Shown: in pieces, positions 1 through 55,086 of the stretch | Numbering within the stretch: position 1 is the stretch's first letter | How the letters are laid out: each line of letters starts with the position of its first letter | Origin: a virus | IMG/VR virus record: IMGVR_UViG_3300021976_000018 | Span: 1-55,086 of that record | Strand: one strand, 5' to 3' | Length of the DNA stretch: 55,086 nucleotides | Made by a program: the position numbers and the translations under genes | Notes under the pieces: generated by a model | Told to the model about the DNA's origin: nothing | Databases searched by the model: none | Seen by the model: the letters and a program-made list of their open reading frames with translations, nothing else

Positions 1-317
1 TCCGCCGACCCCCTGGGGGGAGGGGTCACCGAGGTCAGCCCAGGGTGTGGTGGTGTCGGTCGGCGGCTGGGCGTGCGACGCGCGTGGCGAGTCCTGGCGG
101 CCTGGCGTCCGGTCTTCGTCCGATGGCAGGTTCCGCACGCTGCTTGGAGGTTCTCCGGGCTGTGGTCGTCGTGGTCGTCGATGTGGTCGACATCGGTTGC
201 CGTGCCCTCGCAGTGCGGGCCACGCAGCTGGCAGGCCCAGCCGTCGCGCTCGAGGATGGCGAGGCGCAGCTTGGCCCAGCCTGGCGGTAGTGGTGACCGT
301 CGCCAGGCCTGCGCCAT
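1..317 (-). CDS. HNH endonuclease, runs off the window end
   Basis: The ATG at 317 opens a frame that stays open to base 1. About 105 codons are visible. Residues 15-70 form an HNH nuclease core: a Cys-x4-Cys pair (CQLRGPHC), the metal site DVDHIDDH, then NLQAACGTCHRTK with the second zinc CxxC. An Arg/Pro-rich tail follows. Phage HNH proteins of this size usually sit beside the terminase and help packaging. If the window ends are joined, the frame continues six codons (EASQPL) from base 55086 and stops at 55068-55070, directly before the terminase small subunit. It starts 4 bases after the lipoprotein gene ends. HNH identity is secure; the packaging role is inferred. Confidence 0.85.
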   Translation of the reverse strand, partial: MAQAWRRSPLPPGWAKLRLAILERDGWACQLRGPHCEGTATDVDHIDDHDDHSPENLQAACGTCHRTKTGRQAARTRHARRTPSRRPTPPHPGLTSVTPPPRGSA

Positions 318-321
318 GTGG

Positions 322-801
322 TCAGCTGCCGAGGTTGCGTTGCTGGGCTGAGGCGGTGAGGCAGTCGGTCACCACCGAGACGTCGGGGCCGAACGGGTCG
401 GCGTCGGTCAGGTTGGCGGCGTCCGGTAGGGCTGAGTGCTCAACGGCACTGCTTGATGCTGCGTACGGCTGGCCCGTGGTGTCGAACACCCAGACGTCGG
501 CCGAGGTGAGCCTGCTGCCGTCAGCTGCATTCACGTTGGCCATCACGTACCGGTAGCCGTTCAGCTCGGTGGTGAAGGCATCGGTCAGCGTGTTGCCAGC
601 ACCTGCGAGGGCTTGCTCGATCGCTTGGATGTCCGCTGGTGTCGCTGGGGTGCACCAGGTCGGCATCGGGATGGGCTCGGGTGGTGTCACTTCGTCCCCT
701 GCAGCCTGACCGACCGGTGTCGCCTCAGCCTCACCTCCCCCACCTGAGCACGCCGACAGGGTGATGAGTGCAGCTGCTGCTGCGATGGTTGCCCGCCACA
801 T
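322..801 (-). CDS. Putative phage lipoprotein
   Basis: The 159-residue product starts at ATG 801 with a short basic N-terminus, a hydrophobic stretch (ATIAAAAALITL) and a lipobox LSAC, so Cys about 17 should be lipidated and the protein exported to the outer face of the host membrane. A Gly/Glu-rich linker follows, then a mixed globular domain with two further cysteines. A longer start at 930 is possible, but the lipoprotein signal fixes 801. Family unknown. Exposed phage lipoproteins often act in superinfection exclusion; that is only a guess here. Confidence 0.75.
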   Translation of the reverse strand: MWRATIAAAAALITLSACSGGGGEAEATPVGQAAGDEVTPPEPIPMPTWCTPATPADIQAIEQALAGAGNTLTDAFTTELNGYRYVMANVNAADGSRLTSADVWVFDTTGQPYAASSSAVEHSALPDAANLTDADPFGPDVSVVTDCLTASAQQRNLGS

Positions 802-958
802 GGTCAGCGAGGGTAGGCGACCGGTGCCGTGGGTTGGGCGCAGAACCCTTGAACTAGTTCGTGAAGGTACCAGACCGCGGTGCGTAACTACCACCACCTG
901 CGGTGATGCGGGTGGGAACAGTGGGAACATCTGGCGAAGCTCCGGCTCGTTCCAACCA
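802..958. promoter_or_regulatory. Intergenic region with palindrome and tandem 9-mer
   Basis: This 157-base gap lies upstream of the lipoprotein gene and downstream of the GIY-YIG gene, both on the minus strand. It holds a perfect palindrome GAACTAGTTC at 851-860 and two tandem copies of GTGGGAACA at 912-929. These are plausible operator elements for the lipoprotein-HNH pair. I see no convincing -10/-35 pair and no open frame of interest. Confidence 0.35.
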
Positions 959-1252
959 TCACTTCTTCAGTGCCTTCGGGTTGCCGACAACGTTGTACTC
1001 AGGGCAGTAGCGGCCGATCAGCTCCCTCTCCAGCATCCTCGCCACATCGCGATTGGACCATTCCTCCCATGTGAGACGTTCCATCCGTTGCCACCACGCG
1101 CTGCTTTGACGATGGGATGCCATGCGGCCGAAGAGGTCGTCGGTGATGCCCACGTAGAGGACCTTGTTGTTGATGTCGTAGGCGACGTACACAAAGGTGC
1201 CGGCGTTGGCGGTGTACTGTCCTCGGCCTTCTGGCTTCCACCTCCGGGTCAT
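959..1252 (-). CDS. GIY-YIG nuclease domain protein
   Basis: The 97-residue protein starts at ATG 1252, overlapping the previous stop by four bases (ATGA). Residues 17-50 carry the GIY-YIG signature in the form VYVAYD then LYVGITDD followed by LFGRMASH with the catalytic-type Arg and His, and a C-terminal Glu-containing segment (LERELIGRYCPEYN). It is the length of a lone GIY-YIG domain without a DNA-binding extension, as in small phage homing or repair nucleases. It is the last gene of the leftmost early operon. Confidence 0.8.
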   Translation of the reverse strand: MTRRWKPEGRGQYTANAGTFVYVAYDINNKVLYVGITDDLFGRMASHRQSSAWWQRMERLTWEEWSNRDVARMLERELIGRYCPEYNVVGNPKALKK

Positions 1253-1869
1253 GTCCGCACCCCGGCGCGGCCGGTAGCGAGTTGGGCGGCGCGTTCGTCG
1301 GCTATCTCGCGGGCCCGGCGGGTTGCGTGACGCCAGTCGGCGACGGTGCCGTCCGTGTGGGTTTCTCGCCAGCGGACGAACCGCATCCAGCACTTGGGGG
1401 CGAGCCCGGACTTGAGGCGGTCGGAGGACCCGTTCTGGCGTGGGGCGCAGAACGTGCCGCACCAGAACGGGCTGTCAGGGTCGTCGCCTCCGCAGGTGCA
1501 GTAGCCGGTCCCACCTGGGATGTTGTCGGCGGTGGTGGCGTGGTGGAGGACCGTGTCGACCCCGGACTCGACGGTGAGGGCTGCGGTGTGCAGTGCGCTG
1601 AGGTCGGCGTGTAGGCGCCGGTCTGCGTCTTCCCACTCGCCGGGACGCCACGGGTCGTCGCGGTCCTTCGGAGCGTTGTGCAGGGCGGCACGTTCCGTGG
1701 ATGTCGTGGGGTCGCTGGACCGGGCGCCGTTGCCACCTGTCGATGCCGGGAACCCGCGGGCGGCGAGGACCTCGGCCATCTCCAACGCCCGGCCGCCGTG
1801 GGTGTCGAGCTTGTTGGCCAGGCGTCGCAGGTAGCCGGCGAGTTGCTTCGGGGACGGATGGCCCTTCAC
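1249..1869 (-). CDS. Hypothetical protein with Cys cluster
   Basis: The GTG at 1869 overlaps the upstream stop (GTGA), giving 206 residues. The N-terminus (about residues 1-40) is helical and basic (QLAGYLRRLANKLD). The C-terminal half holds a Cys-rich stretch (YCTCGGDD, WCGTFCAP, KCW) followed by an Arg-rich helix, consistent with a zinc-binding fold. No family is recognised. It is translationally coupled to the GIY-YIG gene downstream. Confidence 0.65.
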   Translation of the reverse strand: MKGHPSPKQLAGYLRRLANKLDTHGGRALEMAEVLAARGFPASTGGNGARSSDPTTSTERAALHNAPKDRDDPWRPGEWEDADRRLHADLSALHTAALTVESGVDTVLHHATTADNIPGGTGYCTCGGDDPDSPFWCGTFCAPRQNGSSDRLKSGLAPKCWMRFVRWRETHTDGTVADWRHATRRAREIADERAAQLATGRAGVRT

Positions 1870-2027
1870 CCGGTCGTGGTGCCTTCGTCGATGATGTGCC
1901 GCTCCGGGAAGCGGTCCAGCTCCAGCACCGCGCGCAGGTCGCTTGCCTCTACGGCGATGGGTCCGTCGTTGCGGCTGTCGGCGGGCAAAGCGTCGTGAAG
2001 GTGGGTGAGGGATGAGGGGATGGTCAC
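1866..2027 (-). CDS. Small acidic hypothetical protein
   Basis: A 53-residue frame starts at GTG 2027, overlapping the upstream TGA, and its own TGA overlaps the next GTG. The product is acidic and hydrophilic with a central helix (EASDLRAVLELDRFPERH). No motif is recognised. The back-to-back overlaps support it as a real member of the operon. Confidence 0.6.
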   Translation of the reverse strand: MTIPSSLTHLHDALPADSRNDGPIAVEASDLRAVLELDRFPERHIIDEGTTTG

Positions 2028-2419
2028 GGGGTGTCCTTGGGGTCGATGGTGCTGTAACGGTCGAGGAAGGCGCTGGCCCACTTGTGAGGGCAGTCGTCGG
2101 GGTGGACGCGACCCATCGGGGTGAGGCAGAACCAGCACTCGCCGTCCTGCGAGTCGTACGGGGAGCGCACCGCGGCGAGCGCACGGACGATGGCGAGCAG
2201 CTCGTCGCGCTCCTCGTTGGCGATGCGGTCCTCCTCGGCCGCCAGCTTCTTGCGCTCCTTCGCCAGGAGCAGCTGGTAGTCGAGCGCCCGCCACAGCATG
2301 CTGATGTCCCGGTAGCGCTGGCCCTCCTCGGTGGCCTCGGCTGACGTGTTGCCGTCGGTGACGTTGTCGACCAACCAGCGGCGGATGCGCTCCAGGTCTT
2401 CGTCGCTGATTCGGCTCAC
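2024..2419 (-). CDS. Hypothetical protein, helical with CxxC/CPH zinc site
   Basis: The 131-residue product begins at GTG 2419. Residues 1-75 are charged and probably helical or coiled (DEDLERIRRWL, LLAKERKKLAAEEDRIANEERDELL). The C-terminus has a likely zinc site, CWFC followed by DDCPH. A DNA-associated early protein is plausible but no family is recognised. It is coupled at both ends by 4-base overlaps. Confidence 0.65.
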   Translation of the reverse strand: MSRISDEDLERIRRWLVDNVTDGNTSAEATEEGQRYRDISMLWRALDYQLLLAKERKKLAAEEDRIANEERDELLAIVRALAAVRSPYDSQDGECWFCLTPMGRVHPDDCPHKWASAFLDRYSTIDPKDTP

Positions 2420-2484
2420 TGCTTGTCGTCTCCTGTTCGCGGGCAACCCCAGGAGGGCATGCACTGGAGGGTGGGGTCAGGCAT
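2416..2484 (-). CDS. Micro-ORF, 22 residues
   Basis: ATG 2484 lies inside the stop region of the 31-residue gene upstream (8-base overlap), and its TGA overlaps the next GTG. The peptide has two cysteines (LQCMPSWGC) and could equally be a coupling spacer. The perfect overlaps on both sides are the only support. Confidence 0.3.
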   Translation of the reverse strand: MPDPTLQCMPSWGCPRTGDDKQ

Positions 2485-2572
2485 CGGGGGCTCGCTCGTA
2501 GCGCTTGAAGGCACCCGGTCCACCGGCGGTCTCCATCGCTTTCGTGAACAAGGCGATGGATTCGTCGTCCAC
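2477..2572 (-). CDS. Micro-ORF, 31 residues
   Basis: GTG 2572 opens a 31-residue frame (start VDDESIALFTKAM) seven bases after the previous gene. Its composition is protein-like: acidic start, amphipathic helix, basic end. It fills a stretch that would otherwise be a gap in a fully packed operon. Function unknown. Confidence 0.45.
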   Translation of the reverse strand: MDDESIALFTKAMETAGGPGAFKRYERAPDA

Positions 2573-2578
2573 GCAGTC

Positions 2579-2767
2579 TCAGCCGTCCATCCAGTCGCCC
2601 ACCAGCTCGACCACATCGAACAGCGAGCCACCATCGACGGCCTTCTGGAACACCGCCATGCAGACGCTCTCGAAGCGCGTCTGCGCCTCCAGGTAGGAGC
2701 CGATCCACATCTGCGCCGCGGCTTCCGCCTTCCTGAGGGCTGCGTCGGGCTCTTCGGCGTCACCCAT
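2579..2767 (-). CDS. Small acidic helical protein
   Basis: The 62-residue frame starts at ATG 2767, overlapping the upstream stop by eight bases. It is acidic and helix-rich (DAALRKAEAAAQMWIGSYLEAQTRFE) and ends in a hydrophobic acidic segment (DVVELVGDWMDG). No family is recognised. Confidence 0.6.
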   Translation of the reverse strand: MGDAEEPDAALRKAEAAAQMWIGSYLEAQTRFESVCMAVFQKAVDGGSLFDVVELVGDWMDG

Positions 2768-2918
2768 CTGTGGTCTCCTTCGCTGCTTTGGCGTCGCGTA
2801 GGGCTTCGGTAGCTATGTCGGAGCGGGTACGGGCAGTACGGGAGGCTTCGGCTTCCAGCCACTCCCAGAGGGCTATCGGCAAGGTGAGGGACTCGCGGTG
2901 GTAGTCGAAGGCCGTCAC
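2760..2918 (-). CDS. Small helical protein, possibly ribbon-helix-helix
   Basis: GTG 2918 overlaps the upstream stop and gives 52 residues. A short strand-like start (ESLTLPIALWEWLEAEA) is followed by a helix and a second helix (RSDIATEALRDAK). This order resembles ribbon-helix-helix DNA-binding proteins, but the basic strand typical of the family is weak, so the assignment is tentative. Confidence 0.55.
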   Translation of the reverse strand: MTAFDYHRESLTLPIALWEWLEAEASRTARTRSDIATEALRDAKAAKETTDG

Positions 2919-3613
2919 GCCGGTGTCTTTCGTCGGTACATGTCGGCTGGTGGCTTCCCGTCGATGAGGCATTCGGCGAGACGCTGGGGGGTGATGTCGT
3001 ACTCGTGCCACCAGTGCTGGGCTTGTTCGAGGTGTTCGGTGCGTGCGTTCTTGCTGGTGGTGCGGCGCCAGCTGGATTCGTTGGTGACGGTGCCGGGCTT
3101 CTGGCGTTCGAGCTTGAGTTGGGCATAGCGCTGCCAGGTTGCGACAGGAATGTCGTCGTCCACAGGTTGTGGATTCGGTCGTGAGTTACCAGAAGACGAG
3201 AGAACAGAAGTAGTAGTCGGGGATGGGGACGATGCAGGCGACGTCACAGCGTCTGTCCCGTTGGTGTCACGGCGTGACGTCGCCCGTGACCGCCGTTTGC
3301 GCTCGGCTGCTGCTTCACGTTCAGCGATGACTTGCTGACGTGAGGGATTGAAGTCGAGGTAGTCCGGGACGTGATACCGGGCTCCATGGTCCACCCACAA
3401 CGCGACGTCGACGGCTGAGATGGTGTCAGCGATGCTTGGCTCGACACCTGCGAGCGCTGCGACTGTTGGCAGGGCACGCTTGTCGATGTAGCCGTCGGTG
3501 AGGTTGCGGGCGCACCAGCAGAGGCCGGCGATGTAGAGAGCGCGGCCATCCACGCCGGCGAGCACTGCTTTGTGGTTGGTGTGAAAGGCGTCATCGAGCT
3601 TCACCCATGCCAC
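2915..3613 (-). CDS. Putative replication-initiation-type (replisome organiser) protein
   Basis: The 232-residue protein begins MAWVKLDDAFHTNHKAV, a start typical of actinophage replication-associated proteins with an N-terminal winged-helix domain (about residues 1-100). A Ser/Thr/Pro-rich linker (about 115-155) leads to a C-terminal basic helical domain with WWHEYDITPQRLAECL. I see no nuclease, helicase or polymerase motif. It overlaps the upstream gene by 13 bases. No other replication gene is visible in the window, so this is the best candidate for loading host replication machinery. Confidence 0.6.
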   Translation of the reverse strand: MAWVKLDDAFHTNHKAVLAGVDGRALYIAGLCWCARNLTDGYIDKRALPTVAALAGVEPSIADTISAVDVALWVDHGARYHVPDYLDFNPSRQQVIAEREAAAERKRRSRATSRRDTNGTDAVTSPASSPSPTTTSVLSSSGNSRPNPQPVDDDIPVATWQRYAQLKLERQKPGTVTNESSWRRTTSKNARTEHLEQAQHWWHEYDITPQRLAECLIDGKPPADMYRRKTPA

Positions 3614-4296
3614 GGGTCGTCCTCGGACTCGGGGTAGAGGTCTGTGCGCTCGTCTGTCTCTGCGTCCCAGACGCCGGGGCGAGTCGCCTGGCGTTCCTTG
3701 CGCGGTGGTCTGAGCCTGTCGGGCCAGGTACGAATCCGCTTACCGGCCTTGGCCAGAGCGGTCCACGGAACATGAGCGAAGAACGAGTTGCCGCTATAAC
3801 GGAGCCGGTCCTGCTCGAATAGACCGTTATCGGTAGCGAACGTCACCAGGTCGACCGTGTGGACCACGGCAACGCTGTTGAGAACCCCATCGGTCGTGTA
3901 GGCGTGGACATGTAGCGATGGACAGAACCAGCCTGGGTTGGCCAAGGCGTGTTGGAGCTTCTCCAACTCCGTTCTCGAGCCCTTCTGCCGGGTAACCCGG
4001 ATTGTGAACGTGTCCCATGGCCAGTGGCCATCGGGGCTGGGTCGCCATTGCACCCTTGCCCCGATGCCACGGACGCCCCGGCCGGCTGCTATGTGCAGGT
4101 AGTCGATGCTGCACCGGTAGTCGAGGTGGTTGGCGAGCCGACGGTCGTCTCGGCTGCACCGGTCGCATGGCGTGCCCTCCACCGAGATGATCAGATCCTT
4201 CGGGTCGCCGACGATCATCGGCCTGACGACCGGTAGGACTAGCTCCTCGAACTCCTGTCTCTGGCGCTCGAAGTCGGTGCGGGTGCGCTCATCCAC
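3601..4296 (-). CDS. Hypothetical protein, 231 residues
   Basis: GTG 4296 overlaps the end of the methyltransferase gene by 8 bases. The product has a CDRCSRDDR zinc-like site near residue 45, a His/Asp-rich mixed region (RCSIDYLHI, WPWDTFTIRVTRQKG) and a basic C-terminal third. The alternation of strands with charged motifs would suit a nuclease or DNA-binding protein, but no family is recognised and no catalytic motif can be named with confidence. Confidence 0.6.
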   Translation of the reverse strand: MDERTRTDFERQRQEFEELVLPVVRPMIVGDPKDLIISVEGTPCDRCSRDDRRLANHLDYRCSIDYLHIAAGRGVRGIGARVQWRPSPDGHWPWDTFTIRVTRQKGSRTELEKLQHALANPGWFCPSLHVHAYTTDGVLNSVAVVHTVDLVTFATDNGLFEQDRLRYSGNSFFAHVPWTALAKAGKRIRTWPDRLRPPRKERQATRPGVWDAETDERTDLYPESEDDPWHG

Positions 4297-5425
4297 GGCG
4301 CACTTCGATCCCTCGGGCCGCACACAGAGCGAGCCTGCCCTCATCTATGTCGGCACCCAGGGCCTCCATGCCAGCTCGGTAGCCGGCGTCGATGAACGTC
4401 CCGGTGCCGGCGAAGGGGTCGAGGAGGACGCCGCCGGATGCCCCGGCGTGCGTGATGAGCTTGTCGGCCAGGTCGTCCGGCTTCTGCCACGGGTCCAGAC
4501 GGCCATCGTGCCGTCCGTCTGGTGCTGAGATGTCGAGCACTGAGAACCGGTCGACGAGGCCGTCGAACGTCGGGGGCGGGGTATCGGGGCCAACGATGTG
4601 CAGGACGGCCTGCCAGTTCGGTGAGTAGCCGTGGCCGTCGGGGCCGATGGTGTTGCGCCACGTCCACACGAGGACGTTCTCGAAGTGCCAATCCTCGCCG
4701 CTGAGCACGTTGAGGTAGGCGCGGAGCTCGGGAGGGTAGGCACCGATGCACACGTAGGCGCGGCCGTCAGGCTTCAGTCGGCTGAGCGCTACTGGCAGCC
4801 ACCACGCAGCGAACGAGTCGATGTCATCCACGTCGGTCGAGTACGGCGGATCGGTGAGCAGCAGATCGGCTCCACCCTCCGGCTGGTCCTTCAGCCACTC
4901 GACGGCATCCAGGTACCAGACGACACCGGCAGCTGCGCGGCCGGCGAGGTACTGCTGGCGCTTGCGCTCGCCGTTGCGCCGCCGAACTTCGGAGCGAAGC
5001 GCCTGTACAGACCACGGCGACGGCCGGTCTTCATCGCCCGTTACGGCCAACTCCAGCAGCTCGTCCTGCTCGGGCGGCTCCAGCGCTGCCACTGCGTAGT
5101 GATGGCCGAACGAGAGATCCGTATGACGTCGTACGGTTTCAGCGAACTTGTCGGCCACCCAAGCGGCTTGCCTGCATGTCTCACCCGAATAGCCGGTCGG
5201 AGCGGCCTGCGATGAGGCCTCGCCGTAGGACCGCTCGCCGTAGCGCCACCAGTCCCCCAGCCACCACATGATGCTGCCCTCCATCGAGCGCAGCACTTCA
5301 CCCACAGCAGCCCAGTCCTCAAAGGGGATGCCCTCCGGCAAGTCGAGGCCCCGTGGGTTGGCGTACTTGAACAACCCTGCCGAAGGGGCCAGGACTTCAC
5401 CCGTCTCCGAGTTGACGAGGCTCAC
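4289..5425 (-). CDS. DNA methyltransferase (beta-class N4/N6) with N-terminal domain
   Basis: Counting from GTG 5425 (378 residues), residues 1-160 form a Trp-rich helical domain often seen ahead of phage methylases (SIMWWLGDWWRYGER, TGYSGETCRQAAWV). The catalytic domain has motif IV TDPPY at 191-195 and the SAM-binding motif DPFAGTG at about 336-342, an order typical of beta-class amino-methyltransferases. It should methylate A or C in DNA and protect phage DNA or regulate genes. A start at ATG 5440 is possible; GTG 5425 is preferred because it overlaps the stop of a 14-codon leader with a good ribosome site. Confidence 0.85.
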   Translation of the reverse strand: MSLVNSETGEVLAPSAGLFKYANPRGLDLPEGIPFEDWAAVGEVLRSMEGSIMWWLGDWWRYGERSYGEASSQAAPTGYSGETCRQAAWVADKFAETVRRHTDLSFGHHYAVAALEPPEQDELLELAVTGDEDRPSPWSVQALRSEVRRRNGERKRQQYLAGRAAAGVVWYLDAVEWLKDQPEGGADLLLTDPPYSTDVDDIDSFAAWWLPVALSRLKPDGRAYVCIGAYPPELRAYLNVLSGEDWHFENVLVWTWRNTIGPDGHGYSPNWQAVLHIVGPDTPPPTFDGLVDRFSVLDISAPDGRHDGRLDPWQKPDDLADKLITHAGASGGVLLDPFAGTGTFIDAGYRAGMEALGADIDEGRLALCAARGIEVRRG

Positions 5426-5466
5426 CCAGTCACCTCGCACATCAGCGAGGCCGTACCATCCAACAT
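5422..5466 (-). CDS. 14-codon leader peptide before the methyltransferase
   Basis: ATG 5466 follows a good Shine-Dalgarno sequence (AGAGGAGCTGAC) and encodes MLDGTASLMCEVTG, then TGA overlapping the methyltransferase GTG. The methyltransferase itself lacks a ribosome site except inside this peptide, so translation is probably coupled through it. The peptide shows no run of rare or repeated codons that would point to classical attenuation. Confidence 0.45.
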   Translation of the reverse strand: MLDGTASLMCEVTG

Positions 5467-5588
5467 GTCAGCTCCTCTATGCAGGTTGCTGGCCAGCCGG
5501 CGGGTCGTTCTCAGCGACGCCGCCGGCACTACGTTTTCCCTGCTCAGCATACTTGCTGGGAACACCCGTTCCGGTACGGGAAAGGCCG
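5467..5588 (-). promoter_or_regulatory. Operon promoter/operator region upstream of the methyltransferase
   Basis: This is one of few non-coding gaps in the left arm. It holds an inverted repeat GGAAC-N4-GTTCC within about 5559-5573, overlapping a second dyad (CCCGT/ACGGG). On the minus strand a -10-like TATGCT follows at about 5545-5550. A promoter for the leftward genes 5466-959 is likely here, with the inverted repeat as a candidate operator; no good -35 is seen. Confidence 0.4.
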
Positions 5589-5927
5589 TCACTGGTCGTC
5601 GTTCTCCTTCACTCGTTCGGTGATCGGTTCGACGCGGTCGGACTTGTGGGAGCGCATCGGCGGCAACGGCGCCGGCGGGTCCTCGCGGCGTTTCGTCGCC
5701 GCGTCCCGGTGCTTGCGCATCCGCTGCCACTCCAACTCGGTGCCGGCGAACAGCGTCCAGCACTGGCCGCACATGTACGGCCAGTCCGGGTGCGGTGAGC
5801 GTTCGGCCTGGTCGTGCAGGCCGCATGCTGGGCAGGTGAGCAGGGATGGCACACCCGGCCCGACGCGGCCGTTCACCGGTGGTTCGTCCGGCGTCTCGTA
5901 CACGCCTGCACCGAGGTCGGAACTCAC
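5589..5927 (-). CDS. Zinc-ribbon hypothetical protein
   Basis: GTG 5927 overlaps the upstream stop; 112 residues. A two-pair zinc ribbon is visible (TCPACGLHD about residue 32, then MCGQCW about 52), followed by a basic, charged C-terminus. Small zinc-ribbon proteins of this sort are common in actinophage early operons, with unknown roles. It is the last gene before the regulatory gap at 5467-5588. Confidence 0.65.
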   Translation of the reverse strand: MSSDLGAGVYETPDEPPVNGRVGPGVPSLLTCPACGLHDQAERSPHPDWPYMCGQCWTLFAGTELEWQRMRKHRDAATKRREDPPAPLPPMRSHKSDRVEPITERVKENDDQ

Positions 5928-6115
5928 GACGCTTCCCGTTCGGCCATCGCTCGCAGCCGGCGGGTCTCGTGGAAGATGCGGGCCCGGAGCACCTCCGGCG
6001 ACGAGTCCAACGGCACCTGCGAGACCTTCGCCCCGTGGTCGAGCAGCTCGGACCACAGGCCCAGCAGCTCCCGGGCGAGCGTCGTGTCACCCGTGTCACC
6101 CGTGTCACCCGGCAC
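5924..6115 (-). CDS. Small helical protein with GDT repeat start
   Basis: GTG 6115 lies 11 bases inside the end of the whiB-like gene; 62 residues. The N-terminus is a run of GDT units encoded by tandem GGTGACACG DNA (6086-6110). The rest is helical (LARELLGLWSELLDHGAKV, RIFHETRRLRAMAERE). No family recognised. The repeat region spans the start codon, so copy-number change would alter the N-terminus or initiation. Confidence 0.6.
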   Translation of the reverse strand: MPGDTGDTGDTTLARELLGLWSELLDHGAKVSQVPLDSSPEVLRARIFHETRRLRAMAEREAS

Positions 6116-6395
6116 GTTGCGCCATCCTTCGGACCCGGCGCAGCATGCGGCGTTCCTTCTCGGTGGCGCCCCACACGCCGTGGTCGATGTTGCGCTCCAG
6201 GGCGTACTCGAGGCACTCGGTACGGACCGGGCAGCCGGTGCACCAGTGCTCGACTACCTGGCGTTGCTTGGCGTACTCGATGGGGAACAGGGCGCCCGGT
6301 TCAGCTGTCCGACAGGACGCTCGGCGCATCCACGTGGTCGCGTCGAGGTCCAGAAGACCGACGACGGCCCGACGACGGTCACGCGGGTCAGCCAC
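6105..6395 (-). CDS. whiB: WhiB-family transcriptional regulator
   Basis: The 96-residue protein has the four WhiB cysteines (C28, C52, C55, C61; the central pair in CTGCPVRTEC) that bind a [4Fe-4S] cluster, then the GVWGA turn at 73-77 and a basic C-terminal DNA-binding tail (RRMLRRVRRM). WhiB proteins bind the primary sigma factor region 4 and are confined to actinobacteria and their phages, so this supports the host assignment. Phage copies can redirect host transcription or affect superinfection. The start is GTG 6395, overlapping the upstream stop. Confidence 0.95.
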   Translation of the reverse strand: MADPRDRRRAVVGLLDLDATTWMRRASCRTAEPGALFPIEYAKQRQVVEHWCTGCPVRTECLEYALERNIDHGVWGATEKERRMLRRVRRMAQRAG

Positions 6396-6567
6396 TCGCA
6401 GCGCTCCTTGCTAGGCGCCGGAGCCGACGCCGCTCGCGTTCGCTCAAGCCCCAGCGCTCACCGTCGCGGCCTCGCACGATGGTGGCCTCGTAGTCCTGGT
6501 CCCAGCGGTCGCAGAGTTCCCATGCTTCGCGCAGGGTCAGCTTGCGGCGCGGGGTCTCGGCCGTCAT
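6388..6567 (-). CDS. Small basic protein, 59 residues
   Basis: ATG 6567 overlaps the upstream stop (ATGA) and the TGA overlaps the whiB start. The N-terminal half is helical (KLTLREAWELCDRWDQDYEA) and the C-terminal half is Arg-rich (SERERRRLRRLARS), suggesting nucleic-acid contact. No family recognised. Confidence 0.6.
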   Translation of the reverse strand: MTAETPRRKLTLREAWELCDRWDQDYEATIVRGRDGERWGLSERERRRLRRLARSAASG

Positions 6568-6743
6568 GGGGTGGCCTCCGTGTCGGCTGTGAGTTCCTCT
6601 GCGGCGGCGAGCGCTCGCATGACCCGCTCGGCGGTGCTCAGGTAGCTGCCGGCGCCTTCACGGCGCAGCACGCAGCGGTTGCGGACCTTGCCGTCGGCGT
6701 ACTCGGTGATGGTGAGGTCGACGATGACGCTGATGTCAGCCAT
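6564..6743 (-). CDS. Small hypothetical protein, 59 residues
   Basis: ATG 6743 overlaps the upstream stop by eight bases. The product alternates strands (DISVIVDLTITEYADGKV) with a helix near the end (AERVMRALAAAEEL). It contains one Cys and no clear motif. Function unknown. Confidence 0.6.
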   Translation of the reverse strand: MADISVIVDLTITEYADGKVRNRCVLRREGAGSYLSTAERVMRALAAAEELTADTEATP

Positions 6744-7026
6744 GGGTGGCCTCCGTGTCGAGGTAGTCGAGGGCGAGCTGGCCGTGTGGGAGCAAGCGGC
6801 GTCCGGTGGTGGCCTCGTAGGCGACGGCACGCCAGTCGACGTAGAAGCGGTCGATGTCGCGGCCTTCGCCGTGGCTGGCGGAGAACGGGTGGGTGACGAG
6901 CTCGGGTGGGAACGGCACCCACACGTGGTCGTGCAGCGGGAGGCCGACGCAGTCGTAGCGGGTGCAGGGCGCCCAGTCGTCGCCTCGGATGCCTGTCGCT
7001 TTGTCGTCGGGGTCGTACAGGACCAT
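6736..7026 (-). CDS. Hypothetical protein, 96 residues
   Basis: ATG 7026 shares bases with the methyltransferase stop (TGATG); GTG 7029 is an alternative. The product is rich in aromatic residues and Asp (CTRYDCVGLPLHDHVWVPFPPEL, DRFYVDWRAVAYEAT). No family recognised. The tight coupling implies co-expression with the interrupted methyltransferase. Confidence 0.6.
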   Translation of the reverse strand: MVLYDPDDKATGIRGDDWAPCTRYDCVGLPLHDHVWVPFPPELVTHPFSASHGEGRDIDRFYVDWRAVAYEATTGRRLLPHGQLALDYLDTEATHG

Positions 7027-8498
7027 CACGCCGGGCTCCACAGGTCGAGCGGTGCGGCGGCGAGCCTGAGGGCGGCCTTCTCGGCCATCGCCTCGTCCGC
7101 TTCGATGCCGATGGCCTTGTAGCCGGCCTCGCGGGCAGCGACGAGCGTGGAGCAGGACCCAGCGAACGGGTCGAGGACCAGGCCTGGCCGTTCGCTGAGG
7201 GCTAGAGGGCCACCACAGTTCGGACACGACCCGAGACGCCGATCATGCCGTGGCAGTGCGGGCACTGGATCGGCTTCGGCGACGGCTTGGGGATGCGATC
7301 GTGCTCCCGTTTCGGTAAGACCTTCAGGTTCCCTGGCCGGTTGTCGTCCTTGATCTCGTTGAGGTGATGCACCACCTCGTCCGTCCGGAGCGGACGTCCC
7401 AGCACCTCGGCCATCACCAGTCGATGCTCGAAGACGTAGCCCGCCTTGGTCGCCATCGGGTGACCCGGCCGGTAGAGCATCACGTAGCCGGCTTGCGTTC
7501 GCAGCGATGGCTTCCGCTTGCCGCGGCCGATCGTCGGAATCGCGCAACGACGGGAGCAGAACCTGGTCGAGTTCGCCAGTGGTTGAAACGTCGCCCCGCA
7601 CTCCTCGCAGGACTTTGGCTTCAGACGCGCCGCTTGCGCTGCGCACTCCCGCGAGCATGTCCGCTGGGACGGTCGCCCCGTGTGGTTGCGGGCGTGGAAC
7701 TGGCGTCCACAGATCGGGCAGGTCGTCTCCGGCGTCGCTCGCTGGGACGCGCTCTTGCAAGCGTTGTTGCAGAACTTCCTGGGGCCCCGCTTGCCCAGTG
7801 CTGTCGGTAGCCCGCACCACTGGCACCCTCGGTCCTCGCTCACGTCCACAGTCTATGCACTCCAGGACCGACACCACAGGTGGGCAGGCGTAGCGGATGA
7901 GCGGGTCGAGCAGCGCTACCGGCTTTTCGGTGGGGGCGATGGCCCCGCGGCGCCACATGTTGGGGACCTCGAGCACCGAGGGTATGAGCCGGGTGCCGTC
8001 ATCGACCCAGGCGCCCTGGTCGCCGATCTTGCCCATGTGGCGGGCGTGGCCGGCGCCCTGCTTGATCGAGCGGTCGCGTTCCTTGATGCCGACGTGGGTC
8101 CGGGGGGTGTCGTGGTGGATGAGGTTCCAGGCGCCCCGGTACCAGTGCAGGACATGTTCATGCACCCGTCGGAAGCGGTCGGCGGCGAAGCCGGTGCCGT
8201 TCTGCTTGCGCCACACCACGTCCTGGGAGAGGTTCCAGTAGCGGTCGAACTCCGACCCGTGGCGGAGATACATGCGCATGCTGCCGAAGCACCACATGGA
8301 GCGGGTGACGTCCGCGACCAGTGGGAGCCAGCCGTCGGGCCAGACATCCCACAGCAGCGACGTCTCACCGTAAGGGGGGTCGGTGACGCAACAGTCGGGT
8401 TCGATACCGACCCCGGGCCGCCCGAGCTCGGGCAGCACCTCGCGCATGTCCCCCAGGTACAGGGTCACCTTGTCGTCGGTGTAGTACGGGACCGTCAC
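7026..8498 (-). CDS. DNA methyltransferase, interrupted in frame by an HNH gene
   Basis: GTG 8498 follows a Shine-Dalgarno sequence (AGGAGTCAACG). The N-terminal part has motif IV DPPY at residues 40-43 and reads as a normal methylase through TEKPVALLDPLIRYACPP (codons ending at 7878). The C-terminal part resumes at 7184 with GLVLDPFAGSCSTLVAAREAG, the SAM-binding motif. The 693 bases between add 231 codons of non-methylase sequence without a stop; they hold an HNH gene in another frame. Whether the protein works as a long fusion, as two pieces, or only after loss or splicing of the insert is unknown. Confidence 0.75.
   Translation of the reverse strand: MTVPYYTDDKVTLYLGDMREVLPELGRPGVGIEPDCCVTDPPYGETSLLWDVWPDGWLPLVADVTRSMWCFGSMRMYLRHGSEFDRYWNLSQDVVWRKQNGTGFAADRFRRVHEHVLHWYRGAWNLIHHDTPRTHVGIKERDRSIKQGAGHARHMGKIGDQGAWVDDGTRLIPSVLEVPNMWRRGAIAPTEKPVALLDPLIRYACPPVVSVLECIDCGRERGPRVPVVRATDSTGQAGPQEVLQQRLQERVPASDAGDDLPDLWTPVPRPQPHGATVPADMLAGVRSASGASEAKVLRGVRGDVSTTGELDQVLLPSLRDSDDRPRQAEAIAANASRLRDALPAGSPDGDQGGLRLRASTGDGRGAGTSAPDGRGGASPQRDQGRQPAREPEGLTETGARSHPQAVAEADPVPALPRHDRRLGSCPNCGGPLALSERPGLVLDPFAGSCSTLVAAREAGYKAIGIEADEAMAEKAALRLAAAPLDLWSPA
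7202..7849 (-). CDS. HNH homing-type endonuclease inside the methyltransferase gene
   Basis: GTG 7849 encodes 215 residues. Three zinc-knuckle-like Cys sets lie in residues 8-80 (CQWCG, CPICGRQF, CEECGATF with CSRRC), then the HNH core: EHRLVMAEVLGRPL, VVHHLNEIKDDNRPGNL about 133-165, and a final CPHCHG ribbon. This zinc-finger plus HNH layout is typical of free-standing phage homing nucleases. The gene fills 648 of the 693 inserted bases. Its exact match to the insertion marks it as a mobile passenger targeting the conserved SAM-motif codons of methylases. Confidence 0.9.
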   Translation of the reverse strand: MDVSEDRGCQWCGLPTALGKRGPRKFCNNACKSASQRATPETTCPICGRQFHARNHTGRPSQRTCSRECAAQAARLKPKSCEECGATFQPLANSTRFCSRRCAIPTIGRGKRKPSLRTQAGYVMLYRPGHPMATKAGYVFEHRLVMAEVLGRPLRTDEVVHHLNEIKDDNRPGNLKVLPKREHDRIPKPSPKPIQCPHCHGMIGVSGRVRTVVAL

Positions 8499-8500
8499 CG

Positions 8501-8530
8501 TTGACTCCTGCGAACAGTTGTTCGTAACCT
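8501..8530 (+). promoter_or_regulatory. Likely leaderless promoter for the 8537 gene
   Basis: TTGACT (8501-8506) and TAACCT (8525-8530) are separated by 18 bases. The predicted transcription start is at or next to ATG 8537, which has no ribosome site, so the transcript would be leaderless as is common in actinobacteria. The element also overlaps the ribosome site of the divergent methyltransferase. Confidence 0.5.
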
Positions 8531-8536
8531 CGGCTC

Positions 8537-8830
8537 ATGCTGCTGTGGGAGGAGGAGCATTGGGGCGGCTCGTGGCGGGGCCACGACGGCGGCTGGGTTG
8601 CCGCCCACGTGGTGCCGGCGTCGGATGGCAGGTGGCTGCCGGTGGTCCACAACGACCGGATCGGTGACGTCACGTACGGGACCCTCGACGGGGCGAAAGC
8701 TGCGGCCGAGGCCGCGCACGCTCTGCTCCCGCCGCCCGTCCCCTACAAAGCCCCGGAGCGCTACAAGCGGCCGGTGCCCAACGCACCCATCCGGGTACCG
8801 CACCCTGGGGCCACGAAGAGGCCGCAGTGA
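8537..8830 (+). CDS. Plus-strand hypothetical protein, 97 residues
   Basis: This is an isolated plus-strand gene inside a long minus-strand operon. Residues 1-70 look like a compact fold (LLWEEEHWGGSWRG, DGRWLPVVHNDRIGDVTYG) ending in an Ala-rich helix; residues 70-97 are a Pro/Arg-rich tail. It ends three bases before the convergent gene stop at 8833. No family recognised. Its own promoter suggests separate expression, perhaps during lysogeny. Confidence 0.55.
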   Translation: MLLWEEEHWGGSWRGHDGGWVAAHVVPASDGRWLPVVHNDRIGDVTYGTLDGAKAAAEAAHALLPPPVPYKAPERYKRPVPNAPIRVPHPGATKRPQ

Positions 8831-8832
8831 GG

Positions 8833-9132
8833 TCAGCACGACACCCACCGGCCCTCGGTGATGAAGCCGTGGAGCCCGCAGTCAGGGCACAGGATCGAAG
8901 GGGTGACCGTCAGCGGATCCTCGGCAACGATCGTGTGGCCATCGGCGAGGCGGAGCGCGGGGGCGCAGATGATCTGCACGCCACCGATGACCTTGCACTT
9001 GTGCTCGATCCTGCACGTGCCGTCGTCGTAGAACAGCGCCCGGACCGACGATTCTCCGGGCCAGGGGCGGGTACAGATCGAGCGGCCCCACCCGGGCTCA
9101 ACGAGGAACGCGCTCTCATGCGGCTCACTCAC
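8833..9132 (-). CDS. Hypothetical protein with C-terminal zinc-like CPDC site
   Basis: GTG 9132 overlaps the upstream gene end; 99 residues. A mixed N-terminal region with CRIEHKC is followed by LCPDCGLHGFITEGRWVSC at the C-terminus, which could complete a zinc site. No family recognised. Confidence 0.6.
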   Translation of the reverse strand: MSEPHESAFLVEPGWGRSICTRPWPGESSVRALFYDDGTCRIEHKCKVIGGVQIICAPALRLADGHTIVAEDPLTVTPSILCPDCGLHGFITEGRWVSC

Positions 9133-9394
9133 CGGTCGTCTCCGTGGTGGCTCCCCCAGCAGGGTTGGGCTCCTGGGCGACCTCGTACTCGGTCAGCACG
9201 AACATCACCCGGCGGCCGTTGGCGGACGTCACCGGCCCAACGCGGGCGACCTCGTAGGTAGGTGATTCGCCCAGCAGGGTCATCCACTCGACCACCCAGG
9301 TGTTCACGACCAGGTGGCGCACCTGGTCGGGCAGCCCGGGGGGCGTCATGCGCTCAACCAGCGCCCGCACCTGCTCACGGTCGACCGCGCTCAC
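9125..9394 (-). CDS. Hypothetical protein, 89 residues
   Basis: GTG 9394 starts a helical domain (VDREQVRALVERM, VRHLVVNTWVVEWMTLLGE) followed by strands (ANGRRVMFVLTEYEV). The last 18 residues form a PAGGAT-containing tail encoded by the 20-bp repeat also found at 10541. Function unknown. Confidence 0.6.
   Translation of the reverse strand: MSAVDREQVRALVERMTPPGLPDQVRHLVVNTWVVEWMTLLGESPTYEVARVGPVTSANGRRVMFVLTEYEVAQEPNPAGGATTETTGE
9146..9165. repeat. 20-bp repeat, copy 1
   Basis: The sequence ggtggctcccccagcagggt occurs here and, identical, at 10541-10560. A shorter version, tcccccagcagg, lies near 9414-9425. All three precede a minus-strand start codon by roughly 15-30 bases, and the two long copies lie in gene ends where they encode PAGGAT. 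Confidence 0.7.
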
Positions 9395-9428
9395 GATGTC
9401 GACACCTCGGCTCTCCCCCAGCAGGCGG

Positions 9429-9893
9429 TCACGTAGGGGCCTGACCCGTCAGCTCGGGTGCGGTGTCGAAGAGGGTCGGCTCGACGGCGACCACCTCAGC
9501 GGGTTGGGCGGAAGTGTCGGGTGTCACTGCGTCGGGGAGCCATCCGTCGGTGGCGCCCGACCAGCACGGACCACCGGCGCCGGCGGCGTGGGCGAGGACC
9601 CGGCGTTCGTCGGCCCCACGTGCCCGGCCGAGGCGCTTGAGGTTGTGGTGAAGGCAGGAAGCGGCAGCGCTCCACAGGGTGCGGTACCGGTCTGCTTCGC
9701 GGACGGCCTCCGCGGTGCGGCGGGCCTCGGACTCCACCTTGATGGCATCGATGCCGTGTTGGGCGACCAGCCATGCCAGTAGGGCGACGGCGTCAGCGGG
9801 GGTGTTCGTCACCAGGTCGGCGGACCTGGTCCGCAACTCGTCGGTGGGCAGGCTCGTCCACTCGGCTGCCACAGCGGCGGCGAGGACCGTCAC
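9429..9893 (-). CDS. Hypothetical helical protein, 154 residues
   Basis: GTG 9893 overlaps the upstream stop. The product is helix-rich (LAWLVAQHGIDAIKVESEARRTAEAVREADRY about 40-75) with a middle basic segment (LGRARGADERR) and an acidic C-terminus (EVVAVEPTLFDTAPEL). A DNA-metabolism accessory role is possible; no family recognised. Confidence 0.6.
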   Translation of the reverse strand: MTVLAAAVAAEWTSLPTDELRTRSADLVTNTPADAVALLAWLVAQHGIDAIKVESEARRTAEAVREADRYRTLWSAAASCLHHNLKRLGRARGADERRVLAHAAGAGGPCWSGATDGWLPDAVTPDTSAQPAEVVAVEPTLFDTAPELTGQAPT

Positions 9894-10114
9894 CGGTTGA
9901 CCTCGAAGCGGATAGGCCACACCCACGACAGGTAGCGGTTGCCGACCTTGAGCCAGCAGCCGATGATGTGCCGGCCCGATCGGCCGGGGCGGTCACCGAG
10001 ACGGTTGAGGTGCAGGCCGGCAGGCATCAGGCCGAACCGGTCCTGTCTGTAGCTGAATCGGCCCAGCGGGCGGGACCGGTGGCGCTGGCGGGGGGTGGCT
10101 AGCTGGACCCTCAC
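9890..10114 (-). CDS. Small basic protein, 74 residues
   Basis: GTG 10114 overlaps the upstream stop. The product is strongly basic (many Arg, few acidic residues) and ends in a hydrophobic strand pattern (HIIGCWLKVGNRYLSWVWPIRFEV). It may bind nucleic acid. No family recognised. Confidence 0.55.
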   Translation of the reverse strand: MRVQLATPRQRHRSRPLGRFSYRQDRFGLMPAGLHLNRLGDRPGRSGRHIIGCWLKVGNRYLSWVWPIRFEVNR

Positions 10115-10521
10115 GTCGCACCATCCCGCGTGGTGGTGGTCTCCTTGCGTCGAACCCGGCGCGTCCCGCGCCGACGCTCGGTGTCGGTACGACACGCAGC
10201 GCACCGCCGGTACCGGTCACATGGACGCTGGCGCTCCTGGTCCGCCCACCGGTGCCCGTTGCCACAGGTCTCCTGGGCGCTATCCCAGTCAGGCCACAGC
10301 AGGGACGGGTGAATGCCGAGCCGAGTGGCGGCCGTGTCGGCGCTGGCCGGGCTCATCCGGCGGTTCCCGAGGCGCCACTGACTCACCGCCGGCTCCGTCG
10401 CACCGATCTTCTCGGCCATCTCCCGGCACGACGTGCCCGAGGGGAACATCGCCAGGACCGGGCCAGGATCGAACAGCGGGCCGCCTTGGCGCACCGGGCG
10501 GCGCCCGCTCCGGTCACCCAT
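10111..10521 (-). CDS. HTH DNA-binding protein with C-terminal zinc cluster
   Basis: The 136-residue product has a helix-turn-helix at about 32-60 (CREMAEKIGATEPAVSQWRLGNRRM), then a zinc-like cluster CGNGHRWADQ ... RYRRCAACRTD at about 86-112 and a basic tail. It resembles actinophage proteins combining an XRE-like HTH with a short zinc ribbon. ATG 10521 overlaps the previous gene by eight bases. A regulatory role within the early operon is likely. Confidence 0.7.
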   Translation of the reverse strand: MGDRSGRRPVRQGGPLFDPGPVLAMFPSGTSCREMAEKIGATEPAVSQWRLGNRRMSPASADTAATRLGIHPSLLWPDWDSAQETCGNGHRWADQERQRPCDRYRRCAACRTDTERRRGTRRVRRKETTTTRDGAT

Positions 10522-10867
10522 CGTTCTCGTCCTTGCGCGCGGTGGCTCCCCCAGCAGGGTCAGCGGCCTGGCGCTGGTTGAGTCGGGCCTCTAGGTGGTC
10601 GAGTCGCCTGACGATGGCGTTGAGCCGACCGGCCTGGTCCCCGAGTTCGTGAGCGATCGCGGTGACCGGGTGGGGTGCGGCGAGGAGCGCTGCGGCGAGT
10701 GACCGGTAGCTCACCGTCGTCGAGGCGGTCGACAACCCGGTGTCGCTATGTTCAATCGATTGCGACACCGCAGGACCGACAGAGGGACCAGCAGCAGCCT
10801 GTTCTGCTCGCTCGGCTGCGTAGGAGGTGTCGTCGCCCACCGGCGTGATGCCGTACTCGTCAGCCAT
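10514..10867 (-). CDS. Hypothetical protein, 117 residues, C-terminal coiled helix
   Basis: ATG 10867 follows directly on the upstream gene (eight-base overlap). The N-terminal half is Ala/Ser-rich; residues 70-105 are a probable coiled helix (HELGDQAGRLNAIVRRLDHLEARLNQ). The tail contains PAGGAT encoded by the second copy of the 20-bp repeat. Confidence 0.6.
   Translation of the reverse strand: MADEYGITPVGDDTSYAAERAEQAAAGPSVGPAVSQSIEHSDTGLSTASTTVSYRSLAAALLAAPHPVTAIAHELGDQAGRLNAIVRRLDHLEARLNQRQAADPAGGATARKDENDG
10541..10560. repeat. 20-bp repeat, copy 2
   Basis: Identical to 9146-9165. It lies at the 3' end of the 10514-10867 gene and about 20 bases before the start codon at 10521. Confidence 0.7.
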
Positions 10868-11132
10868 CGGTGCTCTCCTTGGTGAGCCTGTACACGGGCC
10901 GCTCGGTCGCGTGCCCGATGCCATCCACACCGGACCACTGGGGACGTCCCTGGCTGGTGTCCCAGACGAACCCGACCCGCTCCAATCCGCCCGCCTCGAT
11001 GGCGAGCTCGGCGTGCAGGTCCCCGGTGAGGGCGTCGAGCACTTTGGCGGCTTGGGTGCTGTGTGGCTGGGTGGGGTCGAGACCGGCGAGCACGTCGCCC
11101 ACGACCCACAGAGCGTCCTCGTAGGCGGTCAC
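10860..11132 (-). CDS. Hypothetical protein, 90 residues
   Basis: GTG 11132 overlaps the HTH gene stop. Residues 1-50 are helical and acidic (AYEDALWVVGDVLAGLD, AAKVLDALTGDLHAELA); residues 50-90 look like strands (RVGFVWDTSQGRPQW). No motif recognised. Confidence 0.6.
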   Translation of the reverse strand: MTAYEDALWVVGDVLAGLDPTQPHSTQAAKVLDALTGDLHAELAIEAGGLERVGFVWDTSQGRPQWSGVDGIGHATERPVYRLTKESTDG

Positions 11133-11365
11133 TCGGGGACCTCATCGACCGGTCGTAGGCGGACTTCCCATCGGCAGCCGAGGACGTGCGCCCAGTAGTC
11201 GAGCATCGGCAGACTGACCCCGGTGCGAGTGCCCAGAAACTGGTTGACGTGCTTGGTCGAAGCGCCGGTACGGCGGGCGAACTCGGCCTGCGACAGATCC
11301 TGGCTGGCCATTTCCTCTCCGATGAGGTGAGCGAAGACGCCCATCAACGGCTCGTGGCGGCTCAC
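11129..11365 (-). CDS. XRE-type HTH regulator
   Basis: GTG 11365 gives 78 residues. A Cro/CI-type helix-turn-helix covers residues 18-55 (SQDLSQAEFARRTGASTKHVNQFL), with the usual third helix (SLPMLDYWAHVLG). It lies inside the early operon rather than at its head, so it may be an early modulator or the antitoxin half of a lost pair rather than the lysogeny repressor. Confidence 0.8.
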   Translation of the reverse strand: MSRHEPLMGVFAHLIGEEMASQDLSQAEFARRTGASTKHVNQFLGTRTGVSLPMLDYWAHVLGCRWEVRLRPVDEVPE

Positions 11366-11754
11366 TGGGTGCCTCCCGGCGGGTCCTCGGTGTCTGGTGG
11401 GGCGGTGTCCTCCACAACGACCACGGCGGTCTGGTGCGGCACATTGAACCGGGCCGTCAGCACCGAGTAGCCCTCGATGGGGACGTCGCCCGTGTTCGTC
11501 ATGTTGCGGTGCGTCGCCTGCATCGTGCGGCCCTTCCACAGCACCTTCGGTTGCGGGGCCTCGGCCTGTGCCTGCGCCAGTCGTTGTTCGTAGCGTGCGG
11601 TCAGCTGCTCCCGTAGTTCGCCCTCGGCGTCCAACTCGGCATCGCACAGGACGTCCATGACGGCGTCGGTGATGCCGTCGAGCGTCGGGACGATGTCGAG
11701 CTGGGAGCCGTACGCCTCCACGGCCGCTCGCACCTGGTCGCGGGTCGGGGTCAT
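11362..11754 (-). CDS. Hypothetical protein, 130 residues, coiled
   Basis: ATG 11754 overlaps the upstream stop. Residues 5-75 are largely helical with a probable coiled coil (EGELREQLTARYEQRLAQAQAEA); residues 80-115 form strands (FNVPHQTAVVVVEDTA). Ends in DPPGGTQ, similar in style to the PAGGAT tails nearby. Function unknown. Confidence 0.6.
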   Translation of the reverse strand: MTPTRDQVRAAVEAYGSQLDIVPTLDGITDAVMDVLCDAELDAEGELREQLTARYEQRLAQAQAEAPQPKVLWKGRTMQATHRNMTNTGDVPIEGYSVLTARFNVPHQTAVVVVEDTAPPDTEDPPGGTQ

Positions 11755-11945
11755 CGGTCGGCCCACTTCGCCTTGATTGCGTCGGCTTCGCCGTCACGCC
11801 ATGGACGGATGGTGCCGAGGTCGTTAACGTCGAACAGTGCTCCGGGTTCGTGCATCCCGGAGTGCTCCCAGGCGGGGCGCCCACACTCATCGCACGAGCT
11901 GAACGGCTGGCCCATCCACATGAAGCCGTGACTGGACACCGTCAC
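11751..11945 (-). CDS. Small zinc-knuckle protein, 64 residues
   Basis: GTG 11945 overlaps the upstream stop. A CDECGRPAWEH motif at about 18-28, with a following His, is a likely zinc site. The C-terminal half is acidic (DVNDLGTIRPWRDGEADAI). Similar mini zinc proteins recur in this operon. Confidence 0.6.
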   Translation of the reverse strand: MTVSSHGFMWMGQPFSSCDECGRPAWEHSGMHEPGALFDVNDLGTIRPWRDGEADAIKAKWADR

Positions 11946-12397
11946 GCCGGCACCCCCTCAGCCAGTGCGGGTACCCGCCACTCCCCGAGGTACGCGGCCA
12001 TGTCGACTTCGGCGGTCTGGTCCGCCATCGCGGCGATGTCGCCGGGGGTCGGGTAGGCGAGGTCGGGGACGTCGTCGGGGAGTGGCTCCCACGCCCAAGC
12101 GGGTGGCGGTCCCGGGTTGAAGTTGGCCGGGGTGTCGAGTCCGAGGTGCTGTTCCGCCGTCAGCTGGGTGCCGACGAGCACGCTGTTCTCCCAGCGGAGC
12201 TGCATGAGCTCGCGGTCGCGGGCCCGTCCGTTGCGTTGTTCGGCTTGGAGGTCGATGCGGACCTGCCGGTACTTCGACCCCAAGCTGCTGTTGGCGACAG
12301 CGAGGGCGGCGCAGACGCCGATGGCGAGGACAGCGACCGTGTAGGCGTAGAGGGTCTCGATGTCGTTGTGGGTGATGAAGTCGATGGGGTCGCTCAT
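11942..12397 (-). CDS. Membrane-anchored coiled-coil protein
   Basis: The 151-residue product has one hydrophobic helix at about 14-36 (ETLYAYTVAVLAIGVCAALAV), a charged coiled segment at 45-85 (YRQVRIDLQAEQRNGRARDREL), and a Pro-rich acidic C-terminus. It should sit in the host membrane with the coiled part on one face. It belongs to a run of four small membrane proteins (17911, 13204, 12759, 12397). Function unknown. Confidence 0.65.
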   Translation of the reverse strand: MSDPIDFITHNDIETLYAYTVAVLAIGVCAALAVANSSLGSKYRQVRIDLQAEQRNGRARDRELMQLRWENSVLVGTQLTAEQHLGLDTPANFNPGPPPAWAWEPLPDDVPDLAYPTPGDIAAMADQTAEVDMAAYLGEWRVPALAEGVPA

Positions 12398-12759
12398 CGT
12401 TCCGTTCCAGTGGTGGGGTCGTCGCTGGGCGATGGGTAGGAGGTGGCATCGGTATCGCTGGCCATCCACACGCCGAGGACGCAGATGACGCCGTTGCCTG
12501 CGAGCACCGCGACCCAGCCGATGTTCGGGTCACGGACGAGGCCGATGGTCGACAGCGCAGCGAGGACGCTGCCGCTGGCCATCAGCAGCCGGCCGAGCCA
12601 CAGCACCACAGCGGGTCCGTAGCGGTCGACCAGGTCCTGTGGCTGGTTGCACCACGGGCAGTGCTCGGCGCCTACGGACCCGTCGTCGGGGTCAGGACCG
12701 AAGTCGCCCCAGTCGAGGGTGCGGCCATGCGGGCACTCGGTCGGCAGGGTGCGACTCAT
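12394..12759 (-). CDS. Membrane protein with N-terminal zinc site
   Basis: ATG 12759 overlaps the previous stop. Residues 1-45 contain CPHG and CPWCNQ, a likely zinc site. Two hydrophobic helices follow (about 52-74 and 82-101). The tail is Ser/Pro/Thr-rich. A soluble zinc head on a two-pass anchor is unusual; no family recognised. Confidence 0.65.
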   Translation of the reverse strand: MSRTLPTECPHGRTLDWGDFGPDPDDGSVGAEHCPWCNQPQDLVDRYGPAVVLWLGRLLMASGSVLAALSTIGLVRDPNIGWVAVLAGNGVICVLGVWMASDTDATSYPSPSDDPTTGTER

Positions 12760-12824
12760 CGCTTGCCGATGCCGGCGTGGCCGTGGTCGCACGTGAAGTG
12801 CCACAGCACAGGGACGCCGCTCAC
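12756..12824 (-). CDS. Micro-ORF, 22 residues, His/Cys-containing
   Basis: GTG 12824 overlaps the upstream stop and the TGA overlaps the next ATG (CGATGA). The peptide has Cys, Asp and two His (FTCDHGHAGIGK). The double overlap is the support; it could be a coupling spacer. Confidence 0.35.
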   Translation of the reverse strand: MSGVPVLWHFTCDHGHAGIGKR

Positions 12825-13204
12825 CACAACCTCCGCAGGTAGGTCGGGGGCTGGGGCAGCTCGGGGATGTCGTCCTCGGCTGCCCAGTCGTACTGCTCGA
12901 CGTCGCCCTCCGGGTGCTCACCAGAGATGCGCTGCTCCAGTTGCTGCGCCGAGAACGCCACGTCCATCGCGCCCTCCACGGCGGCGTCCTTGCGCTGGTA
13001 CACCAGCTCCAGGTCGGCGCGGCGGTCACCGAGGATGAGGCCGCACACGAACCCAACGACGAGCCCCACGCACACGGTCGTGGGCCACGGCCAAGTCATG
13101 AACGTCATCCACAGCACGGCGACCAGCAACAGGGCAGTGGCGCAGGCGGCAGCGACCACGAGCGTCTTCGTTGCCCTCGGTGGGGGTCTGCGGATGGCGG
13201 TCAT
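12821..13204 (-). CDS. Two-pass membrane protein, 127 residues
   Basis: After a basic N-terminus (RRPPPRATK) come two hydrophobic helices (about 14-34 and 41-59), then a charged cytoplasmic-type region (DRRADLELVYQRKDAAVEG) and an acidic C-terminus ending in YLRRLW. It has no recognised family. ATG 13204 overlaps the upstream stop by four bases. Confidence 0.65.
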   Translation of the reverse strand: MTAIRRPPPRATKTLVVAAACATALLLVAVLWMTFMTWPWPTTVCVGLVVGFVCGLILGDRRADLELVYQRKDAAVEGAMDVAFSAQQLEQRISGEHPEGDVEQYDWAAEDDIPELPQPPTYLRRLW

Positions 13205-13371
13205 GTCTCGACCTGCCACAGCACCGTGAACCGGACGGGCACCGTCGCCGGGCCGATCTGTCCGAAGCCCTCGCAGTCCTCGGCTCGATGCGGGCCTTCG
13301 TGGTCGCTGTTCTGGACGCAGTACAACAGGGTGTCCTCGTCGTAGGTAAACGAATCGACGCACTGGGCCAT
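13201..13371 (-). CDS. Small Cys-containing protein, 56 residues
   Basis: ATG 13371 shares bases with the upstream stop (TGATG). The protein has three spaced cysteines (AQCVDSF, LYCVQN, EDCEGF) and a strand-rich C-terminus (ATVPVRFTVLWQVET), giving a compact fold. Function unknown. Confidence 0.6.
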   Translation of the reverse strand: MAQCVDSFTYDEDTLLYCVQNSDHEGPHRAEDCEGFGQIGPATVPVRFTVLWQVET

Positions 13372-13646
13372 CAGGCCAGCTCCTTGCCTTCGAGGTCGTG
13401 TTCAACAACGAACGGGCCGGGTCCGCCGTCGGGGTGCTGGCAGATGTTGACGATGTGCCCGCACACCTCACATCCGACGACGCCGGCGATGACGTCCTTC
13501 CGGGCCACCCGGCCGAGCGAGCCCGGGCAGCGGGTATCGAGACGCTGCAGCCGGGTGGATGGGCGCGGTGGGCGGCCGGTCACGAACTCGATGGCGAGAG
13601 CGCGGACGGTCGGCCAGTGGCGGCGCACCACAGTCGAGGCGGTCAC
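13371..13646 (-). CDS. Zinc-binding hypothetical protein, 91 residues
   Basis: GTG 13646 overlaps the DpdA-like gene stop (GTGA). The C-terminal half has GCEVCGHIVNICQH, a probable zinc knuckle. The N-terminal half is basic. It directly follows the transglycosylase gene, so a link to DNA modification is possible but unproven. Confidence 0.6.
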   Translation of the reverse strand: MTASTVVRRHWPTVRALAIEFVTGRPPRPSTRLQRLDTRCPGSLGRVARKDVIAGVVGCEVCGHIVNICQHPDGGPGPFVVEHDLEGKELA

Positions 13647-14251
13647 GATGCACCTTCGAACAGGGTGGGTTCGTGGGCCCAGCGGAGCCAGCGCAGGAGT
13701 TGGGGGAGGTTGTGGTCCGGGCCGAAGGCGAGGAACGTGCCGTCGACGGAGTCGCAGCCGAGCGCAGCGGCGTAGCGGAGGCGGCGTAGCGAGTTGACGC
13801 GGCCCATGTGCACCCACAGTCCGCGGGCCTTGGCCTCAGCGACGAGAGCGCGTGCCTCAACCCCGAGCTTCCACGGGGTGTCGCCACCGATGAACACGGC
13901 CGAGCACGGGGGGAAGGAGGTGGCGCCGTTCTGGAGGACGTAGGCCGTGCGGTAGCCGCGGTTGCGGGCGGCGCCGTGCCAGCGTGCCCAGCGTTCGTTC
14001 GTGGCTTGGGCGTCGGCCACTACGTCGGGGACGACCACGAAGAGGCAGTCGGCGGCCAGGTGCTGATGGCGGTCGAGGGTGGCGAGCCAGCGTTCCGGGG
14101 TCCAGCGTGCGGCGAAGCAGCCGTTGTCGATCGCCCACCGGGTGCCGTCGACGACCCGGTTGCCGGCGTCGGGGGTAACCATCTGGCCGAGAAGTCCGGT
14201 GGCCATGGCGTCACGTACCTGCGGGCCGGAGGCTGTGGCGAGGTACAGCAC
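13643..14251 (-). CDS. dpdA: DpdA-like DNA 7-deazaguanine transglycosylase
   Basis: The 202-residue protein matches the phage DpdA branch of the tRNA-guanine transglycosylase superfamily: MLYLATASGP at the start, AIDNGCFA (about 40-47), VVPDVVAD (73-80), YVLQNGA (104-110), FIGGDTPWKLG (120-130), HMGRVNS (148-154) and CDSVDGT (166-172), the last two holding candidate catalytic Asp residues. Family members replace guanine in DNA with preQ0 or a relative, shielding phage DNA from restriction. GTG 14251 overlaps the transporter gene by 41 bases. No preQ0 synthesis genes are seen, so the base is probably imported. Confidence 0.85.
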   Translation of the reverse strand: MLYLATASGPQVRDAMATGLLGQMVTPDAGNRVVDGTRWAIDNGCFAARWTPERWLATLDRHQHLAADCLFVVVPDVVADAQATNERWARWHGAARNRGYRTAYVLQNGATSFPPCSAVFIGGDTPWKLGVEARALVAEAKARGLWVHMGRVNSLRRLRYAAALGCDSVDGTFLAFGPDHNLPQLLRWLRWAHEPTLFEGAS

Positions 14252-14753
14252 GACGTGCCCACCAGACGAGGGGCCAGGCGACGGCGACCATGACCACCTT
14301 GCCGACGACGTTGCCGGTCAGGTGGTCGAGGCTCCCGAAGGCCAGCGTGAGGAACAGGGCGGAATCGACGACCGCGCCGACCGTGTTGGACAGCGCAACG
14401 GCTGAAGGCCAGTGGCGGCGTCGGAGAGGCTCGTACACAGCAAGGTCGGCCAGTTCGCTGTCAGCGAACGCCAGGGCCGAGGCGACAGCGATCGGGGCGT
14501 GGCCGCCGGGGATGCGGTCGGCGTCCTCGATCACGTACGACAGCAGCGCCCCGGCGGCGATGCCGGCCAGCACCAGGCGTCGGCCACCCCGCTCATGCAG
14601 GGCGTCACGGAGACCGAACGCCAGCCCGGCGAAGTACACCCCAGCCGGGGCTTCCAGCCCGAAGCCGATGGGGACGATGCCGTAGCGGGCGAGCGCCCAG
14701 TTGGCGCCGGCCACCGTGGCGACAAACGCGGCGAACAGGATGAGGCGGGTCAC
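14211..14753 (-). CDS. yhhQ: YhhQ/VUT-family queuosine-precursor (preQ0) transporter
   Basis: The 180-residue, six-segment membrane protein has the hallmarks of the VUT/YhhQ family: APAGVYFAGLAFGLRDALHERGG (about 35-57), IAVASALAFADSELADLAVYEPL (88-110) and NTVGAVVDSALFLTLAFGS followed by GK (123-152). The family imports queuosine precursors such as preQ0 and preQ1. Position immediately before and overlapping dpdA implies that it feeds the DNA transglycosylase. Acts in the host membrane. Confidence 0.85.
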   Translation of the reverse strand: MTRLILFAAFVATVAGANWALARYGIVPIGFGLEAPAGVYFAGLAFGLRDALHERGGRRLVLAGIAAGALLSYVIEDADRIPGGHAPIAVASALAFADSELADLAVYEPLRRRHWPSAVALSNTVGAVVDSALFLTLAFGSLDHLTGNVVGKVVMVAVAWPLVWWARRAVPRHSLRPAGT

Positions 14754-15259
14754 GACGCACCGGCCCTACGGAGGAACCCGCGCTCACGGGCCCAGGCACC
14801 GTGACGGTGGATGTGGCGATGGCAGCCGGTGCCGCAGACATCGAGCGTGTTCCACGCCTCGTCGCTGGACCCGGGCCCGCGGGGGATGATGTGGTGCCGG
14901 TCGGTCGGCCGTCCCTTACACACACCGGGGATGGCGGCTTCGCAGACGTCGGCCAGCGGCTCGTCGGGTCGGGCGCGGCCGGGGGCGTTCCACCGCTTGT
15001 TCGTCGGGGACGTCGGCCGCATCCGTTTGCGTCCCTGGCCTTCCGGTGGGGGCCAGGGGGTCAGCTCGCTACCCACCGGGGTGACCGTGACGAGGCCGTC
15101 AGCGAACGACGGGCCGGTCGTGCCGTGGCCGGGGCCGCGCTGGTAGTAGCTCGCCCCGGTGGAGTCCTTCGCCCGCCAGCCACGGGACTTCAACCAGCGC
15201 AGCGAGACGATGCGGTTGGCTGAACCGACCGACATGCCAACCTCGAGAACGGCGGTCAC
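14750..15259 (-). CDS. HNH endonuclease
   Basis: GTG 15259 gives 169 residues. The C-terminal half has an HNH fold: CEAAIPGVCKG, then TDRHHIIPRGPGSSDEAWNTLDVC and GTGCHRHIHRHG, with two Cys pairs and the catalytic HH. The N-terminal 90 residues are basic and may bind DNA. It sits directly upstream of the transporter gene, overlapping it by four bases; it may be a homing passenger or a phage-encoded nuclease tolerant of the modified phage DNA. Confidence 0.85.
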   Translation of the reverse strand: MTAVLEVGMSVGSANRIVSLRWLKSRGWRAKDSTGASYYQRGPGHGTTGPSFADGLVTVTPVGSELTPWPPPEGQGRKRMRPTSPTNKRWNAPGRARPDEPLADVCEAAIPGVCKGRPTDRHHIIPRGPGSSDEAWNTLDVCGTGCHRHIHRHGAWARERGFLRRAGAS

Positions 15260-15504
15260 CACCCCACCCCCTTCGCCGCCAGCTGCTCGCCGTAGTCGCT
15301 TCGGCCGCCGAGGTGCGTGTACCGGTAGCGCTCACCGGCTGGCATCGGGTCGACCGGCAGGTTCAGCAGGAACCGGTAGAGGTCGATGGCGCAGCCGGGG
15401 CAGAAGTCGAGGCCGCGGCGCCGCTCCCACCGGTCGTCCGTCGAGTCCACGTAGCCGCAGCGGTCGCACGCGAACTCCCACGTCGGAATCTCGCGGGCAG
15501 TCAC
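15256..15504 (-). CDS. Zinc-ribbon protein, 82 residues
   Basis: GTG 15504 overlaps the upstream stop. A clear zinc ribbon, FACDRCGYVDSTDD then LDFCPGCAID, occupies residues 12-42, followed by a helical segment and a Gly-rich end. Function unknown. Confidence 0.65.
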   Translation of the reverse strand: MTAREIPTWEFACDRCGYVDSTDDRWERRRGLDFCPGCAIDLYRFLLNLPVDPMPAGERYRYTHLGGRSDYGEQLAAKGVGW

Positions 15505-15722
15505 GACCCGTCCAGGCTCTCGTCGACACCGGCTTTCAGCGCTTCCCACTCGGCCTCGGTCTTGTCGACGCCCGTCACACAGATGGGCTCCTCGTAGCAA
15601 CCGAAGGCGCAGATGCCGGCGGGGTCGTGGCCGGGCAGCTTGAACGACCGCCGGAAGTAGGGGCACGTGTCGTAGTCGGGGAACTCGACGTCGCCGTCTT
15701 CAATCCACCTCGGCTCGCTCAC
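15501..15722 (-). CDS. Acidic Cys-rich protein, 73 residues
   Basis: GTG 15722 overlaps the ERF gene stop. Four cysteines (TCPYF, ICAFGCYEEPIC) are spaced in a way that would fit a metal site, and the ends are acidic. It follows the recombination gene directly; role unknown. Confidence 0.6.
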   Translation of the reverse strand: MSEPRWIEDGDVEFPDYDTCPYFRRSFKLPGHDPAGICAFGCYEEPICVTGVDKTEAEWEALKAGVDESLDGS

Positions 15723-16477
15723 TTCGCCCCCTTCTCTGCGTGGTCGGCCATGTACTTGGCCTCAGCGTCGAACCCTGTAGGCGCCGGGTCGGGGCCAGGA
15801 CCGGCGACGGTCGGCCCTGACCCGTCATCGGTGGCGGTCAGCTCCGCGAGGTAGGCGAGCGCGGCCTCGGCCTGCTTGGCGGTGAGACGGTCAGGCTCCG
15901 GGAGGTTCTGCTTCCTCGACCACTCCTGCAGCGGTGGCCACTGCTCGGCGGTCAGACCGGCGATGGCCTGCTTGACCGCGACGATCTGGGCCTTCGCTGC
16001 AGCGGGTTCGGCGCTACGGGCATCGGCCTCGTGCGTGGTGCCGTCGGCGTCGTCGACCGGGTCCGAGATCTGGAACGTCTGCAGCAGGGCGTACTTCATG
16101 GCCTGGGTGAGGCACTTGTTGCCGCCCTTGTCCGAGTTGTCCCGGCCGATAGCGAGGATGGGGCCGATGACGATCTTGTCCTCGATGCCGCCCGGGCCGT
16201 AGACGTCGTACTCGATCTCCTCGACGACGTCGGTCCACGGCTTGGCGTTGACCATCAACTCGCGCAGATCGAAGGAGATGACGCGGGGGGTGAACAGGAC
16301 GCCGTGGCGGGCGAACAGCTCCTGGGTGTGCGGGGTGATCTGGTCGATGCCCCGGTACCGGTAGCCGCCCTGCTTCGGGTCGGCCTGGCCGCCCTTCTCG
16401 ATCGACGGCAGGTCACGCATCACCCGGCACAGGGCCTCGATGACATGCGCCGCCTTCGGCTCTTCGGTGGCGCTCAC
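15719..16477 (-). CDS. erf: ERF-family single-strand annealing protein
   Basis: The 252-residue product carries the ERF core at residues 10-150: GGYRYRGIDQI (37-47), a strand-rich middle, and KGGNKCLTQAMKYALLQTFQI, the conserved C-terminal core helix. ERF proteins anneal complementary single strands and support phage recombination and genome circularisation. The C-terminal 100 residues are a flexible Ala/Pro/Gly linker with a short conserved-type tail. No partner exonuclease is recognised nearby. Confidence 0.9.
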   Translation of the reverse strand: MSATEEPKAAHVIEALCRVMRDLPSIEKGGQADPKQGGYRYRGIDQITPHTQELFARHGVLFTPRVISFDLRELMVNAKPWTDVVEEIEYDVYGPGGIEDKIVIGPILAIGRDNSDKGGNKCLTQAMKYALLQTFQISDPVDDADGTTHEADARSAEPAAAKAQIVAVKQAIAGLTAEQWPPLQEWSRKQNLPEPDRLTAKQAEAALAYLAELTATDDGSGPTVAGPGPDPAPTGFDAEAKYMADHAEKGAK

Positions 16478-16638
16478 GACTGCTCCCCTTGCGGCAGGAC
16501 GCCCTCAACCATGTGGTTGCGGTACGCCTCGGTGGCTTCGTCAAGGACCGGCGACGAGAACCAGGCCTTGCAGTAGCAGCGCACGAACCCTCCGTCGGGA
16601 TGACGCAGGCAGGCTTCGGCTACTCCGTGGAGGGCCAT
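16474..16638 (-). CDS. Small protein, 54 residues
   Basis: ATG 16638 shares bases with the upstream stop (TGATG). The product has a CYCKAW motif and an acidic helix (DEATEAYRNHMVE). It overlaps the ERF start by four bases. Function unknown. Confidence 0.55.
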   Translation of the reverse strand: MALHGVAEACLRHPDGGFVRCYCKAWFSSPVLDEATEAYRNHMVEGVLPQGEQS

Positions 16639-16859
16639 CACGACGTCACCTGACCGTCGGGCCACCACACGACGATTTCGTCGTCGCGGGCCTCGACCCT
16701 GCAGGCGTCGTCGTAGCTGCGCCGGCCCTCGGGCATGTCCAGCAAGGCCCAGTCGATGGCCTTCCGGACATCGGAGACGCACGCTCCCCGGTCGACTGGG
16801 GCCGGGACCACGTACTCGTGGCGGGTCGTGGTAACGGTGCGCTTCGAGACGGTGCTCAC
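16638..16859 (-). CDS. Small protein, 73 residues
   Basis: GTG 16859 overlaps the upstream stop. The product has a strand-rich start (RTVTTTRHEYVVPAPV), a helix (VRKAIDWALLDM) and a C-terminal hairpin (DDEIVVWWPDGQV). No family recognised. Confidence 0.6.
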   Translation of the reverse strand: MSTVSKRTVTTTRHEYVVPAPVDRGACVSDVRKAIDWALLDMPEGRRSYDDACRVEARDDEIVVWWPDGQVTS

Positions 16860-17113
16860 AGCCCCGCCCCCCACCACGTCGGGTCGTAGCCGATGGGCAC
16901 GTCGTCCTCCATGAGCGGGTCGCGTTCGGACTCGTCGTCCTGCCACTCCCCTGCGGCGACGGTGTCGGGATGCAACGGGACCTCCGCGTCGTAGCGGGCC
17001 TTATCCGCGCGGCACTGCGCGTCCGTGGGCCGGCGTGGGCCGCGCTCCGTCATCCACGTGGCGTCCGCGAGCTCGGCCCGCAGGTTCGCCAGGTACTGGT
17101 CGTGGGCGGTCAC
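16856..17113 (-). CDS. Small acidic protein, 85 residues
   Basis: GTG 17113 overlaps the upstream stop. It has a helical N-terminus (DQYLANLRAELADATWM) and an acidic C-terminus (DDESERDPLMEDDVP). No motif recognised. Confidence 0.6.
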   Translation of the reverse strand: MTAHDQYLANLRAELADATWMTERGPRRPTDAQCRADKARYDAEVPLHPDTVAAGEWQDDESERDPLMEDDVPIGYDPTWWGAGL

Positions 17114-17496
17114 GAGTCACCCCGCAGCCGGTGCAACTGGCGGAGCGTCTCGGCGGCGCTTGACTCGTCGTCGACGACGAACCAGCCGACGTCGCGGTCG
17201 TGGGCGTAGTTGCCGAGCGGAACCTCACCGAGGTCGATGACGATGCTCAGGGCGTCCTGCGTCTCCCGGTGCAGCTGGCTCGCCCGGTCCTGCTGCTCTC
17301 TCGTGAAGTGCAGGTCGCCGTCGGCATCTTTGAACAGGACCCACGCGAGGATGCGGGCGATGTCGCCTTCGACGTCGCTGTTGCCGTAGGGGCGCTTCGG
17401 GTCAATCTCGGGAGCGCCGTACTCGCAGTCGTTCCACCCCACGTAGGCCGCACGGAGCAGACGCAAGTGGTCGTGGGTGAGGGTGAAGCGCTTCAC
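17110..17496 (-). CDS. Hypothetical helical protein, 128 residues
   Basis: GTG 17496 overlaps the upstream stop. The product is helix-rich and acidic (LTHDHLRLLRAAYVGWND, VEGDIARILAWVLF, REQQDRASQLHRETQDAL), with an EY-GAPEIDPKRPYGNSD loop conserved in style with small phage early proteins. Function unknown. Confidence 0.6.
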   Translation of the reverse strand: MKRFTLTHDHLRLLRAAYVGWNDCEYGAPEIDPKRPYGNSDVEGDIARILAWVLFKDADGDLHFTREQQDRASQLHRETQDALSIVIDLGEVPLGNYAHDRDVGWFVVDDESSAAETLRQLHRLRGDS

Positions 17497-17801
17497 GTCG
17501 CACTCCCCCGGTCGACCGGCACGACAGTTCCATCGGCTTCGATGACGACCTCGAGCCCGCACCACATGCAGTCCCCCGTCAACCGGTCGGTATCGAGGGT
17601 CACAGCCCAGCGGAGGTTGAGCTGGTGACGGCAGTTCGACTGCTTCCACAGCTGGCCTTCGGCGTCGCCCTCAGCGACCAACTCGGCGAGCTGCACCGGA
17701 TCGAGGTAGACGACCATGGGCTCGTGGTCCGTGGGCAGGGTGAGCACGAACGGCTTGTCGGGGAACAGCAGCGTGGTGTCGAAGGAGAGGGTGGGCCTCA
17801 T
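17493..17801 (-). CDS. Hypothetical protein, 102 residues
   Basis: ATG 17801 overlaps the micro membrane gene stop. Strand-rich N-terminus (TLSFDTTLLF, FVLTLPTDHEPMVVYLD), acidic helix (VQLAELVAEGD), then a region with CMWCGLEVVIEADG that may bind zinc with the earlier NCRHQ. Function unknown. Confidence 0.6.
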   Translation of the reverse strand: MRPTLSFDTTLLFPDKPFVLTLPTDHEPMVVYLDPVQLAELVAEGDAEGQLWKQSNCRHQLNLRWAVTLDTDRLTGDCMWCGLEVVIEADGTVVPVDRGSAT

Positions 17802-17911
17802 CGCGCCATCACCCAGAGGAAGGCGACGAAGCCGAAGACGAGCACGGCGGTCAGGGCGACGTCCGGCCATGTGATGCCCGACTCGGCAGCGGCGAACAAC
17901 AGGGCGGTCAC
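17798..17911 (-). CDS. Single-pass membrane micro-protein, 37 residues
   Basis: GTG 17911 overlaps the upstream stop and the TGA overlaps the next ATG. Almost the whole C-terminal half is one hydrophobic helix (VALTAVLVFGFVAFLWVM). The double overlap and clear membrane helix support it. Function unknown. Confidence 0.55.
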   Translation of the reverse strand: MTALLFAAAESGITWPDVALTAVLVFGFVAFLWVMAR

Positions 17912-18234
17912 GACTCACCGCCGACGTAGATGTCCTCGAAGCGGAAGGTGTGCGGGGAGCGGGCGAACGGCAGCGACTTGAGGCCGCACACCCTCTCGTC
18001 CTCGATGAGGGCGAGCACGGTACAGCCCTGCACCTTCTCCCAGCAGTCGACGTTGCACGCCTGCAAGACGCCTTCGATGAACCGGTAGCAGGACCGGCCA
18101 CCGCGCAGGTCGTAGCCGCCGGCGCCCTGGGCGCTGCCGCCATAGTCCAGATGGACCATCGCGGTGAAGATGCCGTGGTCCTCAGGACCGAGCTGGGTGG
18201 ACTCGATGCGAGCGATGCGTTCCTCGGTTGCCAT
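17908..18234 (-). CDS. Conserved phage protein (GIFTAMVHLDYGG type)
   Basis: ATG 18234 follows a ribosome-site-like GAGGTACATCGT; 108 residues. It carries the pattern IESTQLGPEDHGIFTAMVHL then DYGGSAQGAGGYDLR and a C-terminal strand region, a small conserved protein seen in many phages near early or recombination genes; its function is not known to me. It is the first gene of the long leftward operon 18234-9429, so a promoter should lie just to the right. Confidence 0.7.
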   Translation of the reverse strand: MATEERIARIESTQLGPEDHGIFTAMVHLDYGGSAQGAGGYDLRGGRSCYRFIEGVLQACNVDCWEKVQGCTVLALIEDERVCGLKSLPFARSPHTFRFEDIYVGGES

Positions 18235-18255
18235 ACGATGTACCTCGTTCCGGGA

Positions 18256-18303
18256 CCCCGGCGACCTGCGCTCCACGCACTCGGTCGTCGGGGTTTCTTG
18301 TTG
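18256..18303 (+). terminator. Rho-independent terminator-like hairpin
   Basis: CCCCGGCGACC (18256-18266) pairs with GGTCGTCGGGG (18283-18293) with one mismatch, followed by TTTCTTGTTGT on the plus strand. It would end plus-strand transcripts, although no plus gene lies directly before it. On the minus strand it sits in the leader of the 18234 operon, where it could act as an attenuator or RNA-stabilising structure. Confidence 0.55.
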
Positions 18304-18319
18304 TCAGGTCAGGTCAGGT
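18303..18319. repeat. Tandem GTCAG x3
   Basis: Three tandem copies of GTCAG follow the hairpin. On the minus strand they supply the TGA stop of the uncertain 18309-18893 frame. Confidence 0.6.
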
Positions 18320-18893
18320 GCGGGCGTTCGGAGGCTGCGTCCATGACTTGCAGCACGTGCCGTCCCCCAAAGGGGGCGCCGTGTGGCTGGCACGTATGGA
18401 CTCCGGACGCCCTGCTCCCCGACCCGAGGGGCGCGGCGGGCGGACAGGACGCCTCCCCGGGTCGAGGGGCACGACGCCCCGATGAGGAAGAGCCCGCCGG
18501 CCCGGACCTCAGGGCGCCGTTACCGCCCCGGGTCTCGTCACGTCCCAGCCGAGTGGCGTCCCCTGGGTGCGTGCTACAGGCCAGCGGGTAGCCGACGACC
18601 ACAGCGGGTTGGGAACCCTGCAGTCGTCGGACATCGACGCTGGGCCCGGCCATGGCGGCAAGGCCGGACCCAGCTGCCCCGGCGGCGGAGTGGTGCCGCC
18701 GGGCGAAGGTGGCCGGGGAACAGGGCGGGCAACTCTGCGCCCCGGCCACGAGCAGGAGACAGGACGACGACTCGCTGTCGCCCGACAGGACCGCGGCGAG
18801 GAGCACCGCGAGCACCACCACGACCGTGACGACGCTGATGACGTTCACCGCCCGGCGGTTGAACTCCTCCTGGCGTGGGTCAGGAGCCGTCAC
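18309..18893 (-). CDS. Uncertain ORF with N-terminal membrane helix
   Basis: GTG 18893 overlaps the lipoprotein gene end in the style of the operon. The first 45 residues look real: a charged start (PDPRQEEFNRRAV) and a strong membrane helix (VISVVTVVVVLAVLLAAVLSG). The remaining 150 residues are Ala/Gly/Ser/Arg-rich, coincide with strong DNA hairpins and look non-coding. The gene may have degenerated or been extended through a structured RNA region. Confidence 0.35.
   Translation of the reverse strand: MTAPDPRQEEFNRRAVNVISVVTVVVVLAVLLAAVLSGDSESSSCLLLVAGAQSCPPCSPATFARRHHSAAGAAGSGLAAMAGPSVDVRRLQGSQPAVVVGYPLACSTHPGDATRLGRDETRGGNGALRSGPAGSSSSGRRAPRPGEASCPPAAPLGSGSRASGVHTCQPHGAPFGGRHVLQVMDAASERPHLT
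18678..18747. other. Two adjacent strong hairpins, possible structured RNA
   Basis: CCCGGCGGC (18678-18686) pairs with GCCGCCGGG (18695-18703), and GGCCGGGG (18711-18718) pairs with CCCCGGCC (18740-18747). Further short dyads lie at 18363-18377 (CCCCCAAAGGGGG). In a genome with almost no spacer, 18309-18750 may hold a non-coding RNA or leader. No known RNA family is recognised. Confidence 0.4.
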
Positions 18894-19023
18894 AGCCGAC
18901 CTCCCCGCACTGAGTAGGCGGGCAATCGGGGTCGCAAGGGTCGGGGTCATCGCAGCCCACGGCCAGTAGGGCCATCGCCGCGAACACGAGCGCCCAGAAG
19001 CGACGCACGAGGGAGGCCGTCAT
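18880..19023 (-). CDS. Cys-rich mini-lipoprotein, 47 residues
   Basis: ATG 19023 overlaps the upstream stop. A basic start (LVRRF), hydrophobic helix and lipobox LAVGC at about 20-24 make Cys24 a lipid anchor. The mature part is only 24 residues, acidic and Cys-rich (CDPDCPPTQCGEVGCDGS), so it is probably disulphide- or metal-stabilised on the outer face. No homologue comes to mind. Confidence 0.6.
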   Translation of the reverse strand: MTASLVRRFWALVFAAMALLAVGCDDPDPCDPDCPPTQCGEVGCDGS

Positions 19024-19394
19024 CCGTGGACCCGCCAGGTCGTCGGCCACTCGGGGACAGCGTCACGCATCCCGGTGAGCACCTTCACGAGCGTCTCGTA
19101 GCTACCCCACCCGTTCGCCGGGTTCATGGCGCTGTACCGCACGGGATTCGACTCAAGTTGTCGGATCAGAGCGTCTAGGAAGGCGGCGCCGGTGGGTCCG
19201 TCGCAGCCGTCGAGGCGCTTCCACCAGGGCGGGCCGATGGCCTTCCAGATCGGGTGGTCGTCGGGGGTCGCCTTGGCGTTGACGCAGCCGAGATCGGTGA
19301 GAGCCTCAGCGATCATGCCGTTGCAGTTGTGGGTGTAGTTCCAGTCGCCCTCGGTGTGGCCGCGGTCGTCGGTGAGGTAGGCGTCCCAGCTCAC
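19020..19394 (-). CDS. Hypothetical protein, 124 residues
   Basis: GTG 19394 overlaps the upstream stop by four bases. The sequence (WDAYLTDDRGHTEGDWNYTHNCNGMI, then PPWWKRLDGCDGPTGAAFLDAL and NGWGSYETLVKVL) is a known style of small conserved phage protein with an unknown role. Two cysteines and several Trp suggest a compact domain. Confidence 0.65.
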   Translation of the reverse strand: MSWDAYLTDDRGHTEGDWNYTHNCNGMIAEALTDLGCVNAKATPDDHPIWKAIGPPWWKRLDGCDGPTGAAFLDALIRQLESNPVRYSAMNPANGWGSYETLVKVLTGMRDAVPEWPTTWRVHG

Positions 19395-19672
19395 GGCGTC
19401 TCCTCCCACCACTGCGAGAACAGGACGAAGCCACCCCACGCGGCGCCTTCCTCGATGCCGGTCGTGTCGAACGACCGGGTGTACGTCAGCTCAGGTGCCG
19501 GCGTGAGGCTCAAGCCGCCGGCGGTGGCGAGGCACAGCGCCCACACGGCGCAGACCCGCAGGGTGCAGCGGCCCAGCAGCCACAGCACCGTGCCCGCCGT
19601 CGCGGTCACCGCGACAGCGACGACGTAGGCGGCCATGTCGGCGTAGGACATCGAGTCCAGGAGGGCGGTCAC
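19391..19672 (-). CDS. Two-pass membrane protein, 93 residues
   Basis: GTG 19672 overlaps the upstream stop. Hydrophobic helices occupy about 14-32 (AYVVAVAVTATAGTVLWLL) and 37-53 (VCAVWALCLATAGGLSL); the C-terminal part is aromatic and acidic. Function unknown. Confidence 0.6.
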   Translation of the reverse strand: MTALLDSMSYADMAAYVVAVAVTATAGTVLWLLGRCTLRVCAVWALCLATAGGLSLTPAPELTYTRSFDTTGIEEGAAWGGFVLFSQWWEETP

Positions 19673-19821
19673 CACACACCTGCCTCGAGCTCGCGGGCCT
19701 CGTCGAGCTGCCGGTCCCACGCCGCCAGGAAGCGGCGCCACGTTGGGCGTCGGAGGGGCGCGGACGGGACGGCAGTCAGCTCCGCCGGCGTCCCTCCGAC
19801 AGTGGGCTCAGGCGAGGTCAT
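19669..19821 (-). CDS. Small protein, 50 residues
   Basis: ATG 19821 lies 14 bases inside the DUF397 gene, and the TGA overlaps the next GTG. The N-terminus is Pro/Thr-rich; the C-terminus is a helix (WRRFLAAWDRQLDEARELEAG). Function unknown. Confidence 0.5.
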   Translation of the reverse strand: MTSPEPTVGGTPAELTAVPSAPLRRPTWRRFLAAWDRQLDEARELEAGVW

Positions 19822-20011
19822 CGAACTCTCCTGCCTTCACCCCGGCTACGAACGCCTGCCACTCGTCATGGTCGGCGTGGACCTGGTCACCGTTGGGGAA
19901 GCGGCTGTTGCGCAAGACGACGCCCGTCGCGCAATGACCGGGGCACGAGGCCACCTCGACGCACTGCTCGGTGACGTGGTCCGCACCGCAACGGCTGGAG
20001 CGGCGCCACAT
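19808..20011 (-). CDS. DUF397 family protein
   Basis: ATG 20011 (TGATG with the upstream stop) encodes 67 residues that match DUF397: WRRSSRCGADHVTEQCVEVA, VVLRNSRFP, HADHDEWQAFVAGVKAGEFD. In actinomycetes DUF397 proteins are usually encoded beside XRE regulators and take part in developmental or toxin-antitoxin-like control. Here two HTH genes lie 0.5-0.9 kb away. A second start at 20041 is possible. Confidence 0.85.
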   Translation of the reverse strand: MWRRSSRCGADHVTEQCVEVASCPGHCATGVVLRNSRFPNGDQVHADHDEWQAFVAGVKAGEFDDLA

Positions 20012-20160
20012 CAGCTCGCCTCCTGCTTGCCGCGTCCACATGGACAGTCCTGCGGGCAACGGCAGCGGGCCCGGGCCATGCGGAAGACGCGGGCGGTGTC
20101 GGCGAGGACGACCGGGTCGCGGAAGCTCGCCGGGATGTCGCGCTCCTGGGTGTCGGCCAT
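20011..20160 (-). CDS. Small Cys-rich protein, 49 residues
   Basis: ATG 20160 shares bases with the upstream stop (TGATG). The C-terminus has a tight Cys set (ARCRCPQDCPCGRGK) that could bind metal; the N-terminus is helical. Function unknown. Confidence 0.55.
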   Translation of the reverse strand: MADTQERDIPASFRDPVVLADTARVFRMARARCRCPQDCPCGRGKQEAS

Positions 20161-20564
20161 CACGCACCCTTCCGGCGCAGGAGCGCGGCGTCATCGGAGG
20201 CGACGAGCCCGGCCTTGTAGCGGGCCCGGTGGAACACGCGGCTGGTCAGCCGGCGGCACCGCCAGTACTGGCGGTAGGCCCACAGAGCGGGGACGACGGG
20301 CTTGAAGCACAGCGGCTCGCCGGGGTTGTGGGGACCGGCGATCTGCGACGGCCGCTGCAGCGAGAGCCCGCAGGTCGGGCAGATACCCCAACGATTCGGG
20401 TCGTCGATGCACACGCGGACGAGGCGGTCGCGCAGTCCGTCGAGTGCTTCGGTCGTGTCGTCGACCGCGTCGATCAGGTCGTGGGCGCCATCGTGGTCGG
20501 TGGGGATATCGGCGTCGTTGGCGATGCCTGTGGTCACGTGGAGGAGGTCGGTGAGTCCGCTCAC
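20160..20564 (-). CDS. Hypothetical protein with zinc site, 134 residues
   Basis: GTG 20564 follows CTGGGGGAG and overlaps the HTH gene stop. The acidic helical N-terminal half (DLIDAVDDTTEALDGLRDRLV) leads to CPTCGLSL and a later Cys, then a basic, aromatic C-terminus (RQYWRCRRLTSRVFHRARY). Could be DNA-binding; no family recognised. Confidence 0.6.
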   Translation of the reverse strand: MSGLTDLLHVTTGIANDADIPTDHDGAHDLIDAVDDTTEALDGLRDRLVRVCIDDPNRWGICPTCGLSLQRPSQIAGPHNPGEPLCFKPVVPALWAYRQYWRCRRLTSRVFHRARYKAGLVASDDAALLRRKGA

Positions 20565-20773
20565 GACTCCCCCAGGAGGTTGATGCCGAGGGCGGCGGCG
20601 ATAGCGAGGAACGTGTCGAGGCTCCCGATGCCGCTCTCTGCTCTGCTGATGGTGGCCGCCGTGACCTTGGCCATCTCGGCGACGGTCGCCTGGTTCAGGT
20701 CACGGCGGGCACGCTCCATGCGGAGCTTCTCGGCCCACTTCTCCTGCACCTCGGCTGCGGTCTGATTCGGCAC
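20561..20773 (-). CDS. XRE-family HTH repressor-like regulator
   Basis: GTG 20773 gives 70 residues with an HTH at about 18-50 (RMERARRDLNQATVAEMAKVTAATISRAESG) and a third helix (SLDTFLAIAAALG). The promoter found just upstream places the transcript start at the GTG, so the mRNA is probably leaderless. It heads the leftward genes 20564-18309 and faces the plus-strand regulator at 20872, the classic layout of a phage switch. Confidence 0.8.
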   Translation of the reverse strand: MPNQTAAEVQEKWAEKLRMERARRDLNQATVAEMAKVTAATISRAESGIGSLDTFLAIAAALGINLLGES

Positions 20774-20780
20774 GAGCAGT

Positions 20781-20809
20781 ACAGTATCCGCAATACTGGT
20801 TCGGCACAA
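20781..20809 (-). promoter_or_regulatory. Promoter for the leftward HTH gene
   Basis: On the minus strand TTGTGC (20809-20804) and TACTGT (20786-20781) are 17 bases apart, and the start codon lies 7 bases after the -10, implying a leaderless transcript. Confidence 0.5.
20782..20798. promoter_or_regulatory. Candidate operator CAGTAT-N5-ATACTG
   Basis: A perfect 6-5-6 inverted repeat overlaps the -10 and spacer of the leftward promoter. It is a good site for binding by one of the two flanking HTH proteins. Confidence 0.55.
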
Positions 20810-20834
20810 GTGGTACTTGAATGACAATTGCATC

Positions 20835-20870
20835 TTGCGCACGACGTACGTTCCGTACGACAATCGCAAG
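20835..20870 (+). promoter_or_regulatory. Promoter and operator for the rightward HTH gene
   Basis: TTGCGC (20835-20840) and GACAAT (20859-20864) are 18 bases apart. Between them lies the inverted repeat CGTACG-TTC-CGTACG (20845-20859), itself nested in a CTTGCG/CGCAAG dyad. The start GTG at 20872 follows the -10 by 7 bases, so the transcript is probably leaderless. The operator differs in sequence from that at 20782-20798. Confidence 0.55.
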
Positions 20871-20871
20871 C

Positions 20872-21225
20872 GTGCCCGACGCTGCGGACCTCACTGAGGC
20901 GTTCGCTGGCGCCGTCGCCGAGCTGGAGGACCGGGGTTACACCCGCGAGCAGATCGCCGAGCGACTCGGCGTGAAGGCACCGACGCTCAGTCGGTACGTC
21001 ACTGGCAAGGCCGGCGTCCAGGTGGAACACCTGCCGATCATCGACACCCTGCTGGGTGAACGCCTGGGCTACGTGTTGAGACTCGCCGGGTTCGTCGACC
21101 CCGAGACCGACACCCGCACGACGCTGCGTACCGACCGGGGACTAGAGCCGGACCAGCGCGGGATCCTCGTGAAGATCTACGACGGGTTCCTGGAGCTACT
21201 GGCGTCGCGCTCCGGCGGCAGCTGA
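20872..21225 (+). CDS. HTH regulator, 117 residues
   Basis: GTG 20872 is chosen over ATG 20821 because of the leaderless promoter. An HTH spans about residues 22-48 (GYTREQIAERLGVKAPTLSRYVTG), followed by an acidic linker and a C-terminal helical segment (DQRGILVKIYDGFLELLASRSG) that could dimerise. With the divergent XRE gene it probably forms the lysis-lysogeny switch; which of the two is the repressor cannot be told from sequence. Confidence 0.75.
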   Translation: MPDAADLTEAFAGAVAELEDRGYTREQIAERLGVKAPTLSRYVTGKAGVQVEHLPIIDTLLGERLGYVLRLAGFVDPETDTRTTLRTDRGLEPDQRGILVKIYDGFLELLASRSGGS

Positions 21226-21375
21226 GCCGATCGCTCCAGCGGCTCCCTCTAGCACCAGGAGCATGGCGTCAAGCCGTCGCTCCAACGCCTCGACCCTGAC
21301 CGCGAGATCGCCACTCCCACTGTCGCTGCTTCCCCCCGCGTCGTTGCGGGTACCGCCTTCTGCCGGTCGTACCAT
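21196..21375 (-). CDS. Small coiled-coil protein, convergent with the HTH gene
   Basis: ATG 21375 follows a good ribosome site (GGGAGG, 10 bases upstream). The 59-residue product has a Gly/Ser-rich N-terminus and a coiled helix (LAVRVEALERRLDAMLLVLEGA). Its 3' end overlaps the convergent regulator gene by 30 bases, so the two transcripts could interfere. Function unknown. Confidence 0.5.
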   Translation of the reverse strand: MVRPAEGGTRNDAGGSSDSGSGDLAVRVEALERRLDAMLLVLEGAAGAIGSAAAGARRQ

Positions 21376-21561
21376 CCGGATTTGCCTCCCTGATCATCCC
21401 CACCCCTGGGTCAGGTCTGCGGCGTTGTTCACATCACGTTAAGTCAAATACCTCACCACACGTGACGTAGGAAACACAAGGGTTCACCACCTATCACCGG
21501 GTGTTAACTCAGGTGGCCCCCCGCCCAGGGGCGGTGTTACATCCGGGCGGGGGACCACGAT
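21376..21561. promoter_or_regulatory. Regulatory gap with strong hairpin
   Basis: This 186-base AT-richer gap lies between minus-strand genes. The hairpin CCCCCGCCC (21518-21526) with GGGCGGGGG (21545-21553) sits just after the 21562 stop and may end the leftward transcript, although no T-run follows. The remainder (TTGACTTAACGTGATG on the minus strand, about 21430-21450) probably holds the promoter for the 21375 gene. No coding frame is apparent. Confidence 0.4.
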
Positions 21562-21804
21562 CTACTCGACTGCCTTGCCGTCGAACTCGGCGGCGGGGCA
21601 AGGGCAGAAGCCGGCGCCGTCGTCGTCAGCGACGACCCAGTCGCCGACCCGCACCGTGGCCCACGCCTTGGCCTTGTCGACCCACAGGCTGAGCTGCTCG
21701 CCTGGGACGTCTACCCGGATGCGGTCGGGGTCCGCGAAGTCGCAGACCGCCGGGAAGTTGACTCCAGTCCATTGAACGGCGATCACCGGCTTGCGGTCGC
21801 TCAT
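21562..21804 (-). CDS. Hypothetical protein, 80 residues
   Basis: ATG 21804 overlaps the upstream stop. A strand-rich fold (KPVIAVQWTGVNFPAVCDFAD, RIRVDVPGEQLSLWVDKAKAWATVRVGDWVVAD) resembles the small phage proteins with a WTG...V.. F motif that are common in siphophages; role unknown. Last gene before the hairpin. Confidence 0.65.
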   Translation of the reverse strand: MSDRKPVIAVQWTGVNFPAVCDFADPDRIRVDVPGEQLSLWVDKAKAWATVRVGDWVVADDDGAGFCPCPAAEFDGKAVE

Positions 21805-22034
21805 GCCCGCCCCCAGTACCGACGGGCCCAGCGCCACTGCGCCACCGCGGCTGCAAGGTGACAGGGCTTCCACCAACGGAACCGGTCGGCCCCGTCCGTG
21901 TAGGGCGGCTGCTCGATGCGGCGCCACACGAACCAGCGTCCCTCGTCCTGGTACATGCGCTGGCCCTTCACGACGTTGAGATGGCGGCGCATGCCGGGCG
22001 TGATGTTGAGCACGGGCCTGTCGTCGTCACTCAC
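21801..22034 (-). CDS. Small basic protein, 77 residues
   Basis: GTG 22034 overlaps the upstream stop. The product is Arg/Trp-rich (GRWFVWRRIEQPP, AVAQWRWARRYWGRA), suggesting nucleic-acid or membrane contact. No family recognised. Confidence 0.6.
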   Translation of the reverse strand: MSDDDRPVLNITPGMRRHLNVVKGQRMYQDEGRWFVWRRIEQPPYTDGADRFRWWKPCHLAAAVAQWRWARRYWGRA

Positions 22035-22177
22035 GGCGACGTCTCGATGTGGAAGACGAGCTGGTCGACGAGCTCGCGCAGCCGGTCGGGGTCGGCGGTG
22101 TGTCGGGCCTGGTCCTGGATCTCACGCACCCGGTCAGGTGTGAGCGGCGCCCGGTAGTCCTTCGGGGAGTCGGTCAC
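22031..22177 (-). CDS. Small acidic helical protein, 48 residues
   Basis: GTG 22177 overlaps the upstream stop and its TGA overlaps the next start. Two helices are predicted by eye (PDRVREIQDQARH and PDRLRELVDQLVFHIE). Function unknown. Confidence 0.55.
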   Translation of the reverse strand: MTDSPKDYRAPLTPDRVREIQDQARHTADPDRLRELVDQLVFHIETSP

Positions 22178-22386
22178 CTCGTCATCTCCCGGTGGCGCTG
22201 GTGCCCGGCTGCGGTGAGCATGTCGTCGAGCACATCGGCGCAGCGTTGCCCGGCGGCGTAGACGTCACCTGTGGCGAACTCTGCCACCGTGGCGACGTCG
22301 ATGCGGTCCGCCATCTCGTGGAGCCGGCCGGCGAGCTGTGCCACCTCAGTGGGACTTGGCTGCTGGGTCCTTCTAGGCTCACCCAT
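22174..22386 (-). CDS. Small helical protein, 70 residues
   Basis: ATG 22386 has a strong ribosome site (GAGGAGG, 10 bases upstream). The product is mainly helical (TEVAQLAGRLHEMADRIDVATVA, YAAGQRCADVLDDMLTAAG). No family recognised. Confidence 0.6.
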   Translation of the reverse strand: MGEPRRTQQPSPTEVAQLAGRLHEMADRIDVATVAEFATGDVYAAGQRCADVLDDMLTAAGHQRHREMTR

Positions 22387-22495
22387 GGTTGTCAACCTCC
22401 TCGGGGTTGATTGCCACGGCCCGGGTGTCGTTACGGCGTCGCCCGGGCCACTTCGCGTGGTCACGAAGGTAGGCGACATTGTCGGCGATGTCCAC
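22379..22495 (-). CDS. Small protein, 38 residues
   Basis: GTG 22495 opens VDIADNVAYLRDHAKWPG..., a protein-like sequence whose stop overlaps the strong start at 22386. The frame stays open upstream without a better start, and no clear ribosome site is present, so the start is uncertain. It may be leaderless. Confidence 0.4.
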   Translation of the reverse strand: MDIADNVAYLRDHAKWPGRRRNDTRAVAINPEEVDNHG

Positions 22496-22559
22496 GGTCT
22501 CACCATTGGCGACGATGTAAGACTCGCTCGCGATGGGCGCAATCGGTAGAACTCCCGCC

Positions 22560-22730
22560 GTGGGAAACGTGGTGGTGAAGATCGACGACGACCTCCACGC
22601 CCGCGCACGGGCACTGCAGGTCCGCAAGCCAGGCACCTGGGCCGAGTGGGTCGAGGCCGCCATCGCCGAGGCCGTCGAACGCCAAGAGGCGGAACGGGCC
22701 GAAGAGGACCGCAAGAAGCGCAGCCGTTAG
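22560..22730 (+). CDS. Small ribbon-helix-helix-like protein, plus strand
   Basis: GTG 22560 gives 56 residues: a strand (VGNVVVKIDDDL), then helices (HARARALQV and TWAEWVEAAIAEAVERQEAER) and a basic tail, the order of Arc/CopG-type DNA-binding proteins. A TAGAAC element 7 bases before the GTG may be a -10 of a leaderless promoter. It is divergent from 22495 and convergent with 22870, so it may regulate this small cluster. Confidence 0.5.
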   Translation: MGNVVVKIDDDLHARARALQVRKPGTWAEWVEAAIAEAVERQEAERAEEDRKKRSR

Positions 22731-22870
22731 CCGTAGGGCCAGCGGCGCTTGCCGTGCTGGTGGTCGCCGCGGTGCCGGGCGGGTAGCTCGCAGTTCACGG
22801 TCCCCCACCACACGTGGGTCCAGCCGGGGCATGGTTCCTGCAAGCCGAGGAGGCGGGCGATGGCACCCAT
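22727..22870 (-). CDS. Small protein, 47 residues
   Basis: ATG 22870 shares bases with the upstream stop (TGATG). Trp/His-rich (PCPGWTHVWWGTVNCELPARHRG) with two cysteines. It overlaps the end of the convergent plus gene by four bases. Function unknown. Confidence 0.5.
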   Translation of the reverse strand: MGAIARLLGLQEPCPGWTHVWWGTVNCELPARHRGDHQHGKRRWPYG

Positions 22871-23088
22871 CACGCCTCCTTCGTTTCGGCTGCGAGCCTG
22901 AAACTGACGGAGCGGGAGAGCGCCCCGGCACCGGGCGTGGAGAGGACATCGGCGGTGATGACGTCGGCGACGATCTCGTAGCGTTCCTCGTCGGAGGTGG
23001 CGTTGCGATACTCCTTCACCGTCATCTCGTCGAGGTCGATCGTGCCCTGGGCGTCCCGGGTCTGGGTGAACTCGTAGTCGGCCTGCAT
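22870..23088 (-). CDS. Hypothetical protein, 72 residues
   Basis: ATG 23088 has a good ribosome site (AGGAG). The product is acidic (TIDLDEMTVKEYRNATSDEERYEIVADVI) and ends in strands (SRSVSFRLAAE). It is the first gene after the repeat-bearing gap next to the DNA translocase. Function unknown. Confidence 0.6.
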   Translation of the reverse strand: MQADYEFTQTRDAQGTIDLDEMTVKEYRNATSDEERYEIVADVITADVLSTPGAGALSRSVSFRLAAETKEA

Positions 23089-23253
23089 GTGGTGCTCCTA
23101 TCTGGGGTGGCGCGCGGCGCTAACCCCTGTTTCGGCCGGTTTCGGCTCTCATCGGGGGTGGAGGGTCAGGGGATAGAGTGCAGGTCAGAGGCCCTGTCGG
23201 GTCTCATCGGGGGGGATAGGATCTGCGCGATAGGGGGATAGGGGGATAGGGCG
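23089..23253. repeat. Intergenic array of GGGGATAG repeats
   Basis: Immediately downstream of the translocase gene lie four same-direction copies of GGGGATAG (23169-23176, 23212-23219, 23234-23241, 23242-23249), the last two tandem with an 8-bp period, plus a partial copy at 23229. A second repeat, TCTCATCGGGGG, occurs at about 23146 and 23202. Eight-base direct repeats beside an FtsK/TraB gene resemble the clt or KOPS-type recognition sites read by the winged-helix end of such translocases. Confidence 0.6.
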
Positions 23254-25482
23254 TCAGTCGGTGGTTTCGGGGGGTGAATCGGGCACTTCGCCGGCCTTCT
23301 CGACCAACACGTCGAGGACCTGTTTCAGCTCGAAGCCCTTGCGGTTGCACTTCGCCCCGCCCTCGACGGGGGTGGCCCACGTCTGGTTGCCGGCGTCGAT
23401 CCCGAACCGGCCGAGGGCGGCGGCGAGGTCGCTCTGATCCCACGTCTCGTAGAGGCCCGGGTAGGTGCCAGTCAGGCGGGCGCACAGCACCGCGGAGTGG
23501 GCCTTGTCCTCGCCCTCGAACGCGGCGGCGACGTGGTTCAGGACCTGGTCCGAGAGGGCCTCGTCCTCCTCCCCCGCAGCGACACCGGTCAGGGTGCCTT
23601 CGCCTTCGCGTAGGGCACGGGCCCGGTTGGCGACCTTGGTGGCGGCGGGGAGGTCCATCAGGTGGGCGTGGACGGTCTGGCCGCCCTTGTCGACGAGAGC
23701 CCCGTCATCGGCGCCGAGCAGGATGCAGACGCCCTTGTCGGTGGCTCGGAACTTCGACGTGTTCAACCCGGCCCGGGAGCTGCCCGAACCGAGGATCATC
23801 TCGGAGGCTTCGTCGGTGATCATGCGCAGGGCGATGCGGGTGCCGAACAGGTCCCGGAAGTCGGTGTTCATGATCTTCGAGCTGGGCCGTTGCGTCGCCA
23901 GCGCCAGGATGATCCCGGCGCCTGACCCTCGTTGGGCGAGGATCGTGAGGGCCTCGAGGATCTTGGTGCCGTACGCCTTGTTCTGCAGGTAGACCTGGAA
24001 CTCGTCGATCGCCAGGAACGTGACCGGCATCTTGAGCTTCCGGTCCCTAGCGAGTGCCCTGGTCAGCTTGCCTTCGGGGCAGCGGTCGTCGGGGAGGCGG
24101 CTCATCTTCTTGTACCGCTCGTCCATGTCCCGGACCAGGTCCGTCGCGGTGGCGAGCAGGGCTTTCGCGACCTCGTCGGAGGCGCCGGCACCGAAGGCGT
24201 GGCACACCCGCTCGAACGGGGCGTGGTCCTTGCCGCCCTTGCCGTCCCACAGCAGGAGCTTCACGTACGGGTCCATGGCGGCGGCAGCGATCAGGAGCCG
24301 CAGCACGAACGTCTTGCCCATCCTCGGCAGGGCCCCGATCAGGACATTGGTCCACAGCATGAGGAACTCGACCAGCTGGTCCTTCTCGTCCTGCCCGAAC
24401 GGGACTTCCTGCCACACGTCGAACTTCGCTGCCTTGACCAGCGGGGAGGTGACCGCGGGCCCGGAGAGCGGGTCGTCATCGGCGATCCACAGCTTGACCT
24501 GACCGGCGTGACCTTGGGGTCCGGTGGCCTGTTCGATGAACAGGCGTCGCTCGCTGATCCGGAGGCCGGCGGCGATGTCGGTCTTGCGCTTGATCGCCAG
24601 CTTGGCGGTGAAGCCCAACGGCAGGTCCACGATGGCCCCGTAGCCGGCCTTCTCCCGGTAGACGCCGGGGGCCGCGAAGTCCGGGGCGTCAGGGCCGGTG
24701 ACTTCCTTGCACAGCTTGGCCCCGTAGAGGGCCATGACGATCATGTCGGGAGTGATCTTGCGGGCCTGTGGGGACGACGTGACGGCGGACTCGATGTAGG
24801 GCCGGTCCATCGGCCGGCCCCACCAGCCGAGACCGAAGACCACGGTCAGGACCGTGGGGGCCACAGTCTCCCACCGCGTGAGACCAACGACGACGAGGGC
24901 CACGGCCGCGGCGGTCCCGAGGACCGCGACGGGGACCCGGGAGCGGACCTGGTCCCGGCGTTCGCGGGCCACCCGCATGTAGGGCCCGTAGTCCCGGGTC
25001 GTGATCGCGTGTTCCGCCGCGGACCATTCGACGTCACGCGACTCGCGGACCCTCGCCCACCTGCCCACACTCACGGCGAGGCGGCCGAGGCCACGGGGCG
25101 ACCACAGCAGGTTGAGGCCCACGTACTTCGGCAGGCGGATCACGTGAAAGGCGGACACGTGGTAGGCGTGGTTGGCGGCGAACCGGATGGCGTCGGCGGG
25201 TTCGCGCAGGGCCTCGGGGACCAGCGGCCTCCGGTCCCGTTCGGTCCAGTGGTCCTCCGCGACGTAGGGCCGGGGTGGGACCACGGTCCGGGTGGGCCGG
25301 TCCCCGACCAGGCGGACCGTCTGGTCCTCGGGGCCGTCGTCGTCGTGGTCCCAGTTGGCCCCGCCGGACCCGGGGGTCCAGTCGTGGTCCCCGTTGGTCT
25401 CGGGCTGGTCCCGGCCGGCCCTACGTCGGAGCCAGCCGGGGGCCACGTCCCCGCGGTACAGGCGACGCCACAGCGGGTTCAT
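23254..25482 (-). CDS. FtsK/TraB-like DNA translocase
   Basis: ATG 25482 gives 742 residues. Residues 1-70 are polar; 183-220 hold one or two membrane helices (VPVAVLGTAAAVALVVVG). The RecA-like motor has Walker A GALPRMGKT (383-391), Walker B LAIDEF (491-496) and the conserved ATQRPSS segment. The last 100 residues look like a winged helix (FELKQVLDVLVEKAGEV). This layout matches the single-protein conjugative translocases (TraSA/TraB type) of actinomycete integrative elements and plasmids, which move double-stranded DNA between hyphae. In a phage genome it is unusual. Confidence 0.85.
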   Translation of the reverse strand: MNPLWRRLYRGDVAPGWLRRRAGRDQPETNGDHDWTPGSGGANWDHDDDGPEDQTVRLVGDRPTRTVVPPRPYVAEDHWTERDRRPLVPEALREPADAIRFAANHAYHVSAFHVIRLPKYVGLNLLWSPRGLGRLAVSVGRWARVRESRDVEWSAAEHAITTRDYGPYMRVARERRDQVRSRVPVAVLGTAAAVALVVVGLTRWETVAPTVLTVVFGLGWWGRPMDRPYIESAVTSSPQARKITPDMIVMALYGAKLCKEVTGPDAPDFAAPGVYREKAGYGAIVDLPLGFTAKLAIKRKTDIAAGLRISERRLFIEQATGPQGHAGQVKLWIADDDPLSGPAVTSPLVKAAKFDVWQEVPFGQDEKDQLVEFLMLWTNVLIGALPRMGKTFVLRLLIAAAAMDPYVKLLLWDGKGGKDHAPFERVCHAFGAGASDEVAKALLATATDLVRDMDERYKKMSRLPDDRCPEGKLTRALARDRKLKMPVTFLAIDEFQVYLQNKAYGTKILEALTILAQRGSGAGIILALATQRPSSKIMNTDFRDLFGTRIALRMITDEASEMILGSGSSRAGLNTSKFRATDKGVCILLGADDGALVDKGGQTVHAHLMDLPAATKVANRARALREGEGTLTGVAAGEEDEALSDQVLNHVAAAFEGEDKAHSAVLCARLTGTYPGLYETWDQSDLAAALGRFGIDAGNQTWATPVEGGAKCNRKGFELKQVLDVLVEKAGEVPDSPPETTD

Positions 25483-26315
25483 GGGTAGCGGCCGGCGATC
25501 TCGGTGGCCTTCGTGGTCCCGATCGTGTGGCCCTCGGCCCGAACCTTCGCGGTGAGGGACCGGCGGGTGACACGCTGCCCGTTGTTGGCCATCTGCTGGG
25601 CGATCAACTCGGCTGCTGTCGTGTCGGCGTCCCCGTTGGAGCTCGCGGGCGGGGCCGTGAGGGCCGGTCGGTCGAGCTGGGCGGGGGCCAGGCGGCCGAG
25701 GCGGTACATGACCCGCTGGCGGCGCGGTGCCTTCCACCGGTACGCGACGGCGCCGTGTGCGTCCTGTAGGTCGCTGCGGGCCAGGAGACGGTCCTGCTCG
25801 CGGTCGAGGGCTTGCGGGTAGGAGCGCAGCTCCCACAGGACCATGCGGCGCCACAGCAGCAACGTGGGCAGCGGGGCGAGCAGCCACCGGGAGGGCCGGA
25901 TCCGGTCCATCCTCGGCGCACCCCTACCCGACAAGCCGGCGAGGGTGCGGACCACGTGGGCGCCGGCCTCGACGGCGACGACCCACAGCAACGGGAGCAC
26001 ACCGTGGGCGAGCTGGCCCACCAACGTGACCTCGCCGGCGACGTTGAGGTACACGGTCGTCCCCACCAGCGCCCAGGGGACGAGGCGCAGCCACCGGGTC
26101 CGCATCCCCATCCGGGCCATGAGCAGGTCCAGGCCGGTGAACGCGGCGATGCCGATGTCGATGCCGAGCGGGACCGTGGGGGCCAGGTCACCGAACGAGG
26201 GGCGGACCGCTTCGGCGACGTGCGTGAAGCTATTGACGGCGCCGATCAGGCCGAGCGCGGCCACGAGCCCCACCACCGCGTGGGTGGCGTAGCGCTCCCA
26301 CTCGTTGGTGTTCAC
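25479..26315 (-). CDS. DUF2637-type multi-pass membrane protein (Spd-like)
   Basis: GTG 26315 gives 278 residues. Four hydrophobic helices lie in about residues 10-150 (YATHAVVGLVAALGLIGAV, VPLGIDIGIAAFTGLDLLM, LVPWALVGTTVYLNVAGEV, HGVLPLLWVVAVEAG), as in DUF2637 proteins. The C-terminal 90 residues are soluble with a helix-turn-like region (VTRRSLTAKVRAEGHTIGTTKA). DUF2637/SpdB proteins accompany FtsK-like Tra proteins in actinomycete elements and assist spread. It overlaps the translocase start by four bases. Confidence 0.75.
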   Translation of the reverse strand: MNTNEWERYATHAVVGLVAALGLIGAVNSFTHVAEAVRPSFGDLAPTVPLGIDIGIAAFTGLDLLMARMGMRTRWLRLVPWALVGTTVYLNVAGEVTLVGQLAHGVLPLLWVVAVEAGAHVVRTLAGLSGRGAPRMDRIRPSRWLLAPLPTLLLWRRMVLWELRSYPQALDREQDRLLARSDLQDAHGAVAYRWKAPRRQRVMYRLGRLAPAQLDRPALTAPPASSNGDADTTAAELIAQQMANNGQRVTRRSLTAKVRAEGHTIGTTKATEIAGRYP

Positions 26316-26449
26316 CAGCCCTTCCCCCCGGACGCGACCGCCCACGTCAGGAGCAGGGTGATCGTCAACCCGCGGTGACGGCGGGCGAACGCGACGGCGG
26401 CACGGGTGAGGCCGTACACGCACCTCACGAGGAGGACCGGTGCGACCAT
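26312..26449 (-). CDS. Small membrane protein, 45 residues
   Basis: ATG 26449 shares bases with the upstream stop (TGATG). One or two hydrophobic helices (VAPVLLVRCVYGL and LTITLLLTWAVASG) flank a basic loop (ARRHRG). Part of the translocase module. Confidence 0.6.
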   Translation of the reverse strand: MVAPVLLVRCVYGLTRAAVAFARRHRGLTITLLLTWAVASGGKGW

Positions 26450-26664
26450 CACGCGATGTTCCCCTGGCCCAGCCCGGAGGCGACCGCGTTGATGATCGAC
26501 GTGAAGATCTCGAGGCTCTCGGCGGCGAGGGTGTCGACCATGCTGCCCGGCTCGGAGGCCTTGAGCAGCAGCATCCCGAGCAGGACGTGGGGGAGCTGGA
26601 CGCCCTTCATCTTCCAGGCGGCCAGTACGACGATCAGGAGGAGGAGGCCGAGCGAGACCGTCAT
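26449..26664 (-). CDS. Small membrane protein, 71 residues
   Basis: ATG 26664 starts a hydrophobic helix (VSLGLLLLIVVLAAW), followed by a second (LPHVLLGMLLL) and an amphipathic C-terminus (ESLEIFTSIINAVASGLGQ). First gene of the membrane/translocase module. No strong ribosome site is seen. Confidence 0.6.
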   Translation of the reverse strand: MTVSLGLLLLIVVLAAWKMKGVQLPHVLLGMLLLKASEPGSMVDTLAAESLEIFTSIINAVASGLGQGNIA

Positions 26665-26792
26665 GGCGTCCGCGCCTTGGTCTTAGTGGACATGAACGGC
26701 ACGGTAGCACGGGCGTAACGCCCATCCCGCTCTTCCCGCCTGTTACGCTTGGTGTTCCATCCGGGATGACCGGGACGCGCTAGACGTAGGGG
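26665..26792. promoter_or_regulatory. Divergent promoter region
   Basis: This gap separates the leftward translocase module from the rightward 26793 gene. It has the dyads GGCGTAACGCC (about 26706-26724) and CATCCCGC/GCGGGATG-like halves, and TAGACG seven bases before the rightward start. It probably carries two promoters under one regulator; exact elements are not clear. Confidence 0.4.
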
Positions 26793-26951
26793 ATGAGTGT
26801 GCTGAAGATCGAGAACTTTCCAGGCGACCTACACAAGAAGCTGAAGGGCCTGGCGGTCGACTCGGAGGAGACCCTGCGAGAAATCATCATCAGGGCTGCA
26901 GCCACCGAGGCGGAGCGCATGGAGGCCGAGCGTCAGGCCAGCGGCCAGTGA
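26793..26951 (+). CDS. Arc/FitA-like ribbon-helix-helix protein
   Basis: ATG 26793 follows GTAGGGG; 52 residues. The start MSVLKIENFPGDLHKKLKGLA is a typical ribbon strand plus helix of FitA/Arc-type regulators, followed by the second helix (TLREIIIRAAATEAERME). It likely binds the adjacent divergent promoter and controls the translocase module. No toxin partner is seen. Confidence 0.7.
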   Translation: MSVLKIENFPGDLHKKLKGLAVDSEETLREIIIRAAATEAERMEAERQASGQ

Positions 26952-27361
26952 GCGCTCCGCTGTTCGCAGCGCCGCGGCCGTGCAACACCTGCCCGTACCG
27001 GCGCGACACCCCGCCGGGCGTCTGGCACCCGGACGAGTACGCCAAGCTCGCCACCTTCGACGACCAGCACGACGGGTCGCTGCCCAACCTCGCAGTGTTC
27101 CGCTGCCACCAGCAGACCGCCACCAACGTGCCGACCGTGTGCCGTGGCTGGCTGTCGGTCCACGCCCACACGCCCGCGATCCGTATGGCCGTCATCACAG
27201 GGCAGGTCACGGTCGACCAGGTGTTCGCCGAGGTCGATGTGGAGCTCTACGAGACAGGCGCCGAGGCGTGCGCCGCCGGCATGGCCGGTGTCGAACGGGT
27301 GAGCTCTCAAGCGTCACGAGCCATCGACAAGCTGCAGCGCCGCGGCGTGGGGGTGGAGTGA
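26948..27361 (+). CDS. DUF6283-like Cys-rich protein
   Basis: GTG 26948 overlaps the previous stop; 137 residues. The pattern PRPCNTCPYRRDTPPGVWHPDEYAKL, then VFRCHQQT and VCRGWLSVHA matches the small DUF6283-type family with a Cys/His metal site. Its role is unknown. The C-terminal third is helical. Confidence 0.75.
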   Translation: MSAPLFAAPRPCNTCPYRRDTPPGVWHPDEYAKLATFDDQHDGSLPNLAVFRCHQQTATNVPTVCRGWLSVHAHTPAIRMAVITGQVTVDQVFAEVDVELYETGAEACAAGMAGVERVSSQASRAIDKLQRRGVGVE

Positions 27362-27846
27362 TGGCCAAGGTCCGCACCCACACCCGCGTAGTGAAGGGCC
27401 GCACCCAGAAGGTCAAGGCGCACAGCCGGAAGCTGCAGCCCGCCCGGGCCCGCGCCAACATCCGCCGGGCAGCCCGCCACGGACGACGCAAGCAGTACGG
27501 CGCCGCCGCGATCGTCGGGTGCGCGGCCGCGGCCGAGATCGGAGGCTGGGTCCTCGGCCGCGGCGTCGGGGTCGCGCTCGTCACGATCGGCATCGCCGCG
27601 CTCGGTACCGGGGTAGCCCTCCGCCGCGCCACGCCATCCACCCCGCGCCCGACCCGTCGTGCGCCGGGGACCGTGCGCCCCGTCCCGTCCCGCGGGCCGT
27701 CCCTCTACGAGCAAGGCCGACAGGCCAGGGCAGCCGACAAGCGCAGCAGCCGCGGCTACGACCACAACACCCCGACACCCAAGTTCCGTGGTGAAGACGA
27801 CCCCGGCCGCGCCGAGTGGAACCGCGGCTACGAGGGCGGCGAGTGA
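27361..27846 (+). CDS. Basic protein with membrane helices
   Basis: ATG 27361 shares bases with the previous stop (TGATG); 161 residues. Residues 1-50 are very basic (RTHTRVVKGRTQKVKAHSRK). Hydrophobic helices lie at about 47-90 (AAAIVGCAAAAEIGGWVL, VGVALVTIGIAALGTGVAL). The C-terminus is charged (ADKRSSRGYDHNTPTPKF). Similar short proteins accompany actinomycete mobile elements; function unknown. Confidence 0.6.
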   Translation: MAKVRTHTRVVKGRTQKVKAHSRKLQPARARANIRRAARHGRRKQYGAAAIVGCAAAAEIGGWVLGRGVGVALVTIGIAALGTGVALRRATPSTPRPTRRAPGTVRPVPSRGPSLYEQGRQARAADKRSSRGYDHNTPTPKFRGEDDPGRAEWNRGYEGGE

Positions 27847-27944
27847 CCGGTTTGGTACCGCTTCCACCCTCCGCCTCGGTTTGGGTGCAGATGAGTACCG
27901 CTCCGTTCAAGCATCACCACTAACGCTGCGAAAGGACCCCCAAA
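27847..27944. repeat. Short gap with paired direct repeats
   Basis: Before the tyrosine recombinase gene, CGGTTTGG and GTACCGCT each occur twice in the same order (about 27850-27863 and 27877-27903). Such pairs could be arm-type sites of an integrase or operator copies. The GTG start at 27945 is preceded by AAAGGACCCCCAAA. Confidence 0.4.
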
Positions 27945-28565
27945 GTGCCCGCGCCCGCGCCCCCGACGAACAAGGGCCAGAAGTTCCCACCCGAACCACT
28001 CACCGCCGACGAGGTCCACCGCCTGCTGAAAGCAGCATCGAACCGATCGTCGTCCGGGATCCGGGTCCGGGCGCTCATCGCAGTCATGTACGGCGCCGGT
28101 CTCCGCATCGCCGAGACCATCGACCTCTACCCGCGGGACGCCGACACAGAGGCCGGGACCGTGAGGGTGCGCCGTGGGAAGAACTCGAAGTGGCGGTTCG
28201 TCGGCCTCGACCCCTTCGCTTGCGGACTGGTCGACCGCTGGCTCACCCGTCGCAACGACCTAGGACTGAACGGCCGGCACCCCATCTTCACCACGTACTC
28301 CGAGGGGAACATGGGCACTCCACTCAGTCAGCGCTACATCCGCACCGCCCTCAGCCGGCTCGCCGAGCGGGGCGGCATCGAGAAGCGCGTCCACCCGCAC
28401 GGCCTACGGCACTCGTTCGCGTTCGACCTCGCCCAGCGTGGCATCCCCATCCACCAGATCCAAGCGCAACTCGGTCACGAGTCCCTGTCGGGGACGGAGC
28501 GGTACATCTCCCACCTCGCACCCATGGACGTCGTCGCGATGATGCGCAACCGGGACTGGAGCTAG
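27945..28565 (+). CDS. Tyrosine recombinase (short form)
   Basis: The 206-residue protein is a catalytic domain with almost no N-terminal core-binding part. Catalytic residues are visible: R54 (GAGLRIAE), a Lys in the beta-hairpin (RRGKNSKW), H152xxR155 (HGLRH), H178 (LGHES) and nucleophile Y187 (TERYIS). Lacking the arm and core-binding domains of phage integrases, it may be a resolvase, an excision or inversion factor, or a truncated integrase. Confidence 0.85.
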   Translation: MPAPAPPTNKGQKFPPEPLTADEVHRLLKAASNRSSSGIRVRALIAVMYGAGLRIAETIDLYPRDADTEAGTVRVRRGKNSKWRFVGLDPFACGLVDRWLTRRNDLGLNGRHPIFTTYSEGNMGTPLSQRYIRTALSRLAERGGIEKRVHPHGLRHSFAFDLAQRGIPIHQIQAQLGHESLSGTERYISHLAPMDVVAMMRNRDWS

Positions 28566-28576
28566 GAGCCGACCCT

Positions 28577-30115
28577 CTAGCGCCACTCGATCACGACGCG
28601 CCCTGGGTCGAACCGTTGGATGCCGGGCGTGGGACGGCCGATGACGATGCGGGTGATGTGGTTGCCGATGACGTGCCGACGTTCGTTGTCGTCCATGAGC
28701 GCCCAGTCGGCGACGATCGCTGTCGGGTCGATGTCGGCTCGTGGGGTGGGGAGAGCCGCGAGCTCGGCGGTGAGCGTGGACTTGCGGTGGTCGAGCCCGG
28801 CACGGGCGGCGTCCCACTCGTCGTCGTTCAGCTCGCCGGCTCCCCACTGGCGGGCCCGTTGCACCCGACTGTCGTCGAGGTCGGTGATGGCCGCCGCCAG
28901 TTCCTCGCGCCGTTCGGCGACACCGTCGGCGCTAGCGGCGCCGGCGAGGAACTCGGGGGACTGCAGGTAGGTGAGCAGCTCGTCGTAGACGTGGTCCTCG
29001 AGGGCCTGGGCGACGATGGTCGTGTGCCCGCATCCGGTGGGCGTCGTGTCGCTGACGGCGATACAGGCGTAGCGTCGCTGCCATCCGCTGGGGTTCTGGC
29101 GGCCCTTGCCGTTCAGTCGCCACTTGCACGCCGCGCAGTAGAGGTAGCCGGTGAGCGGGTAGCCCCGCGACGGGACCCGGGGCTTGCCGGTGATGTAGGG
29201 CTTGCCGTCGTTGCCGACGACCTTGCGGGGCTTCTCCAGGAGGGCGCACACGCGGCGCCAGGTGACCTCGTCGAGGATCGGTTCCCAAGTGCCGTCCGTG
29301 TGGTCCTCACCCATGTGGACACGGCGCCCGGCGACCCCCGGTTTGGTGACGACCGCGGTCACCTTCTGCGGCACCCACAGCAGGGAGACGTAGCCGATGA
29401 TCACGTCGTTCTTGAGGCGCGGTCGACCGGCGCGTTTCGGCAGGCAGGCGGGGAGCCCGAACGCGAGACGCATCGCGTTGAACTGGTTCAGCCGTCGGGC
29501 GATCTGCGCCCGGGCCCAACCGGAGAGCAGCGCCGTCGCCATCCACCGGACCACCTCGGCTTCGACCCGGTTGACGACGAGCGTCTTGCGGCCGTCCTCA
29601 TCGACACCGTGGTCGTAGCCGTAGACGGCACCGGAGCGAGGGCGGCCTTTGTCGGCGAGGTCCTGCATCGTGTCCTTGAGCCTCTCCCTCAGGCGTTTAC
29701 GTTCCCGGTAGGCGAACACGTTCTTGACGTCGGCGACCTCGTCGAGGGTGACGATGCCTTCCCGGTTGGTGTGGACTTCGGTGATGCCGACGTCGTCGAG
29801 GTCGATGGTCAGGTCGACCCAGCGCCGCCGGTTGGCTTCGAGGCGGGTCATCTCGACCGTCCAGATGTGCCCCACCTCACCCGCGAGGATGGCGGCACGG
29901 AGGTCGTCGTAGCCGGGACGTTGGACGTTCTCGTCGAAGGCCGTCAGGTTGTTGTCGGGGAACACCCGCACCGCGACGCCGGGCCAGTGCTCGGCCGCGT
30001 AGGCCCGGCCCCATTCCTCTTGGCGTTCGACGCCCTCGCCGCGGCCGGACTTGTCGACGGATATCCGCACGTAGATGGCCACGTAGCGCTCGGTCAAGGG
30101 AGCCAGCGTCGTCAT
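28577..30115 (-). CDS. Large serine recombinase (phage-type integrase)
   Basis: The 512-residue protein starts at ATG 30115. It has the resolvase domain with nucleophile S19 (YVRISVDKSGRGEGVERQ), a recombinase domain (RSGAVYGYDHG, YITGKPRVPSRGYPLTGYLYCAACKWRLNG), the zinc ribbon (CAAC ... CGH) and a coiled-coil region (AERREELAAAITDLDDSRVQRARQWG). Such enzymes integrate phage DNA at attB without host factors. It is likely the true integrase. Its 3' end is 11 bases from that of the tyrosine recombinase. Confidence 0.95.
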   Translation of the reverse strand: MTTLAPLTERYVAIYVRISVDKSGRGEGVERQEEWGRAYAAEHWPGVAVRVFPDNNLTAFDENVQRPGYDDLRAAILAGEVGHIWTVEMTRLEANRRRWVDLTIDLDDVGITEVHTNREGIVTLDEVADVKNVFAYRERKRLRERLKDTMQDLADKGRPRSGAVYGYDHGVDEDGRKTLVVNRVEAEVVRWMATALLSGWARAQIARRLNQFNAMRLAFGLPACLPKRAGRPRLKNDVIIGYVSLLWVPQKVTAVVTKPGVAGRRVHMGEDHTDGTWEPILDEVTWRRVCALLEKPRKVVGNDGKPYITGKPRVPSRGYPLTGYLYCAACKWRLNGKGRQNPSGWQRRYACIAVSDTTPTGCGHTTIVAQALEDHVYDELLTYLQSPEFLAGAASADGVAERREELAAAITDLDDSRVQRARQWGAGELNDDEWDAARAGLDHRKSTLTAELAALPTPRADIDPTAIVADWALMDDNERRHVIGNHITRIVIGRPTPGIQRFDPGRVVIEWR

Positions 30116-30127
30116 AATCCCGGAAGG

Positions 30128-30157
30128 GTACTAGACACAACCCCTAGAACCTGTCAT
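30128..30157 (-). promoter_or_regulatory. Promoter of the serine integrase
   Basis: On the minus strand ATGACA and TAGTAC are separated by 18 bases; the ATG at 30115 follows about 12 bases later, with CCGGGATT between. It lies in the 132-base gap that probably also contains attP. Confidence 0.45.
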
Positions 30158-30189
30158 TGTCCTAGGTGCACCTCTTCGGGTGTGCATCC

Positions 30190-30227
30190 GGGGTGTGTCG
30201 AGCACCACCGGACGCCGGACACACCCC
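30190..30227 (+). terminator. Perfect 10-bp inverted repeat
   Basis: GGGGTGTGTC (30190-30199) pairs perfectly with GACACACCCC (30218-30227). It lies just before the ribosome site of the 30248 gene and has no T-run, so it may be a recombination site arm, an operator or an mRNA structure rather than a terminator. Confidence 0.4.
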
Positions 30228-30247
30228 CACTAAGGAGGGCGCATCCA

Positions 30248-30451
30248 ATGAACGACGCTACCGAGGACGTCAACACCACGCCGGACTTCACCAACTCCGC
30301 CTACCACGTGCAGACCGGGGACGGTTGGAGCGAGCCCATGAGCTACGACCAGGTCCGGGCGCTCCAACCCAAGCTCACCGAGGCCGAGTGGCAGCGTATC
30401 GAGGCGCTGGAGGCCACCGTGGGCCGGGCCCATGAGGGGGACATGCCGTGA
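30248..30451 (+). CDS. Small acidic protein, 67 residues
   Basis: ATG 30248 has a strong ribosome site (AAGGAGGGCG). The product (NDATEDVNTTPDF ..., SYDQVRALQPKLTEAEWQRIEAL) is acidic with a C-terminal helix. First gene of the rightward accessory block. Function unknown. Confidence 0.6.
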   Translation: MNDATEDVNTTPDFTNSAYHVQTGDGWSEPMSYDQVRALQPKLTEAEWQRIEALEATVGRAHEGDMP

Positions 30452-30675
30452 CCTCCACCACCGAAGTGCCGAAGGTGGTGCGCCAGTTGCGCGGCGCGCA
30501 GCAGCTCGCAGCGACCCTGACCGCCGTCTATCCAAGCGAGACGCTCACAGTCGCCCGCGAGCTGCCACCCGAGGGCTGGGCCTTCACCGCCCAGTACGTC
30601 GGCATCGACCCGCCGCCCGACGACACCGTGGCGCTCACCCTCGAGCTGCTCCGACAGAACGGCGAGGGCTCGTGA
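30448..30675 (+). CDS. Small protein, 75 residues
   Basis: GTG 30448 overlaps the previous stop. A helix (VVRQLRGAQQLAATLTAVYPS) is followed by strands (TLTVARELPPEGWAFTAQYVG) and a final helix. Function unknown. Confidence 0.6.
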   Translation: MTSTTEVPKVVRQLRGAQQLAATLTAVYPSETLTVARELPPEGWAFTAQYVGIDPPPDDTVALTLELLRQNGEGS

Positions 30676-30902
30676 TGGGCGAGCACCGCTGTAAGCCGGG
30701 CCGCAAGACTGTGGACCGTCGATGCACTTGGCACTCCGAGCACTTCTGGTGCAAGGACTGCGAGGGCTACTACGGGGTCGCCCACGACGGGGAATGCCAC
30801 ACGGCCCGAAAGGGACGGGGTGGCGTCATCAACGGCCACCCGTCACCTGCCTGCGCCTGTCGCTGGTGTGTCGAGCGCTACCGCACCGCCAAGGAGGCAT
30901 GA
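30675..30902 (+). CDS. Cys/His-rich zinc protein, 75 residues
   Basis: ATG 30675 (TGATG with the previous stop). Eight cysteines and several histidines (HRCKPGRKT, RRCTWHSEHFWCKDCEGYYG, ECHTAR, ACACRWCVERY) suggest one or two zinc sites. The ACACRWC end resembles other small actinophage proteins. Function unknown. Confidence 0.65.
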   Translation: MGEHRCKPGRKTVDRRCTWHSEHFWCKDCEGYYGVAHDGECHTARKGRGGVINGHPSPACACRWCVERYRTAKEA

Positions 30903-30903
30903 C

Positions 30904-31047
30904 GTGCGCACCCTCTACAAGCTGCTGTCCATCCTCGGGACGTTGAAGGCCGCGAAGCGTGGCCCGGCAGCGCTCGGACGCAGGCAGGTGCGACGTGTCG
31001 CCAACCGCGAGTTCAACCGTCGGCTGCGACGATGGGTGAAGGTGTAG
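30904..31047 (+). CDS. Very basic small protein, 47 residues
   Basis: GTG 30904 encodes an Arg/Lys-rich peptide with a short hydrophobic start (RTLYKLLSILGTLKAAKRG ... RRQVRRVANREFNRRLRRW), likely nucleic-acid or membrane binding. Its TAG overlaps the next GTG. Confidence 0.5.
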   Translation: MRTLYKLLSILGTLKAAKRGPAALGRRQVRRVANREFNRRLRRWVKV

Positions 31048-31301
31048 TGGCGAGCGACGCAGAGAGAGCGAGGGAGACCAAGGCTCGGCTCTCCAGTCCC
31101 GGAGGCTGGGGCCAGGTCGGCAGCGCGACCGAGCACCAGCGGTACGCCAAGCAGGTCGGCAGTCGAAGCCGGCGTCGTTGCCCGTGGTGCCCGAAGGGTC
31201 AGCGGCCGCGGGCCACGCACGTTGGCATGGCCAACGGTGTCGCACTCACCTCCGGCTGCGAGTGGCACGTGGCTATGTGGGTGCGAGGCAAGGAGGACTA
31301 G
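31047..31301 (+). CDS. Zinc-knuckle protein, 84 residues
   Basis: GTG 31047 overlaps the previous TAG. A CPWCPKG motif at about 50 with a later Cys/His pair (GCEWHVAMW) suggests zinc binding. N-terminal helix is charged (ASDAERARETKARL). Function unknown. Confidence 0.6.
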   Translation: MASDAERARETKARLSSPGGWGQVGSATEHQRYAKQVGSRSRRRCPWCPKGQRPRATHVGMANGVALTSGCEWHVAMWVRGKED

Positions 31302-31303
31302 CC

Positions 31304-31507
31304 ATGACCCCCGACACCCCGACGCTGACCGAGGTGGGCGACTTCACCGCCGACCTGCGCGACCTGTCCCGGCGGCTGATGCGCTTCGAGGACATCCCGG
31401 CCGGCGAGCTCGCGGACTTCCACACCCGGAAGCAGGCGCTGCTCGAACGCATCGAACCCGCAAGTACCGTGAGCGACACCCGGCTGTGGCGGCCGGACCG
31501 GAGCTAG
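31304..31507 (+). CDS. Small acidic helical protein, 67 residues
   Basis: ATG 31304 follows AAGGAGGAC. Mostly helical (TADLRDLSRRLMRFEDIPAGELADFHTRKQALLERIE). No family recognised. Confidence 0.6.
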   Translation: MTPDTPTLTEVGDFTADLRDLSRRLMRFEDIPAGELADFHTRKQALLERIEPASTVSDTRLWRPDRS

Positions 31508-31518
31508 GAGAAGGCGAG

Positions 31519-31863
31519 ATGGCGAAGTACACCGGCTCGGTCAGAGAAGCGCTCAACCGGTGGCGGAAGCCCCACATCCACAGCATCGACACCGAGGCCC
31601 ACAGCACCAACGGGTTGCAAGGTGCGTCGGTGTCGATTCGCTCGGCGACCGGTGAGGTGACGCTCATTGTGACCAGCGTCGCCGTTGAGTCTGGCGCCGG
31701 GCAGCTCGATGAGGTCTACCGATCCTTCGAGCTGCTGACGCATGCACCAAGCGACGCTGCGATGCTCGCCTCAGAGGTAGAGCGCCTGACGGCGCAGGTC
31801 GCAGACCTCAAGATCGCTTCTGGCCCCTCCCCTCCCGGTACTACCGGAGATGGAGGCGAGTAA
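31519..31863 (+). CDS. Hypothetical protein, 114 residues
   Basis: ATG 31519 follows GGAGAAGGCG. Strand-rich middle (ASVSIRSATGEVTLIVTSVAVE), a C-terminal helix (SEVERLTAQVADLKIA) and a PGTTGDGGE tail encoded by the 18-bp palindromic repeat. Function unknown. Confidence 0.6.
   Translation: MAKYTGSVREALNRWRKPHIHSIDTEAHSTNGLQGASVSIRSATGEVTLIVTSVAVESGAGQLDEVYRSFELLTHAPSDAAMLASEVERLTAQVADLKIASGPSPPGTTGDGGE
31831..31848. repeat. 18-bp palindromic repeat, copy 1
   Basis: cctcccggtactaccgga, containing the near-perfect palindrome CCGGTACTACCGG, lies just before the stop codon of the 31519 gene. An identical copy is at 32085-32102, also at a gene end. Confidence 0.7.
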
Positions 31864-32135
31864 TGGGCGATGGCCTGTTCTGCGACACGTGTGGCAAACC
31901 GATCACCGGTGTCGCCAACACGCGAGCCATCTGGGACGGAGCCGAGACCTCGGACAGCTGGGCATGGCATCCGACCTGCAACCCGCCGCCGTTCCCCCAA
32001 GATGGACCTGCCGAACGGGTCGGACCCGGCGAATGGGTCGACATCACCGACCACGTCGTCGATGCAACCGTCAGCCCCGGTCGGCCTCCCGGTACTACCG
32101 GACAGGGGCGGGACACAGAAGGAGGCGAGGGGTGA
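31863..32135 (+). CDS. Zinc-knuckle protein, 90 residues
   Basis: ATG 31863 overlaps the previous stop. FCDTCGKPI near the start plus WHPTCNPPP about residue 36 make a plausible zinc site. The tail PGTTGQGRDTEGGEG contains the second 18-bp repeat. Confidence 0.6.
   Translation: MGDGLFCDTCGKPITGVANTRAIWDGAETSDSWAWHPTCNPPPFPQDGPAERVGPGEWVDITDHVVDATVSPGRPPGTTGQGRDTEGGEG
32085..32102. repeat. 18-bp palindromic repeat, copy 2
   Basis: Identical to 31831-31848 and in the same position relative to the gene end and next start. Confidence 0.7.
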
Positions 32136-32911
32136 GCGAGCCGCAGCGACGATGGTGGTGCGTCAAGATGAACCTGCTCGGCGACCCACCCGTCGAGGAC
32201 ACGTCCGGCATCACCTGCGGTCCGGACCAGCAGTGCACCGGGGGACGCCGGGAAGGCGCGGCCTGCGGGTGGTATCTGCTCGTGCCGGAACCTTACGGCG
32301 ACGAGCCTGACGAAAACGCGGAGCCCTGCGACTGGGGAGGCGTCATGCGCGGCCGACTGGGTGCCGGCGGTGACGTGGCGCCAGTACACAGTCGGCTTCG
32401 GGCGGGACAGCGAAGACGGAGGCGAGAAGTGATGGGCGTCGATGTCGTGTTCAAGGCCAGGCCGTTCACCGTCATCTCGTCGGACGCCTATCGAGAGTTG
32501 CGTCAGGCATTCCATGAGACGTTCCCGGACGACATGCCGGAGGAGTCCCACCGCTACCCGGACCTGCTGTGGGACGAGTACGAGCGGGTGCCGACCATCG
32601 AGGTCCGGTCACTCAGCCGCTACTACGGGCCCGGTTATGAGCGGGGGCAGTGGCCCAACATCAAGACGATGGGATCGCGGGTACGGCTGATGGGCCACAA
32701 GCCGTGGGACCTGCCGTGGCGTCGAGCCGAGAGACGCCGAGGCAAGCGGGAGTGGCGCATCGAGGTCTGGCCCGATGAACTCGATGGCGGATTCGGTGCC
32801 GAATGCGTGGACCTGCCCGGCTGCATCAGCCAAGGCGACACCGAAGTCGAAGCCAGAGCGAACCTGGATGACGCCATCGACGAATGGCTGGCAGCCGCCG
32901 ACCGCGACTGA
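32132..32911 (+). CDS. Fused or frameshifted frame: Cys-rich N-part plus HicB-like part
   Basis: GTG 32132 overlaps the previous stop. Residues 1-70 are Cys-rich and protein-like (WWCVKMNLLGDPP, CGPDQQCTGG, CGWYLLVPE). From about residue 75 to 100 this frame turns into low-quality Arg/Gly sequence, while the +1 frame reads protein-like (AADWVPAVTWRQYTVGFGRD) to a TGA at 32430-32432 that shares bases with ATG 32432. A one-base frameshift in the first gene is therefore likely; otherwise the product is a 259-residue fusion with the HicB-like protein. Confidence 0.4.
   Translation: MSEPQRRWWCVKMNLLGDPPVEDTSGITCGPDQQCTGGRREGAACGWYLLVPEPYGDEPDENAEPCDWGGVMRGRLGAGGDVAPVHSRLRAGQRRRRREVMGVDVVFKARPFTVISSDAYRELRQAFHETFPDDMPEESHRYPDLLWDEYERVPTIEVRSLSRYYGPGYERGQWPNIKTMGSRVRLMGHKPWDLPWRRAERRRGKREWRIEVWPDELDGGFGAECVDLPGCISQGDTEVEARANLDDAIDEWLAAADRD
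32432..32911 (+). CDS. HicB-like antitoxin-domain protein
   Basis: ATG 32432 has a ribosome site (GGAGGCGAGAAG); 159 residues. The C-terminal 55 residues match the HicB fold: RIEVWPDELDGGFGAECVDLPGC, SQGDTEVEARANLDDAIDEWL. The N-terminal 100 residues (VDVVFKARPFTVISSDAYREL, SLSRYYGPGYERGQWP) are of unknown type. HicB proteins usually neutralise the HicA ribonuclease; no HicA is seen nearby, so this may be an orphan or an anti-toxin decoy. Confidence 0.65.
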   Translation: MGVDVVFKARPFTVISSDAYRELRQAFHETFPDDMPEESHRYPDLLWDEYERVPTIEVRSLSRYYGPGYERGQWPNIKTMGSRVRLMGHKPWDLPWRRAERRRGKREWRIEVWPDELDGGFGAECVDLPGCISQGDTEVEARANLDDAIDEWLAAADRD

Positions 32912-32924
32912 CCCGGACGCGCAA

Positions 32925-32956
32925 CAGCCCCCCGACCCGGAGGCCGAGGGGGGCTG
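32925..32956 (+). terminator. Hairpin terminator after the plus-strand block
   Basis: CAGCCCCCC (32925-32933) pairs perfectly with GGGGGGCTG (32948-32956), 14 bases after the HicB-like gene stop. There is no T-run, as is usual in high-GC actinobacteria. It may work in both directions. Confidence 0.6.
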
Positions 32957-33122
32957 CAACGTGGTGCCGCTACGAACCGACAGGTTCACGCTTGACGCAC
33001 CGCAATGGGAGGCGGCAGCCAAGGGCGCCAGCGACCACCTCCGAGTTGAGAAGTGCCACCCTCGCATCGGTTCGACCCGAGCACAGCTGCCTTTGGGGGC
33101 GGCGTGGGTACCCCGCAGCTCG

Positions 33123-33197
33123 TGGCAGCGATGGGATTTGAACCCACGACCTCAGGGTTATGAGCCCTGCGAGCTGACCGGACTGCTCCACGCTGCT
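33123..33197 (-). tRNA. tRNA-Met (CAT), initiator-like
   Basis: On the minus strand a complete 75-base cloverleaf is readable: acceptor AGCAGCG/CGCTGCC, D stem GAGC/GCTC, anticodon stem CAGGG/CCCTG with loop CTCATAA (anticodon CAT), and T arm GTGGG-TTCAAAT-CCCAT. It has initiator hallmarks: three G-C pairs below the anticodon (GGG/CCC), A11-U24 in the D stem and an unpaired first acceptor position. That mismatch is A1-C72 rather than the usual C1-A72. CCA is not encoded. Confidence 0.85.
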
Positions 33198-33223
33198 GGC
33201 CCTCAGCGTAGCCCGGAAGCGGC

Positions 33224-33258
33224 ACTGCCCCCACCAGCCGAAAGCCAGTGGGGGCAGT
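33224..33258. terminator. Strong bidirectional hairpin between late genes and tRNA
   Basis: ACTGCCCCCAC (33224-33234) pairs perfectly with GTGGGGGCAGT (33248-33258); on the plus strand TGGTTGTTG follows. It lies 30 bases after the last late gene and before the tRNA, so it probably ends the late transcript and perhaps converging plus-strand transcripts. Confidence 0.6.
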
Positions 33259-33287
33259 TGGTTGTTGCAGAGCTTCGTAACCCGGCC

Positions 33288-33635
33288 TCAGCGTACGTCG
33301 ATGACCTCGGGCCGGTTTGGCACGGCCCAGACGCCGGCAGCCACAGCGGCGGCGATGGCGACGTTCAGCCACAGGGCGTTGGTCATGTGTTCCCCGTTGG
33401 CGAGGTAGCCGCCCAGCAGACCGAGCCCGGCGAGCGCACCCGCGGTGACGGCCTTGGCCTTGTCCCACAGCGGCAGGCCGACGTTGGCGGTGACGAACAC
33501 GGCGAACGCGGCGACGCCGGCCGTGGCGACCTGCACCCACTCGGGGTGCGTGATGGTGTCGTCGGTCATCGCGGCGGCGACCGCCATCACGACGGCGCCG
33601 ATCACTGCGGTGATGGACTTTGCGTAGGCACTCAC
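33288..33635 (-). CDS. Putative holin, four membrane helices
   Basis: GTG 33635 overlaps the upstream stop; 115 residues with about four hydrophobic helices (AVIGAVVMAVAAAM, VATAGVAAFAVFVTANVGLPL, GALAGLGLLGGYL, LNVAIAAAVAAGVW). Size, topology and position in the lysis cassette after the endolysin fit a holin that opens the membrane for the amidase. Confidence 0.65.
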   Translation of the reverse strand: MSAYAKSITAVIGAVVMAVAAAMTDDTITHPEWVQVATAGVAAFAVFVTANVGLPLWDKAKAVTAGALAGLGLLGGYLANGEHMTNALWLNVAIAAAVAAGVWAVPNRPEVIDVR

Positions 33636-33775
33636 CGGAGACTCCTGGCTCCGCCGGCACGGTTGAAGGCCCGGCGGATCTCAGCCGCCAGATCCTCCGG
33701 GGCTTTGCCCGTGAAGTGGATCTTCACCTCGATCGATGGAGTCGGGCAGCCATCGCTAACGGGAACGCAGCACAT
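33632..33775 (-). CDS. Small protein, 47 residues
   Basis: ATG 33775 has a strong ribosome site (AAGGAGG). Contains CCVPV and a helix (APEDLAAEIRRAFNRA). Located in the lysis cassette; function unknown. Confidence 0.55.
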   Translation of the reverse strand: MCCVPVSDGCPTPSIEVKIHFTGKAPEDLAAEIRRAFNRAGGARSLR

Positions 33776-33851
33776 TCTGTCCTCCTTGTTGGATTCGGGC
33801 GCGACGGTCTGGGACCTCGCGCACACGCCGAGGGGTCGTGGTAGGTGATGA

Positions 33852-34301
33852 TCACGGCGTGGTCTCGACGTCGACGCAGACACCGGCGCCCGGGTCCCAG
33901 CGGCGGTCGGGTAGCTCGTTCACGATCTGCTCGAGGGCAGGGGTCAGCTGCTCGGTGAGATGCGCCCGGTAGGCGGCGATGTCTTCGGGGGAGGCGGCGG
34001 TCACGGTGAGGATCAGAGCCTCCCCGCCCGCGGTCCCTGACGCGACGCCGCCATCGAGGACCATGTCGCGGAGGATGCGGCGGGTCTCGGCGGCGTCGTC
34101 GCATGACCGCTCGGCGGCTGCGAGGCGGGTGGCTTCGATGGTGGCGTCCTGGCGTTCCTGCCGGTCGTTGAACGTCTCCTGGCGGATGAACCCCCACACC
34201 GATGCGCCGCCGAGGACGACGAAGCCGAGGAGGACCCCGGCGAGCGACTGGCGGACCGACACGGCCCGGCCGTCACCGACCGTGTCGTCGGTGGCTTTCA
34301 C
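33852..34301 (-). CDS. Single-pass membrane protein with coiled coil (lysis region)
   Basis: GTG 34301 overlaps the upstream stop; 149 residues. One membrane helix at about 20-38 (LAGVLLGFVVLGGASVWGF) is followed by a charged coiled region (RQETFNDRQERQDATIEATRLAAAE) and a mixed C-terminal domain. Its place among lysis genes suggests a spanin-like, holin-regulating or release role; unproven. Confidence 0.6.
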   Translation of the reverse strand: MKATDDTVGDGRAVSVRQSLAGVLLGFVVLGGASVWGFIRQETFNDRQERQDATIEATRLAAAERSCDDAAETRRILRDMVLDGGVASGTAGGEALILTVTAASPEDIAAYRAHLTEQLTPALEQIVNELPDRRWDPGAGVCVDVETTP

Positions 34302-34390
34302 TGGGCTGCGTCCAGCCACCAGGCCACGACCGCACCCACGGCGAGGGCGATGAGGGCGAGCCGATCCCGGTAGATGAACAGCAGCCGCAT
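34298..34390 (-). CDS. Single-pass membrane micro-protein, 30 residues
   Basis: ATG 34390 shares bases with the upstream stop (TGATG), and the TGA overlaps the next GTG. It is basically one membrane helix (LALIALAVGAVVAWWL) with a basic start (MRLLFIYRDR). Candidate accessory holin. Confidence 0.5.
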   Translation of the reverse strand: MRLLFIYRDRLALIALAVGAVVAWWLDAAQ

Positions 34391-34611
34391 CACACCTCGG
34401 CTCCCGGGTCCGGGACCAGCGGCGGAGGAGGAGGCCCGGTGCGCACCTTCCCATACAGACGCGCCGCCTCCGTGCTGCCAAGCGCCGCGCCAATGAACGC
34501 CAACGCCGCCGGCCGTGCCCCCCAGAACGCCAGCTCGCAGGTCCCCCACCCGAGGGCCACCACGAACTTCGCTGACCGCTCGAACTGCTCGGAGACGAGG
34601 CGCCTCCACAC
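34390..34611 (-). CDS. Small membrane-associated protein, 73 residues
   Basis: GTG 34611 starts a basic segment (WRRLVSEQFERSAKF) then a hydrophobic region (VVALGWGTCELAFWGARPAALAFIGAALG) and a Pro-rich tail. First of four small membrane proteins after the endolysin. Possible holin or antiholin. Confidence 0.55.
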   Translation of the reverse strand: MWRRLVSEQFERSAKFVVALGWGTCELAFWGARPAALAFIGAALGSTEAARLYGKVRTGPPPPPLVPDPGAEV

Positions 34612-34639
34612 GCGCTACCTCACCCTCGGGTAGGTCACG

Positions 34640-35440
34640 TCAGCCGTCGACGCGCAGGGTGTTGAGGTAGTCGAACTTGGCCTTGCTGACACCCCACACC
34701 AGCGCGCCCTCAGGCGGGCCCCAGCTCTCGCCGTCGACCTTCATCGTGACGAGCGGCCGTTCCGGGTCGTGGGTGGGGAGCAGGTGCAGCACCGCTCCGG
34801 TGTCCTTCTGGCGTGCGAACCACATCGGGTCTTCCTCCAAGGGTTCAGGGGTGGGCTCGGGGACGGGGGCCTGCGGGCGCAGGTCGGCGGTCAGGTGCTC
34901 GTAGTGGGCGAGGAACTGCGGCCACGGGAACGAGCGGCCGGGGTCCGTACGGCGGGCGGGGTCGCGTTCGGCGTGCGAGATGAACCCGGGGATACGCATC
35001 TCGGACTCCACCCGGTTGATGCGCCGCGCCGGAATGAGAATCCCCCGCCGGTCACGCAGCCAGCGGGCGTACCGGGCCGCTGCTGCTGCCGCTTGGTGGA
35101 CGGCGCCGTCACGCCACGCCTTCGGAGCCAGCGGCCACACGTCCGCTCGAGTCGCGACGGACACGCCGTAGCTGTGCCGGTTGCTGCCGGTGCCGTCGTG
35201 GTACGCCTCGCAGTCGTAGGCCACGAGGTTGATGCAGCTGTCGGAGTCGACGAGGTCGTGGTACGAACCCGGGTCGCTACGGGTGCGGACGAAGTTGGCG
35301 ACCGCCTCCGCCCCGCCGTCGAATGCCACGAAGTCCGGAGTGTTCTCCGCAGTGTGAACACAGACCACGCCGCTCGGGGCTTCCCGCCTCGGGCGACGGA
35401 ACTGCGAGCTCGCGGGCGGGTGGGTGTCGAGCCAAGCCAT
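34640..35440 (-). CDS. N-acetylmuramoyl-L-alanine amidase (endolysin)
   Basis: ATG 35440 follows GAGGAGATGTACC. Residues 20-180 form an amidase-2/PGRP type domain: CVHTAEN with zinc ligand His29, SYHDLV, an aromatic substrate groove, and GFISHAERDPARRTDPG with the second His and the conserved Asp/Pro. It should cleave the amide between MurNAc and L-Ala. A Pro/Glu linker (PVPEPTPEPLEEDP) leads to a C-terminal 60-residue domain, probably wall binding. Confidence 0.85.
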   Translation of the reverse strand: MAWLDTHPPASSQFRRPRREAPSGVVCVHTAENTPDFVAFDGGAEAVANFVRTRSDPGSYHDLVDSDSCINLVAYDCEAYHDGTGSNRHSYGVSVATRADVWPLAPKAWRDGAVHQAAAAAARYARWLRDRRGILIPARRINRVESEMRIPGFISHAERDPARRTDPGRSFPWPQFLAHYEHLTADLRPQAPVPEPTPEPLEEDPMWFARQKDTGAVLHLLPTHDPERPLVTMKVDGESWGPPEGALVWGVSKAKFDYLNTLRVDG

Positions 35441-35451
35441 GGTACATCTCC

Positions 35452-35745
35452 TCAGCGGTGCTGGACGTAGAGCTGCATGGTGCGGTCGTCGACGCGGCCC
35501 TGCGTAGTGGTGATCCGGGCGGTGAGCTGGACGAAGGTGTCGGCGGTCCCGCCTGACACCCAGGCGACGACCTCCGTACCGTCGTGCTCGACGTCATCGA
35601 TCTCCACGGTGTCGCCCTCGGCCTTGGTGACATCGACGGACGCGATCGTGTCGCCCGCTGGCAGCCACGATGCCCATTTCCACTTGTAGTCGAGGACGGC
35701 GTCGGGGTCGTGTGGATACGTGGGTGGGGGCGCGATGTCTGTCAT
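35452..35745 (-). CDS. Minor structural protein, 97 residues
   Basis: ATG 35745 overlaps the upstream stop. Strand-rich sequence (YKWKWASWLPAGDTIASVDVTKAEGDTV, STADTFVQLTARI-like core) matches the small phage structural proteins with an Ig-like or stabilising fold found after tail fibre genes. Role probably in the tail tip or virion surface. Confidence 0.6.
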   Translation of the reverse strand: MTDIAPPPTYPHDPDAVLDYKWKWASWLPAGDTIASVDVTKAEGDTVEIDDVEHDGTEVVAWVSGGTADTFVQLTARITTTQGRVDDRTMQLYVQHR

Positions 35746-37154
35746 GTGACCACCAGCGTCCTTGTCTCGGAGGGGACGGTGAGCGTGCGGGTCTCGGCTT
35801 CGACGGTCATGGTGCGCTCGGGCGGGGTCGGGGCGATGGTCCCGGTGACGCCGCCGCTGGCGCTGAGCACGCCACCACCGACGAGTACGCCGGAGCCGGA
35901 GACCCGACGGGTTCCGGACGCCAGGAGCACACCTCCACCCTCAAGTACGGCGGAGCCTGTGATGGTGCCGGCAACGACGCCGGCTGCAGTGAGCTGACCG
36001 CCGCCGGCCAGGAGCCCAGCACCGTGCACGGTGCGAGACCCCACAGCGGCGAGCGTGCCGCCGCCATCGAGTGAGCCCTGCCCGTTGACTCGCCGGGCAC
36101 CGGCGGCAGTGAGCTGTCCTCCCCCACCGAGTGCTGCGATACCGGCAACCACTCGATGGCCGGAGGCCGCGAGCGTCCCGCCTCCCGTGAGGGCAGCCAC
36201 CCCGTGGACGATGCGCTCACCGACTGCAGAGAGAACGCCTCCGCCGGCGAGAACACCAGCACCCGTGACCGTGGGCGACGCCTCGCCGGACGCCAGGAGC
36301 ACGCCCCCGCCAGCCAGGGCTGCGGCGCCGTGCACTCGGCGGGTACCGATGGCCGACAGCACGCCCGCCCCGGTGAGCGCACCGGCCCCGTAGACGGTCC
36401 GTCGCCCGGTTCCTGCGAGGGTGCCGCCGCCCGTCAGTGAGCCAGCGCCGTCGACGACCCGGTGCCCCGAGGCGACGAGTGCGCCGCCACCCTCCAGGAC
36501 GCCGGAGCCTTCGACGGTCTCCCCGCCGGCGACCGCTCCGCGCACCGCCCACGTGATCACTGTGCGGCCGGACGCCTCCGCCCCGCCGGCCTGCCATGCG
36601 GCCGGGTTGATGCTCGACGCCGTCACGGTGTTGGTACACGAGTCGAGCCGGGTGGCGGTCGAAGAGATCGACTGCTGGCTGTTGGGCAGCGGGTCGGTTG
36701 GGCTCGGGAAGGGGTCCTCGTTGGAGGCGTAGGTGGTGCCGACCAGTGTCTCTTCGCTGCCCCACGGGAAGTTGAGGTTGGGTGGGTCCGGCGAGTTGGA
36801 GGTGAACGCGACGGCTGGGGGTGTCGCCGGGTCGTGGCCGGACAGGCGTCGGGCGACGGCACTGAACCGGCAGGTGTTGACGGTCGTGACCGTGATCGAC
36901 GCCGGTGGCGTGGCGGCGAAGTCGATGTAGGCGTACGACGCGGTGACGCCGGTGCCTTCGGTCGCGGTGCTGTCGGCGAGCTCGGTCCACCCGGCGGGGA
37001 ACGTCGTGCCCGGCGAGAGGTTGTTCTTGCCGGTCGCCATCTCGATCAAGACCCGGCTGCCGATGACCGTGCCTGACGGCATCGTCACGACATGGGACGT
37101 CGCCAGCGTGTCACGGAAGCTGGTCTGGACCGCTTCGACGACCGGAGCGGCCAT
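35742..37154 (-). CDS. Tail fibre protein with 20-residue glycine-rich repeats
   Basis: The 470-residue protein has an N-terminal strand-rich domain (1-210) that resembles other actinophage minor tail proteins (GTTFPAGWTELADSTATEGTG), then eleven tandem units of about 20 residues (214-433) with the consensus G(A/S)G-x-L-x-GGG-x-L-x-A-x-G-x-R-x-V. The end is a short conserved-looking segment (RTMTVEAETRTLTVPSETRTL). Regular Gly and hydrophobic spacing suggests a beta-solenoid or polyglycine-like fibre that contacts the host surface. Confidence 0.7.
   Translation of the reverse strand: MAAPVVEAVQTSFRDTLATSHVVTMPSGTVIGSRVLIEMATGKNNLSPGTTFPAGWTELADSTATEGTGVTASYAYIDFAATPPASITVTTVNTCRFSAVARRLSGHDPATPPAVAFTSNSPDPPNLNFPWGSEETLVGTTYASNEDPFPSPTDPLPNSQQSISSTATRLDSCTNTVTASSINPAAWQAGGAEASGRTVITWAVRGAVAGGETVEGSGVLEGGGALVASGHRVVDGAGSLTGGGTLAGTGRRTVYGAGALTGAGVLSAIGTRRVHGAAALAGGGVLLASGEASPTVTGAGVLAGGGVLSAVGERIVHGVAALTGGGTLAASGHRVVAGIAALGGGGQLTAAGARRVNGQGSLDGGGTLAAVGSRTVHGAGLLAGGGQLTAAGVVAGTITGSAVLEGGGVLLASGTRRVSGSGVLVGGGVLSASGGVTGTIAPTPPERTMTVEAETRTLTVPSETRTLVVT
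35856..36515. repeat. Eleven 60-bp coding repeats
   Basis: The repeat units in the fibre gene are about 60 bases each. They differ by many substitutions at DNA level but keep the GGG and small-hydrophobic positions, so they are old repeats under protein selection rather than a recent expansion. Confidence 0.75.
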
Positions 37155-37158
37155 GGGT

Positions 37159-37560
37159 TCAGGTCGCCAGGAGGAGGTTGACCTCGATGTCCCCGGCCGG
37201 GATCACGAAGTCGTCGCCGACCAGCAACGCGTTGGCGGTCATCAACCCGTCGCCGAGGAACGTCCCGGCCGTCACGAGCGTCCACGCCGACCAGTGCGTG
37301 TAGTCCTCGGCGGCGGCGACGTCGACCCACGTGATGTCGGTGTCGTTGAGGATCCGGCGGGTCGCGGCGTTCGTCGCTGGAGAGCCGAACGAGGCCTGCG
37401 TGCGGGTCGTGTTGTCGGCGATGTTCGCCGTGCCGGCCGAGCCGGGGTCGCCGTCGTGGAGCTGGATCCACACCGCAGTGGGGGCGGTCCAGTTGGCGGC
37501 GTTGCCGAAGCCGTTCAGGATGCTGTCGGCGATCGACTGCGAGAAACCGAGGGTGGTCAT
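37159..37560 (-). CDS. Minor tail protein, 133 residues
   Basis: ATG 37560 has no close overlap upstream (27-base gap). The sequence (ADSILNGFGNAANW ..., VWIQLHDGDPGSAGTANIADNTTR, WSAWTLVTAGTFLG) is a small conserved actinophage minor tail or fibre-base protein. Structural role inferred from position. Confidence 0.7.
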   Translation of the reverse strand: MTTLGFSQSIADSILNGFGNAANWTAPTAVWIQLHDGDPGSAGTANIADNTTRTQASFGSPATNAATRRILNDTDITWVDVAAAEDYTHWSAWTLVTAGTFLGDGLMTANALLVGDDFVIPAGDIEVNLLLAT

Positions 37561-37587
37561 GGGTCTCCTTGCGAGGTCAGGTGGTGG

Positions 37588-40056
37588 TCAGGCCGGCGAT
37601 AATTGCCAGGTGGTTTCCCACAGGCAGCCACCCTCTGACCACTTGTGGCCGATGGACTCGATGAACTCGTTGTCGTCGATGCCGAGCCCGGTGCTGCCGT
37701 TGGCGGTGAGGTGGATCATGTGCCCGACCCGGCGGCGGATCGCCTGGGCACGGTAGGCGGCGGACTTCGACGCGTAGAACGAGATCGACACGGGCGGTCG
37801 TTGGTCGCCGGAGGCGGCGAGGAGGGCGTCGCCGTACGCTTCGGCGTCGGCTTCGGTGGCGTGGAGGTTGGAGGGGCTGCGGTGCGGGAGGATGGCGTTG
37901 TGGTCGTCTTGAGAGGCGATGTCGTCGACGGTCACGAACCGGCCGTCGCCGCCGGTGGTGTTGGGGTTCTGGAGGGTGGCTTTGGTGTGGGGGCCGTTGT
38001 AGCCCCGGACCGCGAAGACGACGGACTCGTTGATGGTCCCGCCGTCGAAGCCATGGAAGATCGTCGGGTCTTCGGACTCGGTGCAGTCGACCTTGTAGGC
38101 GTGAGCGACACCGGCTTGGAAGGCGGCGGTCCCACCGGCGACGATCCCGCTGATGAACCCGTAGCCATCAGGTGGATCAAAGTCGTCCGAAAACGAGATG
38201 CCGGCGACGCTGGCGATCGCCGTAGAGGCAACGATGAACAACGTTGGGACCCGACCCCAGCCGTGCACGAGCGCTCCGGGATCGAACCCGGACACGGGGT
38301 CGCCCATGGCGATCCCCCGGGTCGACTGGTACCAGTCCTCGATGCGGAATATCGCGGCTGCGAACAACCCGGGAGCCACCCCAGCGTTGTCGTAGAACTC
38401 GACGGTCGTGCCGCCTTCGGTGCCGTTGCACCAATGGCTGTAGACCCTCATGCCGAGCGCGACGCCACCGTCGCGGTGTGCGGTCCACCACAGGGGGTTG
38501 AGCCAACGTTCCCCGGCGGTGTTCGCCGAGGAGGCGATGAAGATGACGAGTATGTCGCCGTTGCTGACGGTGGGGAGCGTGATGTCGACGTTCCCGGACC
38601 CGACAACCTCTGTGACGGTGACCCCCGAGGGGGCGTCGGCGGCGACACCGGCGGTCACCTGGTTGACGACGTTGGACCGCTCGTCGAGCGGGGTGATGTC
38701 GTGGTAGCCGAACTGGCCGCCGATGTCGGAGAACCAGGCTGACGGGGTGGTCGCGGCCCGGGCCGCGGCGTCAGCGTACGCGATCGGGCCCTCGTTGGTC
38801 TCGTACAGGAACCCGCGCTCGGTCTCTTCGACGAGGCGGGCCAGGTCGAGGGCCTGGCCGTCCTCGGCCCCGACCGGGCCGGTGGTGATCGTGCCTTCGT
38901 CGATGCGTGCCGGGGGGTTGAGGAGCCCGGCCCGGCTGAGGATGTCACCGACGACGAGCCCGGTCGGCGCCCCGGCGACTGCGAGTCGTGGCGACGCGAT
39001 GCCGGCCTTGGCCGCGTCGGTCAGGCTGCCCTCACCGACGATCGTCGCGACCTTCGCCCCGTCGACCGGTGTGTCGGAGCGGACGTCGATCACCTTCCCG
39101 GTCCACAGGATGCCTTCGACCTCTCCGGCGATGTGGTCCCAGACGTGGAAGTCGCCAATCTCCGGCGGTCGGCCGGAGAACTCGTTGTGGTAGCCGAATA
39201 GACCGACGAGGCTGGACGACGGCGCCGATGTCACGCCGGACGTGACCGCGACACCTCCCACGTACGCGGTGATCGTGCCGCCCAGGACATCGGCGCCGAT
39301 GGTCATGCCCTCCCACGCCTCCAGCGGATAGTCGGTGGCCATCACCGTGAGCACCCCGCCGACGACCTGCCAGATCCGCACCTCCCTGTCGACGGACTGG
39401 AAGTGCACGAACACGTAGTTGTTCGGATCGGTCCAGGACACCACCAGTCCGGCGGTGTGGATGCGGTCGGAGGCCTGTACCTGCCGGATCGTGCACTGCG
39501 CGTAGTAGTCGTCGACTCCGACGTCGATCGTCGACACGATGTCAGCCTCGAAGAGCTGGCCGGCCTGAGCGACGTTGCCCACAACCGAGAAGCTGCCCTG
39601 GCGGTTGGTCCACGCCTGGCCGGTTTCGGTGGTGCCGAGCGGGCCGTCTGGCCGGTCGAACCGGTCGCGGGCCAACAGCACCGGGTCATTGGGCACCGAT
39701 TCGACGGTCCGTACCCGGATCTTGCGGCCCGGCTGCAACGAGAACGGCGCCGTGTTGAACGGCGAGGCCGTGTTGTAGCGGGAGAACTGGTCGCCGTCGT
39801 TGCGGAGCTGCGCACGGAGCATGCCAGGCACCGCGACCCCGGACACCGGCGACGGCCGGTCGCGGCCCGACAGCGACTCGCCGGAGAGCAGGAACCGAGT
39901 GAAGTTCTCCTCCGGCTCATCGAAGTCGCCGTCGTTGTCGAGGTCCACCTCCAAGACGATCTCGGACAGCTGCGGGTCCGAGCCCTGGACGACCGACAGC
40001 GTCGCTTCGCCGCCGACCTGGACGCCGCCGGCGATGTGCGCGTCGACGACGGTCAC
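37588..40056 (-). CDS. Minor tail protein with LamG-like carbohydrate-binding domain
   Basis: GTG 40056 gives 822 residues. Residues 1-120 match the start of actinophage minor tail proteins (IVLEVDLDNDGDFDEPEENFT, GMLRAQLRNDGDQFSRYN). Residues about 125-310 look like a concanavalin/LamG domain (DRFDRPDGPLGTTETGQAWTN). The C-terminal part contains IGGQFGYHDITPLDERSNVVNQVTAG and a second jelly-roll-like region. It likely forms the tail tip and binds host carbohydrate. Confidence 0.8.
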   Translation of the reverse strand: MTVVDAHIAGGVQVGGEATLSVVQGSDPQLSEIVLEVDLDNDGDFDEPEENFTRFLLSGESLSGRDRPSPVSGVAVPGMLRAQLRNDGDQFSRYNTASPFNTAPFSLQPGRKIRVRTVESVPNDPVLLARDRFDRPDGPLGTTETGQAWTNRQGSFSVVGNVAQAGQLFEADIVSTIDVGVDDYYAQCTIRQVQASDRIHTAGLVVSWTDPNNYVFVHFQSVDREVRIWQVVGGVLTVMATDYPLEAWEGMTIGADVLGGTITAYVGGVAVTSGVTSAPSSSLVGLFGYHNEFSGRPPEIGDFHVWDHIAGEVEGILWTGKVIDVRSDTPVDGAKVATIVGEGSLTDAAKAGIASPRLAVAGAPTGLVVGDILSRAGLLNPPARIDEGTITTGPVGAEDGQALDLARLVEETERGFLYETNEGPIAYADAAARAATTPSAWFSDIGGQFGYHDITPLDERSNVVNQVTAGVAADAPSGVTVTEVVGSGNVDITLPTVSNGDILVIFIASSANTAGERWLNPLWWTAHRDGGVALGMRVYSHWCNGTEGGTTVEFYDNAGVAPGLFAAAIFRIEDWYQSTRGIAMGDPVSGFDPGALVHGWGRVPTLFIVASTAIASVAGISFSDDFDPPDGYGFISGIVAGGTAAFQAGVAHAYKVDCTESEDPTIFHGFDGGTINESVVFAVRGYNGPHTKATLQNPNTTGGDGRFVTVDDIASQDDHNAILPHRSPSNLHATEADAEAYGDALLAASGDQRPPVSISFYASKSAAYRAQAIRRRVGHMIHLTANGSTGLGIDDNEFIESIGHKWSEGGCLWETTWQLSPA

Positions 40057-40958
40057 GAAGCCACAATTTCGAAGTTGACGACTTGGAAGGGTGGGTTGCC
40101 GGTGTCGGAGCTGCCGCCGAGCGCGGTGCCCAGGGTGTTGGCGACGACCGCGCCACCGACTCCGGCGATGTCGCCTTCGTGTGTCGAGTTCCAGGAGGTG
40201 ACGGTCTTGCGCTGGATCCAGTGGTTGTTCGACGACCCGGCGCCGTCGTTGACCCTGGCGTGCGACGTGGCCGAGTCGAGCGGGTGGACGTGGTCGACGT
40301 TGCCACCGGTACCGCCCAACGTCGCGCCGGTGCCCGAGGTCGCCTTGCCCAACGGGAAGCGCTGCTGCAGGTTGGGGACGTTGAACGTCGTCGACCCGTT
40401 ACCGACCCCGTACGCGGTGCCGATCGCCGCGAACAGCGCCGCGAACGTGGAGCGCGAGACCGCCTGACCCTGGCACAGCAGTCGCCCGGGCGCAGCCGTG
40501 GCGCGGGCCGTGGGGATGATGTCGCCGACTTCCAAGCCGTTGCCCTCCTCATCGTCGAGGGTGATCCGGGGTGTGACACGGATCGCGTCGCCGTTGAACT
40601 CGACGCTGACCGGGGCAGGGAACTGCTCGAACCAGCGCAACGCCCCCCCGCTGGTGAGCGTCACGTAGTAGCCGTAGACCAGCTGCGCTGTCCCTGTGCT
40701 GGACCGGGTGAACGTCTGCTGCGCATACACGCCGGTCGACGGGTTGGCCTGCGTCGTCACCCACGACCCGCCTGTGAGCGCCTTCGACGTGTACCCGGCG
40801 AAGTTCGCTTCGGTGAACGCCGCCGCGGTCAGAGCATCCACCTGGGGGGGTGTGAGCCCTGTCGTGGCGTCGTTGCGGAACAGGCGCAGCGTGTAGTTGG
40901 CGGCGAGGATCAGGTCGAGGAACGCCTCCTCGCCCGCGTCCACCACGATCAGGCTCAC
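40053..40958 (-). CDS. Tail collar-domain protein
   Basis: The 301-residue protein contains a phage tail collar motif at about 150-200 (PGRLLCQGQAVSRSTFAALFAAIGTAYG, STTFNVPNLQQRFPLGK). The N-terminal 140 residues form a strand-rich attachment domain, and the C-terminal 80 are Gly/Thr-rich with His (DHVHPL). Probably a tail fibre or tip component. Confidence 0.8.
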   Translation of the reverse strand: MSLIVVDAGEEAFLDLILAANYTLRLFRNDATTGLTPPQVDALTAAAFTEANFAGYTSKALTGGSWVTTQANPSTGVYAQQTFTRSSTGTAQLVYGYYVTLTSGGALRWFEQFPAPVSVEFNGDAIRVTPRITLDDEEGNGLEVGDIIPTARATAAPGRLLCQGQAVSRSTFAALFAAIGTAYGVGNGSTTFNVPNLQQRFPLGKATSGTGATLGGTGGNVDHVHPLDSATSHARVNDGAGSSNNHWIQRKTVTSWNSTHEGDIAGVGGAVVANTLGTALGGSSDTGNPPFQVVNFEIVAS

Positions 40959-43588
40959 GCCGACCCCCTGATCTCGCCGCGGTCGATGGCGTCCTGCATG
41001 AGCCGGATCAGGTCACGCTCCGAGTAGAGGCTGCCGGCGTTGTTCATGATCACGGTGGTGCCGCCACCGCCCTCGCCGGCCGAGCGCACGCCGGTGGGGT
41101 TGGGGATGTCGGCCATGTTCCGCATGTTGCGGGGGCTGTTGCGGGAAAGGACTTCCTCGCCGCCCTGGAGGATGCGGAGGACCTCGGTGCCACTGCCGCC
41201 GGGGATCATCTCGCCGCTGTGGGCCTTGCCGATGCCCTTCGCACCCCCGGAGGAGCCGCCGGGGACGGCGACGTTCGGTACGGCGGGGATGGAGTTGTAG
41301 GCGCGGATCAGCCGACGGATCTGCTCCCACACCGCGTCGACGATCCGGGACAGGTTGCCCATGATCCCGTCCCACAGTCCCGACGCCGCCGAGCCGATGC
41401 GGCCCGGCAACCCGGTGATGAACCCGACCAGATCCTCGAAGCGGCCGAAGATCCAGTCCTTCACGGCGGTGGCCCCGGCCTTGATCGTGTCCCAGTTCTT
41501 CACGATCGCCAGCACCGCCAGCCCGAACGGTCCCGTCAGGATCGCGAGGAGGAGCGGCCAGTTGTCCTTCACCCAGTTGAAGACGTTGCTGATCCACCGC
41601 TTGATCGTGTCGAAGTGGATGACGACCATCGCCGCCACCAGCGCAATCCCGGCGATCACCAGGGCGATCGGCCAGATCGAGATCAGCCACGCAGCGGCGA
41701 TCACGGCGGCGCCGGCCATCGCAGCGACCCCGGAGGCGATCCAGCCCGCGACCACGATGGCGAACGTGACCGCGTAGGAGATGCCGGTAGCCACCGCGCC
41801 CGCGGCCGCCATCACCCAGCCGGCGACGTGCTTCGCTCCGCCAACCAGCGCCGCAGCTCCCGACACCACCCAGCCCGCAACGACCTTCGCGGCGGCGATC
41901 GTGTGCTGCGCCCCGGCCCAGACCGCCTTCGCGCCGGTGAGCGCCCAGCTCGCCACCACCCGAGCCGCCTCCACGGCTGCCTTCGCGCCGAGGAACACCC
42001 AGCGTCCGACCATGTAGGCGACCTTCGCCCCGTGCACGACCGCGGTGACGGTGGCGCCGACAGCCATGGCGGCGTAGTGCAGCACGATGGCACCCAGCAC
42101 TGCGACCGCGGTGACCTTCAACGCCTTGAGCGCCGTCTCGTTGCCCTTGAGGACACCGACGACGCTCTTGACGTGGCCCGACGCCGTCTTGAACCCGCGC
42201 CCCAGGTCGTCGCCGTAGGTCGCGGCGAGCTGCACCGCGGCCGGGATCACCGAGCCGCCGATGAACTCGACCAGCCCACCGAGCGCCTTGCGCTTGAACG
42301 ACTCGATGTTCGCCGCCGCGTTGGTGTTCAGGGTCGCGCCGAAATCCTCGGCCGTACCGGAGACGTCGCCGAGCCCGGTGTCCATGGAGACCAGCGACTG
42401 CAGGAACGCCGGGATCTCCGTCACCGACAGATCCTCGAGCGGGGTACCGAACAGACCGATCGCGGCGTTCGCCCGCTTGGTCGGGTCCTCGATGCCGAGC
42501 AGGCCGTCGACGAGCTCGGACAACGCGCCCCGTGCCTGGTCGCCGCCGGTGAGGAACTTGGCGGCCATCTCCTCGGCGTTGAGCCCGGCAGCCTTGAACG
42601 AGTCGACCGACAGGGTCGACATGTCCGTCGCCCTGATGCTCAGCTCCTTGATGGCGTCACCGGTCTTGTCGATGGCGAACATGCCGTCGTGCGACGCCGC
42701 AGCCAGGAGCCCGAAGGCCTCTTCGCCGGTGAAGCCCATGTTGTGCAGGAACCCGCCGTACTCCTCGATGGCGGGGAACAGCTCCTCGCGCATGCCGGCG
42801 GGCATCTTCTGCATCGACGCGATGATCAGATCGAAGGCCTGGTCGGCATCCTTGGCGAGCCCGTGACGGATCGACACGCCCGCCAATCCGACGCCTTGGA
42901 CGACGTCGAACCCGAAGCCGGTCGCGAGGTCGAGGGCCTTCGCGGTCGTCGCCTCGATCGCGGAGTCGCCGGCACCGAGCATCCCTGGCAGGGTCGACAT
43001 GACGGCGTCGACCGCGGAGCCGACCTCCTCCATGGATTCGCCGTAGGCGCCGGCGAACAGCTTGCCGGAGACCCGACCGACCCGGGCCGAGGCGTCGGGG
43101 CTGAGACCCAGCCGGGCCGCGACGGCGTCGGTGCCGGCCTCACGTTCGAACACCTCGTTGAGGCCCATCATGAACGTGGCCCCAGCCGCCGCCCCGCCCG
43201 CCAGGGCTGGGCCCTTCAGCTTGTCGAACGCGCTCCCGGCCGCCGACGACACCTTGGAGTCGAGGCCGGACAGCCCGGACGTCACGCCACGGACGAACCC
43301 GTCGCCCGTCTGCTTCCCGGCGCCCTCGACCTGGGAGGCGGCCTTGTCGGCGTCGGTGCCGATGCCCTTCAGCGCAGTGCCGGCCTTCGACGCTGCGCCG
43401 TCGAGCCCGTCGAACGACTTGGCCGCCTTCGCCCCGGCCTTGTCGATGGACGCGCTCGCCTTGTCGGCGTCACCCTCGATCTTGTCGAGCGACTTCTCGA
43501 CCGTCTTCACGCCGGCGTCCATGCCGGAGTCCAGTGCGTCGAGGTCCGCTCCCACCTTGACCATGAGGTCAGCGATCGTCGTCCCCAC
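40955..43588 (-). CDS. Tape measure protein
   Basis: The 877-residue protein starts with coiled-coil sequence (LMVKVGADLDALDSGMDAGVKTVEKSLDKIE), continues with a conserved-type helical block (about 130-470), has long hydrophobic stretches (about 500-700: AAVIAAAWLISIWPIALVIAGIALVAAM) and ends with Gly-rich sequence. Position after the tail chaperones and the hydrophobic middle are typical of siphophage tape measures. At about 1.5 angstroms per residue it predicts a tail near 130 nm. Confidence 0.9.
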   Translation of the reverse strand: MGTTIADLMVKVGADLDALDSGMDAGVKTVEKSLDKIEGDADKASASIDKAGAKAAKSFDGLDGAASKAGTALKGIGTDADKAASQVEGAGKQTGDGFVRGVTSGLSGLDSKVSSAAGSAFDKLKGPALAGGAAAGATFMMGLNEVFEREAGTDAVAARLGLSPDASARVGRVSGKLFAGAYGESMEEVGSAVDAVMSTLPGMLGAGDSAIEATTAKALDLATGFGFDVVQGVGLAGVSIRHGLAKDADQAFDLIIASMQKMPAGMREELFPAIEEYGGFLHNMGFTGEEAFGLLAAASHDGMFAIDKTGDAIKELSIRATDMSTLSVDSFKAAGLNAEEMAAKFLTGGDQARGALSELVDGLLGIEDPTKRANAAIGLFGTPLEDLSVTEIPAFLQSLVSMDTGLGDVSGTAEDFGATLNTNAAANIESFKRKALGGLVEFIGGSVIPAAVQLAATYGDDLGRGFKTASGHVKSVVGVLKGNETALKALKVTAVAVLGAIVLHYAAMAVGATVTAVVHGAKVAYMVGRWVFLGAKAAVEAARVVASWALTGAKAVWAGAQHTIAAAKVVAGWVVSGAAALVGGAKHVAGWVMAAAGAVATGISYAVTFAIVVAGWIASGVAAMAGAAVIAAAWLISIWPIALVIAGIALVAAMVVIHFDTIKRWISNVFNWVKDNWPLLLAILTGPFGLAVLAIVKNWDTIKAGATAVKDWIFGRFEDLVGFITGLPGRIGSAASGLWDGIMGNLSRIVDAVWEQIRRLIRAYNSIPAVPNVAVPGGSSGGAKGIGKAHSGEMIPGGSGTEVLRILQGGEEVLSRNSPRNMRNMADIPNPTGVRSAGEGGGGTTVIMNNAGSLYSERDLIRLMQDAIDRGEIRGSA

Positions 43589-44219
43589 GGCTGACCTCCT
43601 CGCGCTTGTGGATCGACCCGCCGAAACGGCGGGTCAACGACTTGAGCATCGTCGCCATCTGGTTGGGGCTATGGGTCCGGGGGCGGCCCCACTCGGGCAT
43701 GAAGTCCGAGGGCTTGAGCCGCTTGCCCTTCTTGCCCTTCATCGCGTTGGCGATCGTCGCCGACACGATCCCGGCGAGGACATCGGCCCGGTAGCCGGCG
43801 TCGAGCGGGCCGACCTCTTCCTCGTACACCGCCCACTCGGTCAGCTCCCGGGAGCTGGTGCGCGCCAGCAGCTCCTCGACGGTCATGTGGAGATGGCCAG
43901 CTAGCCGAAACAGGAACTTTCGCTGCGGGTCAAGCCCTTCGGTGATCCGCTTCCTCGACGCCTCAGTGAGGCCACTCAGGTCGAGGATGGCGTCGCTCAC
44001 CCGCCTCAGTGCAACCGTCGACTTCTCGCCTACCTGGTCCTGATCGTCATCCGAGAAGACCCGCTCGCCGTGGTCGTCGACGACGCAACGAACCACGATC
44101 CACGCAGTGCTTGGATCGGCGCCAACGCTTCGGAGTTCGTCGCAGTCGAGGCCCGACAGGCCTCGGACACGCACCTGGGTCGACCATTCGGGCACATCGA
44201 CGGTTGTGTGGCGGGGCAC
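43569..44219 (-). CDS. Second tail assembly chaperone (long)
   Basis: GTG 44219 shares bases with the stop of a 22-codon frame. The 216-residue product begins like the first chaperone (DVPEWSTQVRVRGLSGLDCDEL) and carries a second domain (KFLFRLAGHLHMTVEELLARTSSRELTEWAVYEEE) typical of the extended product of the frameshifted chaperone pair. Here it has a full N-terminal copy of its own. The gene overlaps the tape measure start by 20 bases. Confidence 0.8.
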   Translation of the reverse strand: MPRHTTVDVPEWSTQVRVRGLSGLDCDELRSVGADPSTAWIVVRCVVDDHGERVFSDDDQDQVGEKSTVALRRVSDAILDLSGLTEASRKRITEGLDPQRKFLFRLAGHLHMTVEELLARTSSRELTEWAVYEEEVGPLDAGYRADVLAGIVSATIANAMKGKKGKRLKPSDFMPEWGRPRTHSPNQMATMLKSLTRRFGGSIHKREEVSRGDDDR

Positions 44220-44287
44220 TAGACCCCCAGTGCTCGGGCCTCGTCCTTGCGCCGGTTGTTCTCGGCCGCCGTCACCGGCTCAACCAT
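44219..44287 (-). CDS. 22-codon frame between the tail chaperones
   Basis: ATG 44287 lies inside the end of the first chaperone gene (8-base overlap with its stop), and its TAG shares bases with the GTG of the second chaperone. The peptide (VEPVTAAENNRRKDEARALG) is protein-like. It may be a coupling frame or a remnant of the former frameshift extension; it is in the +1 frame relative to the first gene. Confidence 0.45.
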   Translation of the reverse strand: MVEPVTAAENNRRKDEARALGV

Positions 44288-44654
44288 CCTCGGCCTCGTC
44301 GTCCGTGTCCGATTCGTCGTCGACGAGGGCTGACAGCCGGTTGGCGATGTCGAACAGCCGCTCGATCACCCGTGCGGCCTTCGCTCCGAGCTGCGCCGTC
44401 TCGTTGTCACCGAAGATCCGTTCACCGGTCTCCGGGTCGTAGAGGCACTTGACGACCAGCCGGGACCGGAAGTTCGCGAGACGCAACTCGATGTCCTGGC
44501 CGCCCCTCCTGAGGGCGACAGACTTGGCCTCGTAGGCGTCCCGGTCAGTGCCGGTCAACCCGCGCACCCGGACCTTGACACCCCACTCGGGGACGTCGAG
44601 GTCCTCGAACGGGAGGTCGTCGGCGGCGAGGATCAGTCCCCTGAGGTCGGTCAC
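44280..44654 (-). CDS. First tail assembly chaperone
   Basis: ATG 44654 overlaps the major tail protein stop. The 124-residue product (DVPEWGVKVRVRGLTGTDRDAYEAKS, RSRLVVKCLYDPETGERIFGDNE, RLFDIANRLSAL) matches the gpG-type chaperone that coats the tape measure before tail assembly. An acidic tail (DDESDTDDEAEDG) ends it. Confidence 0.85.
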   Translation of the reverse strand: MTDLRGLILAADDLPFEDLDVPEWGVKVRVRGLTGTDRDAYEAKSVALRRGGQDIELRLANFRSRLVVKCLYDPETGERIFGDNETAQLGAKAARVIERLFDIANRLSALVDDESDTDDEAEDG

Positions 44655-45076
44655 GAGCCCTCCGTGAACACCGGAGCGCCGCTGATCTTGAACGTGAAGT
44701 CGGCGCTCATCTTGTCGTCGTGGGGGTACTCGTGGCCCATCCCGGTGATGAACGCCGAGAACGCCCAGTCGCCGCCGGGCGGGTCCGGGAGCACGATCAT
44801 GTAGTTGCGGGGCGCCGGGTCCTGGAAGTCGTCGACCAGCCCGACGTGGATCGCCGGGTCCCAGTTGACCTCGAACGTCACCTCGCCGGGGTCGATGAGC
44901 CCGCCGACGTACTCGCGGAACCGGTCCACGGAGTCGTGCGACGACACGTCGATGACGTCCCGGTCGAGGCCGGGACCGGTGATGTTGGTGGCTTCCCCGA
45001 TCGTGGTGAAGACCTCGGTGGGCGTACCACCGTCGCCTCTCTGGAACTGGGCTCCGAAAGCCGAATATCCGGCCAT
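44651..45076 (-). CDS. Major tail (tube) protein
   Basis: ATG 45076 has a strong ribosome site (AGGAGG). The 141-residue strand-rich protein (YSAFGAQFQRGDGG, FTTIGEATNITGPGLDRDVIDVSSHDS, ADFTFKISGAPVFTEGS) has the typical features of the siphophage tail tube subunit that polymerises around the tape measure. Confidence 0.85.
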   Translation of the reverse strand: MAGYSAFGAQFQRGDGGTPTEVFTTIGEATNITGPGLDRDVIDVSSHDSVDRFREYVGGLIDPGEVTFEVNWDPAIHVGLVDDFQDPAPRNYMIVLPDPPGGDWAFSAFITGMGHEYPHDDKMSADFTFKISGAPVFTEGS

Positions 45077-45091
45077 TTCTGTACCTCCTGG

Positions 45092-45514
45092 TTAGTCCTG
45101 TTCGGTGCTGAAGCGGTACGTGACCGCGGTATGTCGGGTGTCACCCGGCGGTTCCGGGTCGATGAGGGACAGCCGCGACTCGAACTTCGCCATGACGACG
45201 GTGTGCCCCGTGACCAAGGCGTCGAGGGCGACGTGCTGGTGGTCGAGCAGCTCCCGGATACGGGCTTCGATCTGGAGGCCGGTGAGGTGCCCGCGGGCCT
45301 TCGTCCACACCCGCAGCGTCCACAAGGTGACGGACCCGAACCCACCATGCGTGTTGTCCGGGGTCTCCGCCGACTCGTCGATCGTGACGTAGTCGCCGTC
45401 GGCGTCCTCCGGGACACCGTCGAACACACCGACGATGAGGGCCATCAGCGTGGAGTCGCTGGTGAGCCGGGTGTAGATGCCGGCCTGCAGCGGCACCGCC
45501 GGTGACAGGCTCAC
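45092..45514 (-). CDS. Tail completion protein (DUF3168 type)
   Basis: GTG 45514 overlaps the upstream stop; 140 residues. The pattern LQAGIYTRLTSDSTLMALIVGVFDGVPED, YVTIDE and HTAVTYRFSTEQD is typical of the tail terminator or completion proteins that cap the tail tube at the head side. Confidence 0.8.
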   Translation of the reverse strand: MSLSPAVPLQAGIYTRLTSDSTLMALIVGVFDGVPEDADGDYVTIDESAETPDNTHGGFGSVTLWTLRVWTKARGHLTGLQIEARIRELLDHQHVALDALVTGHTVVMAKFESRLSLIDPEPPGDTRHTAVTYRFSTEQD

Positions 45515-45879
45515 TCGATGGCCTCCCGGACGTCGTCGGCGAGCCGTTTCGGGAACCGGCGGCGGGCCGTCTCGGCCGCGGGGCCGGCGAACGGTTGCGC
45601 CGGATGGGACTTGGTGCCGTGCTCCACAATCCCGGCGTGACGGGCCTTCGCCTTCGCGGTCCCGTTGAGCCCGCTGTGTGTGGCTTCGATCGAGTCGCCG
45701 AGCGGCGGCTTCCCCCGCTTCCCCCTACTGGAGTCGCCGACCGGGGCACGGTGGCGCATGTCCTTCGCGACCGCTTTCGTCTCGTCGGCCACAGCCTTCG
45801 TGGCGCCACGTCGGGCCGCCGCCACGGTGGCTGCCATGGCGCCACGAAGATCGCCGTCGAAGCTGACCTTCACACCCAT
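45511..45879 (-). CDS. HK97 gp10-like tail component
   Basis: ATG 45879 shares bases with the upstream stop (TGATG). The 122-residue basic protein (VKVSFDGDLRGAMAATVAAARRGATKAVADE, RHAGIVEHGTKSHPAQPFAGPA) is typical of the HK97 gp10 family, with the HG-T-HPAQPF signature, placed between the head-tail adaptor and tail completion genes. Confidence 0.85.
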   Translation of the reverse strand: MGVKVSFDGDLRGAMAATVAAARRGATKAVADETKAVAKDMRHRAPVGDSSRGKRGKPPLGDSIEATHSGLNGTAKAKARHAGIVEHGTKSHPAQPFAGPAAETARRRFPKRLADDVREAIE

Positions 45880-46229
45880 CAAGCGCCCTCCGCTTGGGTC
45901 GTCTCGGCTTCGATGCGTAGATAGGTGGTGCGGCTGTTGGAGACCGCCGAGATGACACGCAGCCGGCGGCCGGCGGGGACATCGGTCGGGAGGTCGCCGC
46001 CGAGCTCGTCGCCCTTCCGGACGTCAGCCCCGGCGACGGTGTGGAGGATGTGAGTGAGGTTCGCCTCGGCCTGCTGCGCCAGCATCCGTTCCTCCGGCGT
46101 CGGCTGGTTCACCTGCGCCCGGATCTGACCGACCTGGCTGTAGGTGACGGTCGTGCCACCGATGCCGTCAGCGACGGTCGACGGACGGTGCACCGTCAGC
46201 GCGGTGACGCACAAGTGCCCGATCGTCAT
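45879..46229 (-). CDS. Head-tail adaptor / head closure protein
   Basis: ATG 46229 overlaps the upstream stop; 116 residues. Strands at the start (VTALTVHRPSTVADGIGGTTVTYS) and the C-terminus (GRRLRVISAVSNSRTTYLRIEAE) fit the small head-closure proteins (SPP1 gp16 or lambda FII type) in this position. Confidence 0.75.
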   Translation of the reverse strand: MTIGHLCVTALTVHRPSTVADGIGGTTVTYSQVGQIRAQVNQPTPEERMLAQQAEANLTHILHTVAGADVRKGDELGGDLPTDVPAGRRLRVISAVSNSRTTYLRIEAETTQAEGA

Positions 46230-46651
46230 GAGCCGGTGAGGTCTTCGCTCGAGGTGCCGTAGTAGGCGTCGGAGGGCTGCTCGGGCAGATCGACGGTCAG
46301 GTCGAGACTCCCGACGGAGGGCGCACCGGCGGCACGGCGGACGATCTTCCGCTCCCGGGCCGTCAGGTAGAGGGAGGCGACGCCACCCGTCGTCCCAGCG
46401 GTGTAGGCGTAGTCGCCGAGGTTCTCGGACTGGTGGCCCATCGGGTTGGAGAACCCGCGGCGGATCATGGCGACCACGACGGCGACGATCGCCGGATGTG
46501 TGTCCGGCGACTCGACGGCATCGAGCAGCGGATCAGCGGCGAGGCGGGCGAGCGCGGAGGCGTCGTCGATCAGGGACTGCGCCTGAACGGAGTCGAGGTT
46601 CTCGAACCCTGGCCGCGCGGCCAGGTCAGCGACCGTGATCAGGCCAGCCAT
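46226..46651 (-). CDS. Head-tail connector protein
   Basis: The 141-residue helical protein (LITVADLAARPGFENLDSVQAQSLIDDASALARLAADP, IVAVVVAMIRRGF) fits the gp15/HK97 gp6 connector family that docks on the portal. ATG 46651; four bases after the end of the glycosyltransferase-Lsr2 gene. Confidence 0.8.
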   Translation of the reverse strand: MAGLITVADLAARPGFENLDSVQAQSLIDDASALARLAADPLLDAVESPDTHPAIVAVVVAMIRRGFSNPMGHQSENLGDYAYTAGTTGGVASLYLTARERKIVRRAAGAPSVGSLDLTVDLPEQPSDAYYGTSSEDLTGS

Positions 46652-46655
46652 CGGG

Positions 46656-47750
46656 TCACCACTCGGTCACCTGGTGAGCGGCCTGGTACTGCTCGACCAC
46701 CGCTGCAGGGATCGGGCCGCTCGCCGGGACGTCGACGCCGGCGTCCTTCGCCCACGCCCGCACGTCCTTCGCCGGCGGCTTCGGGGCGGACGGCTCGAGG
46801 TCGGCTTCCACGACCGGGGCAGGTGGCTCCGGGTCGGGCTCCGCGGGGGCAGGCGGAGCGGCGTCGGCGGCGGTGAAGTCGAGGCGTACGGGGCGCCACA
46901 GCTGCGGGCGGCTCTTGGCGATCCAGCTGTCGGCGTGGGCGAGCGTGCGGCCACGGATGATCCGCACCCGGCGTCCGTCGACAGTGACGGAGCCGTTGTC
47001 TCGGGCGACCAGCACCTCTCCGCTCACGGTGACTACAGGGCCAGGGGGCATGGGGTCTCTCCTTCGAGGTGACGGCTGACGTGGGGTCCCGTAGCCGCGT
47101 AGGGAGTCGACGTGCAGCACGCGGCCGGACCCGTCGAAGTCGAGGGCCGACCGGTCGGCGCCGAGGAACCGGTGCGCTACACGGCCGAGGGTCTTGCCGT
47201 GACCGGGGAGCAGCGACGGGGCGTCGCGGTGGTCGACGAGCGACGGCCAGCTGTACCAGGTCGTCATGTGGCGGGCGGCGAGCCAGGCGCTGATGCGTCT
47301 GTCGTACTTGAGGCCGCCGTTGCGGTCGCCCCACGCCACCATCGCCGGGATCACCGGGACCGGCAGGACGACGCCGACACCCCAATGCAGACCACGGACA
47401 GCGAGCCAGGAGGCCGACTCACGGTCGGCGTCGGCGGCGAGGAGGGTGGTGTTGTTGCGCATCGGGGTCCAGCGCCCGAAGTACAGGGAGACGGCGGCTT
47501 GGTCGGAGACGTGGGTGAGCGCCTTCTCGACCCCGGCGATGAGGTCGGCGGGGATGACGGCGTCGTCTTGGAGAACGAGGTGGTGTGTGCAGGCGGGGTC
47601 GTGGGCAAGCCAGGCACGACGACCGGTGTCCCACTCGATGCCCTTCTCGTCCCAGACCAGAGCTGCCGGTAGGTCGAGGCGGGCCTGTAGGTCGTCGACC
47701 ATCTGCGCTCGGGCCGGATGCGCCATCACAGCAAACGAGACGGAGGTCAC
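46656..47750 (-). CDS. Glycosyltransferase fused to an Lsr2-like domain
   Basis: GTG 47750 opens 364 residues. Residues 1-230 look like a GT-A glycosyltransferase (SVSFAVMAHPARAQMVDDLQARL, HLVLQDDAVIP with a DD pair as candidate metal ligands). The frame continues without stop into a second part: a strand region (GEVLVARDNGSVTVDGRRV), a Pro/Ala linker, and an Lsr2 C-terminal-like DNA-binding motif (VRAWAKDAGVDVPASGPIPAAVVEQYQAAH). An internal ATG at 47051 has a strong ribosome site (GAAGGAGAG), so the last 131 residues may also be made alone. Confidence 0.7.
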   Translation of the reverse strand: MTSVSFAVMAHPARAQMVDDLQARLDLPAALVWDEKGIEWDTGRRAWLAHDPACTHHLVLQDDAVIPADLIAGVEKALTHVSDQAAVSLYFGRWTPMRNNTTLLAADADRESASWLAVRGLHWGVGVVLPVPVIPAMVAWGDRNGGLKYDRRISAWLAARHMTTWYSWPSLVDHRDAPSLLPGHGKTLGRVAHRFLGADRSALDFDGSGRVLHVDSLRGYGTPRQPSPRRRDPMPPGPVVTVSGEVLVARDNGSVTVDGRRVRIIRGRTLAHADSWIAKSRPQLWRPVRLDFTAADAAPPAPAEPDPEPPAPVVEADLEPSAPKPPAKDVRAWAKDAGVDVPASGPIPAAVVEQYQAAHQVTEW

Positions 47751-48373
47751 CGGTGGTCGGACCGCTGCCGGTTCAGGGCTTGGCGTTGGGTGTCGTTGAG
47801 CCACGACCCCCGGTAGTGGTGGCGGACGAACACCCACGGGCCCGGCTGGTCGTAGAGCCCGTCGAGACGCAGGTAGTGGTCGGGGTAGAACGCCCCCGGT
47901 GGGAGCACGAGCACGTCGTCGCGGCCCGGGAGGATGCCGGTGAACACGCCGGGCCCGGACTCCCACGGGCCGCGTCGGATCTCACGCACGGCCCGCTGCA
48001 TCATGGCTTCGACCGCCGGATGGCCGGGGTGGGCGCCGAAGCAGGCGTCGGGGATGGTGTGCTCGTCCTCCCACGCAGCGAACATCGGCACCGTCAGCAG
48101 CGGGTCGAACGCCCGGAACGGCTCCATGTCGGAATCGACGTAGACGCCGCCGCGCAGCGAGATGTCTTCGAGTCGGATCAGCCCGGCACGTTGCGCACCT
48201 GAACTGCACCGCGACCAGTACGGGGAGGTGAACGGGAACAGGCCAGGGTCGATCGGGTCGCGGTGGGTGACCAGTTCCCAGTCGGGGTGCAGGGCCCGGA
48301 ACCGCACCCACCAGCGTTCGACCTCAGGGGTGGTGGCAGCCGGCACGGTGCGCACCAGCCGTCTCGGGATCAT
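47747..48373 (-). CDS. Glycosyltransferase, DXD sugar-binding type
   Basis: ATG 48373 gives 208 residues. The signature VYVDSDMEPFRAFDPLL near residue 75 is the DxD nucleotide-sugar motif of the Gly_transf_sug group, preceded by a polar region typical of such enzymes (RLEDISLRGG). Likely transfers a sugar to virion protein. Overlaps the neighbouring glycosyltransferase genes at both ends. Confidence 0.85.
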   Translation of the reverse strand: MIPRRLVRTVPAATTPEVERWWVRFRALHPDWELVTHRDPIDPGLFPFTSPYWSRCSSGAQRAGLIRLEDISLRGGVYVDSDMEPFRAFDPLLTVPMFAAWEDEHTIPDACFGAHPGHPAVEAMMQRAVREIRRGPWESGPGVFTGILPGRDDVLVLPPGAFYPDHYLRLDGLYDQPGPWVFVRHHYRGSWLNDTQRQALNRQRSDHR

Positions 48374-49035
48374 CGGGCGACGAGCTGGCGCATGGCGTCC
48401 GGGCTGCCGTTCGCCGCCCGGTACATCCGGTGACGCAGCTGGTTGGCCCGCAGCGTCCGGGAACCGCGATGAGAGTCGCGGGCCACCGGATGCCACAGAT
48501 GCCACAACGTGCCGGGGATGCGGCGGGTGCGTTGCCCGGAGAGGGTCTCGGTCGCGTGCTTGAACGCCACGTCCTCCCACCCCCACCCGACGAACCGCTC
48601 ATCGAACCCTCCGGCCAGGTCCCACACATCCCGCCGGACGACGTTGGCCGACGAGCAGGCGTCACGCTTCACCGACTCCTGGCCCCGAGACCAGTCGCCC
48701 CGGTAGCCGTCGAGGACCCGGTCGGTCATCTCCTCACCGAGGTGGACCCGCACCGTGTAGGCGATCGCCGGGCCACCCGTCGCAGTGGCGTGAGCGACAG
48801 CGACATCGACCAGCCCGCGGTCACAGACCACGTCCCCGTCGATCACCACCGCCACATCCCAGTCACCGGCCGCTGCAGCGGCCTGGTTGAGGGCGGCCGA
48901 CCGGTTGAACGGGCCGCCCTCGTGGTGACCCTCGACGACATCGCCGAAGGGTTCCCACGAGGGGCGCAGCCAGTTCCACACGCGGTCCCGTTGCCCGCCG
49001 TCGGAGCGGCGCGGGACCAGGACCACCGTCCTCAC
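48370..49035 (-). CDS. GT-A family glycosyltransferase
   Basis: GTG 49035 gives 221 residues. NRSAALNQAAAAAGDWDVAVVIDGDVVCD (about 44-72) holds the donor-binding DGD, and GGFDERFVGWGWEDVAFK (about 141-158) is the acceptor-binding motif of GT2/galactosyltransferase-type enzymes. It is encoded 8 bases after the major capsid gene, so glycosylation of the capsid is the simplest role. Confidence 0.85.
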   Translation of the reverse strand: MRTVVLVPRRSDGGQRDRVWNWLRPSWEPFGDVVEGHHEGGPFNRSAALNQAAAAAGDWDVAVVIDGDVVCDRGLVDVAVAHATATGGPAIAYTVRVHLGEEMTDRVLDGYRGDWSRGQESVKRDACSSANVVRRDVWDLAGGFDERFVGWGWEDVAFKHATETLSGQRTRRIPGTLWHLWHPVARDSHRGSRTLRANQLRHRMYRAANGSPDAMRQLVAR

Positions 49036-49042
49036 CAGAGTG

Positions 49043-49921
49043 TCAGCTCGTCTCGAGGGCGAGCTTCACGAACCGCTGGTTGTCGAGGCCGGAGTCGTCC
49101 TCGTACACCGCGGCGGCGCCGGCGAAGGTCGACAGGACGCTGGCCTCGCTGAGGCGCTCGGGGATGTAGTCCAGGATGCTGCGCATCCCGACGCCGCCGG
49201 CGGTGGTCGACGCCGAGTCGGTGGCGCCACGGGGAGCGACGGGGACACGGTTGCCCCACACGAACCCCGACCGGTGGTAGGCGATCGCCGAGCCGGCCTC
49301 GAGGCCGTTGGACTCCACGACCGTGAACCCGCGGTAGCGGCCCACGATCGCCTCGCGCAGCGCGCTGTCCGACGCGGCGGCGTCAGCGAAGCTCAGGTTC
49401 TCCAGGCCGAGCAGCAGCTCGATGAAGTCCGGGGACCCGGCGAGGAACCGGTCCGACGCCGGGGCGTTGGCGTTGCCGAGCATCGTGCGGGCCGTCAGGA
49501 TGTCGGCGGCGACGCTGGTCTGGTCGACGTCGGTGATGTCGGCCGCGAGGGCGTTCATCACGTCGGAGATCTGCTCCTCGGCAGCGGTGGCCACCGCGGC
49601 GACCTGCACGCGGGTGATCTGGCGGGCGAAGTCCTCCAGCTGCATGCTGGCCTCTTCGTCGGTGATCAGCTTGCCGTTGTAGAGGTGCGCCAGCGTGACG
49701 TCGACGGGGATCTCGTTGACGTCATCGAAGGTGATCGTGGCACCGGGGGTGGTCTGCTCGCGGGCAGTGCCCGGCTGGGGGACCCGGACGGTGATCGTGT
49801 CACCGTTGCTGCCGGCGAACTCTTCGCCGGGGATGCGGGTGATCGTCATCGGCAGGACCAGGGTGCGGGTCAGCAGCTCGATGGCGACGCTGCTGATCCC
49901 CTGTGCGGTAAGGACCGCCAT
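49043..49921 (-). CDS. Major capsid protein (HK97 fold, P22-like group)
   Basis: ATG 49921 follows AAAGGAGAAACAACC; 292 residues. The sequence AIELLTRTLVLPMTITRIPGEEFAGSNGDTITVRVPQ and the later FVWGNRVPVAPRGATD are typical of the P22 coat-like branch of HK97-fold capsid proteins. Position after the scaffold gene agrees. Likely target of the adjacent glycosyltransferases. Confidence 0.9.
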   Translation of the reverse strand: MAVLTAQGISSVAIELLTRTLVLPMTITRIPGEEFAGSNGDTITVRVPQPGTAREQTTPGATITFDDVNEIPVDVTLAHLYNGKLITDEEASMQLEDFARQITRVQVAAVATAAEEQISDVMNALAADITDVDQTSVAADILTARTMLGNANAPASDRFLAGSPDFIELLLGLENLSFADAAASDSALREAIVGRYRGFTVVESNGLEAGSAIAYHRSGFVWGNRVPVAPRGATDSASTTAGGVGMRSILDYIPERLSEASVLSTFAGAAAVYEDDSGLDNQRFVKLALETS

Positions 49922-49971
49922 GGTTGTTTCTCCTTTGGTTCAACCGCAGCAGCCCGAATGGCAGTGCGGGG

Positions 49972-50568
49972 TCAGAACGGCGAGTCGAGGATCGACTTCG
50001 CCAACTTGGCGGGGTCGACCGGGGTCTCTGTGTCTGGGGGGGACGCTCCGCCGCGGAGCTTCTCCTTGGGTCGGCCGACCGACGGCGGCTTGGCGCCGTC
50101 GGTGCCGTTGGGCTTGTCGCCGGACTCGTCGGCGTCACCCGTCGCGGGCTCGTCACCGTCAGGCTTCGGCTTGGGCTTGGTCTTCACGCCGAACGTCTCG
50201 ACCAGCTCCTCGGCGTCGGCCACCAGCTCGTCGCGAGTGGTGCCCTGCAGCCGACGGGCCTGCGCCGGGGTGAGATCCTTCTCGGCGGCAATGTCGGCGA
50301 TGAGCGCCTTGCGCTCGGCCTCGACTGCCCGGCTCTCCAAGCCGTCGACCTTGGCCAGCAGCTTCTCGATGTCGGACTTCGAGGCGTCCTCGGCGGCCTG
50401 GACCTTGGCCAGCTCCTCGCGGGCTGTCCGCAGGTCGGTCTCCGCCTTGCGCCGGGCGTCGCGCTCGGCCTTCAGGGCACGTTCACCGCCGTCTCCCAGC
50501 GGCTTGTCGTCACCCTTCTCCTTGGTGTCGTCGTCGCCCTTCGCGGGCTTGTCCTTCTCGTCAGCCAT
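49972..50568 (-). CDS. Scaffolding protein
   Basis: The 198-residue, highly charged protein has a Lys/Asp start (ADEKDKPAKGDDDTKEKGDD), a long coiled coil (about 28-85), and a Pro/Lys-rich linker, ending in a short hydrophobic-basic tail (PAKLAKSILDSPF). This composition is typical of siphophage scaffolds that assemble the procapsid. No protease domain is seen. Confidence 0.85.
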   Translation of the reverse strand: MADEKDKPAKGDDDTKEKGDDKPLGDGGERALKAERDARRKAETDLRTAREELAKVQAAEDASKSDIEKLLAKVDGLESRAVEAERKALIADIAAEKDLTPAQARRLQGTTRDELVADAEELVETFGVKTKPKPKPDGDEPATGDADESGDKPNGTDGAKPPSVGRPKEKLRGGASPPDTETPVDPAKLAKSILDSPF

Positions 50569-51349
50569 CGCGGCTTCCTTCTCTCAGGCCTGCCGTCGCG
50601 GCAGGGGTTACTCGGTCCTCTCGCAGCCTTCGGAAGGCGTTGAGAGCGTCGTTCTTGGTGCCCTCGACTCCGGGCAGCACCTCGCGCTGGGCTCGTGCCC
50701 ATTCGTCGCGGAACTGCTGCGACGTAGCGGGCAGACGGGAGCCCTCGTAGACCGGCTCGGCGTCGCAGTTGCAGCCCACGTGCTTCTTGAACGCCCGCTC
50801 GTCGAACACCGGGCCCCGGCTGGCCTGCATGGCGCACCAGGCGCAGGCGCCGGAAGATGCGACCCGCTGGTACTTCCCCGTCGATGCCCGATCGGACAGG
50901 GTGGCTTCGATCACGACCTGTCGGCCGCCGTCGAGGGTGAGGTTCATCGCTGACCCCGCCACCCGGGTGAACCCGTTCCGGGCTGCCGCCTGCGGTGAGA
51001 ACCCTCGCTGCCGGGCCCGGATGATGCCGGAGAGGCCGGCGCCTCGCACCAGCCCCGACACCACAGCCGCTACCGGTGGTTCACCGGCCACGATCGTCGC
51101 CGCACCGCGTACACCCTCGGCCTGACGGAAGTCCCCGAAGTAGCGGGTGGCTGCTGTGGCCGAGTCCCGGTTCCGGGCCCGCACGACCACCGCGGCGGTG
51201 GTGGCGAACGCACCGATGGTGCCGGCCAGGTTGAGCGGATCGACCGTGTCCCACAGGCCGAGCAGGTCGCTGACCGTCGCGGCGCCGATCGCCACCTGCA
51301 GCAGCCGGTGCTCCTGTGTGAGTTCCGCACCCTCCTCAGTGCGGGCCAC
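50561..51349 (-). CDS. MuF-like minor capsid protein
   Basis: GTG 51349 shares its first base with the portal stop; 262 residues. The helical N-terminal two thirds are followed by a Cys cluster (GACAWCAMQA, HVGCNCDAEPVY) typical of MuF-family proteins encoded directly after the portal. No toxin domain is attached. Likely a minor head protein for DNA ejection or head assembly. Confidence 0.8.
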   Translation of the reverse strand: MARTEEGAELTQEHRLLQVAIGAATVSDLLGLWDTVDPLNLAGTIGAFATTAAVVVRARNRDSATAATRYFGDFRQAEGVRGAATIVAGEPPVAAVVSGLVRGAGLSGIIRARQRGFSPQAAARNGFTRVAGSAMNLTLDGGRQVVIEATLSDRASTGKYQRVASSGACAWCAMQASRGPVFDERAFKKHVGCNCDAEPVYEGSRLPATSQQFRDEWARAQREVLPGVEGTKNDALNAFRRLREDRVTPAATAGLREGSRDG

Positions 51350-52866
51350 TACGCCTGCTCCAGCTCCCGGGCGTCAGCCGCAGCGGGTCGCAGCGACACC
51401 GGGATCGCCCCGGTGAACTTCACGCCTTCGAGCCCCAGACGGCGGGCAGCGTCGTCGGGGTCGACGCCGGAACGGATCGCCACACCGAGAGCATCGAAGC
51501 GCTGCTTCAGGTCGGCGGCATCACCCGGCGTGCCGCTGCCGCCCGCGGCCGGGGTTGTGGCACGGTCGAGTGCCGCGGTCAGATCCATGAACGGGTCGGC
51601 CTCGTCGGCGAGCGCCTCCCACTGGTCGGTCTCATGCTGCGGGACACCGGGGATGCGCTGCCACAAAGCGCGGGGCGGCACCCCGAGCTTCTCCACCAGC
51701 GTGCCCAACGCCTGCGCCGCGTCGTTCAGGGACCGGACTCGCGTGTCCCGCCACATCACCGACGCAGCCGGGTCCGGCTTGATGCCCATGTACTCGCCGG
51801 ACAGGTTGAGGGTCTGCTCGTGGGACTCGCCGCACACAGTGCGGTTCTCCTCGATGGCGGCGTAGTGGCTCGCCTTCGCAGCCTCCAGAGCCTCAGCGGA
51901 GAGGTTGACGAATTGACCGGACAGCTCATGCACCGCTGTCTGCGACACCACCGCCATGTGGCGGACCGAGGCCTCCCGGGACTCGATGTAGCCCCGCAGG
52001 TCGGTCTGCTGGCTCTCCCAGATCTGGATCTCGCCGGGCGAGTCCTCGAACGTCCACAGGCTCGACGCCCCAGCCTTGAGCTTCTCCTCTTCGTCTTTGG
52101 CCAGCCATCCGATGATCGCCCGCTTCCGGAACGCTCCGTAGTGCTGGGCGACCTGCAGTCCGAACGAGGTGACGTTGATCTGGTCCTGGAGCGGGATGTG
52201 TGGCTGCACGATCCCGCGCACCGGGTCATCGAGGTCATCGGTGTCGCGGTAACGGACCGCCGGGCAGACCGGATCGCCGTTGTAGGTCGCCCCGTGCGGC
52301 TCCCCATCGCCGGTCAGGGTCAGGGTGTCGCCTTCGGCGCCGGCGAGGACGTAGATGGCTTCCCGGTCGAGTAGCCACCAGCGGCCGTCCCGGCGCTGCC
52401 ACAGCACCGCGGTCGGCCACTCGTCATCCGCGCCGTACGCGGCAGTCAACTGGCGGGGACTCGCACCACGCAGCACCGGCACCGGATCACCGGGCAGCAC
52501 GACCACGTAGCCAGCGCCGTAGGACATCGCAGCCCGATGCACACCGATCTGACGGGCATCGAACCGGTTCCGCTGCCACACATCCCACTGGGCCAGGTTG
52601 TCCCCGCTCGTCGGGGTCTGGAACCCGTCCACGTACATGGCCTGCACCCGCGCGTTGACGAGGTACTTCAACACATTGACCCGGGAGATCCGGGCCAGGC
52701 GGGTGACCTCATCCGGCGTCCCCGAAGGGAGACCGCCCAGCGGGCGTTTCTTGTCCGGGTCATCGATCAGGTAGTCGTGGATGAGGTCGAGTCGCGGCTT
52801 CTCGCCTTGGCGGATCTCCATCAGTTCCCGGGCCAAAGCCTCGGTTGCCTTGCGCGACAGCGGCAT
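51349..52866 (-). CDS. Portal protein (SPP1 gp6-like)
   Basis: ATG 52866 follows GGGAGGAGGTGACG; 505 residues (GTG 52872 is an alternative). Blocks such as RVNVLKYLVNARVQAMYVDGFQTP, AAMSYGAGYVVVLPGDPVP, PHIPLQDQINVTSFGLQVAQHYGAFRKRAIIGW and HELSGQFVNLSAEALEAAKASHYAAIEE are characteristic of the Gp6-type portal. It forms the dodecameric DNA gate at one capsid vertex. Confidence 0.9.
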   Translation of the reverse strand: MPLSRKATEALARELMEIRQGEKPRLDLIHDYLIDDPDKKRPLGGLPSGTPDEVTRLARISRVNVLKYLVNARVQAMYVDGFQTPTSGDNLAQWDVWQRNRFDARQIGVHRAAMSYGAGYVVVLPGDPVPVLRGASPRQLTAAYGADDEWPTAVLWQRRDGRWWLLDREAIYVLAGAEGDTLTLTGDGEPHGATYNGDPVCPAVRYRDTDDLDDPVRGIVQPHIPLQDQINVTSFGLQVAQHYGAFRKRAIIGWLAKDEEEKLKAGASSLWTFEDSPGEIQIWESQQTDLRGYIESREASVRHMAVVSQTAVHELSGQFVNLSAEALEAAKASHYAAIEENRTVCGESHEQTLNLSGEYMGIKPDPAASVMWRDTRVRSLNDAAQALGTLVEKLGVPPRALWQRIPGVPQHETDQWEALADEADPFMDLTAALDRATTPAAGGSGTPGDAADLKQRFDALGVAIRSGVDPDDAARRLGLEGVKFTGAIPVSLRPAAADARELEQA

Positions 52867-52882
52867 CGTCACCTCCTCCCGT

Positions 52883-54643
52883 TCAGAACACGGCCCGGCC
52901 GGTCTTCTTGCGCGGCAACTTCCCGGAGTTCAGCGCCAGACGGCGGCCCATCCGGGCCCCGACCATGCACACCGCCAAGTCCACGAGCTTCCCGGAACCC
53001 CGACTGATCTTCCCCAACGACGTCCCCCACGGGTTCGGGCGCCGCCGGGCGTTGTGCACATGCATCCGCAGCGCCGGGTTCCCGTCGTGGGTGAGGGTGC
53101 CGTCCTCGTCGATCTCCTGGGCGCACTGCATCGCCGCCTCGGTGAACAGACGGTTCCGTTCCGTCGACCCCAAGGTCTTGATTCGCATGTCGAACAGCAC
53201 CGAATGCCCCTTCGCACCCGGCGTCGCCCAGATGGGGAGCTTCTTACCGAAATCGCGATGCCAGCCGTCGCAGATGCCCCGCCAGTACAGGTGCTCGTCC
53301 TCGTCATCCCGTGCCGGCGACGGATCGATCCCGCACCACACCACCTGGTACCGGTCGAACGCCGCCCGGCCGGTCGCGTCCACCTCGTGCCTCGGCGCCA
53401 ACCAGCCCTTGCCCCGCTCCCCATGCGGCTTCTGCCAGAAACCAAGCACGAACACGTGGCCGTCGCTGATCCTTGACGCCACCAGGCCCGTCGAGTCCGA
53501 CGACTTCGAGCAGTCCAGGAACATCGCGATCTGCTCACGGTCCGCCACCACCATGGCGGCCCGGGCGCAATCATCGAACCGTCTCGGGTCAACCCACGCG
53601 TCCTCGGCCGTCGCGAGCCCGTTGAGGTAGTAGCGGATGCTGTCGGCGACGCTGGTGCGAGGCTCGAGCACCTCGTCGGCCAGGCGCTCCAGATCGGCCC
53701 AATCGGCATCCGCGTACGCCGCCTCGAGGCCGACCCGCAGGGACTCCTCGTCGTACAGGTCGGTGTCCGGCGGGGCTTCGATGCTGTCGTAGAGGATGTC
53801 GTGCCGCTTCGCTTTGCCGGCGACCTGCAACTGCCACGCCTCGTAGGACTGCTCGCCGGTCGAGTCGTCGCCCTGGCGGTGAGCGTTCGTCATCTCGCAC
53901 AGGCGGGCTTGGAGCTCGGCCGGCGACTTGCCCACGTTGCGGCGGGCCACCGCGGCGACCTTGTGACCGCCCGACGACTCGGTCATGTGGTGCGACTCGT
54001 TCAGCAGGATGAACGTCGCCGGGTCACCCTCGACCGTCTTCTCCGAAGCCGTCAGAATCTCCGACCGGCCGCCGGTGTCCTTCAAGATCGTGCGGGTCTC
54101 CCCGCAGTCGATCCCGTAGTAGTCCCGTGCCTCGGCCCCCAGCAGGGCGTTCGCGATGCGCAGGACGTCTTTCGACTGGGCTTCGGAGTTGCTGGCCACC
54201 TGGACCAGCGGCATCCGGTGCCGCTCGCCGACCCAACGCCCGCCCCTGTGCACCAGATGCGCCGGGCCGACCAGCTCGATGTCGCACAGCGCTGCACCGA
54301 ACGGGTCCTTGCCCGTCCCCTTCGCTCCTCGCCGCACACCTGACCGGAACAGCCACCGCCCCGTCATCGGATCGAAGGCGTACCAGAGGATCAGGAACCG
54401 CTTCTGACCAGGGGTGAAGCGCCACTGAGCGCCGGTCAGGTAGTGGGTGAGGCCCGGCTCGTCGGTCCGCCACTCCGCCCAGTCGATCACTTGCGGGCCC
54501 AGCGAGTTCTCCAACAGGCGCCGCTTCTCCGCCGGGTCGTCCGGCCACGGCAACGTCACCCACGCTGCGGTACCGAACCACGGGTCCAGCCGGTACCCAG
54601 GCGGCAGCTCAAGATCGGCGTCAGAGATCGCGGTAGTCGTCAA
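52883..54643 (-). CDS. terL: Terminase large subunit
   Basis: TTG 54643 gives 586 residues. Walker A RGAKGTGKD (105-113), Walker B FILLNESHH (211-219) and nuclease-type acidic sites (MFLDCSKSSD about 372, later GIDPSPARDDEDEH, and DLAVC near the end) are present. It powers DNA packaging and cuts the concatemer. It overlaps terS by 23 bases, which accounts for the unusual TTG start. Confidence 0.92.
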   Translation of the reverse strand: MTTTAISDADLELPPGYRLDPWFGTAAWVTLPWPDDPAEKRRLLENSLGPQVIDWAEWRTDEPGLTHYLTGAQWRFTPGQKRFLILWYAFDPMTGRWLFRSGVRRGAKGTGKDPFGAALCDIELVGPAHLVHRGGRWVGERHRMPLVQVASNSEAQSKDVLRIANALLGAEARDYYGIDCGETRTILKDTGGRSEILTASEKTVEGDPATFILLNESHHMTESSGGHKVAAVARRNVGKSPAELQARLCEMTNAHRQGDDSTGEQSYEAWQLQVAGKAKRHDILYDSIEAPPDTDLYDEESLRVGLEAAYADADWADLERLADEVLEPRTSVADSIRYYLNGLATAEDAWVDPRRFDDCARAAMVVADREQIAMFLDCSKSSDSTGLVASRISDGHVFVLGFWQKPHGERGKGWLAPRHEVDATGRAAFDRYQVVWCGIDPSPARDDEDEHLYWRGICDGWHRDFGKKLPIWATPGAKGHSVLFDMRIKTLGSTERNRLFTEAAMQCAQEIDEDGTLTHDGNPALRMHVHNARRRPNPWGTSLGKISRGSGKLVDLAVCMVGARMGRRLALNSGKLPRKKTGRAVF

Positions 54644-55034
54644 GGCGGGTCACCCCCGAGCCGTCGTCCACCTCCCCCGGTGCCTCGACGTAGCGGATAC
54701 GCAGGTCACGGCGGGCGTCCATCGTGGTGCCCAGCACCTTCTCCCGCTGCCGCAGCTCCGTCGCCGCCCGTACGCCGCCCTCATGGAACTCGGCAGCGAT
54801 CAGCGCAGTGTCCAGAGCGAACTGCCAGTCCGCCGGAGCCCACAGCGCACAGTGCGGCATCGCCGACACGGTCTCCCACCACCGCTTCGTGAACGCCGGC
54901 CAACCGCCCTTGCGGCGGGGAAGCTTCGGGCCGGCCTCGAACGGGACGTTCGGGACCTCGATCCAGTCGTACGTCGGCTTGTTGCGGTTCCGGGCGTGAC
55001 CCTGAGGCTTCGGCTTCCGGCCAGTCACCGGCAT
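54621..55034 (-). CDS. terS: Terminase small subunit
   Basis: ATG 55034 follows AGAGGTGATGTGCC; 137 residues. The basic start (TGRKPKPQGHARNRNKPTYDWIEVP) and the helical core (FALDTALIAAEFHEGG, ATELRQREKVLGTTMDARRDLRIRY) match actinophage small terminases, which recognise the packaging site. Upstream, across the window ends, lies the HNH gene. Confidence 0.9.
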   Translation of the reverse strand: MPVTGRKPKPQGHARNRNKPTYDWIEVPNVPFEAGPKLPRRKGGWPAFTKRWWETVSAMPHCALWAPADWQFALDTALIAAEFHEGGVRAATELRQREKVLGTTMDARRDLRIRYVEAPGEVDDGSGVTRLDDYRDL

Positions 55035-55086
55035 GGCACATCACCTCTTGAGAACCGTTCCCGTTTCCTACAGTGGCTGACTCGCT

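Follow-up and report, generated by a model that had tools for sequence, protein, structure and literature searches.

Two overlapping genes of an actinobacteriophage probably constitute a salvage-and-insert DNA modification module, in which one product would import a 7-deazaguanine and the other would exchange it into phage DNA. This had been the core interpretation of the first-pass annotation, and it is well supported by the comparative evidence presented here. The window, i.e. the whole stretch of DNA that was analyzed, is an entire IMG/VR virus record of 55,086 bases; it has no end repeats and may thus be a fragment, so that all gene absences reported for it hold for this record only. The features under study are as follows:

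13643..14251, minus strand: short DpdA-like guanine transglycosylase (202 aa, GTG start; assigned by phrog_15826, structural model and hhalign)
14211..14753, minus strand: QPTR/YhhQ-type queuosine-precursor transporter (180 aa, GTG start; PF02592)
14211..14251, minus strand: overlap of the two reading frames (41 bases, from the ORF coordinates)

Both open reading frames and the 41-base overlap described earlier were found, with the transporter frame first and the transglycosylase frame second on the minus strand of the window, and the overlap makes translational coupling of the two likely. The five motifs originally cited for the transglycosylase (AIDNGCFA, VVPDVVAD, GGDTPWKLG, HMGRVNS and CDSVDGT) are all contained in the 202-residue translation.

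The 202-residue protein has no match in Pfam or NCBIfam and is matched by PHROG 15826 with an E-value of 1.7e-59, a family that carries no function. Its relatives are encoded on 157 viral stretches and are named DpdA-like tRNA-guanine transglycosylase in several actinobacteriophage records. Searches of Pfam, NCBIfam and, directly by sequence, the PDB with the protein or its family gave no link to TGT; this link appears by profile-profile and structure comparison of the short family. An AlphaFold2 model, for which an alignment of 56 relatives served as input, is a TIM barrel with a pLDDT of 95. In the comparison with the PDB, proposed beforehand as a check, TGTs are among the top matches (Z ~14.3 over 195 residues, rmsd ~3.4), but pyruvate kinase TIM barrels tie with them in Z-score, and for this reason the predicted fold by itself is ambiguous and not decisive. 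In BFVD, the function-bearing matches at E <= 0.001 are viral queuine tRNA-ribosyltransferases, and an hhalign comparison of the short family with 47 phage DpdA1 proteins yielded a probability of 92.7 and an E-value of 4.3e-7 over 133 columns. In turn, the DpdA1 profile has a match (E 0.001) to 7ui4, a DNA-guanine transglycosylase of solved structure. The 226-residue product of gene 054 of Rhizobium phage N3_2 matches both phrog_887, a queuine tRNA-ribosyltransferase family (E 7e-51), and phrog_15826 (E 7e-5), and by these matches joins the PHROG 887 and PHROG 15826 families.

Invariant residues in short DpdA are D42, D76, Q107, G123, H148 and D170, with the three aspartates and H148 conserved in 56/56 aligned members. 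In a joint alignment the pairs D42/D37, D76/D73, G122-G123/G124-G125, H148/H155, S168/S172 and D170/D174 of the short family and DpdA1, respectively, are invariant or nearly so on both sides. The catalytic aspartates, whose lack would have spoken against the assignment, are thus in place. By analogy with TGT, D42, D76 and D170 would be the general acid/base, the base-recognition residue and the nucleophile, the roles of Asp102, Asp156 and Asp280 in the Zymomonas enzyme. With a confident TIM-barrel model, the profile match and the shared invariant columns, membership of the protein in the DpdA/TGT superfamily is well supported. The designation as a DpdA-like transglycosylase therefore stands at the level of the superfamily, to which the BFVD matches also point, but not in the sense of a standard DpdA1; judged from its sequence, the protein represents a short, divergent subfamily without a canonical TGT domain. 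With phage DpdA1 proteins such as those of Enterobacteria phage 9g, CAjan and Rosebush it shares the TGT-superfamily fold, the Asp/Asp/GG/His/Asp columns and the DNA-modification context. However, DpdA1 proteins mostly comprise 250-320 residues, in contrast to ~200 in the short family, they have a histidine where the short family has a glutamine (Q107/H103), and they are paired with folE/queD/queE/queC, whereas the short family is paired with a transporter.

The unannotated protein CPT_0056 of Campylobacter phage CP220 (L229, 2676-3452) has a similar motif string (DNS, VPD, VVQG, HLLG, SLDTS) and a weak profile match (E 0.005), but differs from the window protein in its length of 258 residues and in belonging to PHROG 19058; it is a candidate guanine transglycosylase of that phage. 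The subfamilies DpdA3 and DpdA4 were reportedly defined in a paper of 2023, where phages of the CP220 kind are said to have been assigned to DpdA3.

The product of 14211-14753 exceeds the cut-off of Pfam Vut_1/PF02592 (38.2 bits, with a cut-off of 27.2), and its best NCBIfam names, preQ0/preQ1 transporter and queuosine precursor transporter, are in line with the importer that had been called at this position, although the protein remains under the equivalog cut-offs of TIGR00697 (26.6 of 50.95 bits) and PRK11212 (27.3 of 252 bits). A simple scan for hydropathy peaks found six hydrophobic segments. The window protein thus resembles QPTR/YhhQ (COG1738, PF02592) in its Pfam score and NCBIfam names, but differs in its length of 180 residues, in its scores below the equivalog cut-offs and in being encoded by a phage beside a transglycosylase. 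Substrates vary within the family, as the one from E. coli transports preQ0 as well as preQ1 and the one from Chlamydia queuine (PMC11130926). Because of this variation, the assignment to the QPTR/YhhQ family is secure, but the exact substrate is suggested by family and context only.

The strongest argument for a functional pairing of the transglycosylase with an importer, proposed initially from this one locus, comes from the comparison of many. We assembled 132 short-DpdA loci, of which 81 are viral (window included), 8 are from named phages and 43 from bacterial genomes. YhhQ lies within 700 bases in 84 of them, on the same strand in all cases, and the paired loci are distributed as 68/81 viral, 3/8 named-phage and 13/43 bacterial-genome loci. 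After clustering at 70% identity, 48/83 clusters of short DpdA have YhhQ, and searches of whole records found it in 32/42 records with the short gene. The frames overlap by 3-69 bases in most homologous loci. The transporter comes first in 68 paired loci and second in 16, and in a quick tree with many weak branches the reversed order is nested in a clade where the forward order occurs as well, so that the pair seems to have been retained through rearrangement. Cultured phages bearing the pair are StevieRay, ReqiPine5 and Aoka.

The window transporter found no relatives among viral contigs when used as a query, and for this reason other transporters, from Rhizobium, Sinorhizobium and Pseudanabaena phages, served as seeds of the reciprocal viral scan. 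They are four out of six phage-borne transporters not paired with the short family that were examined, each of which is at most three genes from a transglycosylase (neighbouring pairs phiLM21 gp25/gp26, PEAT2 gp18/gp19, Pam5 genes 30/28, N3_2 genes 054/055, X2_30, and Tbat1_6 gp35/gp34). The scan gave 80 viral YhhQ loci, which at 80% identity form ~38 groups. In 78 of the loci a gene of a transglycosylase family is encoded on the same strand no more than 700 bases away, a figure to be read with the origin of the seeds in phages with a transglycosylase neighbour in mind, as distant transporters lacking one were possibly missed. In the remaining two, 94 and 198 bases separate the transporter from the point where the locus starts, so that the neighbour is cut off. 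The partners are mostly of the N3_2 (PHROG 887) type, with eight from the short family and three of the phiLM21 type. As 78/80 loci adjoin transglycosylases of several kinds, the QPTR genes of phages appear to serve as dedicated partners of such enzymes.

A mere overlap of two unrelated passenger genes in a compact genome is highly improbable in the light of these counts. The closest relative of the short gene, L002 (80% identical), would fit it, since it keeps the gene without the transporter and with almost no further homology to the window around it; but pairing in 84/132 loci in both gene orders and in 78/80 from the transporter side refutes it as a general statement.

The earlier remark that folE, queD, queE and queC are not visible was borne out, as neither a QueC profile nor QueC, QueD, QueE and FolE queries from three phages found anything in the window, and the profiles for DpdA1 and canonical TGT had no match in the record either. 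At least one preQ0 synthesis gene is found in 4/132 short-DpdA loci as opposed to 73/83 loci of ordinary phage DpdA1, while YhhQ within 700 bases is confined to 6/83 of the latter; note that phages with preQ0 clusters supplied the seeds of the DpdA1 set, which biases this contrast towards synthesis genes, and that locus lengths differ between the sets. QueC is present in 1/42 whole records with the short gene.

Phages with DpdA only have been described by Hutinet et al. in 2019, who suggested uptake of exogenous precursor and found YhhQ in some phages, correlating with no phage group (PMC6884629). Their group 3 (Salmonella 7-11, Mycobacterium Orion) also has a transglycosylase without synthesis genes; here, in contrast, the transporter is the overlapping partner of a short subfamily, and it also partners two other transglycosylase families. 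The DpdA-only mycobacteriophage Orion had no modification when grown in Mycobacterium smegmatis, which lacks the preQ0 pathway (PMC6884629). In bacteria, some dpd islands carry YhhQ as seen here (~9% according to a 2025 preprint, PMC11888242), but these islands comprise dpdB, in many cases dpdC, and a restriction operon, whereas the window pair consists of two genes only. No report of the linkage of transporter and transglycosylase in phages was found in the literature searched, an incomplete search that leaves room for an earlier description.

Both protein superfamilies are classically linked to tRNA, and the pair could put an imported queuosine precursor into the wobble positions of host or phage tRNA to tune translation. 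Many actinobacterial hosts of the pair have no TGT of their own, so that deazaguanine in tRNA could be new there. We consider this reading unlikely. The 202-residue protein has no TGT Pfam domain (PF01702), nor does any of the 42 records in which the short gene is found; this speaks against an ordinary tRNA enzyme, and a protein of this size leaves no room for a C-terminal Zn/tRNA-binding domain. In addition, its profile relatives are DNA-acting phage DpdA proteins, DNA methyltransferases are recurrent neighbours, and full queuosine would require further enzymes, QueA and QueG/QueH. In L002 (8001-10123) the stop of short DpdA and the start of a C5 DNA methyltransferase overlap, Paenibacillus and Sphaerimonospora loci have similar neighbours, and a Dam-type methylase adjoins short DpdA in two loci. 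Within 3 kb, a C5 methyltransferase is found in 8/48 transporter-less and 4/84 other loci (nominal Fisher p of 0.03, relatedness ignored). Since methyltransferases adjoin several transporter-less loci, these neighbours support DNA as the favoured substrate.

In Sonali, SHIN8 and Vibrio R29Z the short gene has both a complete DpdA1 and genes for preQ0 beside it, which also ties it to 7-deazaguanine chemistry. The same coexistence could be taken to mean that the short protein has another 7-deazaguanine-related function, as a base-binding regulator, a hydrolase or an editor working with a second DpdA. This seems quite unlikely, as DpdA1 stands beside the short gene in 0/84 loci with the transporter, the catalytic aspartates and the histidine are invariant throughout the alignment, and the split short gene of SHIN8 may be merely a redundant copy. 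In this Escherichia phage (L087, 4869-5527) short DpdA is divided into two frames that overlap, next to preQ0 genes and a DpdA1 that is intact, through what may be either decay or a frameshift.

With respect to the hosts, ten isolate genomes with the pair were compared; a canonical TGT together with a strong QPTR of native type is present in Nocardia farcinica alone, and QueC exceeds the cut-off in four. Among twenty isolate genomes whose copy is without the transporter, TGT is present in 12/20, QueC in 5/20, and a QPTR of native type or close to it in 8/20 (Nocardia and one Paenibacillus), the Nocardia hosts having both a QPTR and a TGT of their own. In seven Streptosporangiaceae hosts without the transporter, QPTR, QueC and TGT are all under the cut-offs. 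That the phage brings a transporter where its host has none fits these data in part, but as taxonomy confounds the comparison they are suggestive only.

We thus favour the two-gene module, for which we infer the following course from the genes and their linkage. During infection or lysogeny the membrane protein would bring a free 7-deazaguanine base into the cell, most likely preQ0 or preQ1 and perhaps queuine, and the short transglycosylase, produced from the overlapping frame, would replace guanine in DNA with this base through a TGT-type reaction with an aspartate nucleophile and a covalent deoxyribose intermediate. Phage DNA modified in this way would resist restriction enzymes that read guanine, in the manner of CAjan, where a phage DpdA puts deazaguanine into DNA and blocks restriction (PMC6884629). 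Against the module we count the lack of YhhQ in the short-DpdA loci L002 and L003, the presence of the pair in only 13/43 bacterial-genome loci, the tie with pyruvate kinase, the transporter scores under the equivalog cut-offs, the seven Streptosporangiaceae without a source and the unmodified state of Orion.

The same pairing recurs in many unrelated phages, which points to a common strategy of masking phage DNA with a base obtained by salvage. If this is true, a phage genome would be protected by a base made by neither the phage nor its host, and its DNA chemistry, possibly including its sensitivity to restriction, would hinge on the microbes around it and on the growth medium. Host range may then also depend on preQ0 supply, as the first-pass annotation proposed. 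Cultured phages with the pair open a way to test whether DpdA phages that have no synthesis genes carry any modification. A wider reading, which we offer tentatively and would sooner doubt than affirm, is that phage QPTRs are near-obligate partners of transglycosylases from at least three families, that modification is conditional on a deazaguanine that other microbes release as a nutrient, and that the base may be one unseen in DNA, e.g. queuine.

The large terminase of the window shares 72% identity with its counterpart in Tsukamurella phage TPA4, and we assign the phage to the actinobacteriophages. Portal, tape-measure and tail genes are encoded along with an integrase that has a DNA-invertase-like part, so that the phage is probably temperate. 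Upstream of the pair, an HNH gene (14750-15262) overlaps the start of the transporter by 4 bases, so that the HNH, transporter and transglycosylase genes may share one transcript. The suggestion that this gene and the zinc-knuckle (zinc-ribbon) gene nearby belong to the same system had to be abandoned, as the other short-DpdA loci yielded no relative of either. Control of the pair by a preQ1 riboswitch was likewise rejected, since Rfam gave no such match in the window or in 20 related loci.

Several further genes of the window were noted. Two frames on the minus strand, 4289-5440 and 7026-8498, match the phage DNA methyltransferase families phrog_67/498, and for this reason the phage may combine several DNA modifications. 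The frame at 46656-47966 (minus strand), near the structural genes, encodes 436 residues with a glucosyltransferase-like N-terminal part (phrog_854) and an Lsr2-like C-terminal part, an unusual fusion if real. The sole tRNA gene, at 33122-33197 on the minus strand, is one for methionine with the anticodon CAT.
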